From contig CAJFCV020000001.1 of assembly GCA_904066235.2 (NCBI GenBank), forward strand, positions 10,163,291 through 10,227,290: a DNA stretch of 64,000 nucleotides, in the 5' to 3' direction. A program made the position numbers and the translations under genes. The notes under the pieces were generated by a model. It made no database searches and was not told the origin of the DNA. It was given only the letters and a program-made list of their open reading frames with translations. The DNA comes from Bursaphelenchus xylophilus. Taxonomy: Eukaryota > Nematoda > Chromadorea > Rhabditida > Aphelenchoididae. Every line of letters starts with the position of its first letter. Within the stretch, counting starts at the first letter, position 1. Below, piece by piece: positions 1-64,000 of the stretch.

Positions 1-117
1 AATTTCTTTATTGACCTTTAGCTAGGTTTTAATCACCGTCAAAAAGTATTAGGTTTGGTATCCACTGCTGAGAAAATATACGAGTAACATTGTCAAGAGA
101 ATGCCGCTGCACCAACC

Positions 118-232
118 GCGTCGCTGAAGCAAGTAGAAATTTGATTTTTCAGCTACACGATTCATTTTTTAAGCGGCGATGTGATCTTCGATGCGGCAGA
201 GCGCTCACTATTTTCCCGACAGACTGATGGAA
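118..232. repeat. Diverged copy of a small MITE-like repeat
   Basis: This stretch resembles the segment at about 3183-3296 in direct orientation. Both contain a GTCGCTGAAG start, a C/T-rich centre and a GCAGAGYGCT block. Its right end (about 195-232) is also the reverse complement of 3138-3165 (TCAGTCTGTCGG...GAGCGCTCTG). The unit therefore looks like a short inverted-repeat element, of which this is one partial, diverged copy. No coding capacity was recognised. Family assignment is not possible from sequence reading alone. Confidence 0.4.
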
Positions 233-1910
233 CCCGAGAAAACAAAATCTTGGACTTCCCCTTCTTGAATCTTTTTTTAAAATTTCTATACGGTAAATTT
301 TGCAAAGTCCGTGACAGCTTCACAAATATGTCAATGTCCGATGTTTCATTGGAGCATGTGAATTCCATTTATTTTGAGCACAAACTCTATGTATAGGCTT
401 GTTTGACCAGACCTCAAAACGATCGCGATTTTATTTTACCATACGAAATGGAAAAAAAACATTGCAGCTGCAAATACAGAGAAACTCCTCCAAAGCTCAA
501 CCAGATTACTTTGCTGCTACGTAAGAAAAACGCAGACTTCCGGTGTTTGACTCAGCAAGTTCACACAAAAAAGTTAAACGGCCAAAGACCGGAGCAATGT
601 CTGAAATTCGAAGCGAAACATTACATACATTTTGGACCAAAGTTTACTTTTGCAAGCCGTTCCCGGAATATGACGACGCTCAAATCAAAATTTACGGTAC
701 GGACTAACAATTTGTAAGAGTGCAGGAAATTGGGCAAATATTCGACATTTAATGGACCAGTTCTTTTTTGCGTGGGTCCCATTTATTTTTATACATACAT
801 GTAATTGAAGGTCGAAAGAATACTGTAGACCAATTTTTGAAGGACCTTTAAACTCACTGAGTCACTAAACCAATTTCCAAAGTCGAAAGTACGCTGAAGT
901 CTGGGTTCAAGTCAAGTGGAATTGAGAAAATGAACGGCTGAAGTGGAGGCTATTTTTAGAGAATTCTATGGTTCAATGGATTAACGTGAAATTTCAAAAG
1001 TTTTGCAACTTCAAAGAAGGAAATGCCAGTGGGAAAGCGTAGGCGAATTTGGAGTGCAAAAGATTATTGGAAAAGCCCAGAAGAATCAGAAAAAATTAAT
1101 AAATTACATTAACAATAAGCAATTGTTTGTGAGTGAAAGGCGTTTTTGGAAAGGTCAAAATTCACAAAATATCAAACCGTGATTATTTAAAAAATTTTTT
1201 TTATTTACGGAGGAGGAGCTTACATGACAGCTCAAACAAATAATCTAATACAGCGGAACCTCTGCACCGCGAACTACCGTATGCGACACCTTTTTTATAA
1301 CGAACAAGTTAGCTGCTATAGGCAACAATGAATCTCCGTACAACGGGTTTCTGTACGAGCTGAATTGTTGGTCCCTTACGAGTACAGAGATAGGACAGTA
1401 ACTTGCTGCCCGTTTATAAGGAAAGTCTTCGAATTGCAACAGATTTTTTATATTTTGTTTGCGCGTGCACAGGCCCTATCAATTGCCAAGAATTTTAACT
1501 GCCAATTGGCAGAGGTCACAAAGTTTTATAGGTCTGCCGATGAGACATCACTATACAAGATGAGAGCGAGAGCAGCCCAAAAAACGGTGGCTAAGAGTTA
1601 CCGTTGTCTCTGCAGGAAGTGCATATTCCTGGAAAATTTCAGTAAAAATTTTTGCCATCGTTCCTCCCAATTTCGAGAGCCGCGGAACGACCATATTCCT
1701 TGTTAGTGCTGCCTTCGATGTACCGTAGTCCAAAACTGTTTTGTTTTTTCTTATACATATATGTATATTCCTGCCAAATTTATCCAGTCCCATATGGTGT
1801 ATTTGCTGTAATATTTGTAGAAATACATATAAAAAACGAAATTCAAATATTCCGTTCACAATATACTATAAAAAACAGCATTGTAACACATACCCAACCT
1901 CCCTTACTAG

Positions 1911-2094
1911 CCCGTTCGTAAAGTCGCTGGAATGTTTTCGGCGACATGCACCCCGCGAAACCGAAAGTTCACTTTGCACTGTGCAATTTTTGGCTTTTTG
2001 CACAGTGCAATAGGCTTTTGGGCTGTCGCCCGCACCCTGAGTTTTCGTGCACAGTGCGCGTCTCCGAAATCATTCCAGCGACTTTACGAACGGA
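1911..2094. mobile_element. 184-bp MITE with near-perfect terminal inverted repeats and CTAG flanks
   Basis: The ends CCGTTCGTAAAGTCGCTGG (from 1912) and its exact reverse complement (ending 2093) bound a 184-bp unit. It is flanked on both sides by CTAG (1907-1910 and 2095-2098), the likely target duplication. The interior has three copies of the GCACAGTGC / GCACTGTGC palindrome, two of them arranged head to head around 1977-2011. There is no open reading frame, so this is a non-autonomous element. It sits in otherwise featureless DNA. Confidence 0.72.
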
Positions 2095-3137
2095 CTAGTA
2101 CAAACAACCCTCATCAAGTGTCATAATCAGGATCTTGGACCCCCTCAAAGACAAACGCACCCTCCGGCGAACGGTGTGGATTTCCCAAACATCATAGAAT
2201 ATTCGAATGGCGACAAACATCGCGGCTTTGCCGGCGGTTTTCTGCACTAAGAAGACCACACTCTGTTTGTAGTTTATACTACTGTCTACATTCGGATTGA
2301 TAGACGGTTTTGTGATAGGTTTCATAGAGCCCCCTTCAAATTTCTGTGCGCCTTCTGTGCATCGTCATGCACTTCCTTGTTACAATCTCACATTGTCAGA
2401 GGTTGCTGATGGAGCGGAGCGTTATGAAGGATTGGCGCTCAGAAGTGTCGTTATTAGTAATGGGTTGTGTAATAAGACAAAAATTAATAAAGCTGTTTAC
2501 ATGCAAAGATTTGATTAAATTCTTTTTCGAGCGGAAAACCATACGGTAGGATGGAGAAATTGTAAAGAAATGAAAAATAACAAATTATTGAAGGTTTGCA
2601 ATTGTCGAAAAGTGGGCTATTCCCATTTTTTTCTATAATAATTTCAAACCAACTAACCTACATTTCAAAGTATATAGTAGTATATAATAGTTGCACTTCT
2701 TTGCCAAGATTATTTATGTTTAACAAAAGGAAACGTTTAGAGGTCGAATAAGAGAAAGGCTTGGCAGATATCATCAGTACCTCGAATTCCCTCGATAATT
2801 TCTATAAAATTTCTAAACTAAACATTGATGACTTTAGTTCAAAGTTCAGAAATTTACTGTCTACGACATGTGCGAGATTCCTGTTCCCGTTTTCAGAATG
2901 TGCGCAGATTGGGAAGTCGTCAAAGATTTACGCCTTTAAAAGTTTGCAATTAGTGGAGCAACGTGCAACATTCCGCAGAAAACGATTTTTTCTTAGCAGG
3001 CGGAAAGGAGTTGGCGAAAAAAAATCTTCCTTTAGCCGAATCTCCTCATTTTACGTGCCTTCTTACAAACAAGACCTTTCAATAATTCGGCTGCCGCTGA
3101 AAAAACATTCAGTTCTCCAAGGACTGACTTCAAGCTA

Positions 3138-3296
3138 GCTTATCAGTCTGTCGGCAAAATAATGAGCGCTCTGTTTTCAATGGAGTCGCTGAAGTGAAGA
3201 GCAATTTTATTTTGCTGCGGCAACTGATTTTCTCAGCAGTGATGTCATTATGGATGCAGCAGAGTGCTGATTACTTTCCGAACCACTGATAGATGG
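3138..3296. repeat. Small inverted-repeat element, second copy of the 118-232 repeat
   Basis: The ends TCAGTCTGTCGGC... and ...CCGAACCACTGATAGATGG form an imperfect terminal inverted repeat around a 160-bp body, and the body is related to 118-232. It is probably a MITE. No flanking target duplication can be seen clearly. Confidence 0.4.
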
Positions 3297-4861
3297 ATAA
3301 TGCATGTTAAGAAAACCTCACTGCCCCATCTAACATAAAATACGACCCTTTGTTGCAGGACTTGCTCACATTAGCTCAAACTCAACTCAAATATCTTCGG
3401 ATTGCGTGTTTATTACACAATATAACGGCCATATGTAACAAACAAAGAATACACAATAAAAAAGAATGAAATGCGTATTTGTGTGATATGAGTGTGTGGT
3501 TATAACGATATGTTGCTGAATAAATACGAAATAAGAAGGCGAGAGGATGGAGTATTTTTGCGTGAATAAGTTATTGGAAGCCTGCAACGGCAAGTTACAG
3601 TGCGGCTATTTACAACGACGGTGTAAATTTCGGGGCTTTGCGTGTGGATTCTGAGAGGACAGAAAAATTATGAAAAAAAAGCGGAGAACGGAAATTGGAA
3701 ATCGACTGGTCGATTCGCATCAAGGCGCTGAAGTTGGACAATAAAAATCGGAGGCTAAGTTCTAATGGGATTTACAATATGTGGACTGAAAGACAACGAT
3801 CCGAAAGAACGTGTGAAAGTGGGAGAGGGCAGAGAAAGAGAAAGGAAATTACAATTGAAAGGCAGTTTGGGGAAAGATTTGAAAGCTCAGAGAAGTTAAA
3901 CTAAGGGGATCACTACAAAATGGGAGGCTGAAATTAATTTCAAGGAATCTAGAAGTAATTAAAATCAGTTACAAAGTATGTCCAAGGATTGAAAGACGAA
4001 GGTCATTTCGTTTGTAAGGGATATTGCACAAAACCGGCCGCAGGGCGAGAGAATTGTATAAGACTGGACAACGGATCCTTGAAGTTCAAGAAACCCAGAT
4101 TTCAGTCGACGGGAAATTACAGTGCGCTTGATTTGCTGAACGATCAGACGTGGAGACTCAAGGAGAAGCGGCGACAATACGAACATATAACCAACGGGTC
4201 AATAACTCAAGTTTTAGAGGACCAGCCACTCGGAAATTCGAAAAGATTGGGGCCAATTCAAACCGCCGCCCCAGAGAGTCGCCAGATTCCATTTTCTATG
4301 GCAGATGGCGTCAAAAAGTAAGGCACTGTGGAAATTTGCACAGGAAATTTTTGAAAACAATTCGAAAAATCATTTTCACAGCACCTTATAGTTGACAAAT
4401 TCAAGATTCAAATGATACACAACGACTACAGCAAGACGATACCATTCTTGGGGAGAGAGTACAGAGGAGAGTGTCCAGCACGCGCACAGAATAAGTTACT
4501 AAACTATAACCAATGGGAATAAATACAAAGGAGATGAGGGACATCTGCAGAGATTAACGAATGAAAACAACAAAGGGTTAAACAGTACGAAGAAAGTCGA
4601 ACGATGCTTAAAAAGAGGGCCGATTACAATTTAAATTGTTTTCCAAAGATAAGTTTTGATAAAAAAAGTTGGATACTAAAGACATCTACAATATTGCACT
4701 ATGCAAGAAAAGTTTGTACTAGATATAGGAAGAGTGTGCTGCGAGGTTACTGTAAGATGCATAGATGGTTTTTAAGTCGCTACCATACTGATGATTTTCT
4801 TCAAATATTCAAATTCCATTGCCATCATAATTTTATATGTTGTTGTAGATTGATGGCGGAT
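3297..4861. other. Non-coding stretch before the DB-module gene
   Basis: I see no gene here. Part of it (about 3660-3900) is purine-rich on the plus strand, which opens weak chance frames. No splice-bounded exons, tRNA or repeat family was recognised. Confidence 0.4.
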
Positions 4862-6046
4862 CTATTGGTAGTTCCGAAGGCCAGATCGAGCGCAATACAT
4901 GATTACATTCCAGTTAGATAAGCAGACAAGATCTTGTTGATGAACATGACCAATTGTCTCACGGTCCGATGGGATATAACACATTCGAAGACATCTAAAA
5001 ATTGACCATTAAACACCATGACAAAAGAATTTTTTGGTTTTATAATCTATGATAATTTCAAAACAACTATTGGCTAATTCTCTTACCTATCGCCAACTCC
5101 CAGCTCCGGATTGGCCAAATTAAGCGTCTCGCAGCATTGCCGGTTGTCTTTTGCCTTGTTTGCACAGTGCAAGATGGTCGATATCCATTTCAAATCACAG
5201 CCCTCGTGTTGAACTGCGTTTATGAAATTGCGAGCAGCCACCTTCTCACGATGTTCGTATGTACACAGCGAATGACATGAGGATGGAATTTGGCCTTTAC
5301 AACAAGACAAAAACCTCTCGTCCGCGATCTCTCGTTCCACACATGGTGCGAATGGAGGTGTCGCGTGATCTGTCCCGCAATGAGCTTGATGTTCATTGTC
5401 AATGACGTTGCGAGCACTCGAGAGAATAGCACTGTCGACAAATTGAGCAGGTGCAAGCCGTTGAGGGGCTTCGCCATCGAAGACTTGGGCAACTGGCTCG
5501 AAGGTGTTGTGGACATGAGGAGCTTTACGGTCTTTGGATTGAGATAGGAGTGGTTGGGGATGGGGACTTTGCCGAGGAATTGTTGGGGCTGAAGCAGCGT
5601 GGGCATGGAAAACTGGTTCATTATCAACAAAAGGACGTCGTCTTCTTGGAGGAGGAGAGACTGGAGATTGAGTTGTAGTCTAAAACTGGCATAAATTAGA
5701 TTACAAAATGTTAAAAATGAAGAGTAATTATCAACTATGGATATCCTCTTACCTCTTCTTGTTTTTCCAACTGCGCCAACTGTTCCCAAGGTGATGGTAA
5801 AGATGTAGTTGACGATATTACAGTAGGAGTAGTAGAAGCCTCTTCTCCAAACAGTTTTTGAAGTTTATAAGGACACTTCTCCTCAATATAAGCTCGACAG
5901 CCCTTAGGGCAATTGGTGGCAATCCGATCGATGCAGCAGAGCACCCGCGGGATATCGGAACAACTTGGCAGCGGAGGAACGGCGACTATTTGGTGGAGAT
6001 TACAGGAGAATACGAAGAAAATAATCAGTCGAGGCAGTCGACTCAT
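4862..6046 (-). CDS. Secreted DB-module (nematode cysteine-rich domain) protein, 3 exons
   Basis: Three exons join in phase: 6046-5753, 5679-5087 and 4994-4862, giving 339 residues. Donors are GTAAGA and acceptors TTTTAG. The start is the ATG of MSRLPRLIIFFVFSCN, which opens a hydrophobic signal peptide followed by a short Cys-rich segment (CSDIPRVLCCIDRIATNCPK). The middle is Pro/Ser/Thr-rich. The C-terminal ~110 residues carry the DB cysteine pattern: FLSCC, SCHSLCTY, GCDLKW, LHCAN, QCCE, then CLRMC and MYCARSG in the last exon. DB modules are nematode-specific, extracellular and of unknown biochemical role; some neuronal surface proteins have them. The first Cys cluster (C-C-C-C near residues 30-60) may be an additional, partial module. 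An upstream acceptor at about 6228 suggests a 5' UTR exon or trans-splice site. Confidence 0.85.
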
Positions 6047-6617
6047 GATAATATACAATGATGTGCGGATATGTAGAAGAAAACAATTGAATTGCGGTCG
6101 GCGGTGGAGATCGTTCGACTTTTTTGACTGTTAATTTAGTTTTTGAAGAGTCCGTAATCACTGGACGAACAACCACAGTTCTGGAGGTATGAGGATCCGA
6201 AGCCGAAATTCTGAAATAAGCAAAATTTAGAAACTTTTTTATAAAATCTACTGTGATACGGGCATATTTTACAATGAAATTGTGCAGTGACTAATCGAGA
6301 AAACTTAAAAACACCTCAAGTCTCTACGATCATTTTTACGCACTACAAATGATTGAAAAAAATGCCGACGTAGTCTCAAATCACGTATGCCCAAAATGCC
6401 CCACTCTTCCACTCCGAAATATCGAAAAAAACGTTTCGAAAGTCAGGAAGAAGCCTTATATACACGCGGGAAGACCCGCTAATTCGATGACCGACTTCCC
6501 GACGACGGTCGTTTTGATTAATGTAAAAAATCCGGAGACTTTGTGGATTCACCTGGATTAGTGAAATCAGCGAAAGTCGGATCTCGAAACTTCATTTCAA
6601 TTCCCTTTCATCTTTAA
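6047..6617. other. Upstream region of the DB gene
   Basis: A TTATTTCAG acceptor-like site on the minus strand (about 6213-6229) precedes a stretch open to 6059. The stretch would read SASDPHTSRTVVVRPV in one frame, but this does not join the DB reading frame. It could be 5' UTR or an exon of another transcript. Nothing else was recognised. Confidence 0.3.
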
Positions 6618-6725
6618 AGTACGCGCGTCGCCATAACTAGGGAACACTTGGCCATTTTTTAAAATAAATCGCGCCGGGACCAAAATTAACTTGAAATCGT
6701 ACGTGTGTACGGTAGAAAAATAATT
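6618..6725 (+). repeat. Left terminal inverted repeat of the Hsp90-fragment element
   Basis: Pairs with 7880-7985 in reverse complement. It includes the block CGTACGTGTGTACGG near its inner end. The few differences seen include CGCGCCGGGACC against CGCGTCGGGACC. Confidence 0.8.
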
Positions 6726-6894
6726 TTTCTGCGGCTTGAGCCGAGAATTATTTGTTGCGTTGTTGACGAATTGTCGGATTCGTGGATCAGTGTCTTTATA
6801 ATTTGTATAAATAAATCGTTTGTGGTTCGTGCATATTTAGCTGTATTTTAGATTTTTTTTAAACGAAAACTAATGTTTTCGGTCCGAATTTTAG

Positions 6895-7335
6895 GCAAGA
6901 AACGTGAAGACGAGGTCATCTACGGGTTCACGTGCGTTGATGAGTACGATGTCCGGCAACGGAAGGAGTTCGATGTAAAGTAAATGCTCCGCGGAAGTCT
7001 TGAACTCCATGAATTCGAATAGGAAAAGCACAATTTTGCAGAAAAAGGTCAAGATTCAGAGAATCATGAAGGATCAGACTTTTGTTGGCTAGTTAAACAT
7101 GGGATAGATATATCGGTTCCAAGAAAAATTTGGAGATCAACCCTGACCACCTCACCATGAAGTAAGTTCAATGTTTTTGACATTGATTACTCGGTTTTAG
7201 GATCTCTGCGAACGTGTCAAAAATGACAAGGTCCTGGAAGGGCCCGCCTCTCGCTCCAACAGAATCTCACGCATGATCAAGTGGTCTGGATCTTGATGAA
7301 GCCGGTGCCGTCGCAGAGTTCACATGCCCCAGTGG
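6895..7335 (+). pseudogene. Decayed Hsp90 (DAF-21 type) C-terminal gene fragment inside a transposon
   Basis: Several short translations match conserved Hsp90 C-terminal blocks in the correct order. They are KKREDEVIYGF...VDEYDVRQRKEFD (Hsp90: EVIYM..IDEYCVQQLKEFDGKK), RIMK.Q (ERIMKAQ), SKKNLEINPDH..MK (the invariant KKxLEINPDH), DLCERVKNDK (LRxRVExDKNDK), SNRISRMIK (SxRIYRMIK) and GLDLDE. They lie in different frames, with stops and gaps between. Intron-like pieces with GTAAGT...TTTTAG remain (7160-7200), so the copy came from genomic DNA, not from mRNA. It has no ATPase region and cannot make a working chaperone. Confidence 0.78.
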
Positions 7336-7879
7336 AGACTTATATAATGCGTTGAATAATAATATCAAAAATAAGCATTCTGAAGGTTAATAAATTTATT
7401 TTATTATAAATCTTGATTCTGAAAAAGTTGGAGGGAAGAGGGCTTCGTGCTAATCACAGATAATCGGGAGGCAAACAGAAGAAGGTGCTGTAGTGGGCGT
7501 TGTGTTATTGGTCGACGTGAATGCTGTCCAAAAACTGAAAAATTCAAAGAAAATAAGTGGATAATGTCGGAATTTTATCAATAAATGGTTCTTCAGTCGA
7601 AATTTAAACTGACAGAAGAGAATATGAGAGAGCTTGCTCATGTTTTTTACAGCTTCTTTTGACGATAATACTAACAAATCATGGATAAGATAGCATTATT
7701 CACGAGGAGAAAGAAAATCCGACAGATTTTGAAAAAAATCACAAAGAACAGATAGTAAACAACTTTCTCCAACGGTCCCTGAGCTCTAGAAACAAGTGAA
7801 AATAGATATAAAACAACTTACTGAGATAAATCCACCGCGATATCAAACAACAAAATTTCCGGCTGCAGCCGCGAAAAAA

Positions 7880-7985
7880 TTATTTTTCTACCGTACACAC
7901 GTACGATTTCAAGTTAATTTTGGTCCCGACGCGATTTATTTTAAAAAATGGCCAAGTGTTCCCTAGTTATGGCGACGCGCGTACT
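7880..7985 (-). repeat. Right terminal inverted repeat of the Hsp90-fragment element
   Basis: Reverse complement of 6618-6725, ending CGCGTACT and followed by TTAA. Confidence 0.8.
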
Positions 7986-8567
7986 TTAATTTCAATTTCA
8001 AAATTTTCATTTTTTTTCATTTTCAAAACCTTTGCATTGGTTGTGCCTAAAACAAGAGCAGAGCCCAATTAAGACCCCGAAAAAGAAGGTTATGACCTTC
8101 ACCGTTCCCGGCGAGTACTGTACTTTCCTCCGATTCACCTTGAAATTTTCGGGATGTTCCACTTTCCGGGTAACCTTGACCACGACGAAATTGGGACAAA
8201 TTCTGCGGAAACTGGAGAAAACGTTTCACCAAAAGCCCGCATTTTCGAACTTTTTTTTGCTGATGCGTTTATGAAGCCCTCCTCTGACCATGACCCGGTT
8301 TTTGTTTTTGGTTTGCCGAAAAATGTTTTCGCTTCGAAAGATTTCCGGGGGCGCTTTCGGGGCCGCGGGGGTGATCGAACGGACTTTGTGGAGCTCAAGG
8401 AAGAGGTGAAAAGTCATAAATCTTTGATTGGACAAGCTGCAAAATTTCCTTCCCCTTCTGGATTTTTATGTCGTCACTTTTCGTAAAATTAAAAAAATTG
8501 CGTCTAAAGTCCTAAAATCATCTAGAAGTTGGAGTAAAAGTGCAAAAAACTAACCTCAAAAACATAC
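7986..8567. other. Spacer beside the glycine-rich exon
   Basis: A GC-richer patch at 8100-8480 is open in several frames on both strands. No known protein signature or paired splice sites were found, so I do not call a gene. It would be the first part of the intron following the exon at 8568-8822. Confidence 0.3.
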
Positions 8568-8822
8568 CGATGAAGATCCATTGCTGCCAGCGCCAGTGAG
8601 TCCGCCGAGACCGGCACCACCGCCGATTCCGGCTCCAGCTCCGACTCCAATACCGGCTCCGATTCCGCCGACTCCGCGTGTGGACCAGTTGGAGCTGCCT
8701 CCGTGTGATGCGATTGCGAGTCCGCTGATGCCGGCACCGCCCACCGAGTACGAGCTGGATGCAGAGCCGAGGTCGGAGAGGGCCAAGCCGGTGCGGGGAG
8801 ATTGGGGTTCTGGGAGAGTCAT
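8568..8822 (-). CDS. Glycine-rich N-terminal exon of an unidentified gene (partial)
   Basis: The exon begins at an ATG (MTLPEPQSPRTGLALSDLG) placed 20 bases after a TCTTCAG acceptor (about 8843-8849), as expected for a trans-spliced nematode start. It ends in phase 0 at a consensus donor (TCG|GTATGT). The 85 residues are low complexity: a Ser/Gly segment, then GVGGIGAGIGVGAGAGIGGG repeats. There is no signal peptide. A head like this could belong to an intermediate filament, a transcription factor or a structural protein; I cannot choose. Downstream exons would lie left of 8568. One candidate, an acceptor at about 6228 followed by NFGFGSSYLQNCGC and a stop, keeps phase but is speculative. Confidence 0.5.
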
Positions 8823-8841
8823 TCTGTGGAGTTGTTTTTGT

Positions 8842-11800
8842 TCTGAAGATGCGAGGAAACTAGACGGTTCAACAAGACTGTTGTTGAACTCTACGATTGG
8901 GTAAACTGATGGGTTATTGCACAGTGAGTTGGGTTAAAGCGTCGAGTTTGATGTGAAAGACGTTGGGGTGTTCTGAAATAGCCGAGTAAAGAGTGTTGAC
9001 GACACGTGACGCGGTAAACACACGCAGAACAAATAATTGGTCTTTATACATCACTTATCACTGAGTGACTCCCACGTCGGAACAAATCACTCAAAAGGAT
9101 TATTTTTGTCTATAAAACTCAAAAAAGAATCGTTTTCGAACAAGTCAAAGCCAAGAACACACAGAAAAGACTTGTATATCAAGTACAATATTGCAGATGG
9201 CAAATCCCAACTAACATCTGAGTTGTGCACCCGATCCCACTGAATCCTCAGACTAAAGTCCCCCCGTCCCCAACTGACCTATTTCGGCACTTTTAAAACT
9301 GTGTCGAATTCATGTAATCCTCGGACCCGCCCCTCCTCCGACTCCGCCCCTTTTTTCTCTCGCACACTCAGAGCCGTGTTGTCGACGCAAGAGTGAAAAA
9401 AGTGACCAGTCCGTCTTTTTATAACCGCAAATCCACATCGAAACCTTGCGCCCCGCCCACTTTTGCAGTGCTTTTTGAGGATTGTTCGTGTGTTGTGTTC
9501 CAGAGAAAAGAATGCAATTACGATGACATAACAAGGGCTAAAAATAGCTGCGAAGATCTGAGATCGGATAATTTTGAATCACAAAAGACTTGAGTGGACA
9601 ATGAGAGGGATTGGAACAATGCTGGGAACGGTGTTCGGAATGGCAAATTGTAGTTAATTAGAATATCCAAGGCTAGAAAAAGAGTAAGCTGAAAACAGTA
9701 GACCATAGTTGCGTAAATCTCAACAAACAGTATAACAGATTTTAAATTCATGCAAATTTTGAATATTTAAGAGCACAATACTTTGTAGACGTCTAAATTC
9801 AAAAAAATCATGGCCTAAAATCATAGAAAATTTTATAAAATTGACAATTTTGCCTCTAGAAATCTCAGCAATCGTATATTCAACGAGATTTCCCAAAGTT
9901 TTCACTTGGAGCCGTCGCTGTCGACGAGAACAATAAAAAAACAAAAATCTCGACGAAAGACTGCGGAAATCCGCACCTGATAATCAGGTATTTAAGTGAA
10001 GATCAAGGGGGAGGGCGCGCCAAAAATGGTACGGACTGGTCCGTGCGGGCGCGACGGGGCGGGTGTCAACTGCCGCCGGCGTCATTAGTCAAATTTATTA
10101 TTAATTAACAACCCGACTACACGGGCGTGGCGATTTATGGGGGTAGGTGGTTGTAAGGGCAGAGGGAAGATGTAGTTGGGGAGTTAAGAGGAAGGAAATC
10201 TGTGGAGACCGGGGAATGGCAGCGAGGTGAGTCAAGTTCGTGTTGAGGAAGTAGATGAACTGGGGGAAGCTCAACTTGTTGGGGAAAGATTTAGCATAGG
10301 CTGCAGATCTGAAGGAGTATGTGGGGGAAATTTTCTTGATACGTCATCCGAAAAATCTTTTCAAAGCTGGGTTTTTGCGTCATTGCTAAATATCGCCTAA
10401 AATCACACCTTGTGAACACAAAATTTTTTTGCATGCAATTTTTGCTCATGCACAAAACTTTTGCTCTCGGCGAACCCTTGCACTTTCAAGCACCGTAATA
10501 AACGCATCTATTTTTTACACTGTGCAAGAACGGGTCGATGCGAAACGAATATTAATGACAGTGTTCTACAAAATTTACTTTAAGGTTTTGTTTACAAAAC
10601 TAGACGGCGGCGTCAAGGCACGTGGAACGGCACGGAGAGTGGTCCGCTCGCCTTGACCGCGATCGCGACCAAAGCCATCAATGGAATAAATACGAAAGAG
10701 TTGGCTGAAAACGACAATCATCAAGGGTGGGGGGTTTCGCGGAGCCCATAAGGAAGAAGTTTTGTAGCTGGCGAAGGAACAGACTTTCACTGTGCGGCCT
10801 ATTTTTTGAATGGTGAAGTTACAGAAAGGTTCGGGTTGCAAATGCAAAAAGAAAAAAGTCAACGAATAATGTGAAATGTAAGAAAATTTACAATTGAAAG
10901 ATCAGTTGGTCACTGATTTTTTGCGGCTCCGCAATGCAAATTGTGAAAATTGGAACAATAAAAAGAGCTCTGATCATAAAGAAGATGAAATACAGGAAAA
11001 ATAAAGAATATTTTCAAGTATTAAGGCAGCAATGACATGACAAAAGAAAAAAATAAAGTGTAATGTTGCCAAAGTGATCGTGAAGCCCTAAAAATCTCTG
11101 ATATTCCGTTCAATCCTCACCAAACCCAATGAACATCTGAGCCTACAGATGCCCGAAGCAATGTAGCCGCAGCTCGAGGCGCGTTGGGTTGGAGATCCCG
11201 CTCGCGCGTTTAGCAACTTTCGCCTATTGTTAATGAGTCTCGACTGACAAAAAGGAGAAAAGGAATCAATCCGAAAATCGAGTCCGAAGACGAAACGCTT
11301 AATGAGTTTTCGACGGGAAAAAGAAGGAGGGGGGAGGGGAAAGAACAAGATAATGATGATCGAGTTGATTTTGAGTTTCAGGCTGTTTGTTTCCAACTTT
11401 GACGCATCTTCAGACGTCTTTCTCGCAGACGCATTCACCGAGTTCGTTCCGAGAAACAACAAAATGCATCGAGAACAGCAACAGAGAAAGAGATATGGGG
11501 ACAACAATGGAAATGAGAGGGGATCGACATTGTGTGGCTGGATGATAAATGTTGGTTTAAGCGATCAGAGGTTGCGAGGAGGAAGAGGGTGCTCGGAGGA
11601 GTGTGAAGTTGAAAGTACTGTAATTTGAGCAAGTTAATACCTAAATTTGAACTGCTAAATAAGTCAGCGTGTACTTGGAGTGCGTCTAGAAAACAGTATA
11701 CAGCCTAAAGCTCAGACTTTGACAAAAATGGTTTGCTTTGTGGATTACAACCTCCCAAAGAAATATGTAGAGTTATCAGCTCGCAATTTGAGCGAATCAT

Positions 11801-14800
11801 TACGATCTTTAGGTATAATATAAAAATTATAAAAATCACCTGCTTAGACTACAAAGAAATAGAAAATGCCTTGAATATGACAAAATTGAAGCACAGTGAT
11901 ACTCTTCTCTCCTTGTCCGTCTTCTCACCAAAGGAATTTCAAAAATTTGTTTTTTAACTCTATTTTTACTGTATTACAACACTACTGCTTATCAATAGCT
12001 ATTATACTTTAAAGACAAACATTTACTCACCATAAAAAATATTATACTATAACTATTCCTTCCCCCTATTTACTATCCTCAATTTTTTATAATAAGAATT
12101 ACATTCCCGGCTCTAAAATCGGTTTAGTTTTGTAAAAAGTAGTCATGTGTTTGTTTCTTTTGTAGGTGAACTTTACAATACTTTGAAGGAGCCAAAGGGC
12201 GTGACAACGCAACTCGTCGGCGATTCAACTCCATCAACGTGAAAGTCGAAAAAAAACGCAAGGGATTTTTAATTCGAGGTCTGGAAACCGGCTCTTGTGC
12301 CATCGTTGACGCGAGCAAGAACATGTATTATATCATCGCTTACACGCGACTGCAGCTCGGATTCATAATGGGGATTCACCGAACGAACGAGGCGCCAACG
12401 CAAGCGGGGGATTCATGAAGGGTACGGTAGACAGAAATACGGCTCAAACAGTATGATAATACAGGGTAAATATACGTAGTTAAAATAGGCTATGGCTATC
12501 AACTTGAGAACTCATTTTTCGCTGGTTTTGGCGAAATCTACGCGGCGTCACTTCCCTTTCAAAAATTTATAACAAAAATTACCTCAGGCAAATGAAGGAT
12601 GCCTCAACGATGCCATCTCATCAACAATGAATGAAACGCCGATTTCGTTAACAAAATCTCTGTTATTGATAAAAGCGGGTATTTTAAAAAATCAATGGGA
12701 CTCCGCCCACAAATTGAGAGATATTGCACAATCACCACGCCTTATAAATATGAAGGTACGAGAATGTGATTTTCATGGGGATACAATGGAATGTGCATTA
12801 TTCTGAGAAAAGATGGGCAAGTTGAATATGACAATGAAAATCCGTGAAATTTTGGGGTTTTTGGCAACTTATTGGTGAGAGAGGTAACTATTTACAGTAC
12901 TTAATAATAAATACAAGACTAAGTGATAATTTAACCGATTTGTACACTGCAGTAAACATTTTTCTGTATTAATGCAAAAGTTCTGAGCTCTTTCTTTCTA
13001 TTGATTTTTGATGACCAAACAAATGACGTCACTTCTCACGTTAAGCGTATCTGCTTCATTTCCACGTCGTCTGATTTTTCTATTCTTTATCAATCGCCAA
13101 TTGCAGCATTCCAATTTGGTCAGAGCCCAAGAGATCGCTGCAAATCCCCCTCTGCAAACCCCATTCTCTCCTCCTCAATTCCCTCCGGCGATAAATCGTC
13201 GACGAGCTCGGGAGCCCTCACCACAAGTCGACGTCCACAAAACAAATGGCTGAGCAAAACTTCCGGTTCCTAACTTCCTCTTGACTCGATATTTGGGATT
13301 ATCACTCGATCCTCATTCTCTCCCCCCTCCCGCTGGAAACCAACGACAGAAACTGCATTCTCATGGCAGATGAAGCGGGTGGGGAATCCTGTCAGCGAAA
13401 TCGAGGAGGGCAAAGAAGCCTCAGGTGCTACAGATCGAGCTAAAGGGAGAGTTGAGATTCAGAGTCATCAAAGACAGCCGAAAAGATTACAAAATGCCTC
13501 AAAAGGACTACTTTGAAACGCATTGTAAAAAATTTTTTATGAAAGTGGTGCCTCATGTGCTATTTTTCTGATTTTGATTAAATTTATTCCTAATTTTCAT
13601 ACCCTCCGTCTCAAAATTAAGTTGTGTATGATCATCAATGGTTGACTATGATTCTGAGCTATCAAAACCTTCAATTCCCTAATCCCCGGGAATTCCCCCG
13701 CCCTCAGAGCTCTCCAGATTTCCCTGTCTTTTTCCCCCGAGGCTCGCTTTCAACCTCCGGGATCGAGATTGCGTCGCTGCCATCCCTCCCAACTCTCCTC
13801 CATCGTCAATCATCCAACGACGTTGTAGCCACGCATCATTGCGTTTCAGCCGATCCCGACTTTCGAGCGTTGCTGAAAGGAAAGTGAAGCCATTTTTTGG
13901 GCGATGGCGTAAGGGGAAATTTATGGCATTGGAACGATCCGCAAAAAACGTATTGTTATTAATGGAAATGCGGGGATTACAAAGCGCGCGCACGTCGAAA
14001 TGGGATCTCAACGCGCTGAATGGGGGATCGGAACTTGGCGATTCTTCAAGATCAACTTGTTCTCGAGAAGAAAGGAATCAAAGCCTACGTGGAAACGCAA
14101 TTTATAGTCGATTAATGCAGCCAAGGCCTTCCAAAAAATCCTGATTCGATGAATTAAAGATTCTCGAGCTCATTGTCAAGAGTCCCTTTGTCTTTTCAGA
14201 TCGGAAATATCAAAAAACAATGAAAACCTGATAAAGGAAAAATTCGGATCTTCCTGTCATGGATAACACAACATTCGTCATTTTTTCGGAGTCTAGCCAA
14301 CTTTGTCTCCAATTTTGAATGTGTTTCTACTTTGTGACCTTTACAGCAGCCCTGTGGCATTTCTCAACTTTCCTTGTCCTTGATGTTGCCATCTATCATC
14401 AAAAAACTTTTTATCACCATAGCCCATCAAGTTCCCGATTTCTTCCTAAGAATACCCCCAAAAGAACATCTAGGGTGTCGGAGATGGCCGTGAACTTGAC
14501 AAGCACTCTTAAATCTACCCTTGACCACCCTCGGCGCTTCTTTCCGTCGCCCCAAAAAAGCGGCTTTGCCGACGGGGGTGGCGACGTTTTTACGGCCGGC
14601 CCACAACACTTTCCTTTCAGTCTCGTTGTTCTCCCCGTCGCAAATTTCACCCCGAAGAAGAAAGCCGAGGAAATCGCTGGGGGTTTTCACTTTGACGGGG
14701 CGAACGGTTGCACTCTTATTGCAGCTCCTCTCAACGACGTCGAAAACGAAACGCGATTCCCAAGACGAGAAAAAGGCTATGTCTGGAGAGAAGGGTGAAG

Positions 14801-17800
14801 GTTATCACGCGCGAATTTGCGATATCTCCCGGTGACGGAGGTAGACGGGAGTGGAACAGCAAAGTCTGAGGTTTCAAATGAGGCGCATATTGTCTTAGAC
14901 ATCAATGTGACAAAGCAGAAACTGAGAACAAAAAATTAAAAAATCAGTTCGATCATACAGTTAGTTTCTTGAAATTTCAAGCTTTAAAAAGGGATTCGGA
15001 AATGAAAGCGAAACGGAAACAGCGAGGTGTTTTGATTATGCAAATACCAAACGGAAGTTTGGTGATCAGACTCTGGATTAGTGGGCAGGAACACAACTGT
15101 TTTACAATTTTTTTGATCAATTCAGATGGCAGGTAAATATGAATATCACAAACTTTTGTAGCTAGTATGGCCAGATTTGCCAAGTATTTTAGGCTGAAAT
15201 TGAAGCTGGGTGCATCTTTTTAAGCCGTGGTAATCATGCGAGACTTTGGACGGATTACTAGTAAATTCTTTACCAAAAGTTTTTGATAAGATTAGCTGGC
15301 AAGGTAAATATAAGAATCATGGATGCTCAGGGTTGTTGTGTCGTACTTTGCAAACATTTTTAAACCACATTACGGCCAAATATTCTGTTTTTTAGCTATA
15401 GCTATATTTATCAAGTTTTGAACGCTTATATAACTAGTACCTAGGCATTTTTTTGTTGATCTAAGCTGACATGGTGAAGATATATAGAATAATGAGTTTT
15501 GTTTCCGTATTTTAAAAAAATTGCCTAAAAAATCCATCCCCAATAGCTTGAGTCACGATCAATCCCGTTCCCTCCTCGCCCCCTTTTCAAGCCCTCCAGA
15601 TGCCGTGAACGCCGTGAGGGCCCCGTGGATTTGATCCTTTGAATTTTGAGGGAAATGGATTGGTTTAAGAAAAAAGTGGTGGTACCCGCCACCGCCATTG
15701 CCCCGCCGGCCTTTTCCTTCGCCCCTGCCTCTAAGGGTCAGCGGCGCCGAGAAGAACATGGGGGATACCCTTTTCGGCTCGTTTTTTGAGTTGTAAAATC
15801 TTTGCAAAAAACGAGTGACCACTGGCCATTCACGGAATGGTCTTTCGGAATTTCTACAAAAGACTGTCTTAGGTTTTCGGACCCACAAACGAGAGGAAAA
15901 TGAGACGGTTAAAGACCAGAAAATGGGGGCATAATTGCAAGCAAATATTCATAGCTTATGGGTATGGATTGAAAGGTTAATGGAGAGAATTGAGAGTTAA
16001 TGGCGACCCTCATGAATATGCTATATTATACTTAATGAGCTTGTCTACAGGTATTGCTTTGTTTTGGGGTAAAAATAATCAAAAATATTTTAATATTCAA
16101 ATTCGAAAAATCGGGCAAATTTTTAAATTCAGCCAAAAATTAATTTTTTTTTGTGATCAGTGTAAAATACGAAATACGACGTTACTTATTCGGTTCATTA
16201 AGCTTGTCGTCACACTGGAAGGTCATAAAAAACGAGAAAGAAAACCGATTTTTTTTTCAAGTCTTCGCAAAACGTGATCTTCAAGGTAAATCCCCTGAAG
16301 GCATGCCGGAAGGGACGTCGAAAAAAACCTGTAGAGACATCAACGAGTTTGCAGGTTAAAATTTAATTGTATAAAACCATATAAAATTCTTTACAAAAGG
16401 AGATAAAAAATCTTTTTGAACAAAGTTGATGCCTAGTATAATATACGACAAAATTTTGTTTCTAATAAAAGAGTATATAAGGAGGACCCAAGGAATTTGT
16501 AGAATGTGTCCAATTCGCTTTTTTCTTTTTCAATTTGCGCCCGCAGCACGGAGCGGTACAGAATTTTAGGGGGTTCTTTTTGGCCATTCGGGAGAAGTGA
16601 TGGGCCAAAAAAAAGATTCCGAATTTCGAAGAAATTTATATAAAGAAAGGAGAGTTGAAAGTGAAAATTAGGCAAACAAAACGTTTCTTACTGACAGGAA
16701 AACTTTTGTGTATTTTATTAAAAAAGTTTTAACTTCATTGTTCAAAAATTGTTATAATTTTCCTCTAAAAGTTTTAAAAAATAATTTGAATTGGTTTCTA
16801 AACCCCTAGGCGATGATCAGAAAAAGAGTGTCTGTCCTTTGACTCGCATCGAATCATAGTCTGTTATTCTTTTTGTGGCTTATGTAAGCCGGCTGAGTCA
16901 TGGTTTTAATTGTACGTTTGACGTAATTCATGCTCTTGATTTGATACTTTTCTTGATTGCTTTGGAAAGGGTTGAAAATGAACAGAGAAAGTGCGAATAC
17001 TTGGGGGAAAAGAAACCTAAAAGTTTATACTGCTTAGATCGTCAAAAAAGAAGCCAAAAATATTACAGTAACCCAAGCTAAAAAATTTTAAAATTTCAAT
17101 TTTAAATTTTTTTTTTAATAATGAAAACAAATTTTGTTTCAATTTTTAAACCTAAAATTTGAAAGTTGCCTTTCCCAACTTCTCCAACTTTTCTTCTTTT
17201 TTAATTTTTTTCGCTTTCGTCTTCAGAACAAGGTTTCCAATGCCGGCGGCATTTTTGAAATTTAATGTTTTTTTTCTCAGACTGGAAATCCGTCGGCGGA
17301 AGATGAGCAAAAAAAGGAAATCGAGAAATGAAAAAAACGAAGACGAGACGGCGATTACATAATCAATTTTCGTATTTGACGACATCCATTATATTATAAT
17401 CGACTTGAAAAAAACGGAAGGCATAAAAAAAGTGAGTTGTCGGTTTTTGATCAAGATCGAAAGATGATTGCAGTTTGGGATAGGGAATTATACAAGAGTT
17501 ATGCGTTCCCTTTAATTTAATTTTAAGACAGGCTTAGGGCTGGTAAATGCATATAAATAAAAATATAAAGACTGAGTTTATAATGAAAAGTATGGATATT
17601 TTACGGTAACTCAATGGAAAAATTGATGTTTATACTATGATTTTTTTAAGTCACTCTCGAAAATTCCAAACAGCGTTATGCAGAATCCATCAAAATTTTT
17701 GACGTCAAAGCTCAAAATCTCAAAAAAATTTTCTCTAGTTAAACTTTTTTTCTTCTCCCTGGAAACGCAACTTTTGACCTAAAAATCCAAGTTTCTCCTC

Positions 17801-20800
17801 GGGAAATATCCTCATTTTTTGAAGGAAACATCGAGATTTAAGGGTTCAATTTTTTTAAATCTCAAATCTTTGGAAGCACATCTCCGAGTCAGCATGAATA
17901 TAGGGCGAAAAATTATCTACGAGCAACTGCAATTCTGTTTCAAACCTCAAAAAATTTCCTTCGAAACTCTTTATTATCCCTTATCACTTCCCCCAAAATC
18001 GTAAAAAAGTTCACTTTTAGTCGTAAATTTGGGGAAAGCAGTAAATGTTTGATCTCAATAAAACTTTATCAGACCAAATTTCACTTTTACCTCCATTTTT
18101 GTTCAGAAATATTCATAAAAAATATAAAAAATTTTGTTGATTTTGCACTGTGTAGAGGCCAAAATATTTTTTTTGCACTGTGCAAAAAAATTTTCAAAAT
18201 TTGTTTTCCGAATCCAACCAAATTTTTGATCTTAGGATTAAAAATATTTTTTCTATTTTTACCCAGCCCAAAAACAAAGCAAATACATTCCCAGTGCATG
18301 TACATTGTGAATACAACAAGTCTCTGCTCTTGTTGAGTTCTCCATTTCCCGAACGCGGAAGTTCAAAAACAGCGAATTCGGCGGGCTTTGGGTGAGTCAT
18401 TCTACAATTCCCTCAATCCAATTGGAGGGTTACTCATGTCAGGCTGAACCTTGATATGTTCAGTTTTTACAATAACTACATAGTAAATATGGGGGAATAA
18501 CATGCGTCATCGGGCTGAGAGTTGACTTGTGGTCTTATTTTGGGACTTTCGAAACTTTACATGTTCAAAACGTAGGTGTCGTCATGACCGAATTTTTCGT
18601 TTTTTATGTCATGATGACGGATTTTTTGAAATCCCGGAAGTCATCCTGGTTGAGAAATTTATCAAGGTTCGCTCTTTTGAGGATGTTGTTGTTGACATAT
18701 GCTTGTGAAATCCACATTCCCGATCCATTCCACCTTCTCCTTGACCCCTCCCCGAGATCCCGCCAAATTCTCGGAGCGGGCGAAAGTTGAGCCGAAAGCG
18801 GATATTGCCCCCCGGGATATCCGCACCTGAACATTCCTGATAACGAAAGCCGATCGCGAAATACCTGATTCGAAAGCGGCTATCCGCCGGCTTGTTTATC
18901 ACAAGTCAAGGTCGGGATATCAAAAAATGATACGAAGGAGGTGGATGAAATCGAAAAATATTGATGGATTACTGTAATTTATTAAATTTTGGGTCCCAAA
19001 TTTGCTAAAATGAGAAAAAAATCAAAATTTTCCTGAAAAGTTGTCATGATGACGCATTTTTTGAAAAAATAGAACAATAAAAAATTCAAATTTTCAAGTT
19101 TAGATCGCTTCAAAGATGGCAACTTTTTCAAAAATTAGAATTTTTTTGAGTGTTAAATTTCTGCGCCCTCCTCATTCCCCCAACTCTCTAACTCTTCCTC
19201 TGCCATCCTCCAAATCCCGCGGGATCCGCTTTTTTTGGAAGCGAAAACACAAAAAATGTAAAAAAAAGGGTAACCGGACGACCTCGACCCGCTGCCCGGC
19301 ACTGCCATTGACACTGACCTGGTTGCCCAATTTCCCCCACAATCGCCACAAAAAACCCGATTCCGAAGAGAGACCGGGTCTTGACGCGTGCCGCAATACT
19401 CGACAACAAATTAACCTCCGGGCTGGTACGGATCCGCGACGCCTCCCGGAACGGCGGCGAGCGCTCAGGTGACGGCTCTGGAATGTGCCGGAAGAAGAAA
19501 TCGAAGAGATTATGAGTAATCGGATGTGAAAGAATTGGAAACGGGAATGAAATGTCATGAGATATCAGGGAAGGAAGTGTAACAACGAAAGGCCAAAAAA
19601 TCCCAGAAATTTTTGAGATTTTTAGGTTGAAAATAAGCTTTTCGAAGCTGATGTACAACATTTACAATAGAAGCCAAATTTTCTCTCGCAAAGATTGCAA
19701 AAATATGGCCAAAAAACTTCATTTCTGGTTGACTTGTCATGTTGCGCCTATTTCGTTGTCAAAGCCCGTTGAAAATCTGCCGCTGCAAGTGCGAGCCAAG
19801 GTTTTTGAATGCTGGATTTATGGCCTAGGCGTAACGTGTGGGCCAAATTCCAGAGAAATCTGAGCGTCGCACATCTAGAACTTTCAATTTTCCTTATGAA
19901 GCAAAGTTTGCAAAGATTTGGCTACAGATATATTTTATCGTTATCCGCCTGCCTTAATTCCTTTTTGTTAGTGATACCGACATCATAAAGTAAATATTTG
20001 GCCTGTGTTCTACATATTTCACCAACATTTCCCTCTTCAGTTACAGCATTTTTATTTCAGATCCCCTCTGATCCAAGTACAATATCGCACGCGCCATTCC
20101 CCTTTGGCTGTTCAGCCAGACCTCTTCCAGAATGTTCCGGAGGTGTCTCTAAACTTGTCGTGTATTTCGCTTCCACCAGAGAACACCCTCTTCTTCTCCT
20201 TATCCCTTTATCTGCTGATCGCCCCGTTTCAAAACCTGCGAATTGCCGTGATCGCGGGCAGAATCGCGCGCTTCCCGATGCGGCTTAGTGCATGTATGTA
20301 GGTTAGGAGAACTCGAATCTTAATTCGATTATCACACATTCGACTGCGTTTCGTAACAGTGAAAATTCTCGGGGCGATTGAGTAATTCGGAGCCGGAACT
20401 CGCTAAAGCGCGCGAGAAAAGGAGGGCACATCTGACGGAAGCACACGTAATCACAAGCAAATTGGGAGGCTACGGTAGAAGGGGGGCTGAATTTTGGCAT
20501 CACATATCAACAGTAGGCTATGCTAAGTTTTAAGGGCTAAAAAAGTAATATTTTGGACTGTAAAGTTGAAAAACCGCTGAAATATATAGTGAAAATTCAA
20601 TGAAAATTCGATAATTTTGCAAATTTATAGTGCCGAAATTTTGGCATTCTCTTTCAATTGTGATGCTCAACGTCAGTGCAAAAAATCAAATTTTTGCATG
20701 GGAAATTCGCAAAGATACGATCAAAAGTTCACTGAGACTCATTTTAAGCACCCGTCTCCGAAAATCATTGAGTGTCTCGACTGTGTCAGGAAATCAAAAC

Positions 20801-21677
20801 CCAATATTTTTTGCAACTCGATAGAGGACGCTTAAACAGTATATCTGAAAAAAATTTGAAGAAAATATGAACTTGGCAACCTGAGAAATTCGACTTGAAG
20901 GAAAATAATTTTGAATTCGTAAAATTTTCAAAAATTTTCTTATTGAATTTCTCAACGTATTCCCAAAGTTGTCTGAATTAACAAGAAATGTCATAAAAAA
21001 CAGTCCAGTTAACTTGCCAGACCCTCAAGAGTTCAAAATTTTCCAAAAATCCCAGAAAACCCCTCAAAACGCAGATCAACCCGTTAACCCCAACTTCAAA
21101 TCCCCCCTTCAACGCCGGCGCAACAAAATTAGATGTAAAAGTGAAATCGGTTCCCGAAATTCCCTTTCATCCGAGAAAACGCATCAGGAATTGAGAAAAA
21201 CAATCGGATTGCGCGAAGAAAAGGTGGTGACCCAAATCCCGCAAGCGAAATTCATCACGGAGAAGATCCCCCCTCAGGGCGCAAGGGAATGGAAATTTGA
21301 ACGCATCGAGTCATGCAATCGCTGCAGAAATTGCATCCCGGAAGTGGTGGGGAGTGTAGACTAAAGGGATGAGGATGGACTGAAAATTGAAAAAGCAAAA
21401 AATGTCGTCAAAACTGGAAGGGTAAACTACAGTAAGAAAACAAATGGGATTTATGGTAAACGTCTTTTTATAGTTGATTTTTGTGATAGGAAAATAAATT
21501 TCGAGATTTTTTTTTATTTTTTTCAGATTGGAGGCTTTCTGAAAAAAAATTTAAGATTTAAAAAAAATGACGTCATTTCAGAAGTAGTGAATAGATTTTT
21601 ATGAAATCAAAGGCTTTGGGCTTACAGTTCAAAGCAGTTGTCAAAAATAAATCCTTCCAAGAATCTAAAAAATCTAA
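8842..21677. other. About 12.8 kb without a supportable gene
   Basis: The plus and minus frames here are short, unspliced and in low-information sequence. The region is AT-rich with GC-richer islands of roughly 200-400 bp, for example near 10,000-10,130, 13,670-14,110, 14,500-14,830, 15,560-15,800, 18,690-18,900, 19,150-19,480, 20,080-20,300 and 21,100-21,360. Because it lies upstream of the start of the glycine-rich gene, it could be cis-regulatory DNA. That is inference. No rRNA, canonical tRNA or CRISPR was seen. Confidence 0.4.
9975..9989. promoter_or_regulatory. 15-bp palindrome of two E-box-like CACCTG half-sites
   Basis: ACCTGATAATCAGGT is a perfect palindrome with one central base, flanked by GC on the left to give CACCTG (an E-box of the type bound by Snail, ZEB and bHLH factors). 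A similar sequence, TCCGCACCTGA followed by CCTGATAA, occurs at about 18,821-18,842. Function is unproven. Confidence 0.3.
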
Positions 21678-22247
21678 CAAGGAAAGTACTTCTATGGGGT
21701 GTGGAATTACCGGTCGAGATATATATCAAAAAATTCGCAAAAATTTTCTGATTCAGAATATATATAAATTAGCTGCCTAATTTTGGTCTAATGACATGTT
21801 TTTGTCCTCAGAAGTTTTCTCGCGACACCATGCAAGTGTCTTTTTGACCGTGTTTTTACCAATAAAAAAATTTTGTTTTGTGCTAAACTAAATTCTGAGG
21901 CCTTGACAAGCCTTAAAATATCAAATTGGATTACAACTACACCTTAAAAGTAGTTCCAATGTAAAAAATGGGTTCTAGTGTGGCAAAAAGAGTCGAACCC
22001 GTTCCCCTCGGATTTCCAATCTAGCGCTCTAACCACTCGGCCACACCGCTCTCTTCCGAAGGAAGAGACCGAGCGCGCTTTTGTTGCCGCAGATTTTTTC
22101 CCCGAGAAAAACATTTATTGAAAAAACTCGCTGATAGACCAAAATTAGGCAGCTAATTTTTATATATTCTGAATCAGAAAATTTTTGCGAATTTTTTGAT
22201 ATATATCTCGACCGGTAATTCCACACCCCATAGAAGTACTTTCCTTG
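21678..22247. mobile_element. 570-bp inverted-repeat MITE with TAA target duplication and tRNA-like core
   Basis: The terminal repeats begin CAAGGAAAGTACTTCTATGG and end in its reverse complement. They pair over more than 110 bp (21,678-21,790 against 22,136-22,247). TAA flanks both sides (21,675-21,677 and 22,248-22,250), as in PIF/Harbinger-type (TWA) insertions. The interior is related to the element at 29,283-30,214 (shared GCCTTGACAAGCC and AGTAGTTCCA blocks). It carries a tRNA-like sequence on the minus strand and no open reading frame. Confidence 0.82.
21978..22046 (-). tRNA. tRNA-Ser(GGA)-like pseudogene inside a MITE
   Basis: On the minus strand the 7-bp acceptor arms GTGTGGC and GCCACAC pair perfectly. 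An A-box (TGGCCGAGTGG) and a B-box (GGTTCGACTC) are present, and the loop TTGGAAA would give anticodon GGA. The anticodon stem has two mismatches, the T stem is largely unpaired and the long serine variable arm is missing. I read it as a tRNA-derived pol III promoter-like module, not a working tRNA. Confidence 0.55.
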
Positions 22248-24205
22248 TAAGATTTTTATTTTGCGAAATCTTGAACGAAAAGTATCAAAAACCCTCATTT
22301 TTCGTAAAATTTCGTTGCTTTTTAGGGACCTCAAAAATTTTGAAACTTATTTCAAAACCTATTTCTGGCCAGAAAATATAAATTTTGCAGTTTTTTTCGA
22401 ATTAAAACCTCTTCTTTCACCGTGAAATTTCGCTTTCAAAATCTAAAAATCTCGATTGTTTTTGTCGAATTTCCCTTTCTTTCGCCTTTATCCCAAATCC
22501 GGAGCGGCACACTTTCGGCGGATAATGACTGCTTTCACTTCTTCCGACTACCTACTTTCACCTTTGTTATCCCCCCAATCTTTTTTTTATCCCATGTTTT
22601 TACGCAATGCCCCGATCCGCGAGAATTACGGAATCAATGGGGATCGGGAGGGAGGAAAAAACACTCCAGAATCCGATCAGATTCATTGAAAAGTGAAAGG
22701 AAAGGGGTACTGTAGAAAATTCGAGAGGAAAATTTTGAGATTTGGAGGGTAATTAGATAGTTATTAGTGGTATTCTTACGGTATAAGGTATAAAACCAAA
22801 TTACAAAAAGACTACCTCTCCCGTATTTTACAATTTTTTTATTTCTGAATCCATTTTTGCCGGCTCAGTTTTCATTTCCTCCACTGTAAAAAAATAAAAG
22901 ACCAGTGCACTGTGCGAAAAAATTCCAAAATTTTTAATGCACAGTGCAGCAAAAACACATTTTGCTTCCCCGTATTTTACATTTTTTTATTTCTGAATTC
23001 ATTTTTCCCGGCTCAATTTTCATTTCCTCCACTGTGCAAAAAATAAAAGAATACTGCACAGTGCGAAAAAAATCCAAATTTTTTAACGCACAGAGCAGCA
23101 AAAAATTTTTGGAAACATCGTATTTTACAACCTCAAAATTTTCATTTACCAATTTTTTCGAAACCCTTGACATCCATCTGTTTGATCACTGAACTTTAAA
23201 ATGTAATTCCCCTGTCTGGATTTGAATTACTCATCCTTTTTCGTCGGGATTCGCAGACGTTTTTTTGTCGAAAGAAGGGCGGAGAAGGTACGAAAAACGT
23301 GCCGACAAAACGGAAAAAGGACGTCTGGACGGGCAATCCCGGTCACGTTGGTAAAAAATAAATCTTTTCAAATCGAAATCACCCTCTTTTACAACCCTTT
23401 TCAAGTCAATTTGCAAATTTTGTAGGCTAAAATTTTTGTTAAAAACTTATTTTTTATAAAAAAAACTTGATCGTCGAAGGCAAAAATTTTAAAACCCATC
23501 AAAAACATCTTCAAATCACAGTATTCGTTCCACTTTGTACCAGACATCCTCCTCAAAAATCTAAAAAATTTAGAATAATTCCTGGCCAAAGTTCCCATAA
23601 ATAAAAAAAATCGGAAAACACTGTGGAGAGGGTCAAACAAAGGGTTGGCGGGTACAAAAGTCGGTTTTTATGGACTTGGCGCCTGATTTTTTTGGACTTT
23701 GATTCAAATTACCAAAGAAATTTAAGAAAACCGTTAATTATTCAGGGCAAAAAACGGCTGGGATTCCAAAAAATAGTTCAAATTTCTCCCCTATTCGTGT
23801 TGAAAATTCACAAAAATATATTCCAAAATATCAGCCGAGGTATAAAATTTATTTTTCCACTGAATATTAACAATATATCTCTGAATATTTTAAGTAGAAC
23901 ATCAAAAGGCATGGGCCAAATGAGATAAAAAGAAATTGTGATAACAAAAAATTTTGCTGGAGGCACTGAAAGACGAAAAATAATATTAATGACCGATATG
24001 GCACGGGAATTTACAAAACAAAACTGGGAGAAAATAAAAGAATAAAATCAAAAGAAAATATTAATGGGAAAATGTCTAAAACAATATAAGAAATTCAAAA
24101 ACTTCAAAAACGACCCAATATTTAGCAATACTATTCCTGCTACCTTCCTAATTCAACACTCCTATCCCTGGAATACAAGTTATCATTTATCAAAACAACC
24201 TTATT
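22248..24205. other. Non-coding DNA downstream of the coiled-coil gene
   Basis: It contains the 149-bp tandem repeat and several GCACAGTGC-type palindromes. The remaining DNA is AT-rich with no splice-bounded exons. The 3' UTR and poly(A) region of the coiled-coil gene should lie just left of 24,206. Confidence 0.4.
22823..23119. repeat. Two tandem copies of a ~149-bp repeat containing GCACAGTGC palindromes
   Basis: Units start at 22,823 and 22,972 with GTATTTTACA. Each continues through TTTTTTTATTTCTGAATYCATTTTT, a CATTTCCTCCACTGT block and two GCACTGTGC / GCACAGTGC-type boxes. A third GTATTTTACA at 23,120 marks the end of unit two. Identity between units is high, with a few substitutions and short indels. 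Confidence 0.8.
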
Positions 24206-27200
24206 TTAGAAGTACTTCTTCTGCCTGGTCACAGGAGTCAGCTGAAGATTCTGAGATGCCTCTGACTGGTTTCTTGTGACGGTAGCACTTCTAGTCGACG
24301 TGAATGTCCTTCTTACCACCATTTCCCGTTGATCCGGAGGTGATCCTCTCGTCAATGAGGTGTTTGATTCAGCTCGACTCAGGCTCGGTTCATGCTGGAG
24401 ACGTTGCAATCTGATCATCAGCTGGCTCCGTTCGCTTCTCACATTCTCCAGCTCACTTTTCACGTCTTCAGAGTACTTTTCCAGCTCCTTGCAGCGCTGT
24501 AAAAGTCCTTGAATGGTCCGATCATGTTGTTTTAGGAGTTGCTCCTCCTTTGCTTTGACGGCACGTTGAATCTGCCGTTCCTGTTCGTCCTTTCGACGGG
24601 CCTGGACTTTCTTGGTGTTGTCGTCGAGGAGTTCGTTCATTCTTCGCTCCAACGACTCACAGGTTTGCTTCCATTTGGACATTTCTCTCTCTTGTTGGTT
24701 GAGGGCTTGTCCGATCTGTCCTTTTTCGGCTAGAACTTCTCTCAAAGCGGCTTCTTTGCGACGGAGCTCTTCGTGAATCTAAAACACATAACAATAAACC
24801 AAATTCTTCAATATTTTCCAACTATTTCACTCTATACGACCAAAGAATCTCACACATCTTTCATCGTATAAAATGTCACTTTCCATATTTCAAGGCTTGA
24901 ATTCTTACCAATTTCTTGCTCTGTGTGAGTGCATCGAGTTCTAGTTGATTTCTGTGCATCTGATTTTTGTACTCCGACAGTTCAACTTGGATTTCATGAC
25001 GCTTCTTTCGAGTCTCCTCCAAATCTCGTTGCTGGTCCACTTTTTCGACCAAAAGTCGGTCGTTTTGTGCTCGGAGGTCATTGACTTCGTGTTGGAGCTC
25101 ACGTTCCTTCTGAAAACATCATTTTACTCATATAAACTCGAAATCAAAAACCAAAAAAAAAATATTTTTTTAGCCAACTACAACACCTGAACTCACCTTT
25201 TCAAAATAATTGATCCTATTCACCAAGTTCTGATTGTCGTTCTTCTCCTGTTTCAGTTGATTGAACAGTTCGTTATATCTGATTTCCGAGCGTTTCAGTC
25301 GTTGCTGGGCATCATCCAATTCCCGCCTCAGGCGATCCGAATTCTCGTCCATTCTTTTCAGGTCCTAAAATAATAAAACCGTAAAAATTATACCTAAAAC
25401 ACCCAAAAAATATTCCCTACGCCATTTTTAAAACACCTTGTATTCTCCAAAACAATTACGTTTTCAGTTTGAGATCTACGTATTCAGCTGTAAACGCAGT
25501 AATTATCCGCTCCTTTTAGCTCAATTACTCCCCTCCAGACAAAATAGACTACAAAATTTCGTTTTCAAACTTCACTATCTTACGACAACTTCCAAGAAAC
25601 TTCTGAAACAACTCTTATTCCATCTTAAATCCACCAAATTTCCCACCAAATCATCATTATATTATCCATGTCCCACCTATCCCCCCCCTAAATCAATTTT
25701 CTTACCGTAATCAGTCTTTCATTGTCGATTTTGAGTACTTTCACGTTGTCATCGATTCTTTTGGAGTCATTTAGTTTCTGAATCATTCGTTTATTCTCCC
25801 GTTCCATCGATCTATAATCCTCTTTCATCTCGTTGTACTCATTCGAAATCTTATTGAGTTCATGTTGTTGTGATTGAAGGCGTTCCCTGATTTCTTGGGC
25901 CTCCTTCTCGACTGTCTGGGATTGCTCGACCAATGTCTAAAACAATAAAAATTGTAACACATCATTTTAAGACCAATTTTTCAACTTTTACCTACTACAA
26001 TATCCGGAGGCCTAAAAAAGCTCCAAATTCCTTCAAACATCTCTTCAAAATCAAAAATAAAAAGCCGCGAACAAAATCTCACAGCGACAACACATTACGC
26101 AACTAAACATATCGAAAAACTACCTCTTGGAGATACTTTTCCACTAGTATATACTTCTTTTCTGTTGTGTGATATGCCGGCCATGAGTGCTGGATTGCCG
26201 GAATATGAGTGGCTGGTGGTAGCTAAAATCAAATGGGTGCTCACAACATCGAATAGTGTCACTTACAAAAAAATTACGACATCAAAAACTGATTTTTTCT
26301 AGAACAACATCGAAAACAGGTGTTTTTTGCGAAAAAGCAGTCTTTTAGATATAAAAAAACTAGATAAAGCTGCAAAAAGCTAATCTGTATATTCTCCATA
26401 CCTTATTCAAGTCCACAAGTCGTTGGTTTTCCCGCTGCGAGTCTTCAACGACCTGGCGCAGCCTATTTTGGCTTGACTCGGCGGTGTCAACCCGATCTTG
26501 TAATTTCTGAATCGTCTCTTTCAGACGGCCTTCTCGGACCTCGCATTCGAACACCAACTTCTTTAGGCGATCCAATTCATCCTAAAATCGCAACCTCATA
26601 AACATAATATCAACTTACAAATGCGGCATTTAATCTTCCCGTAGCCTCTTTCCTGGCCATTTCAGATGACAAAAATTGATTTTTTAGATGAGCGGCTTCA
26701 TTCTCCTTGTTCTTGAGATCATTTTCATGCTGTTTCTGGCTGGCTTGAAGAGAAATAAGCCGCATTCTCAACGAACTCAGTTCTAAATCAGCAAAATAAC
26801 CATGGATAATATAAAATTTCTCATTTTTGACACAATCAAATCTTTAATTTCATTTCTTACCTTCCAAAGCCGATTCGGTCTCTTGGATCTTGCTCTTTCC
26901 GTCCATTTCCCTCCGTTCCAGCTCCATCTTTATTTGTTTTAACTCGGCTTCTTGTTTTGCTATCCTCAATTCGAGCTGATTTCTCTCTTCTCCATTATGC
27001 TTTAGCTTCTGTTCGACCGTGATTCGGGTCTCTTCCAAGATTTCGATTATTTCCCGGGCATTCATGAGGAGCATTGAGGTTGATCGAGAGTCGATTGGGC
27101 GTTCTTCCACCTCCAGATCTGATGAAATTATAGTCGAATCGGCATGATGAGGGCTCGGAGAGCGAGATCTGTGGCTGGTGTGGGCTGAAATAAAAATTTT

Positions 27201-30200
27201 TAACTCAGAAATAAGTTTTTAATAGTTTAATATTTACCAAAATCCGGCATTTCTTTATCTACTACAATATAATTTTCACCGCATAGAATGTCGCCATCTA
27301 TCAAAACCTACTTTCCCATTACTCTACAGTCCAAATAAGATCAAAACAACCTAAACACTGTACAATTTCACCTATACGTAACCTACCAAAATGTGATCGT
27401 ATAAAATGTCCCCCAACCCCAAAAATGCATTCAAAACAACTCCTTACCGGCCAAACTTCCCACTCGTCTCGCATATCTCTCCAGATCGGTCCAATTGTCT
27501 TGCAATTCGTTCAATTTTCCCTTCAGAACATTCAAATCTCCCTTCAATTGATGATTTTCTCTCTCCGCGTTCTCCAATTTCTGGTTGTCCTTCTTGGTCT
27601 CAGACTTGAAGACTTCCAGCTCCTTGGTTGCAATTCTGTGTTCCTCATTCTTTGCTTTAATCTCACTTTCCAGTCTCTTTATCAAACTCGTTTTTTGGAC
27701 CATTTCCTTTTCCGTTTTCTCGATTTTTACGCAAATTTCTTCCAATTCCTTGGTCCTCTTGTCGCATTCTCTTTCCAAAAATTCTGCTCGTTCCTGTGCT
27801 TCTTTTAGGAGTTCAGACTGATTTGCGCTGGAAGTTTCAACTTCTCTTATTGTGGTTGATATTGAAGTTAACTCCGAGCGGGTTTCGACAAGCTGGCGTT
27901 CGATGGTGTGCTTCTGAAAATGAGCAAAACTTATTACAAACCCTTTCAGAAGCCTGCAGCTTCTTTTTCAATCATTTTCATCCACAAAATTCCAAATGAA
28001 ATCATATAATTTCAATTTTTCAAACTTTGGATGATCAACATCAAGTATAACATAATGTCACCTCCTTATACCCACAACTCGCGACTAAATCGTCCATCCC
28101 GGCTTAAACTAGACCCCACATTTACGACTAACACCAAATTCCAATCTCTTACCTCTTGGACGACATTATTGTAGGCCTGTTTTTGCTGTTCCGATACTCG
28201 ATTCAGCTCATCGATTCTGACATTCAAGCTTTTCAGGTCTCTCTTTGAAAGGCTTAGTTCATCCACAACACTATTAATCTCTTTGGTCTTCTCATTCACT
28301 TCATTTTGCAGCTTTTCCTTCAATTTTCCAAGTTCACTCAGCTGATTGTACGAATCCTTGAGCCTTTCTTCCATTCGATTGTTTTCTTCTCGCACTCTCA
28401 GGATTTCCTTTTCCAACTGGTCGTAACGGAGCTCCAAAAGAGAATTTTTCTCTGTTTCTAAAATTTTTGTATATAATCAATGCTTGATAACCTTACTCTA
28501 AAGTTCGGGCTTTACAAAATTTTAATTTCAAATCAAAACTTACGTCTAGAATATTTGCTTTCACTAGCTTCTAGGGCTTTCTCGAGATCCTGTACTCGAT
28601 GTTCAGAGTCATAGAGCCGAGTTTCCAGAGTTTTATTCTTTGAGGACACATCCGAGAGTTGATTCCTGAATGAGTTCTCTTCCTCCGATAATCTGGCACT
28701 CAGTGATTCTTTTTCTTCGCTAAAAAGCGCATAAAATTACCATTAACCACCTGAATAACCATAAAAATCACCAATACTTGACATTACCACCTACTACAGC
28801 ATAAAATCCTCCTTACTTTAGTTCATCCAGCTGTTTCCTTAGTTCCAGGACCAGCTCAGCCGCTTTCTTGTTCCTTGCTTCAACATCTAGCAGTCTTTCC
28901 CTCAGGTCATTTGCATTTTCCTCCGCTCTTTCTCGATTTTCGTCCGACCTTCTCAGTTTTTCATACAGTTCCTGGACATTTTGGTCATGTTCCCTTCGTA
29001 AACGGGCCAATTTCTCGTCATGGTCGGCTCGCTCATGATCCAAGGCCTGTGTGAGATCATTTACGTCTTTTTTGAGCTCGGAATTCTTTGACTTGAGCTG
29101 ATTAAATTGGAAATTAAAACCGGATGAGATTTCGGAAATGTGCAAATCCTTTTCGTGAATGGTTTCCTTGGCTTGTTTGAGTTGAAGAGAGGTTTCATTT
29201 AGGTCGATGCAAAGGCGTTCCTGCAAATATCATATAATTTAGGAATCAATATCTAATTTTCAGACCAGTTGAAATTTTTTTACAAGGAAAATTACTTCGA
29301 TGCGGTATGGAGTTACAGGTGGAGATACATATCAAAAAAATCGCAAATTTTTTCTGATTTAGAATGTGTAAAAATTAGCTGCCTAATTTTGTTTTGTAAG
29401 GGCGAAAAAATCCTCAGAACTTTTCTCGCAACACCACGCAAAGCCTTTTTGGCCAAGTTTTCACCAATTCAAAAGCCTTGTTTGGAGCTAACAAGGAAAG
29501 TACTTTTATGGGGGCTCCTACTTTTTGACGGGACATACCTCAAAAAATCAGAAAAAATGTGCTGATTGTCGTGGTGAAGGGCTTAAATCTCCGTAGGAGA
29601 TGAACTGAACAGCCAGAAAAGACATTTTTTATTTCGAAAAGCCTCTTAAATTATCTTTGAACATCCTTACTTGTATTTTACAGCAAAAATACAAAAAATA
29701 AAAAAAAATCACAAAAGGGAACTCGAACCCCCCTCCGCACAAACCCCAGTCTTCTGCGCAACCAACTGCGCCACTCACTCATCGGTTTCCCTGCCTTTCA
29801 AATCGTCTTTTATTCTTTCCTCTTGCGAATTTCAAAACTTTCGACGGCCAAAACATGCCAAAAAACCCAAAATGGGCAGCTAGGATTTATATATCCTTGA
29901 TCAGCACATTTTTTCTGATTTTTTGAGATATGTCCCGTCAAAAAGTAGGAGCCCCCATAAAAGTACTTTCCTTGTAAAGTAAACCCTGGCATCTTGACAA
30001 GCCCTACAATATCAAATTTTATTGTCTTAATAGTAGTTCCATTGTAAAAAAGGGGCATTTGCGTGGTGTTGCGAGAAAACTTCTGAGGATTTTTTCACCC
30101 TTACAAAACAAAATTGGGCAGCTAATTTTTACATGCTTTGAATCAGAAAAATTTTGCAATTTTTTGATATATGCCTCGACTGTAACTCTGCATCCCTTAG

Positions 30201-33200
30201 AAGTACTTTCCTTTTTAACTCAATTTATTTTATATACCCTACCTTCAAATTCTGAAGTGAATCCAGCTTCGTTTGCAGATCGATGATCTTCTTCTCGCTG
30301 TCCTCGCTGACGTCCGTTCTCGCCTTCTCCAACTGTTTTTGCAGTTGACTTTTTGCATTGAGGAACTGATTCCTTTGCTCTTCCAATTCCTCGGCCAAAG
30401 CGTCTCTCTGTCCAGCCAATTCCCGCAGCTGGCTTTTCAATTCAATTTCGTTTTTGTGGAACGCATCAAAATCCATATTTTGGCGGGACAGCTAAACAAA
30501 GCCATTAAAAATTTGCCAAAAAACATAAAAATTTTCAAATTTTACCTACTACAATATAACCAAACCCAATTTTTTTGTCAAAAAAACAAAAACTATTACC
30601 TCCGTCTCAACCTCGACAATTCTCTTATTGTAGGCTTTGTTTCTCATCTGTTCTTCGTTTAGCATCGCCAAAGTCGATCTATTTTCACTTCTGAGGGACT
30701 CATTTTCCACCCAAATGTCTTGAAATCTCTGCTCCAAATCTTGCAAAGCCAGTTGATTATTCCATAATTCGGTGGATTTCTGTGTGTTCTCGGTTTCAAT
30801 AACCTCCAGACGAGTTGTTATCTAAAAAAATCAAAATTTATTCAAAAAATTTCAAAAATCATCATTTTTTTCCTAAAATAAGGTAAAAAATTGCCCAAAA
30901 AGCAGTTCAAATTATATCAAACTACTTTCAAAATTTTCCGAATCCAATATCACTTACTTTTTCGTACTGTCCACTAAACATCTCCGCTTCAGCTTTCGAC
31001 TTTTTGAGTTCTTTCTCCAACTGGCTTACTTTTTTCGCATTTTCCGTGGATTCCAAGGCTTTTGCTGAAAAAATCAAGCCTTTATCCCATTCAAACCGTA
31101 TCCATCACCAATATGATTCAATTACCCACCTTTATAAGTCGAAACCTCCTGATCCGAGAGTGTTTTTGTCTCCAAAATCTCGGTTCTTAGCCTTGTAATC
31201 GTCTCATTTGATTCCAATTTCTCAGCTTGGAAGTTGGCGTTCTCTCGCGACAGCTAAAATAAATTCATAAGTATCTCAAAGTGTATTTTCAACATTCTAT
31301 TTGATAATAAATTACCTGATCAATATGTTCTTCCTGTTTTTTGATCATTTCATTTTGTTCGTTCAGCTCTCGATCCAAGGCTGCGATTGTAATTTCCTTG
31401 GTCTCTAGCTCTTCCTTAAGTGAGTTAATACGTTCTTCGTGAGTCTTCTGAACTTTTTTGGCATTGGAGAGGTCAGTTTCTAAAAATAAAACACAGAATT
31501 CGACATCTTTTTGATATATTACACTTGACAAAAAAAAAAATAAAAATCTCTCGAAAATCTCCCCTTGCCATATCCTGGATCAAAATTTTAACTTCCTTAC
31601 AATTAATTTCACCCCTCATACCACTCTAAAACTACCAAAACCATAACTTACGAAGCTGCTGAATCTCCCTTTTCAGTGCATTCACTTCCACATTGGCATC
31701 GACCAATTGCAGCTGAACTTTTTGGAGTTCTGCCCTCGTCTCTTCTGTAATTTGTCTCTGGGTATTTACTCTTTCATCGGCCCGTTTTTCAATCTCCCCA
31801 ATCTCATCAGTGATTTTATTCTGCCTCGAATTCCATTCAGTTTCCAACCTCCGTCTCTGTTCTGTCATTTGTCGTTGAAATGAGCCCCTCTCTTCTTCCA
31901 ACTTCTTATTCAAATCCGAAATTGTAAATCGGAGTCCTTCTTTGTCTATTTCAAGAGAATTCACGCGTTCTTTCAACTTTTTCAGCAACTTTTCTTTCTC
32001 CGACAGATCCGACTCCCTAAAACAAGGTCCAAATCAAAATTTCAAATTAAGACAGATCCAAAACTATACGAAAAGTTTATCTTACAATCTGGTCTTGGTC
32101 TGTTGTTCAGTTTGGAGCTGTTTTTCGATTGATTTTTTATCGGCCAACGCGGTTTTCAGTTGACTTTCCAAGCCGTCGGCTCTTCTTTTTTCACTGCCTG
32201 CCCTTGTTTCCACCGTTTCTAGCTGATCTTCCAGTCGATTTAGCGTCGTTCTGACAGCTCTGACAACGTCATGAGGATTCGAGTCTACATCATCTACAAA
32301 AAATTATATTAAATAGAAAAATTTATATTATTTTAGACAAGTTTTAAAAATTTTACCTCCAGAAACTGAATTTCCAATATTTGGGAGCTTGATAATTCGT
32401 CTGATGGCATCATCAACCCGCTCCTTTTGCTCTGAGATGTGTTTCAATTGGCTTTCCAATGACAAATTTCGTCGATGTCCGTCCAATTTTTCATTTTCCA
32501 GTTCAGAGTTCTTTTGCATCACCTAAAATGACAAAAAACCCGTAGAAAAATCCCGTAATTGTTAACCAAACTATTTTTAGATAAAAGTCTGAATCTAATA
32601 GTAAACTTTACTCACCATTTCATATTGTTTTAGGACCTCAGCCCGGACTTGTTCAGCGTCGAAAATCTGACTTGTCCTCTGGTTAACGAATCCTTCGATC
32701 ATCGTTTTGATGCCTTCAAACATGAATGGAAGTGCTGGGTTGCTTTTAAAACGTAATGCGTCATCGTTCAGAGTCTTCATCTAAAAAAATTGTCAAAAAT
32801 TTATGCTTCCAATTTATATTATCCATGATGGCCGAAAATTTTTTGTTGAAAAAATATGATTTCTCACCATTTTCTGGATCGATTGGACTTCAAACCTGAG
32901 CTCGCGAAGTTTCAAATTCCATGCTTGAAGCTGCACTTGATTTTCCTGCAAAAATTATATTGCAGTAGGCATAAACGTTCAAAAAGTAATACTTTTCATC
33001 CCAAATATTCTTCGAAGTACTATAAAAACTATATAAACCTACATTCCAAACATTGCGATTCAAAAAGAAATCAAATTCAAAACCACTTACATGTTCAAGA
33101 TGCCGCTTTTTATCTTCGAGACCAATCTTTTCGGCTTGAAGGCGTGAACAATTATTTTGAACTTCTTTTAACTGCTGCTGTAGGTTCGTATTTGCATTCA

Positions 33201-36200
33201 GCACACTCCATAGCTGCTGGCTCATCATCGACGACATACTTTCAACCAATTTCTCGCTAAACACAAAACAGTTTTTTTTAATGCTACATGAAGGTTAAAA
33301 TAACATTTTTTCACCCCGAACTCGGCATAAAACGCCGTAAAAACTTCTCGGATCAGAGACAAAAGGCTCAGCCCTTTTCTAAAAACAAATGCGCAAAAAA
33401 TGCGGGAGAACTTACCGCGCGGCGTCGTCCTTTTCGAATTGTCTCCTCAGATCTTCGTTTATTCCTCGATAGGTTCGTCCGTAATAGATGGGCAATCGTC
33501 CGTGCGGGTCCAGCTCTTCCAAATCTTCTTCCATTCTGAAATTAAAATAGTTTATAATCGAATTTACTAAAAATAAAGGGCCTTTTTAGCAAGAATTATA
33601 TTATACAAAGTGGAGCTGAAAAAATGGTGATAAAAAGAGAATGCCAAAGGTTTTACTAGGTAAAATACGGGAAATATAGCTCTATGAGACCTATATAGTT
33701 TACCTGAAAATAAAAAAACGCATATTTTCGAAAGATTTTTATATTGCACTGGGCCCAATACAAAAACTCATTTTCCATGCCTTGCAGAACATGGAAAACC
33801 TGTTGGGTTGGAGGGCTCACTAATACAATAATCTTTATCATAAATGCAACGTCTTTTAGAAACAAAATTCATCTAAAAAACCAAATCCTTATCAATAAAT
33901 CAACAACTTACTCCACCCGTCGATGACCCGCTGTTGCCGGGCGTTGAACGCCACTGGTGGACGGTCGACTAAAACTAATCTCCTCTATTCGGTCCAATGC
34001 CTCTAATGAACGATGCCTCCGACCGGTACCCGACTTCGGACTGGTTAATTCGGACAGACTTTCGGCTTCGTGTTGTCTGAGATTCCGCAATTTATCCTGA
34101 ACCCATTCGATCATTTCCCGGTACCGACGCTGTTCTTCAACACCCGCTTCGATGCGGCGTCGATAATAGTGGAGGTCCGACCCGAATCGGTGGAGATCTG
34201 AAAGTCAAAATTAGATTTTTATGTTGTACATGGTGTAAAAAGCAAAAATCGGGAAATTTGTAGAATTTTGGACATCATAAGGACTGAAATGGCAAAATAC
34301 GTTACGGCAGACGTGCCATAGTATTATTTACAACAAAGAATCCAAGAAAAAATGTTTCACCATCTTGTAATAAAAAAAATTTTAAAATTCTCTAGGTCTT
34401 GATGGATAAATTGGCAAAAAATTGCTCTACAGAGTAAGATACAGCTATAACTACAGAAACAATTACTCCCATCACCTTTCTCCTCGAAGCTCGCAAACAA
34501 AAATTTCTTTATCTCTCCCAATAAATCCGTCGTGACTGACTTTTTAGTGGATTTTCCAAAAAATCCGTCATTTCCCCCAAAATTTTAAAGTACGTGTCTC
34601 ACCAAGCCAGAGAATGTTTTTTCCTCCAACAGCTAAGTTTTTCGCGGCGGGACGCGCGCCCAATGGGCGTGCCACTAAAAATAAAAATATTTTTCCAAAT
34701 AAAATTGATGTTGAACTGTAAAACTGATGTTTGAATGGAGTTTCCACCAGGTAAGTAAGATTTTATACCTATTTGAGCTTGAAAATACTATAATTGTTCT
34801 TAGTTGTCCAATTTTTTCTTAGTTTTCGCAATATTACGTTATTTTGCGGACAGATCAAGATTGCCAACGGAGAATTTCAGTTTTTTTGGATATAATTTCA
34901 GGAATACACGCAAAATGGGCCATCCCAACACCGGAATCTCCTCCAATGCCATGAACATCACGAACTCCTTCTCCAAAGGTGATTTTTTGGTATGTTGTTT
35001 TAGTTTATTATTCCATTATTTATTTAGATTTTAGGTAAATCTCTTCGTATTTATCGATGCTGAAGCCTCACGCCTCGTCCGGTACAACAATCGCCCTACC
35101 TTCTCTTCGGGCGAAATCCGGATTTCGTTCCGTGATTCTACCCGGAGAATTGATCATGAACGATGGTTCAACGCTCCCACTTCACCCATTACTGATCCCA
35201 TACGGCCCTCTTTAGGGCCACATTTCTCTGATATTGAACCTTTGGATGTAAATAAAGATTTTTTTGTAGATTGCAATACAAGATTTTCAGAGCATGTAAA
35301 TCCTTTCTGAAGGAAGGGTTTTTATGAAGGTTTAGACCTGAAACTGTCTATAAAACAAAATGTAAACCACCATAAATACGATAAAGTCGAACAAAAATAG
35401 TTATTTATAAAAGTAAAATAATATAAGCGTAATATGTGGCCCTAAAGAGGGCCGTATGGGATCAGTAATGGCTGAAGTGGGAGCGTTGAACCATCGTTCA
35501 TGATCAATTCTCCGGGTAGAATCACACGGAACGAAATCCGAATCTCGCCAGAAGAGAAGGTGGGGCGATTGTTGTACCGGACGAGGCGTGAGGCTTCAGC
35601 ATCGATAAATACGAAGAGATTTACCTAAAATCTAAATAAAAATGGAATAATAAACTAAAACAACATACCAATGCGTTCAAAAATCACCTTTGGAGAAGGA
35701 GTTCGTGATATTCATGGCATTGGAGGAGATTCCGGTGTTGGGATGGCCCATTTTGCGTGTATTCCTGAAATTATATCCAAGAAAAACTGAAATTCTCCGT
35801 TGCCAATCTTGATCTGTCCGCAAAATAACGTAATATTGCGAAAACTAAGAAAAAATTGGACAACTAAGAACAATTATAGTATTTTCAAGCTCAAATAGGT
35901 ATAAAATCTTGCTTACCTGGTGGAAACTCCATTCAAACATCAGTTTTACAGTTCAACATCAATTTTATTTGGAAAAATATTTTTATTTTCAGTGGCACGC
36001 CCATTGGGCGCGCGTCCCGCCGCGAAAAACTTAGCTGTTGGAGGAAAAAACATTCTCTGGCTTGGTGAGACACGTACTTTAAAACACGATTTCTGAGTCA
36101 CTGAATCAGCCGCCAATTGGGCCTGGACATAGAAAAAAATCGATTTTGAGTTTTTTGTTTTAAAATGACCGTAGACATCCAGTAAACATATGGCTGAAAT

Positions 36201-39200
36201 ATTTTTGTCTAATTCTCCCATTAACCTACTGTAATTTACAATTTAATGTTTTTACAGTAATCGACTATTACTCCAAAACTACGCATCGGAAATAGCTGAA
36301 ATTGAGAATACTTATGTTTTAGCACATGCTCGTCAAAGTGAATACAAAATTTTGGCACTCAGGTTACTGTAACATACCGCAATGTTGGTTCGGCCGCACA
36401 AAATCGGCCATAAAAAAGTTGTTTCTGAAAACCCGCAGCTGATTTTTACATATGTTAATCAGCGTAAAATTCTGCCCTATACACATTAAAAAAAAGTTTA
36501 AAAAGTGGTGCCCCGATTTTCGTGGTGTAGTGGATTTTGGTCAAGTTTAGTATTCCGAAGGTCGCGGGTTCGAGTCCCACTGGGCGCAAATATCAAAAAG
36601 CTTTCCAAAAATGTATTCAAACTACTCAGGGAGGATTTTTAATTTGTGATAAAAGTATTTAAAGTTTTCTTAACCAGTTAGTAAAGCTTGAAGATGATTG
36701 TAAACTTTTTAACTCTGTTTCACATATGAAAATCTTTAGATCGGCAACTACATGAACTCGTTAAATGAAAAGTAAGGTCTTTATGCTATTATACCACCAA
36801 TCCATCAAGATATCCATAGCTGGAAGGACGTAACAAACTAGTTGCGCGATATCAAGACGCCAAGGACAGCGTCAAAAATAATGATAAGACAGACGCGTCG
36901 CGCGTCCAATTTTGTCGGCGTTTAAAGTCAGACCTTTTTTTTTGCTGCGCCGGTTCAGTGCCTGTTTTTTGCATCTGTTGTGTATTTTATTAATAAATTT
37001 AATTTTCAGATACTTTCTAATGAACTTTGCAAAAATATGCTTTCTACTGATTTTCTTTACAAATGTTGTGTTATGTCGACCGCACTTGCGAGCAAAAAGG
37101 TCTCTGGCTGATTGGATAAGATGGCGGACAGCGGTTCTCGAAAATTTTCAGACTTGTCCGGATCTTCTTGCAAATAGCTCTTCTCTTCTCACGGGATATG
37201 AATGCAGTCAAAACTGCTTGAACATAACATTAGCTTCTAATAACGTCATAATAAATGTAAAAACAGAGCTGGTAAGACGATAATTCTTAAAATATGTTTT
37301 ATGAATCAGAATGTGAAAAAATGCGGCTGCTCAATTGCTCAGTGGATGGATAGAGTGCAAGAAGCGATAATTCATCTTCCAGGCAGCGACAACCCCCATG
37401 TTTCAGCAGAATCGTCAAAAACATCAGCATGTGTCAAAGAATGTGCACGGTCAATGATTTCAGACGACGGTAACTCAGCTGGCACAAGCACCGGGTCAAG
37501 AACAAAAGTAAGTTTTTTTTATCACAAACGGAAAACCTACTTAGGTTATCAAAGAAAAAGAAGAGTGCTATTTTTCGACAATTCGGTATGCAGAAGAAGA
37601 AACTGAACGCCCGAGGGTGCCAACTTCGGTAGTGTCTACTGACTGTGGTGGTCGTCTAAACCCGTAAGTTTCCAAATATTTTTGAGTGTGAAACGCTGTC
37701 TTATATAAGCCGCAATTGTTTGGACTTTTCAGATTAAAAAAATTCTATGCAAATACCGAATTTCCATACAATCATGATGTCGAAAACGAAGCCGACATCA
37801 TAATGGCGCGCGGTGCGGGTATTTTTTTAGACTGGAGTGACGAAAATGTTCAAAATACATATGCTAATGTAAAGATATGTTCGAATCATGTACAGGAATT
37901 GAGGTCAAGATGGGAGAAAATTCGTAGTCATTATCGGAAGAAGGACGGTAAAAAAGCGTGCTCCGTTCCGAAGGCTTTAATGGATGGATACGATGAACAT
38001 TTGGCTAAAGATCGGAGTTATGTTACCAAATCTCGAGCTCAAGCGGCTCTGCAAAAGCTTGGTATTCTCCTGCATATCGGCCTGCGTAAGTTAACAATTC
38101 AGGATAAAACCTATGCCCTCTATAGCGATATGCCGAGATCACCAAACAATGTTGGACAAATTGTTCTCTGAAGTAACTGTAATCAATGCCGGGCGAAATA
38201 TTTTTCCATCGCCAGAAACAGGCAATTTCGGTACTGCCAAAGTAATCGAAAATGATGAGGAAGTGTATTGCTTTCCTGAACAACAGACTTCTCAATCGTC
38301 ACATGCGTTTTCACAGGGATCGTCGTATATTCCACCATCAGACGGCACACAAGAATCGCGCAGTTCTCAATGCTTAGTGTCAAATGTTATACCACCGGTA
38401 GGGCTTTTGTAGGTTGTATTAATTTGCTTGTATTTAGTTGCATTGCGCAAGGAGGACAGCGCCCAAAACTTGCGAAAAATTTTACGAATTCGGTCAAGCC
38501 GCAGAGGTTTCAAATTTGCAGCCAAGGAAACGGTTTCGCGATCTGACTAAGAGGCAGAGAAACAGACGATCTCAAAGCCTCTTTGAGATTTTAAAAGTAT
38601 CTGCTGATTGTATGGCCGGCAAAGATGACAGTGAACAGTTAATACAAACTGTCATCGCAAACAACGGAAACAGCCAGCCTTCAGGTAGTGCCGATATGGA
38701 TGAGTTACTGTCATACTCGGCTAGACTCTTTTATCAACTTGAGACACGTCAAGAAAGAATAGCACTTCTGAGTATATTAACCAGAAATCTGCCGTACTCT
38801 TACATAGAAAAATATATTCCATCGTTATCAAGAAGATATTACACAGAATCAAGACGTTATGCATTGGATTCCAGCTCTTTATCGGCTCCAGCAAAGAGGA
38901 CAGTTACAAGAGTGAATAAACTACAACTAAATCAATTTATTGACTATATTACAGGGTAGGGAAATCCATTACTACATTTGATTTATTTTTTAGCCCGTCG
39001 GTGATGATCGGTCTCCCCTTTGGGGAAAGAAAAGGGAAAACATCGACTGGAGCCGAAATTTTAATTCCAAACACAATTCGGCTTTTCCGACATGAACAGA
39101 TTTACCGAAATTACATCGACTATTTGAGCGAACTTGGAATTTGTAGTGGTGCAATATCCAGATCAACTGCACTGAAAATCTTGAATGTTTGTTCTGCAAA

Positions 39201-42200
39201 TAGGCGAAAATCGCTAACATGTATAGACGAATTTATTGCGGACGCCGACGACGTAAGACTGTAATCATAATTTCGTAAAGGAAAATTTTTATTTAGGGAT
39301 TTGACACAATTAAGCAGAATTTGGAGGAAGTCGGCGACCTCTTTGAACCCAACAGACTCAAGTCGCTTGATAAGAAATTAATGGAAATTAAACAGTATCT
39401 TCGTGGGGACTTCCGCCTGCATGTCAAGAATTACTCTCGAGTTCCAGACCATTGCATTTTACACTCTCTTAGCAATCATCAAGATAAACGGTTTAAAGAG
39501 AAGTGCGATGAGCAAGGTGAAAACTCGCATGAACATACAATCTTATGCCCAAGATGCGAAATGGAAAAGCAGACACTTGGAGAGGTCCAAAATACGTTCG
39601 AACAGCTCCTTACCGACGCCCGAAAGGCGCAAGACAAGCCTAAAATTACTTATTATGAAGACATGACAACTGATTTTCTCGAGGCAATTGAGAAAATTAA
39701 AAATCTCAAGCGTCATCAAGTTCGAGCCGCGCACAGTAATAAAGTAAGAGAAGAGCTCATCGGAAGACTGAAACCTGGTGAAGCACTGATCGTCTTAGAC
39801 TTTGCGCAGAAGGTCCTGCAGATGCGCTTCCGTGAAACGCAACAACAATATTTTGGTAAACGAGGAATGTCTTTGCATGTTGCACATGTGACTGCAATAA
39901 GTCCTAATGGAAAACTAATTCAGCATTCATTTCTACATGTGCTGGGAGTTGAAGTTCAGGTAAAATTGAAATTAGCAAACTTGTTACTTTATTTTTAGGA
40001 TGGTGAGGCCGTAGTGGCAATCATTAGACATTGTCTGGAAAATTTAAAGCAAAATGGAATCGAGAAAGTAACTTTGAGAAGTGATAACGCAGGTAAGAGA
40101 AAAATAATGATATAATATTGAACACACAAATTATAGATCGAAAAAATTACAGTTAATTCCTAGATTCTCAAGCACTTATTTCTGCTGTCCAATGCTGACA
40201 CATTGTAAAATCGTATTCCATTTCAGGGTGTTATCATTCTCAGGGAACAATTCTTTCCTTGCCCGCCATTTCAAAGCAAACATCGGTCCACATAGAAGCC
40301 TATGAATTTTCGGAAGCACAAGCCGGGAAATCAACTGCAGACCGTGTTATATCTACAATGAAGAGGCGGATTCGTGATTTCGTTGACTCAGGCAAAAATG
40401 TGTTGGATGCAGGCGACTTGTACTCAGCTCTACACTACCCGAAAGCGCTTCATGGGGTGTCAGTGCACGCTGGATTTATCAAAGACAGAGAAACCCCACA
40501 AAAAAGGAAGGAAATGGAACGTTATCGAAATGCAATTGGAAGTGTGACCAATCAGTATTCTTTTACGTTCTCAACAAATGGACTTGTAACCTATCGAAAT
40601 TTCTACAAGATTGGAGAGGGAGTAACCGTCATGCCCGAAGATTATAAGAACGCTGAATATTCGGCGTTTTTCAAGTCTGAGCAGAGCACTGATTTTTCAG
40701 TAGTCAAATTTTGGACCGGGGACCCCGATTTCGAAATTCCTTTCGGTGACTTCCCCGAATATGAGGCAACAACGACAACCCCGCTCCCACCATTAAATTT
40801 GGCCGGTAATGTTGAGCCGTTGATTGAAGATTCAGAAGGGCATGAGGAAGTCCAACCCCCATCAGCTTATGAAACACGAATTAACGATGTGGAGGAGGAA
40901 AGCGCGATTCCAAATACAGCACATGGCACACTATTTGAATGTCCGGAACAGGGCTGCGGTAAAAAATTTATACGACTGTCAAATCTGGCACGCCACATAC
41001 AGATTGGTAAACACGAAAAAAACCCTGATGTTGTAAGAATGGAAGACTACGTGCTTCAGGCGTATGCCGACAAGCTGGAAACACTTGATCCAAGGAATAC
41101 ATTTTCTTCAATAACAGGCAACCAGAACTTTCTAACAGTCGAAGAGGTAGATGCAGAAGACAAATCCAATATGGTTAAAATGGGATGGGCAAGAAAACCA
41201 AAGCGGACACGGCATGTTGCCAGCGATGCCGCCCGAGCATTTGTTGTAAAGTTTTTTGAAGAAGGAAAGCGATCAAAAAGAAAGTACGATCCAAAATATG
41301 TGGCTCGGGAAATGAAAATTGCCAAATCGCCAACAGGAGAACGACTATTTACTGCAAACGAACGGTTGAACTACAAACAAATAGCATCCATGTTTTCCCG
41401 CTTAGGGCGTGAAGACGCATCTGCGAAATCGTCGACTACTACTTCTACCGAGATTGAATTTAATGATGAATTAGATTATAGAACAGATCCTAATTTCGAA
41501 AATCCGTTTGATGAGCTGCTTGAGCGAGTGGAAAATGCTAAAGAAACAGATGAAGCGGGAAAAGAGCATTTGAGCTTTGATATTTCCTATGATGAGCCTG
41601 AGTTTATAGCTTGCAACCGGCCCAATAGGCCAACTCAATCGTCGGCCGAAGATTGCCCCAATTCCGGAGATGATCCGGAACCTCCAGTAAAAAGGAAGAA
41701 AGAATTTTAAATTTTACTTTGTCTATTTTTCCACGTAAAAGTTATCTGTAATCCCAGTACTCCTCTTTGCAACTGATTCCCAAACATCTTTGACATCCTA
41801 TTATCTCATAACACCTTCCTTATTTACATATACGATAGTAGCCGAATAAAGTAGCGAAAAAATCGAATAAAAATTAACGAAATAAGTTTATTTCTATGTA
41901 CAATTAACCATAATATTAAAAACCGGTTACAAAATATAACAGAAAACTAATTATTCATCATGTACTCTGAGCAGCTGGTTATAATGGACAATTTCCTCGA
42001 CTTCCTCCTCTTTCTTCTTACGCGACCAACATATGGCGATGACAGCGACAATAAATAGAGCGAGGATTAGGCTTATCAGAATGTAGAACCAACATGGCTT
42101 GGATAAAAACGGGTTCTCCTCGATATGACCCATCCATCCGTCCATTGTAGCCATCGACTCCGTAGCGCAGGTAAAAGGATAGTCTTTTTGCCTGAACACA

Positions 42201-45200
42201 CTCATGTCAGAAATAAGTCACGAATAAAACCACAGTAAAATAATAAAAAAAGTTAAATTCAACATACATGTAGCTCCCATAGCATTCTGTGCCTGGAGGG
42301 CAACCATTTTTGAAGACCCCGCAGGGAATAAATTCCCGATCAAGTTTGAACAAAATCCGTGGTGGTGCCATCGCCTCCAAACAAAGTAATAAACAGAAAA
42401 ATGAGCTCGTTTGCTTTCTGATCAACATTATTGCGCAAAGCTCCGCAAAAGTTTATATTTTTCTGTTGTTTTATTTCTGTTATAATTACGTCACTTGGAA
42501 AATCTAATAACTACCTTAAAAAAAACTTTAAATACTTTTATCACAAATTAAAAATCCTCCCTGAGTAGTTTGAATACATTTTTGGAAAGCTTTTTGATAT
42601 TTGCGCCCAGTGGGACTCGAACCCGGGATGTTTTGATTACTAAACTTGACCAAAATCCACTACACCACGAAAATCGGGGCACCACTTTTTAAACTTTTTT
42701 TTAATGTGTATAGGGCAGAATTTTACGCTGATTAACATATGTAAAAATCAGCTGCGGGTTTTCAGAAACAACTTTTTTATGGCCGATTTTGTGCGGCCGA
42801 ACCAACATTGCGGTATGTTACAGTAACCTGAGTGCCAAAATTTTGTATTCACTTTGACGAGCATGTGCTAAAACATAAGTATTCTCAATTTCAGCTATTT
42901 CCGATGCGTAGTTTTGGAGTAATAGTCGATTACTGTAAAAACATTAAATTGTAAATTACAGTAGGTTAATGGGAGAATTAGACAAAAATATTTCAGTCAT
43001 ATGTTTATTAGATGCCTACGGTCATTTTAAAACAAAAAACTCAAAATCGATTTTTTTCTATGTCCACGGCTAATTCAGTGACTCAGAAATCGTGTTTTAA
43101 AGCAATTCAATTTGAAGTTGATCCGAGGCTACCCATAAAAAAGGTCTCCCAGCTGGAAGTGGAGCTTTGATAAGGGAAAAGGCGGGAACTCCGTTCATTT
43201 CGACCTCCAAAAATAAGGTCGAAAGATGTTTTGATCTGATACGTAAGGTAAACAAGCGGAAGATGAGGCGTAAACGGAGCGATAATTAGGAAAAGTGGAT
43301 TGATTTAGGGATTATGGGATGTAAAATACGATGAAGTGAAAGGGGTCTCTATTAAGTCGCTGAATTTGTCGCGACACCCTCGCGATACTAAAAATAGCAA
43401 AAAGGAATTCTCTCAATAGGCCGATTGGATGATTAATTTGGGCCGAGAAGATTCTTGATTGCCATAACATTCATTTCCCCTGCCTCTTAATCACCGCTTT
43501 CCGTGCAAACGCCTGAGTAAGCACGGATCATTCACTCCGTATCTCCTGCTTTATGATTCCACTTATGAGGTGTCCTAGGGCCGGACCCAACCCCCTTGGC
43601 CCAGCCCTAGGACACTCCAGCTAATCCCGCCCTTTTGATGATAATATATAAGCCTGAAAATTCCCACAATAAATATATCGCAAAATCAACTGTTGTTGTT
43701 GTCAGTCAGCGTCGCCATCCCCAGCACCCCCGCGAAAAGGTAGGAGAATTGTAAGATTCTCAAAAGGAGTCGGCAAACCCAGCCGGCCGACTCCCAAATT
43801 GTCACCGAGCCTATTCCCGGCCTTGACAATTTTTGGTGACCCCGACGTGATCTAGGTCCGCCAAAGGTAGACCTAGATCGCGCCTCTGAAACCAACGGCA
43901 GCTCCCAAAAAGGGTAGCTAAGAAGTCAGCTCCCTAAAGGGAAGCTCAACTACCGCGGAGACCACGCGCAAGTCCCCAACGCAGGATCCCTGCTTCGAAG
44001 ATTGATCCCAACCTCTACCTGTATCCTTTTACTTGCTGAATCTTCTACCTGTGCTTATCTGATTTGTGCTAAAAGGCGATATCAACCCAACAAAGTCCCC
44101 CCGAACTATGGACTCCCCTTCCGGCAAAATCCGCCAAGCAATCGGCTTGGCAAAACGCCGCCTACAAGATGCCCTCCGATCCTACCTACAAATCCAAAAG
44201 GAAATAGACCTAAATCCCGCTGAAATCAATGACGAGCAACTCTATAACACCTTCGAAACTGCCCATGATGTTTTCCGAAGACTATCCCGAAATGTTCAAC
44301 GATTAGACGAGCTCCATAACCAATGGCAACGCATCATTGAAACCAACCCATCCGAACAGACCACCTTCGACAACTACATTACCGCTCATGGAGACTTCCG
44401 CTCCCTCGTCGAGGAAGGTCGCGCCGCCGTCGACCACCTCCGACTCCGCATCGGACTTCTGCGCGAAGCCACATCAAACCGACTCGAACTGACCGACCCT
44501 AATGACCTGTACGACAATGGCGAGGGAACACTGGACATCGTCCCCTCTAATGATGCCGTGTTCTCCACCCCAACCACGCCGACCCGTCCCAGCACGCCGG
44601 CTACCCCTGCGACTCAGGTAAACCCTCCCGCCGAACTAAGTCAGCCCTCTCCCGGCTGGATGGACCTCCTGTTCCTTCCAAACGTCTCAATCCCCCAATT
44701 CAACGGCAATCCCAGCCGATGGAATGAATTCTGGGATTTGTTCAACGCCATGGTAAACAACCGAAAGTTGGAGCCGTGCCTGAAGCTCTTCCAACTCCGA
44801 TCATGCCTCGAAGGTGAGGCAAAAGCAGCACTTTCCCACCTTGGAAATTCTAACGCCGACTACAACATTGCCGTCCAAACCCTCAAGGACCTCTACGGTG
44901 ACCCCCTCAGAGTCACCCACAGACTCCGCGCAGAAATCCTTCAATTCCGTATCCTTGACAAGGGATCCATCAACCTCTACCGAGGATGGTCCCGTCTACA
45001 CCAATTGTACTCCCAACTCCTGTCCATGGGTGACCCAGCCGACACCACCCTTCTAGCCCAAGTCATCGAAAGCAAGTTCCCGCGCTACGTACTCCAAAAA
45101 GTATACAAGGATGCCACCATCATCCCTAAAGGAAAACAAATGTTAGATGCCGTAGGAGATGTCCTCCGCAAAGAGGCAAATATCGATCGAATGATTTCCG

Positions 45201-48200
45201 ACAACCATGGAGACCAGAAACGCCTCCCAAATCGGCCAAATACACCCCGACGGCCCGATCAAGTGCTCTCTCATTATAACGCCGACCAAGACGAGAAAAA
45301 TCCCAATGGGCCCTCCTGCCACCTGTGCGAAGGCCGACATCTCACCTACAAGTGTTCCAAATATGGCGAACCCCAAGAACGACAACGACAAGCAAGTTTG
45401 AAGAAATTGTGCCGCAATTGTCTTCTACCTGGACATTTCGTCCCCGAATGCCCCTCCAAACATTCCTGTCGCCATTGCAACCAACGGCACCACTCCTCAA
45501 TGTGCTTCCGTAACAACCCGGCCGGGCCAAGCAGACCAGCTCAAAAAAGCAAACCAGCGCAGAAAGTAACCTTTGCTCCGAAACCCGCCAAAACCACCCC
45601 TTCGGCTAAAACTAGGCCGCCTTCCAATCCACGAAAGGAAAAGACTCATGTCGTTATTAACGAAGATGAATTGGACGACAATGAACAGTCAGAACAAGCC
45701 TTCCTGACAAATACCAAGCCAAAGCCCAAACTATCAACAACTCTACTCATGACCACCGAAGTGGAAGCAATCAACCCCGACGTCTCGAAGGTAAGCAGAC
45801 CTGCTGTTCTTTTCAGTGACTCCGGAAGCACTCGCAGCTTCATCACCGAAGAACTCGCGTCCAACTTAAAACTGAGACCCCTCTCCGACGAGATAACCAC
45901 AGTCAACGTCAACACATTTGGAGATCACAGCGAGACCTTCAACACCAAAACGTACAACTTAGTCATCCGCGATCCAGCGCACCCAAAGAAGACAACCAAA
46001 ATCTCCGTCCTCTCCATTCCCAATATGACCAGTTCGATGCTGGCTGCCCTCCCTACCGATTTCCATGAAACGCCACTGACCGTGAAGAAAGTCCGGCCCT
46101 CCATCCTTCTCGGAATGGACAATCTCGACATCTGTCGGAGCACCGGAGAGCCAGTCGACCTCCCCTCGGGCTTCAAGCTCTCACACTCCAAGATAGGGCG
46201 ATTCATCTATGGAGAAGGAAAGGCAAGTCCAGTGCCTCAAACCAATGCCCATACCCACCATTCTTACATGATGGAAATGGCGATCCCTCTGCCTACAACA
46301 GAAGGATCTATCACCGCCATTGCTGGACCTATGTGGTCAGGAAAAACAACTCTCCTCTTGGAAAAATTGAATGAGTTTCCCGAGCAATCCCGCATCCTGA
46401 GAATACGGCACGTGGCGGACATCAGATACACTGAAGGTAACCAAATTGTGACTCATGACGGCCAGACCCACGCCTGCATGAGAATCGCCGACCTCAACAG
46501 TACGATTGCCTTACTGAATGTCTACGACGTGTTGGCCATCGACGATGCCCATTTTTTCCCCGAATTGGCTGTAGTCTGCCAGAAGATTCGCGACCTCGGT
46601 AAGACTATCATCGTCACCGGACTCCTAAACGGGACTTATCTCGACAATCCTACGCCGAAGACAAACTACAACTTCGCTCCATTATGGGCCATTGCAGACC
46701 TCCGCCATACTCTGCTCGGAAATTGTGATATCTGTGGTGAACCGGCCTCTTACAGTAAAAGGATTGTCCCGAATCCCACCGATCCCACCGATATTTCTCA
46801 GTGGGTCGGCGGTAAGGACAAGTATGCTACTCTTTGCCCAACTTGTGATACAGCATACACCACCAAGCATTCCCCACAAGTATTCCACATATCCATTCCT
46901 ACAGAGGAGACCCCCAACGATTCTTCAACCGAGCCCGTGTCGATTTGCGTGAAACATACGGAACAAAAGCAGCTCAGTTCCTTACTCACAAAATTCTGGA
47001 CCCTCGAACACTTGGGAATCCACGACGACCCCAGTCGTAACGACGACGACCTCGCAATGGAAGCCTTCCTTAAAACCGTCACTCGTGATGAAGAAGGTCG
47101 ATACGTTTGTCGATGGCCGTGGAAAGGCACTCCTACCACTCTTCAAAGTAATTTCGGCCGTTGCCTCGGGCGACTTCGTTCTACTCTCCGCCGCCTCAGC
47201 GCTAATCCAACCCTCCTCCAACAATATAGTGAGATCTTTTCCGATCAACTCACCAAGGGCATTATCGAGGAAGTCCCTCTCAATCAACCGAGTCAGGGAC
47301 CTCTCCATTACATCCCCCACCAACCTGTCATCACCCCCGACAAAACCACGACCAAATTACGCGTGGTTTATGACGCTAGCTGTAAAACTCCCAACGGGAA
47401 GAGCCTGAATGACCACATGTTCCGCGGACCAGTGCTCCTCCCCGAACTGGTTGGCATGCTTCTTCGATTTCGTGTTACCAAGATCCCATTGCTTTCCGAT
47501 GTTGAGAAAGCTTTCCTCCAATTATCACTGGACGAACGTGACCGCGACTGTACCCGCTTCCTCTGGGTCCGTGACGTCACCCAACCCGCGGAAGGTGCCA
47601 ACCTGATGGTCTTCCGCTTCAATCGGGTTTGTTTTGGAGTAGTTTCATCACCCTTCCTCCTCGCCGCCTGCGTGGATTACCACCTCCAACACTACCCACA
47701 TCCCTTGGCCAAAGCAATGCGAAAAAATTCGTACGTCGATAACGTACTTATCGAATGTTCCGACGTCCAAGAGGCTACCGACGCTTATCACCTCTCACGA
47801 CAAATCTTCAGCGAAGCAAAAATGAACCTCCGAGAGTTTCAATCCAGCCATCCAACAGTCAAGGCCTTTTTGGAACAACAAGGAGAAAAGATCCCGGAAA
47901 TTGTCAAATTTCTTGGCCTACAGTGGAATACAAACACCGATATTCTCACTCTCGTGCCCTGGAAAACCCCAAACTCCGAACAGCTTGCCACAAAGAGAAC
48001 CATCCTCAAAAGGATCGCTAGCCTGTTCGACCCCCTAGGTTTTCATGCACCTTTGATCCTCCAAGCTAAACTCCTCCTCCAAAAGTTGTGGCAACAAGGT
48101 AAAGACTGGGACATCCCACTACAGGAAGATCTTCTTTTTGAATGGAATCAAATTCAATCATTACTCGAGACATCCACAATGCCCACACTACAACGCCACG

Positions 48201-51200
48201 TATGCCCATTTTCTTCTGACTCTGCTGAACTTCACGTGTTCTGTGACGCTTCTGACCGAGCTTATGCAGCAGTCGCTTATCTTCGCACTCAGTCAGGCGA
48301 CCTCATCGATGTGTCATTCCTAATCGGTAAAAGCCGTCTGGGACCCATAAAAGGCATGACCGTGCCCCGCCTGGAACTCCTCGGACTTCTCATTGGATCT
48401 AACCTTGCTCGCACAATTGCCACTGAGCTACCGTCAATTCGGCTCACCAACATCTTCCTCTGGACAGACTCACGGATCGTCCACACATGGCTTCTTTCTC
48501 GTCGAACACTTCCAATCTTCGTCAAGAATCGAGTCAACTCCATCTGGCAAAATGTCCCCAACGCCTCGATCCGATACGTTCCCACGGCAGAAAACCCAGC
48601 TGACTCGGCTACCAAACGTTGTCCACCATCACAACTTTGGCTCGAAGGTCCCGCTTGGCTCCGGCAGTCACCAAGCCAATGGCCAAATCAACCGGAACTC
48701 TACGAAGCTCCGGAGGATATCACTGCTGTCGCCGAAGTAACAACGGCACCCATACCCCTCATCGATGCTACTCGGTTCAGCCGCTGGACCATCCTCATCC
48801 ACACCCTTGTGTGTGTACTGCAGTACCTGGCGACCGTACTCTCGACCAGTAATACCGCTCAACGGAAATATCCCTGGCTTTCCGTGTACACCACGCCGTC
48901 CACCCCACACACAACCCAATTTCATACTGCAGAGAAATTGTTCTTTCGGTTAATGCAACAAGAACGACCCCCAACAAAAGCTCAACAGCACGAGCTCAAC
49001 CTGTATCAAGATTCTGAACAAGTTTTTCGCTGTCGTACTCGGCTCGCCCATGCTTCTCTCCCTACGACAGCACAAAACCCCATCTTCCTACCATCTCCCC
49101 ATTACGGGACCGCACTCTACATCCATCATATCCACCAACTATTGGGACATGCGTCCACTTCAACTACGCTATGTCACCTTCGTTACCGCGTATGGATTCC
49201 AAAAGCCAGACGCCTTGTCCAATCCAGCATTCGCCAATGTTCTTGCCGAACGTTGAAGCCGTTCGCGCTTCCACCCTTTCCCAATTACCCACACATGCGT
49301 GTACAACCAAACCCTCCATTCCACTACACAGGCCTGGATTACGGTGGTCCCATCTCCGTCAGCATCACCACTACCGACACCATAAAAACATACATCTGTT
49401 TGTTCACTTGTCTCACCTCACGGGCCGTACACCTCGAGCTCGTATTGGACCTTTCCACCCTCGCCTTCCTCCAGGCCCTTCGAAAATTCATCTCTCGACG
49501 GGGCACCCCAGCCGAAGTCTGGAGCGACAATGCCCCTCAATTCCGCCTCGCAACTCAAGCAATCACCCTTGCATGGGCTGAATCCGAAGACGTACAATCG
49601 TATTTGGCAACGCGCGGAATTAAATGGAGCTTCATCACCGAATCTGCCCCTTGGCAGGGCGGATCGTGGGAAAGATTGATGGGAGTAACGAAGACGGCAC
49701 TCAAGAGAGCCATCGGCAAGAAAAAGATCTCGCTGCCTGAAATGATGACGGTATTAACCGAGGTAGAAGCTATCGTCAATTCCCGTCCACTGACATTTGT
49801 ACCCTCAAAAATCGATGATCAATCATTTCACCCGATCCGACCCATCGATTGCATCCAACCAGGAGCCTTCATCGGAGTCCCTCTCCTCGACCCTTGGGAT
49901 CCCGAGGATGGCACCTTCGAGCCTAAGCCGTCATCGGTCACTAAGTTAATGGATCTTTGGAGAAAGCAACAAAGAATCATTAACCAATTCTGGAAAATTT
50001 GGAGCTCGGAATACCTCCTCACTCTGGCCGAGCGACATCAAACAACCCACAAACAGGACAGATCTGCGATCGATCGACTCCCAATGAAAGGAGAAGTCGT
50101 GCTTGTCCATGAGGAAGGACTCGGAAGAGGAAAGTGGCAAATGGCGAAGATCTTGGAGATCGTCACTCCAAACAAAATCCAAATTCAACTCGCTACACCG
50201 CCCCATTTGGTCCTCCACCGATCCCCGAAACACCTCTATCCACTCGAACTTCAACCCGAGATCCCAAACGCAACTGAAGGAATCCCAAGAACGTCCAACC
50301 AGCACGATAGCCCACCGCCACCCAGACGGAGTCCGAGAAAGAATTCTTCTTCCACCACACTAGTCGCCTATTTTCTGGGCATAGTTCTTATTAACACCGT
50401 TTCGGCTACGGAATCCCTACCCAACCCTTGTACAGCAGAGGACTGTGCCCCTTGGAGATGGGATTGCTGTACAGCTATCCAAAAAACAGGAATCTTCATC
50501 TGGATGGGAGTATTACTCGCTCTAATACCTTTCATTTGCATCCTACTAGCTATACACACTTGGATTTGGCGAACAGTCAGATGGATCTGGACTCGATGCC
50601 GTCCACAAAACCCTCGGCAACCACGATACCAGGCTCCACACCGAATTCGACGTCTTCTTCGGACGACAGGCACCATTTACCTCCTCTTCGGACTCTTTCC
50701 GTGGGTTAATGGTTGCTCAGAGGTAACCGCCTTAACCGCGAGCACTCACAACTGCCGTTTTGATGAAGATTCCAACGTCGAGACCTGTTCCCTCTCCCAA
50801 TCCATCCAACTCAGTTTGCGGCCCATCAACGAGACAAGCTGTCTTCGAATCACCACCCCACTCAACGGATCATATATGCTCCGCTTGACTACCCTCCAGC
50901 TAAAGTTTAAATGTAACTTTAAATACGGCTACCATACACGAGACTTTGCCACCACAGTTGAATCCGTCCATCGATGTGACATGGCATCGAATTCGTACTG
51001 TCAAGGATATCAATGTGAAAAGGTCTCCACGTCCGACGACCTCCCCGAATTTTCACTCCTAGCTCGTCGGGCCCCCGGCTACTCCCACTGTACCCGGGCC
51101 TGTGGGTGCGCCACTTGTGGCTGCTTCCTCTGCAGTCCGGGATGTAACTTCTGGCGCCTCTATGCCTTACCAAAAACCAACAACATTTACCTAATAGGAC

Positions 51201-54200
51201 GTTGCCCCACGTGGACTATAACCGCGTCAGTAATCCTAGAAGTGAGCGGCAAAACGTCCCTCATACAACTGGTGGCTGCCAAGCCCGTCCACGTCGGAAA
51301 CGAGATCTTCACTCTACAGGCCATATCCACTCCGCAGGTACCGATTCTGTATCAACCTATGGTTATAAAAGTGGGAACCAACGAGGCCATCACCACCGCA
51401 GCCTCTGACCCCCAACAACCTGCTCCGGGCAGCCTAGGGGTCTTCCAATGCCGCTCAGAAGACGATGCCAGAAGATTCCAGTGTACATTCCCCCATGAAA
51501 CTTGTTCATGCAGCCCCAGCGATTTCCACACCAAATGCACATGCAACTACCGCAACCCTATGGACCTATGGCACAGCCCGGAGGTAAAACTCCCGTTCAC
51601 TTCTGGTCCAATAAAGATCGCCTACCAAAACCACACCATCACGGCAGAAATCGCTCAACAAACCGCCATTCTGGTTCACATCGCCTTCCAAAACGCAACG
51701 ATATCTACGTTTCATTATCGTGCAAAGTGTGCACCTTCCGTGATACAACAATTGACCGGATGCAAGTCTTGTCATTCGGGCGCGCAAGCTATCATTTTCT
51801 GCCAATCCAAATTCCCAACGACTATCAATGTCGAGTGTGATGGAACAAATGTCCAATCATCTCCCTGCAACAACATTACGTTCCAACTCAACATCCACAC
51901 CGATGAAGCTGAATTTAACAAAAACTGTTCCTACTCCTGCTCCGATAAATCTGACGGAACTCTACACCTTTTCGGAAAACTTCACACCATGACGATTCCT
52001 CCTCCCCCGTCCAAGGAACTTGGACAGTGGTGGGCAAGAGCCGCCGATGAAGTTCCGATCGGAAACATTCTACGCGATATTACACAATTTCTGGAAAAAG
52101 TCGCTTGGTTTTTCCCTTCTTTAATCTTCCAATATCCCCTCCTTATGTTAATTGTTATGGCAACTGTCGTTATCATGCTTTATTTTCTTTTCCGCTACAA
52201 TTTCCCTTCCACCCCACCTGCGATCTTTCTCGGACCTCGCCCGCACCAACAACTCCCCGAAAGCCGTGGTCTCCTGCCCAAACGGGCTAAGCCCCACCAC
52301 CATTAACCAACCACTGGTCCCTTACCCTTCTTCCGATCCCTTTCGTCCTTAGCAAAAACCACAACTCATATTTTTCGACACAAAAAAAAAAAAAAACATG
52401 GATCGGGAGAAGTTTTTTCCACGCAACCCACATCTTTTGCCAAAATTTTACCACTGCTTTATCCTAACCATTGTCGTCAAAATTCGTATCCTAAACCCCA
52501 CATCCCCTCCGGTTCCTCAACACTTCCCTCCGCGGGAGCGTCACCACTAGCAGTTCAATTACAAATGAACTGTAATGCTGAAAAACAACACCCTCCCCCG
52601 AAAAAATCCGGAATCTCTGGCCGGTCGTCTCATACCAATCTTTCCAGACATGAGTGGAAAAAGAAACCAACAGAAGGAGCAAAACGACGAATGTCGCCAT
52701 CTTTTCGACCCCTCCGAAGAAGACCTGCTTACCATATATTCAACCATCCTAGCACTAGGTCTGATAAATCTCCAAAGCCGCACACAGTCCCGATGGGCCA
52801 GCATCCGGAGGCGGGCCGCTTTCCGTCTACATCCGGATAAATCCAACAACCCAACCGTCGCGACCGAACTCTTCAAAGTCTTCCAGTACAGCTGCAGATA
52901 CCTGGATGACCTCACCCAAGCTCAATACGAAGAATTTATCGAACGCCACCGCCACTGCCGCCCAATTCCGCTGCTAGACATAATCAACTTCGCCGACATC
53001 CCCGGCCCATCTACGTCCGCACCACAAGATCCTGCCATGTCGGACGCAATCCAGGAACTTCAACGCGAGGTAGAATCTCTCCGAGCGCAGAACGAAGCGC
53101 TCACCGCGGAGGCCTCCTCCTCCACCGCCGCCCGACACCAGGCGGAGGAGGAGGCCAAGCGCCTCCTGAGACAGAACGAACAACTCCGGAAACGCAACGA
53201 GGAATTGTCTGCCGAAGCCTCTTCCTCCGCCGCCGCCCGTAACCAGGCGGAGGAGGAGGCACAGGCCCTCACCGACACCCTGAACGAAGCTCGCCGAACC
53301 CGGCGCATCTTAGCAGAAGACAACGAGAGGCACTACCGGGCAATCCAAGCACTCCGGGAGGCCTCGCGAAACCAGCAGCTAGCCGCAGCGGAGGTGGGCG
53401 CTCAGCTCACCGAGGAGATCAATCAGCTCAGCGCCTTGCTACAAAACGAGGAAGAAAGGCATCGGCGAAGTTTGACCAGACTGGATGAAGCCGAAACCCT
53501 GGCCGCCTCCCTCCGCCACAATTTGGAGCAAGAAATGAGGAGGCCGCATAAAGCACGCCGTCAGCCGTGCCCCTACTGTAACTCGGCTGACCACAACCCT
53601 CTCGACTGCACGGTCGTTGTTGACCGCTCGGTCCGCCGAAGACTTATCGGCGACCGGTGCGTCAACTGTTTGGGAAGACACGATGTCATCAGATGCCCAA
53701 GCAGAAAAACGTGTCTACACTGCAAACAATGGCATCACACCTCGCTGTGCGCCCTGGGAACCCCCCACGACGTCCCTGGGCCCAGCACCTCCAGAGCACA
53801 CGAGGACCAGTGCCCCATATGCCTCACCGGGGACGACCGACCAGTGACCCGCACATACTGCGGTCATCTCTTCCACCAGATCTGCCTAGACGAGTGGATC
53901 ACCAGCCAGCTCAACCAACATCAGAACCCGACGTGCCCCAATTGCCGCGCCCCTCTACATATCGACTCCCGCCACCGCCAACCGGATACCAGCCCAGAGG
54001 AACCGGAGGAACCCACTTTCTAAAAAGATAAGATAACCTGTCTATAAAATTTATTGTAATTAGATAAGCTCACTATAAATTTATTGTAAAATTTTGTAAT
54101 CTCTGTACTCTGTTCCAAACTTTTGTAACCCAAAAATTCCCTCCTCTTCTTCCTCCCTCTCCCTCCCCCGGAGTGTCGCGACACCCTCGCGATACTAAAA

Positions 54201-55153
54201 ATAGCAAAAAGGAATTCTCTCAATAGGCCGATTGGATGATTAATTTGGGCCGAGAAGATTCTTGATTGCCATAACATTCATTTCCCCTGCCTCTTAATCA
54301 CCGCTTTCCGTGCAAACGCCTGAGTAAGCACGGATCATTCACTCCGTATCTCCTGCTTTATGATTCCACTTATGAGGTGTCCTAGGGCCGGACCCAACCC
54401 CCTTGGCCCAGCCCTAGGACACTCCAGCTAATCCCGCCCTTTTGATGATAATATATAAGCCTGAAAATTCCCACAATAAATATATCGCAAAATCAACTGT
54501 TGTTGTTGTCAGTCAGCGTCGCCATCCCCAGCACCCCCGCGAAAAGGTAGGAGAATTGTAAGATTCTCAAAAGGAGTCGGCAAACCCAGCCGGCCGACTC
54601 CCAAATTGTCACCGAGCCTATTCCCGGCCGTGACAGAATTTTTGAGAAAAGGCCAATTTTAACCTTATTTTAGGCGATTAAAATTTTGAAACGTAAATTT
54701 TTTAATGTTTGATGTAAAAATAGTCATGAATTTAATCTAAATTAGATCCTAGCGCTTTGTTGAGACGATTTAAAGGTCAAAGCTCGAGATCCGACATTTA
54801 GCTCATGCTAAAAATTTTGAAGAGTACGGTACTAATTAACTGGAAAATGAAGGGCCAAGAATACAATCAAGTCACGTGATAATGTGACAAACTCACATCA
54901 CATGCCTGGACTGTAATTAGGCGCTATTTACCAGATATTAGCATTAATTATCCTTGAATTTTTGTCTTATTTGTCTAGTGCAATATAAAATGATGTCAAA
55001 AATAAGGGAAAAAATGCCATGGATTGTTTTACAGAACGTATTTTACTCACCAACGGGGTCGAGACTCCCCACTGCTGGCAGCGATTCCATCGATGAATGG
55101 TCATAACTGTAAAACGAATCATTTTTTGTGGTGAGCAAGTTCTGGGCCGACAT
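24206..55153 (-). CDS. Giant coiled-coil protein, probable rootletin (CROCC/CHE-10 type), 27 exons
   Basis: The coding exons, 5' to 3', are: 55153-55051, 34197-33912, 33535-33416, 33256-33091, 32945-32868, 32780-32616, 32522-32357, 32293-32086, 32016-31652, 31479-31316, 31253-31130, 31064-30958, 30821-30600, 30491-30243, 29220-28817, 28719-28544, 28457-28153, 27913-27448, 27261-27238, 27184-26861, 26782-26619, 26581-26402, 26222-26124, 25936-25706, 25364-25197, 25109-24909 and 24778-24206. Every junction is GT/AG and in phase; the total is 5,838 nt, or 1,945 residues. The short N-terminus (MSAQNLLTTKNDSFYSYD) is followed by a basic segment with YYRRRIEAGVEEQ and PHGRLPIYYGRTYRGINED, then about 1,700 residues of heptad-rich Glu/Lys/Leu coiled coil, and a Ser/Thr/Arg tail. 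Size and architecture match rootletin, the ciliary rootlet filament protein of sensory neurons. Myosin-tail, ninein or LFI-1-type proteins are alternatives. Exon structure is well supported; the family name is inferred. Translation is open upstream of the ATG to an acceptor at 55,214, so a 5' exon or trans-splice site is possible. Confidence 0.8.
29492..29974. mobile_element. Nested 483-bp MITE with TAA duplication and a tRNA-like core
   Basis: The ends CAAGGAAAGTACTTTTATGG and its reverse complement pair over about 80 bp, including CTCCTACTTTTTGACGGGAC. TAA occurs on both sides (29,489-29,491 and 29,975-29,977). It is inserted inside the older relative at 29,283-30,214. There is no coding capacity; a minus-strand tRNA-like block lies at its centre. 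Confidence 0.82.
29718..29782 (-). tRNA. Degenerate tRNA-like module in the nested MITE
   Basis: The minus strand shows an A-box (TGGCGCAGTTGG) and, at the expected spacing, a B-box (GGTTCGAGTTC) with a T stem of about 5 bp including wobble pairs. The acceptor arms do not pair and no standard anticodon loop is formed. It is probably a tRNA-derived pseudogene or pol III promoter-like module. Confidence 0.5.
34198..34588. other. Intron DNA left of the palindromic element
   Basis: Original sequence of the large intron of the coiled-coil gene, ending in the TTAA (34,585-34,588) used as insertion target. No feature seen. Confidence 0.6.
34915..35205 (+). pseudogene. Histone H2B-derived pseudogene, left arm copy
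   Basis: The first exon reads MGHPNTGISSNAMNITNSFSK, matching the H2B block VHPDTGISSKAMSIMNSF. After an intron-like segment (34,990-35,034, GTATGT...TTTTAG) the next exon reads AEASRLVRYNNRPTFSSGEI, matching [20 protein letters not shown]. A 2-base deletion relative to the right arm (CCGTGATT against CCGTGTGATT) then destroys the LPGEL motif, although the shifted frame stays open to 35,310. The N-terminal tail of H2B is missing. It could still be transcribed, but it would not make a normal histone. Confidence 0.75.
35448..35751 (-). pseudogene. Histone H2B-derived pseudogene, right arm copy
   Basis: Same start as the left arm copy (GHPNTGISSNAMNITNSF). This arm keeps a downstream piece lost in the left arm, FRVILPGELIMNDGSTLPL, which corresponds to VRLLLPGELAKHAVSEGTK. 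It also has a different sequence at the end of the first exon: GTGATTTTTGAACGC, which could encode VIFER as in H2B VNDVFERIA, but out of frame. The two arms have therefore decayed differently. Confidence 0.72.
36083..36676 (+). repeat. Left terminal inverted repeat of the 7.0-kb transposon
   Basis: Pairs with 42,520-43,096. Shared landmarks are GAATTAGACAAAAATATTTC (reverse complement), TTCGGCCGCACAAAATCGGC and CTACTCAGGGAGGATTTTTA. A 13-base block inside the tRNA-like part (36,553-36,565) differs completely from the right TIR. Confidence 0.85.
36508..36587 (+). tRNA. tRNA-like module in the left TIR
   Basis: Acceptor-like arms GTGCCC and GGGCGC pair with a wobble. The A-box-like TGGTGTAGTGG and the B-box GGTTCGAGTCC are present, with a 4-of-5 bp T stem. 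The region between D and T arms folds poorly, so no anticodon can be assigned. Probably not a functional tRNA. Confidence 0.5.
37020..41710 (+). CDS. DDE-type transposase with C2H2 finger, 10 exons, 1,403 residues
   Basis: The exons 37020-37271, 37310-37507, 37545-37663, 37733-38085, 38126-38397, 38438-38955, 38994-39252, 39297-39959, 39999-40092 and 40227-41710 all join GT/AG and in phase (4,212 nt). Introns are mostly 38-70 bp. It matches a transposon-derived family common in cnidarians and other animals. Markers in order are a C-rich N-terminal region, GLPFGERKGKTSTGAEI, SRVPDHCILHSLS followed by HEH..CPRCE, LDFAQK (D about 825), SDNAGCYH (D about 907) and EFSEAQAGKSTADR (E about 939). Then come a C2H2 finger at about 1147-1170 (CPEQGC...H...H) and a C-terminal KMGWARKP...SMFSRLG module. 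The D, D, E residues fit an RNase H-fold transposase. Oddly, exons 1-2 begin with a signal-peptide-like stretch (MNFAKICFLLIFFTNVVLC) and a Cys-rich part, which may be a separate or fused gene. The start at 37020 follows an acceptor-like TTTTCAG. Confidence 0.82.
41951..42428 (-). CDS. Small type I membrane protein encoded by the 7.0-kb transposon, 2 exons
   Basis: The exons 42428-42268 and 42191-41951 join in phase through a 76-bp GT/AG intron and give 133 residues. The N-terminus (MLIRKQTSSFFCLLLCLEAM) looks like a signal peptide. A short ectodomain with four to five cysteines (IPCGVFKNGCPPGTECYG, FTCATE) follows. One clear membrane span (CWFYILISLILALFIVAVIAIC) is followed by a KKKEEEVEE cytoplasmic tail. 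I do not recognise the family. It lies convergent to the transposase gene and inside the TIRs, so it moves with the element. It could be a captured host gene or an element-specific accessory protein. Confidence 0.68.
42520..43096 (-). repeat. Right terminal inverted repeat of the 7.0-kb transposon
   Basis: Reverse complement of 36,083-36,676, with scattered substitutions (for example GTAGGCATCTAA against GTAGACATCCAG). The outer end is CGTGTT followed by TTAA. Confidence 0.85.
42603..42682 (-). tRNA. tRNA-like module in the right TIR
   Basis: Same A-box, B-box and acceptor-like arms as 36,508-36,587. It has a different 13-base block at 42,625-42,637, just before the T arm. Also not a plausible working tRNA. 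Confidence 0.5.
43101..43366. other. Intron DNA between the DNA transposon and the retroelement
   Basis: Original intron sequence. It ends in GAATT (43,362-43,366), the 5-bp target duplicated by the BEL/Pao insertion and found again at 54,636-54,640. Confidence 0.7.
43367..43828 (+). repeat. 5' LTR
   Basis: 462 bp, starting TGTCGCGACA and ending CCTTGACA. It differs from the 3' LTR only at 43,823 (T, against G at 54,630). It contains a TATA-like ATAATATATAAG (43,641-43,652), AATAAA at 43,669-43,674 and strong hairpins: GTGTCCTAGGG / CCCTAGGACAC (43,570-43,615) and GGAGTCGGC / GCCGACTCC (43,766-43,794). Confidence 0.97.
43641..43652 (+). promoter_or_regulatory. TATA-like box of the LTR promoter
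   Basis: ATAATATATAAG lies in the 5' LTR about 25 bases before the AATAAA region, so transcription would begin near 43,670-43,685. Inferred from position and sequence only. Confidence 0.45.
43834..43851 (+). promoter_or_regulatory. Primer-binding site complementary to tRNA-Trp
   Basis: TGGTGACCCCGACGTGAT is an 18-base match to the 3' end of animal tRNA-Trp (ATCACGTCGGGGTCACCA), the same primer used by avian sarcoma-leukosis viruses. It begins five bases after the LTR end, as expected for minus-strand priming. Confidence 0.9.
44108..52306 (+). CDS. BEL/Pao Gag-Pro-TK-RT-RH-IN-Env polyprotein, 2,732 residues
   Basis: The start is the ATG of MDSPSGKIRQAIGLAKRRL; the frame is open a little further upstream. 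Domains by residue: Gag with a DUF1759-like core (about 190-330, FNGNPSRWNEFWDLF) and three zinc-knuckle-like motifs (about 405-470, CHLCEGRHLTYKC, CRNCLLPGHFVPEC, CRHCNQRHHSSMC). Aspartic protease follows (about 568, FSDSGSTRSFI). A TK1-like domain occupies about 735-915. RT (about 1078-1215) has the active site YVDN near 1207. RNase H is at about 1376-1470 (FCDASDRAYAA, TDSRIV). Integrase has an HHCC finger (about 1672-1716) and a DDE core (GLDYGG about 1742, SDNAPQF about 1805, WERL about 1854), followed by a DUF5641-like end. The Env region (about 2081-2732) has several hydrophobic spans, many cysteines, the cluster CGCATCGCFLCSPGC typical of phlebovirus-Gc-like nematode envelopes, N-glycosylation sites and a C-terminal anchor. 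No stop or frameshift separates gag, pol and env, so products must come from proteolysis and signal cleavage. Confidence 0.95.
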   Translation: MDSPSGKIRQAIGLAKRRLQDALRSYLQIQKEIDLNPAEINDEQLYNTFETAHDVFRRLSRNVQRLDELHNQWQRIIETNPSEQTTFDNYITAHGDFRSLVEEGRAAVDHLRLRIGLLREATSNRLELTDPNDLYDNGEGTLDIVPSNDAVFSTPTTPTRPSTPATPATQVNPPAELSQPSPGWMDLLFLPNVSIPQFNGNPSRWNEFWDLFNAMVNNRKLEPCLKLFQLRSCLEGEAKAALSHLGNSNADYNIAVQTLKDLYGDPLRVTHRLRAEILQFRILDKGSINLYRGWSRLHQLYSQLLSMGDPADTTLLAQVIESKFPRYVLQKVYKDATIIPKGKQMLDAVGDVLRKEANIDRMISDNHGDQKRLPNRPNTPRRPDQVLSHYNADQDEKNPNGPSCHLCEGRHLTYKCSKYGEPQERQRQASLKKLCRNCLLPGHFVPECPSKHSCRHCNQRHHSSMCFRNNPAGPSRPAQKSKPAQKVTFAPKPAKTTPSAKTRPPSNPRKEKTHVVINEDELDDNEQSEQAFLTNTKPKPKLSTTLLMTTEVEAINPDVSKVSRPAVLFSDSGSTRSFITEELASNLKLRPLSDEITTVNVNTFGDHSETFNTKTYNLVIRDPAHPKKTTKISVLSIPNMTSSMLAALPTDFHETPLTVKKVRPSILLGMDNLDICRSTGEPVDLPSGFKLSHSKIGRFIYGEGKASPVPQTNAHTHHSYMMEMAIPLPTTEGSITAIAGPMWSGKTTLLLEKLNEFPEQSRILRIRHVADIRYTEGNQIVTHDGQTHACMRIADLNSTIALLNVYDVLAIDDAHFFPELAVVCQKIRDLGKTIIVTGLLNGTYLDNPTPKTNYNFAPLWAIADLRHTLLGNCDICGEPASYSKRIVPNPTDPTDISQWVGGKDKYATLCPTCDTAYTTKHSPQVFHISIPTEETPNDSSTEPVSICVKHTEQKQLSSLLTKFWTLEHLGIHDDPSRNDDDLAMEAFLKTVTRDEEGRYVCRWPWKGTPTTLQSNFGRCLGRLRSTLRRLSANPTLLQQYSEIFSDQLTKGIIEEVPLNQPSQGPLHYIPHQPVITPDKTTTKLRVVYDASCKTPNGKSLNDHMFRGPVLLPELVGMLLRFRVTKIPLLSDVEKAFLQLSLDERDRDCTRFLWVRDVTQPAEGANLMVFRFNRVCFGVVSSPFLLAACVDYHLQHYPHPLAKAMRKNSYVDNVLIECSDVQEATDAYHLSRQIFSEAKMNLREFQSSHPTVKAFLEQQGEKIPEIVKFLGLQWNTNTDILTLVPWKTPNSEQLATKRTILKRIASLFDPLGFHAPLILQAKLLLQKLWQQGKDWDIPLQEDLLFEWNQIQSLLETSTMPTLQRHVCPFSSDSAELHVFCDASDRAYAAVAYLRTQSGDLIDVSFLIGKSRLGPIKGMTVPRLELLGLLIGSNLARTIATELPSIRLTNIFLWTDSRIVHTWLLSRRTLPIFVKNRVNSIWQNVPNASIRYVPTAENPADSATKRCPPSQLWLEGPAWLRQSPSQWPNQPELYEAPEDITAVAEVTTAPIPLIDATRFSRWTILIHTLVCVLQYLATVLSTSNTAQRKYPWLSVYTTPSTPHTTQFHTAEKLFFRLMQQERPPTKAQQHELNLYQDSEQVFRCRTRLAHASLPTTAQNPIFLPSPHYGTALYIHHIHQLLGHASTSTTLCHLRYRVWIPKARRLVQSSIRQCSCRTLKPFALPPFPNYPHMRVQPNPPFHYTGLDYGGPISVSITTTDTIKTYICLFTCLTSRAVHLELVLDLSTLAFLQALRKFISRRGTPAEVWSDNAPQFRLATQAITLAWAESEDVQSYLATRGIKWSFITESAPWQGGSWERLMGVTKTALKRAIGKKKISLPEMMTVLTEVEAIVNSRPLTFVPSKIDDQSFHPIRPIDCIQPGAFIGVPLLDPWDPEDGTFEPKPSSVTKLMDLWRKQQRIINQFWKIWSSEYLLTLAERHQTTHKQDRSAIDRLPMKGEVVLVHEEGLGRGKWQMAKILEIVTPNKIQIQLATPPHLVLHRSPKHLYPLELQPEIPNATEGIPRTSNQHDSPPPPRRSPRKNSSSTTLVAYFLGIVLINTVSATESLPNPCTAEDCAPWRWDCCTAIQKTGIFIWMGVLLALIPFICILLAIHTWIWRTVRWIWTRCRPQNPRQPRYQAPHRIRRLLRTTGTIYLLFGLFPWVNGCSEVTALTASTHNCRFDEDSNVETCSLSQSIQLSLRPINETSCLRITTPLNGSYMLRLTTLQLKFKCNFKYGYHTRDFATTVESVHRCDMASNSYCQGYQCEKVSTSDDLPEFSLLARRAPGYSHCTRACGCATCGCFLCSPGCNFWRLYALPKTNNIYLIGRCPTWTITASVILEVSGKTSLIQLVAAKPVHVGNEIFTLQAISTPQVPILYQPMVIKVGTNEAITTAASDPQQPAPGSLGVFQCRSEDDARRFQCTFPHETCSCSPSDFHTKCTCNYRNPMDLWHSPEVKLPFTSGPIKIAYQNHTITAEIAQQTAILVHIAFQNATISTFHYRAKCAPSVIQQLTGCKSCHSGAQAIIFCQSKFPTTINVECDGTNVQSSPCNNITFQLNIHTDEAEFNKNCSYSCSDKSDGTLHLFGKLHTMTIPPPPSKELGQWWARAADEVPIGNILRDITQFLEKVAWFFPSLIFQYPLLMLIVMATVVIMLYFLFRYNFPSTPPAIFLGPRPHQQLPESRGLLPKRAKPHHH
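46312..46860 (+). other. Type II (TK1-like) thymidine kinase domain embedded between protease and RT
   Basis: Reads ITAIAGPMWSGKTTLLLEKL, the Walker A region of TK1 enzymes (GPMFSGKST). The Mg-binding/catalytic segment is LAIDDAHFFPEL (TK1: IDEGQFFPD), followed by VTGLLNGTYL (the GLDGTF lasso start). A four-cysteine zinc site is C-x2-C (NCDICGEPASYSKR) and C-x2-C (LCPTCD), with GGKDKY matching the TK1 GGADKY. Length is about 180 residues, close to a full TK1 core. The usual catalytic Glu of DEGQ is Asp here, so activity is uncertain. The neighbours in the same frame are the protease and RT. Confidence 0.9.
52575..54023 (+). CDS. Accessory ORF: J-domain-like, coiled coil, Gag-like zinc knuckles and RING finger
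   Basis: 482 residues from the ATG at 52,575; an internal Met (MSGKRNQQKEQ) at 52,650 is an alternative start. Residues about 45-120 contain RRRAAFRLHPDKSNNPTVAT, ELFKVFQYSCRYLDD and AQYEEF, which fits the HPD loop and helices III-IV of a J domain (Hsp70 co-chaperone). Next is about 160 residues of charged coiled coil with an internal duplication (AEASSSTAARHQAEEEA / AEASSSAAARNQAEEEA). Then come knuckles CPYCNSADHNPLDC and CVNCLGRHDVIRC...CLHCKQWHHTSLC, closely resembling those of the element's Gag. Last is a RING-H2 type finger, CPIC...YCGHLFHQIC...CPNC. The role is unknown. Chaperone recruitment plus ubiquitin ligation, targeted through Gag- or RNA-binding knuckles, is a reasonable hypothesis. 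It would need its own spliced or internal transcript. Confidence 0.88.
   Translation: MLKNNTLPRKNPESLAGRLIPIFPDMSGKRNQQKEQNDECRHLFDPSEEDLLTIYSTILALGLINLQSRTQSRWASIRRRAAFRLHPDKSNNPTVATELFKVFQYSCRYLDDLTQAQYEEFIERHRHCRPIPLLDIINFADIPGPSTSAPQDPAMSDAIQELQREVESLRAQNEALTAEASSSTAARHQAEEEAKRLLRQNEQLRKRNEELSAEASSSAAARNQAEEEAQALTDTLNEARRTRRILAEDNERHYRAIQALREASRNQQLAAAEVGAQLTEEINQLSALLQNEEERHRRSLTRLDEAETLAASLRHNLEQEMRRPHKARRQPCPYCNSADHNPLDCTVVVDRSVRRRLIGDRCVNCLGRHDVIRCPSRKTCLHCKQWHHTSLCALGTPHDVPGPSTSRAHEDQCPICLTGDDRPVTRTYCGHLFHQICLDEWITSQLNQHQNPTCPNCRAPLHIDSRHRQPDTSPEEPEEPTF
54138..54169 (+). other. Polypyrimidine run where a polypurine tract is expected
   Basis: TCCCTCCTCTTCTTCCTCCC and the following CTCTCCCTCCCCC form a 32-base pyrimidine run, followed only by GGAG before the 3' LTR at 54,174. 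LTR retroelements normally have a purine-rich plus strand here to prime second-strand synthesis. Confidence 0.7.
54174..54635 (+). repeat. 3' LTR
   Basis: 462 bp, identical to 43,367-43,828 except at 54,630. It is followed directly by GAATT, the second copy of the target site. Confidence 0.97.
54641..55050. other. Intron remainder before the first coding exon of the coiled-coil gene
   Basis: AT-rich intron sequence. On the minus strand the donor GTGAGT at 55,050-55,045 starts the large intron. No other feature seen. Confidence 0.6.
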
Positions 55154-55213
55154 AATCCGTCGGTTTGAGGTTAAGGCACGGTTTGGTTGAGCAATTCGGA
55201 CCCGTTCGGAGCG

Positions 55214-58200
55214 CTAAAAAGATTAGGGATTAGATGGGATAAATTATGTGAATTGAGAAGGTGAGAGGCTAGAGAATTTGAAGAGGGTCCACAGAAAGAC
55301 CAGTATCAGCTAAACTCTTATTTTTTATGGTTTGTTGTTGACCTTTATAGCTAAAACGATTTGTTATTTGATATGGAAGGATAGGAACGGCTTATTTTAT
55401 CGTATTTTAGCAATCTGGGTCAAATTTAGCCATTGCAACGGAATGCCAAAAATGTTTTATTTTGGCGGGAATTTAAAAATTTTTGGTTTGATACGGCCAA
55501 AAATAGTCTTAGATTGTCTCTAGCTACATAATATAACAAAAAATATATGTAAATTGTTCGTATGTTACCTCAAACTCCCTACTTTTACTGTTTTTCCACT
55601 ATAAAGTAACCGCATAAACCAAAAAAAGCCGCAAAAGCAGATTCCCCAATTAAATTCCCCGTCAAAACAATTTTTTCGAACAAACCTCTTGCTTGGGAAG
55701 CGCGAGATTCAAGGGTTATTGTTATTTTTCCTCTTGCTCTATAAAAAATTTCCCACACAAAAAACTACGAACGTTTGTAAGCGAAAGGGACGGTGGAGAA
55801 AAACAACTTTGTACCTTTCACTGGTAAACAAACAAATAAAAATTGGATTCTGCAAAAGGATCAAGGAAAAATCGGAGAGGGAAGAGAGAAAAAGGGAAAG
55901 TAGACGGATGGGATTAAAAAAATGACCTTTGAAGGCTGGAAGAGGTATAAAGTTGGTTAATAATATAGATATTTAGACAAAACAGAGTCTGTTTCGTATT
56001 TTTAGTAAAGATATTTTGCGCAAAAATCTACTTTTTTGGGCTAGAAGCAGCAAAAACTTGAGTTTTTCCCAAAAAATTGAAAAGAAATTGTTCTAAAAAA
56101 GTAAAAATAAGAGTCCAGTAGTTGTATCTGTTTTTAAGAAAACGGTCGTTCTCGATTTTTCGATAAAGTTCCGATACGTACTTGGCCTAAAAACAAAGAA
56201 ATTGATTCGTTTATCAAAGTCATCGAAAAAATGACTCTGGAAAAATGATTGCAAAAAGGGTAAAATGCGATTGCTGCCGTTGACCCTGTTTTCTAAAATG
56301 AGGTAACGGCCGTCTTCTCTAATTCTTTACAAATTTCAGTTGCATTAACGATCTAAAATACGAAAAAAAAATAATTTTTTTTTGTCGAAATCATCAAAAA
56401 GCTTGATTTTTTCGGAAACTTTTGGGAAAAAGTGGAAAGAATTTAAAATACGAGGCATTTTTCCTGTGTCCTTTAATTTTGGAGTCTAGCTATAGCGTTG
56501 TATTATAAAATACGACATATCGCGCCTTCGAAAAGTCTCAAGAAACAACGATATAAACCGCACAGAAAATTGTTAGATCAACTCAAATTCCAGGCCAAAC
56601 CCGTCCGCTTCTTACAAGATCGAATAGTAATCCGACATTCGGTGTAAAAAGTAGCATAAGTAGTAATTCCACTTGGCTCCGCCCCTTTTCGACGTCTCGC
56701 CTACAATTTACAATTGTTTTCGGTTACAAGTGGAGAATGACGGAACATTCTCTAAATGATACACTCAATGCAATAGGACATTGGAGGCAATGAAGGGCTG
56801 AGGTAACTGAAATTGGTTGACAATCAGATCTGACGCGATGAATAAGATCTCGATTTAGTAACGGTGCTGTTGATTATGATATAATAGTTGCTCAAACTAA
56901 GGCGGGCAGAGTAAAATGAAATCAAAAGCTGTTTCTGGATAGTAAAAATAAAGATGTCATCATGACGGATTTTCTGGAATTTCCTCTAATATCTGGTAGG
57001 CTTCTAAAGTTGGGGGCCAGTTCTAGTAATTTAACACAAGTAATCTAATCCTGTTTTTACTGCACAATTATTCTATGCTCTGAATTTATTATGTCAGGAC
57101 GACGGATTTTCTATAATTTCTCAATTTTTTTCAAAATAATTCCGAAAAATATCAAAAACTCCCCATTTTGCTGGGTAAAAGCCCTCTGTAATGTGAAAAT
57201 AATCGAACAATGCCCAAAATATTTACCGCCGCACCACTTATGAAGAGCAAATAAATAAGATTACTAAAACGGGAAACAAAAACTACGACAACATTTTGCC
57301 TCCAAAAAAGTCATCAAAATGGAATTTTTTGCTATAAAATGGTTTATGGCCCTCTTTCGGAGAACGGATATGGACGCCGGATATATAAAATCGACAACAT
57401 TTTTAGGGCCAATGCATCAAAATTGTGGTACTGAAGAGTTTATAAAAAAAAATTAGTGGACTTTTTGATGGTGCGTTGTTGTTGTAGGTTTTTTGTCACA
57501 GCGACATGTTAAAGGTGAGTGGTAATGGGAAAACAAGGGAAACATTCTTCGTAGGGTTCCTAAAATAAAAAAAAATCCCCGAGGACCAAAAAATTAGCTT
57601 AATGAAAAAATAGCGCTATAAAAAAGATCCTAATTTTTTATAGTTGTTTTTGAAGGGCTTTGGTAGAACTTTCATTAAAAATTTCTCTAAAATAAATTTT
57701 GAAGTCTTATTTGAAAGTTAGCTATAAAAAATTGACAATTTTTTTAAATTTCTTTCTACCCTTCACTTCGTATTTTACCCCACTTTTAAACTCAAAGGCT
57801 ATTTCTTTAATAACCATAAACCTTACGAAAATTATGTTTCCGTTTATGAGCAAGAGTAATTTTTGATCCTTTCGTAGCCCGTTTTTTACCCAGTATGAGA
57901 ACGTAAACCCCATGTCAAACAGCTCCGAAAAGACTGGATTGGATTGCCTTTCATTTCCTGACAACTATTTTTTCGAACATGAATAGAAAAGTAAGGGGAT
58001 ATTGCTATCAAAACGGAACTTTAAACCACAGATTTTGGAGTCAAAATGCTTGGTTTTATACAGTTTACCTTAAGTTTAAAAAACCCAACCTAATATTTTC
58101 CCACCTTTTACATCCCTAATTGTAAAATTTTTTCAACATCCCCAAATTTATTTATCCTAACAACGAGTCGTTATGTACACATATAACAATACCCCACTCA

Positions 58201-60467
58201 CAAATTTCATCATCATTACTAATTGTTTTACTATATACCACTTTTCCTTTCCGTGATTACTTTTAATTTCTTGCCCTTTCCTCCAAAATGTTACAATCCC
58301 CCTAATTTCATTACTTCCAGACCTCAAAAAAAGAGTAAACGAATGTGTAAAATTACTCTCTTTACAACTATATTTAGCCCGCCTGCTCATAAAAGTGTAC
58401 ATGGCCGAAGAAAAGCCCGAGGTTTTATTCACATTTCTCCCACGGAAATTATTTTTTTCATTTGGCAAATGAAAAAATCCGTTTAAAAACTCGGAAGGGC
58501 CACAGAAAATGGCCAAATCCTTTGACCGGAGGGCACAAAAAAGCGAGAGAAAGGAGCTTGACACACTCACTTGTTGCTTTGACATTTTTTTGCGGCTTCA
58601 GCGAAATAATTCTTCCTTATCGAGTAGTTTTTTTCGGTTTTGTTTCGTCTGCAAGAAGAATGGGCCAAAAAACGATAAAATGGTCGAATTCGGAGGCCGA
58701 AATACGATGATATATGTAGAAGATTGGATGATGTTGATTCCGTAGATACTGTAGCTGATGTTGGAATATCTGTAGATTGTTTGAAAGTGGTTGAAATCTT
58801 CAATTTTATGTCATCAGAGATGTCTGTCACAAGAGAAAAAACTCGTGAATTTCGGTAGAAAAGTTATTGGTTTTTGATTCTTCAGAGTTGGCAGTAGACT
58901 CCGTGATGTCTTCCGAGTAACTAGAACACGGCTTGGCAGTAGAAAATTGGTTAAAATCGTCAAAAAACTTTCGGTTTTGAGTTATCAGCTTCTTTTATGC
59001 GTAGAAGCTCAAAGTTGTCGATAGAACCAATTATTACGTAAGATTACGAGCTGGCAATGGATTCCGTTACGTCCACAAGGCGAGAAAAAGTAATGCTGAT
59101 TGTTTCTGGCAGTATAAAGTTATGAAAATCACTTAAAGATTCTTCAATTTTGTGTCATCAATTTTTTCTTGCTCCAAATGAAGAAATGTCGAAATTTCCA
59201 GAAAAAATCGATGATTTATGGCTATTTTCCGCTGGCCTGATTCTTTGTAGCGTCTTCTGTTTAGCCGAAGATATGACGATAATATCAAATATTACTGAAG
59301 TGAAGTTTTGAGGTCTCGAATGTTGTGGAGTAGGTCAGGCGTTGATGATGGTAAAATTGTGATGGAAAAGATTAAAGATGGAAATTGAATACTCCAAGCT
59401 TTTAATTTGAAGCTAAGGTGGTCTTCTGAATATATGAGTACTGTAATTATTCACAAAATTGAGATCTTTTAATCTGCGCGAGATAAAAGCAAGAATGGTA
59501 AGAATTGCCAAAAAAAATCGCCGTAAAATACAAATTCAACTATCGAAGTCATCTAAAATAGCACTAAAATGCATAAAATAGCCCAATTCTTCTTCAAACC
59601 ACAATTCCACTTTTTCAAAAGTAACTATAAAACACCCCTAAACCCCCTTGAAAACAACCCTTTCTCTCCTAACAATGAAATTGGCCAACTTAAACCCGAA
59701 TAATTCCCTCGAGCGGGCTTTAACCGGGCTCTCCAATCTTATTCAAATACCGCGCGCCCTCCCTTCTCAGTCGCAGGTATCGAAAAAAGAAAGTATTCTA
59801 ATTTTTGACACTCCTTTCTTTTGCTTGAGGCCATTTTGAATGTCCGAAAAGAAGTGTCTGCATGCCTTTTATGGACTCTCCAATGGTAATTGTCTCTCTG
59901 GTTCTGGAGACCATGTTTGAAGGGGATAAAAGGAGAATTGAATTGAGGAATAAAGGTCTAGTGTAATGTCCGGGTGCAAAGTTTTTTACAATTTTTTTAT
60001 TGTTTAAGGTCGAATTGTAAGTCAGAGGTCAATGTATAATTTTTTGTCATTAAAATTTATGCAATCACCGTAATTTTTTTTCGAACAGTCCAAAAAATTG
60101 GAATTTTTACTGTTATACTCCATTCTAGGGTCAAGAAGGCATCTAAAGGTAAGTTTTGAACTCTGCAGTCTCTCTATTTTACACTATCTCTCATTTTGGA
60201 TCCAAAAATTTTTATTTTAGCCCTTTTCTGTCCATTCAAGCTTTAAGCTCCGCCCATTTTCTTAAACCTCATTTATTTTCTCTAATTTCTCTCTCCACAC
60301 TCTCATTTCCCAATTGTCTCTTACTCAAGACCTCTTAAAAAGCTCTAAAATGCCCGTTGGCCATTTCTTTGGCCAATCTTTCCACCTGAAAAAAGACTTG
60401 ACCCCGCCCTCTTTCAAGACTTTTCTCGACAGCTGAATGCAATATCCGAAACAGTTAATTCAACATT
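55214..60467. other. Upstream region of the coiled-coil gene, no gene recognised
   Basis: AT-rich, with many short poly-A/T runs and the recurring AAAATACG / CGTATTTT motif. A GC-richer patch (58,330-58,700) is open in several frames without splice or homology support. A TTTTTAG acceptor at 55,220-55,214 implies a 5' exon or trans-splicing. Confidence 0.4.
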
Positions 60468-60481
60468 GTAACCATGGAAAC
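60468..60481. promoter_or_regulatory. RFX/DAF-19 X-box motif
   Basis: GTAACCATGGAAAC matches the 14-base X-box consensus (GTHNCC-AT-RGNAAC) at every position, on either strand. In C. elegans such sites within a few hundred bases of a start drive ciliary genes through DAF-19. The nearest candidates are a short plus-strand frame at 60,570 and, 5.3 kb away on the minus strand, the rootletin-like gene. No experiment links them. Confidence 0.55.
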
Positions 60482-60569
60482 AGCCCGTACAACCAGGTGA
60501 ATGTCCATTTTTGGGAGAGTGGGAGCTCATTAATTACTTTCGGCTACTCTCATTTTCATTGCATAATTA

Positions 60570-60677
60570 ATGGGGAAAAGGAAATACCCGACGGAAGATA
60601 CGGACACAATGAATGTAATGGATGGAGAAGATATTTTGGCACAGAAACAAGATGACTTAGCGGTCCAAAATAATTGA
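60570..60677 (+). CDS. Possible 35-residue ORF downstream of the X-box
   Basis: The ATG starts MGKRKYPTEDTDTMNVMDGE and the frame ends in DDLAVQNN. It is acidic, with no signal or membrane segment. Composition is protein-like, and it lies 89 bases after the X-box, which is the only reason to list it. It may be a chance frame or a first exon. Confidence 0.2.
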   Translation: MGKRKYPTEDTDTMNVMDGEDILAQKQDDLAVQNN

Positions 60678-61008
60678 AAAATTAAGTTTGGGAAAATGGA
60701 AGAGAAAGGAGAATTTTTAGTCGTTGACAATGTATAATTTGTGTAAGAAATGGAGAATAAAACAAACACAAACTCCAAAGAATTGTTTAAAATTTACTGC
60801 TTGTGGATTTTGATACTACAGAGTACATAGGAAAGAAAAGTTGAACTTAAATTGTTTAGAAATTATAAAGCCTATTGCTAGTGGAATAAATTTGAAATAT
60901 CTTGAAGACGTGACAAGGAAAATCGTTGAAAATTTTTAAAATACGAAGTAGCACACATAAACTGGCTAAAAGTGCCAAAAAAAATGAAAACCCACCACAA
61001 CGAAGCAC

Positions 61009-61332
61009 TGATATGCACTTGAACTTGGGCTCTGCTCCGCCTCTGGTACTACTCTTTCCACAAACTCCACTTTTTTCTTCGGAATTTTGATCAAATGCAC
61101 TGTGACCGCAGTCTCAACAGTACTATCACCGGGGCTGATCGTAAATTTCCTTGGATTTACTCCGAAGAACTTGAAGAGTAGTACTGATATGAAGATAAAC
61201 CAAGTGGAATACTCGAAGAACGGCACCAGATCAATGAAGAGGAGGAGCGATGTGACTGTCAGACCAGGACGGCCCAACATTTGGCCATTTATTTGGGATT
61301 GGAGAGTGACTCTTTCGATGGCGACATGGCAG
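61009..61332 (-). CDS. Exon of a predicted membrane protein (partial gene)
   Basis: Bounded by a TTTTAG acceptor (61,338-61,333) and a possible GTGCTT donor. The frame reads CHVAIERVTLQSQINGQMLG, then two hydrophobic segments (LTVTSLLLFIDLVPFF and STWFIFISVLLFKFFGV), then NPRKFTISPGDSTVETAVTV and a basic KIPKKKVEF tail. A 43-bp intron from the donor would lead to a short last exon ending near 60,890. Upstream exons were not found. The family is not recognised. The start could be the internal MLGRPGL if the 5' part is untranslated. Confidence 0.4.
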
Positions 61333-61339
61333 CTAAAAC

Positions 61340-64000
61340 ATTGATTTTTTAGGGGTTATGGGATGGTGTTGTAAAATACGACACGGCTTCGATTGTGATT
61401 TGGGAACAAGGAATTAGAGAAGGTAAGGAGAGGCGGTCAATGAAGAAAACGGTAGCTTATGTAAAGCAAACATTGAAATCGTTAGATTTCTAATTTCAGT
61501 TTTACAACGAAAGTTCCCAAAGTGCAGCACTCATAAGGGAAGTCCATAACATTGAAAAAACATAATTTAATAAAAATCCACTTCAGTTTGATGCCTAAAC
61601 ATACGATATTCCAAGCTGATTTTTAATAATTTATTTGTTGCTTTCACGTAAAGTACTTGGCTTTTCCAAAAAACAATCATCTCCAGATACCCCAAGTTTT
61701 GCAAAAATTACTCAATTGTAGTTGTAAGGCACTGTAGAGTTCGTCATACAGACCAAAATTACTTCCAATTTCCTCAAACGAACATTTCAAAACCAACGTT
61801 CCATCTCTCAAAACAGCCTACTAACCCCCCAATAAACAAGCCTTCTTTTATGCGCTTGTCACTCATAGATGCTGTTTATGCTTAGAAAAAAGTAATAGTA
61901 GTATCATTGAAATGCACAAATATACGGATTAAAATTTACCGGCTCCTATGCACACCGTATTTTAAACAGATCAAAGTTATTTAGGTGAACTTACAGCAAT
62001 TTACAAAAACTAAGCCTTCAAAAAGAGTACATTTATAATTCGGTTCAAATGCACTCAATCTTGTAAAGAAATACCAAAAATATCGATGTAACCCCAATCC
62101 CCTCCGGGTTCACAAAAACCTCAAAACGCCGGAGGGGTTTTCCGTCGCGCCCCTTGAGTTGAAGTAGATAGATAAGTATAAGATCGGAAGTCGTAAAAAA
62201 GGAATGAATACCGGCAAGTAATCGCGCAATTACTCATATCCCTTCAGGAGGAAATACACTGTCATAAATGGAGGGTATCTTGGAGGATTTAGAAAGTTGG
62301 TTAAGCGGGTTGCAAATAAATCATTTGGCCAGAAAAATTGAAAAAAGTAGAAATTTTCGGGATTTTTTGATGATTTAGATAGAATAGGCGATTTTGTCGT
62401 ACTTTGATCGATGTCTAATTTAATTTTATTAAAAAATTTAAGCTGCATATTACTTTAGACATCTAAAAAGAACTTTTTAAAATTTTGCCTAAAAATAATC
62501 AAAACTTCTAAAAACAGATGTCGCAAAAATATAACTGTAATTTTTCAAACGTATTTTACAAACACATTCACCTAACAAACAAAGATCTCAAGCCAAAAAA
62601 GAAGACAGTTTGAGCTTGAACGCCTCGAGAAATCTAATTTAGCATACGAAAAAGGGTAATTTCTAGGCCAAAAAATTTTCAGACTTAACAGAAATCAACA
62701 GTTACAATCCGTATTTTACCCAAAAAATCTTTCGAAAATCAATTTCCGCAAACTGTGACAAATTTCGACCCCAAGGGCATTTGCGAAAAATACCGAGGAA
62801 ACAGTAGAATCCATAAATAAAGTCGGGTTCTCTTTTCTTACCACACATCCGAAAAAGGCGAGTGCTCTCTTGAATTTGCCCACTCCCTCGTATGCTCGGA
62901 GAAATAGAAAAAAGAGGGCGCGCACGCTTTCGCCAGATGCTGCCCCTGCCTTTTTTGGCTATTGTTTCTTGTCCAGGGGCGATTTATATGTATGGAGCTT
63001 CTCTGTTTCGAGTGGTTTCTGTTGTTTGAAGAAAATGGATGATAAAGATGATTTTTGGAGATTACGCAACAGCCGGAAGACATGCAAAGCGTCGAAAGGA
63101 CGGACTGTTTGGAAAATGACTTTGGGAAAGATACAGTTAAAGAAGGATATAACATATAATATTTGGTTTCTAAACACTTTAGACTAGGTCTAAATTTTGA
63201 TATCCGCAAATGCAAATTTCGGATATTGCACGACAAATAAGTACTCTCAACTTTGTTAAACATTTCAATACCAGTCTCTAAACGCACCAACAAGTCAGCG
63301 ATCAGATCTGCCAGCTCCAATATTATTAAGTCAGCGATCAGATCTGCCAGCTCCGTATTTAAAAGTTAACATCGGCTTGATAGGCCTATTACCTCAATTA
63401 CAACCTGATACGAACAAGTTCGGAGTTGAGAAAGATGGACAGAAACAGGAAACAAGCGCAAAAGAGAAACGTCACGATTTTTGTAACGAGTGTAACGAAG
63501 TGTCAAAGAATTATCGGAAACTGTAATTTATGGTATTATCAGGGCCGAAAGTTAACTAAATAATAAAACATGGAATAGAAAAGTGTTACAACTCTTCAAA
63601 ATCGCTTTCTTCAATTCTAATTCAAGTAAATTTAACATTAAATATCATCTAACATCAAGTATAATATAATCGAATTCTCCTGTTCCTCATCGCAGAAATT
63701 TATCGAAGAACTAAGCTTTGATTAGCAGAAAAGACTCCATGCAATGACGCCACCACACCGCCAGCAGAAATTTAGCAACTTACGCCATAAAACAATCACA
63801 GAAAAAAATAGAAGGTCACGCAGAAAGATGTAATTTGCCAATGCTGGGATCATTTAGTCTGCCGGAGGTGCCGTGATCGTGTCAACGGCAAACTTGACGC
63901 TTTAGCTCCTATAATCTCGCGATTTGTATTGTTTCTCGAATCTTTTTATGTTATCCATGGCTAGTTGCTTCTGTTTTCAGCTTAAATATCCCTTATAATG
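61340..64000. other. Right end of window, no firm gene
   Basis: Contains a 9-bp hairpin (CCCCTCCGG at 62,099 / CCGGAGGGG at 62,129) and the 27-bp duplication below. One possible first exon lies on the minus strand at 63,853-63,784: MIPALANYIFLRDLLFFSVI, then a GTAAGT donor. It could be a signal peptide, but no following exon was identified. Confidence 0.3.
63292..63354. repeat. 27-bp direct duplication with 36-bp period
   Basis: AAGTCAGCGATCAGATCTGC plus CAGCTCC occurs at 63,292-63,318 and again at 63,328-63,354 without change, separated by nine bases. This is a recent tandem duplication or slippage product. Confidence 0.9.

Follow-up and report, generated by a model that had tools for sequence, protein, structure and literature searches.

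We have found that an envelope-bearing retroelement in the nematode Bursaphelenchus xylophilus carries a thymidine kinase (TK) domain of the TK1 type within its polyprotein. The element occupies positions 43367-54635 of the 64,000-nucleotide stretch of DNA analysed here (the window). Our best reading, drawn from the sequence, is that the domain is a captured nucleoside-kinase module that would serve reverse transcription, either as a catalyst or merely as a nucleotide-binding unit. As a catalytic residue is altered, the module may supply DNA building blocks to reverse transcription or only bind them.

The element is bounded by two LTRs of 462 bp (43367..43828 and 54174..54635; all features given here for the window are on the plus strand), which differ from one another at 1 of 462 positions and are directly flanked by the 5-bp target duplication GAATT, upstream of the 5' LTR and downstream of the 3' LTR. 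The primer binding site (43834..43851) is an 18-nt match, complementary to the 3' end of the host tRNA-Trp(CCA) including what we take to be its CCA tail; it has eight matches in the genome, one of which was confirmed as a tRNA-Trp gene. A single open frame of 2,747 codons from stop to stop (44063..52306), with the first gag Met at 44108, encodes gag, protease (PR), TK, reverse transcriptase (RT), RNase H, integrase and env, in that order. Its profile matches are to DUF1759 in gag (44699..45100; E 5.2e-19), the aspartic protease profile DUF1758 (45773..46198; E 2e-4, and at 21.5 bits slightly below the curated cut-off of 22), RVT_1 in the RT (47489..47833; E 1.1e-5, under the profile cut-off, with RT relatives in the genome), the Pao 'Peptidase_A17' region on the RNase H side (47990..48397; E 2.1e-42), the integrase (49118..50170; H2C2 and DUF5641 above the cut-off, rve under it) and the Phlebovirus_G2 fusion domain of the envelope (50714..51679; E 2.2e-72). 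By these sequence features the element is a BEL/Pao-type LTR retroelement with an envelope: the BEL/Pao profile set stands in one frame, with DUF1759, Peptidase_A17 and DUF5641 exceeding their cut-offs and DUF1758 half a bit short, and LTRs of the TG...CA form with a 5-bp target duplication are found in all four copies described below.

A second ORF of 484 aa (52569..54023), also present in 4/4 copies, joins an HPDK/DnaJ-like stretch (a weak match, E 0.027) to gag-type zinc knuckles and a RING-H2 motif, and pieces of it occur in decayed relatives at C3:482729, C2:10787651, C4:3316625 and C1:5026488. Just 5' of the 3' LTR, at 54138-54173, the plus strand is pyrimidine-rich, whereas a polypurine tract would be expected there. 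In base composition, 2-kb stretches of the element (44001-54000) have 50-55% G+C and a GC skew of -0.22 to -0.29, against 32-44% G+C in the remaining window.

The original prediction, made from the sequence alone, placed a TK1-type domain between protease and RT in the same frame, and this is borne out. The domain sits between the end of the DUF1758 match (about 46198) and the start of the RT side (about 46990). Searched against PF00265, as had been proposed, the stretch 46262-46990 scores 92.6 bits (cut-off 20.6; E 3.5e-26) over profile positions 1-175 of 176, and the same stretch matches solved TK1 structures with E values down to 4.5e-20. All the motifs first quoted lie in frame within 44063-52306; the domain itself is where it was expected, with limits of 46304-46846 by PF00265 in place of the 46312..46860 given at first. 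Besides matching the profile over its full length with a score beyond the curated threshold, the domain has the P-loop GPMWSGKTT (46325..46351, by translation and alignment), the Mg Asp, the four zinc-ligand Cys (TK residues 155, 158, 192 and 195) and the GG..Y motif as GGKDKY (both within 46724..46846, by alignment). The NCBIfam TK model also matches it, at 94.4 bits (under the equivalog cut-off of 183), as does the PHROG TK family. Structure prediction, a further check suggested at the outset, agrees: the AlphaFold model has a mean pLDDT of 85 and a pTM of 0.78, being weakest at the lasso (129-133) and lower at the ends too. The fold assignment combines the sequence match with this model, whose alignment contained TKs.

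At about 30% identity, alignment with homologues shows that the domain keeps the P-loop, Asp53, Arg55, Thr64-His65-Asp66, Asp94, Phe98-Phe99 and Arg167, as well as Cys155/158/192/195, Gly183-Gly184 and Tyr188, so that most of the residues for ATP, Mg, thymidine and zinc are conserved. The earlier description of the kinase as 'complete-looking' is too strong, as the catalytic Glu95 is replaced by Asp in three of the four copies (codon 46544..46546 in the window) and by Gly in the C4 copy, which carries D95G together with G59D. In human TK1, Glu98 is the proton acceptor, according to the available part of PMC8757434. Our homologue search, run with the element and host TK1 together, gave 345 matches among 8000 scored candidates, 120 of them listed, and in the aligned homologous domains drawn from those 120 the catalytic position is Glu in 117/117 (counting the best half only for tandem proteins), while Gln97, which is His in the element, is Gln in 115/117. 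Furthermore, the P-loop Phe25, present in 68/70 hand-chosen homologues, is Trp, lasso Phe131 is Thr, Arg193 is Pro, and there is one extra residue before LNG. In an alignment of the element with 70 hand-picked homologues of the 120 listed, poxvirus, trichomonad tandem and many near-duplicate or unnamed rows being left out, no row retains a smaller share of the near-invariant sites than the element domain, at 30/44; the next lowest is 34/42 and the median 98%. DDAH likewise stands at the catalytic-Glu motif in the degenerate second half of P0009, a trichomonad-type tandem TK; by eye, that half is without the D-RY, THD and Cys motifs.

Four copies of the TK domain, 98-100% identical, are present in the 78-Mb assembly from which the window comes. 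The window copy (C1 10209552) and the C4 copy (C4 11325742; duplication GGGCT) have frames of 2,747 codons, copy C1b (C1 362545; duplication TTTTG) one of 2,686 codons with a one-base deletion in env, and copy C5 (C5 10635777; duplication AAGAC) one of 2,331 codons with roughly 1.8 kb inserted into env. Each of the four has LTRs of 462 bp, and the LTR pairs of C1b, C5 and C4 show 0/462 differences. No stop or indel was found within TK in any of the four copies. The copies arose by separate and recent insertions, each of which brought the TK domain with it; the C4 insertion is recent too, because its LTRs are identical. An assembly artefact at the borders of the domain, which the original prediction had allowed for, is ruled out, since the four copies stand at four different sites, have separate target duplications and show 0-1 differences in 462 positions between their paired LTRs.

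Of the changes that separate the three distinct copy sequences in the TK core, 15 are silent and 4 are replacements, giving a dN/dS of about 0.10 (p 3.2e-6) with a neutral replacement share of 0.73 and an assumed transition weight of 2; the changes are few. By the same test, which did not cover 45119-45250, the later integrase or env, the silent to replacement counts were 12:0 for RT (dN/dS 0.00), 16:5 for RNase H (0.12), 7:4 for the first integrase part (0.22), 5:5 for the protease (0.37, p 0.10), 13:2 for the TK-RT linker, 16:4 for the first gag part and 5:5 for the C-terminal gag (p 0.10). In env, the window and C4 copies differ by 27 silent and 17 replacement changes. The TK protein sequence is under purifying selection, with a dN/dS like that of RNase H.

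Elsewhere in the genome, a PF00265 scan of the assembly (E 10), which scored candidate stretches only, returned nine matches, of which four are the copies and the other five are parts of a single host gene. This host TK1 gene, on the minus strand at C4 5081033-5079178, is split into six exons and its motifs are intact; between its product and the element domain, identity is 29% across 184 residues. An RT search gave 28 matches, 24 of them outside the four copies (some fragments; best identity 39%); none of these 24 has a PF00265 match nearby, and a TK-type domain between protease and RT is absent from the 16 of the 24 that were inspected, some of which are near-copies of each other. From the protease-end motif to FWTLE, the element has a spacer of 266 residues, against about 35, by eye, in the nearest relative (L019).

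A decayed relic, located at C2 9014-9018 kb, shares the primer site of the element; it also has an ATG and a gag (56% over 124 aa, with two stops), and in the same frame as this gag reads TPEGSIEAITGPMGSGKTTLLLRKLDDL, a TK P-loop stretch with Gly in place of Trp25. It has no protease between gag and TK, and TK is unreadable beyond the P-loop helix. Aligned with the element over 31 TK codons, the relic differs at 24, with 13 of the differences silent and 11 not; for codons 14-36 the figures are 12 silent and 4 not. As gag and the TK P-loop share a frame in this relic, a second, older lineage bore at least part of the TK domain. The expected TK sites of two relics bearing the second ORF (L068 and L069) gave only a chance-level 11-residue match (E 0.86), and the relic at C5:2922300-2924900 has gag pieces and no TK.

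The origin of the domain was sought, as first proposed, by phylogeny against nematode and viral TKs. We built one tree of 118 rows (the element and 117 of the 120 listed homologues, the remainder having domain pieces under 150 aa) and one of 50 rows (the element, named homologues and six unnamed ones). The element branch measures 4.98 and 4.7 changes per site, respectively, against medians of 0.3 and 0.23, and has no supported neighbour in either tree. By path, the rows closest to the element, all very distant, are plant TKs in one of the trees; in the other they are a mixture that includes canarypox. Holding the element with the nematode TK1 group in the 50-row tree lowers lnL by 6.7 (p-AU 0.035), on a very long branch, and with a branch of that length nematode, plant, poxvirus and protist TKs are not separable as sources. 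Identity to the 120 homologues listed (of 345) is 25-38%, and the element domain, unlike host TK1, is intron-less. In the 50-row tree, which had few bacterial rows, the nematode TK1 group (98/91) also includes P0043, a TK filed under the bacterial endosymbiont Candidatus Cardinium hertigii, so gene transfer or a mis-filed sequence is possible. A Meloidogyne graminicola TK is listed as a putative transfer in the available part of PMC7593179.

The same insert, which the original prediction suggested seeking in other nematode BEL elements, is thus present in the four copies and partially in the C2 relic; a second species with a TK-bearing element was not found among the listed matches, in a search weakened by a word filter and length limits. 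A public B. xylophilus protein of this family, P0001 (2,671 aa), bears the UniRef name 'Thymidine kinase, cytosolic'. Protein searches gave 0/293 candidates at E 1e-3 for the TK piece alone, and for the gag-to-RNase-H piece one match in the TK region among 780 candidates, the B. xylophilus entry itself. A scan of viral contigs yielded four stretches that fit a pattern, none of them a relative, and five phage records have TKs at 28-32% identity.

How might such a domain be used? On the main reading, to which we give a probability of roughly 0.45, the envelope-bearing BEL/Pao element would make dTMP, and hence dTTP, beside its RT, and the domain would be the first known nucleoside kinase of a retroelement. 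An element of this type would have acquired an intron-less TK1-type domain in the protease-RT spacer; the kinase would be made within the polyprotein, probably freed by the element's protease, and may stay near RT, presumably by packaging. Its P-loop and thymidine site would then phosphorylate thymidine to dTMP, with Asp serving in place of Glu, and the dTMP could increase the dTTP available to reverse transcription at times of low host supply, perhaps to advantage in non-dividing cells. Against a working kinase stand the replaced catalytic Glu, with only 30/44 near-invariant sites kept, the Gly for Trp25 in the P-loop of the C2 relic, whose remaining TK is unrecognisable, and the DDAH of the degenerate half of P0009. 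Host TK1 is also intact, so the host can make dTMP, and among the listed matches no other species showed such an element.

It is possible, though rather unlikely, that the domain is a pseudokinase, which would not phosphorylate at all but would bind dTTP, thymidine or ATP/Mg as a nucleotide-binding or dTTP-sensing module beside RT, or would aid assembly through TK1-like tetramerisation. The catalytic Glu has been lost, yet the P-loop is retained, as are the Mg Asp, the stacking Tyr and the zinc Cys, and the protein sequence is under selection; moreover, TK1 enzymes bind their feedback inhibitor dTTP in the thymidine site (available part of PMC4433323). In BIV, a dUTPase-related gene encodes an inactive protein and its mutants give no progeny, which suggests that a captured domain can be required without activity (available part of PMC4261571). 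However, Asp could in principle accept a proton, and it is Asp that is found in 3/4 copies. That the captured fold now merely spaces protease and RT appears improbable: it does occupy the spacer, at 266 residues, but ligand and metal residues need not be kept for such a role, yet most are, and the 16 inspected relatives manage without so large a spacer. The original prediction also allowed for a relic, and a non-functional relic or hitch-hiking host gene fragment would fit the very long branch and the D95G and G59D changes of the C4 copy; it is nevertheless very improbable, as purifying selection on TK (p 3e-6) argues against it and the domain is without stop or frameshift in 4/4 copies. That the domain is a kinase acting on some other nucleoside or nucleotide would be consistent with the altered thymidine pocket, where the lasso Phe (Phe133 in the human enzyme) is Thr and Trp takes the place of human Val174, but this is the least credible of these readings, since the element still has the counterparts of Asp58, Arg165, Tyr181 and Phe101 of human TK1.

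Beyond the original prediction, this analysis adds the replacement of the catalytic Glu by Asp, the four copies, the separate host TK1 and the second ORF with its RING and zinc-knuckle motifs. Nematode BEL elements of the Cer and Tas groups combine a BEL pol with a captured viral envelope, which is of phlebovirus type in Cer; we know of no TK in them. Among the matches listed in the open-licence literature, we found no retroelement with a TK or other nucleoside kinase, which fits the original claim that none had been described, and a description elsewhere is possible. An account of retrotransposon accessory domains gives a chromodomain and a DnaQ-like exonuclease for LTR elements, and the word 'kinase' is absent from its available part (PMC6338049); neither 'kinase' nor 'thymidine' occurs in the main text of a survey of transposable elements in plant nematodes (PMC11118728). 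Gene capture in the same nematode is exemplified by eBxnv-1, a Bel/Pao element with a nodavirus RdRp, but it is degenerate, the gene is that of an RNA virus and the conserved LTR part is 132 nt; 'kinase' is absent from the main text of PMC5177903 as available.

Cellular and poxvirus TKs of the TK1 type (type II) share with the element domain the PF00265 profile, the P-loop, the zinc site and most thymidine contacts; the element domain differs in its place inside a retroelement polyprotein and in having Asp for the catalytic-base Glu. Both retroviruses and retroelements draw their dNTPs from the host, and the supply of dNTPs is a means by which hosts restrict them. A selected TK-type module in a retroelement would thus show a direct route by which a reverse transcriber could gain thymidylate, and it offers a testable system in which a single domain of some 20 kDa, present in recent copies, can be set against an intact TK1 of the host. 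The nearest precedent is found in the bdelloid rotifer elements Juno, Vesta and TelKA, which are Ty3/Gypsy-like. They carry a dUTPase between PR and RT, and so resemble the present element in having a domain of thymidylate metabolism at the same polyprotein position in invertebrate LTR elements, but the enzyme is not a kinase, a word absent from the available main text (PMC5408684). Similarly, the retroviral dUTPase is a captured nucleotide-metabolism domain that serves replication (available part of PMC4261571), though with another fold and another reaction. If the main reading is true, the TK of this element would be an analogue of that dUTPase, adding dTTP instead of removing dUTP.
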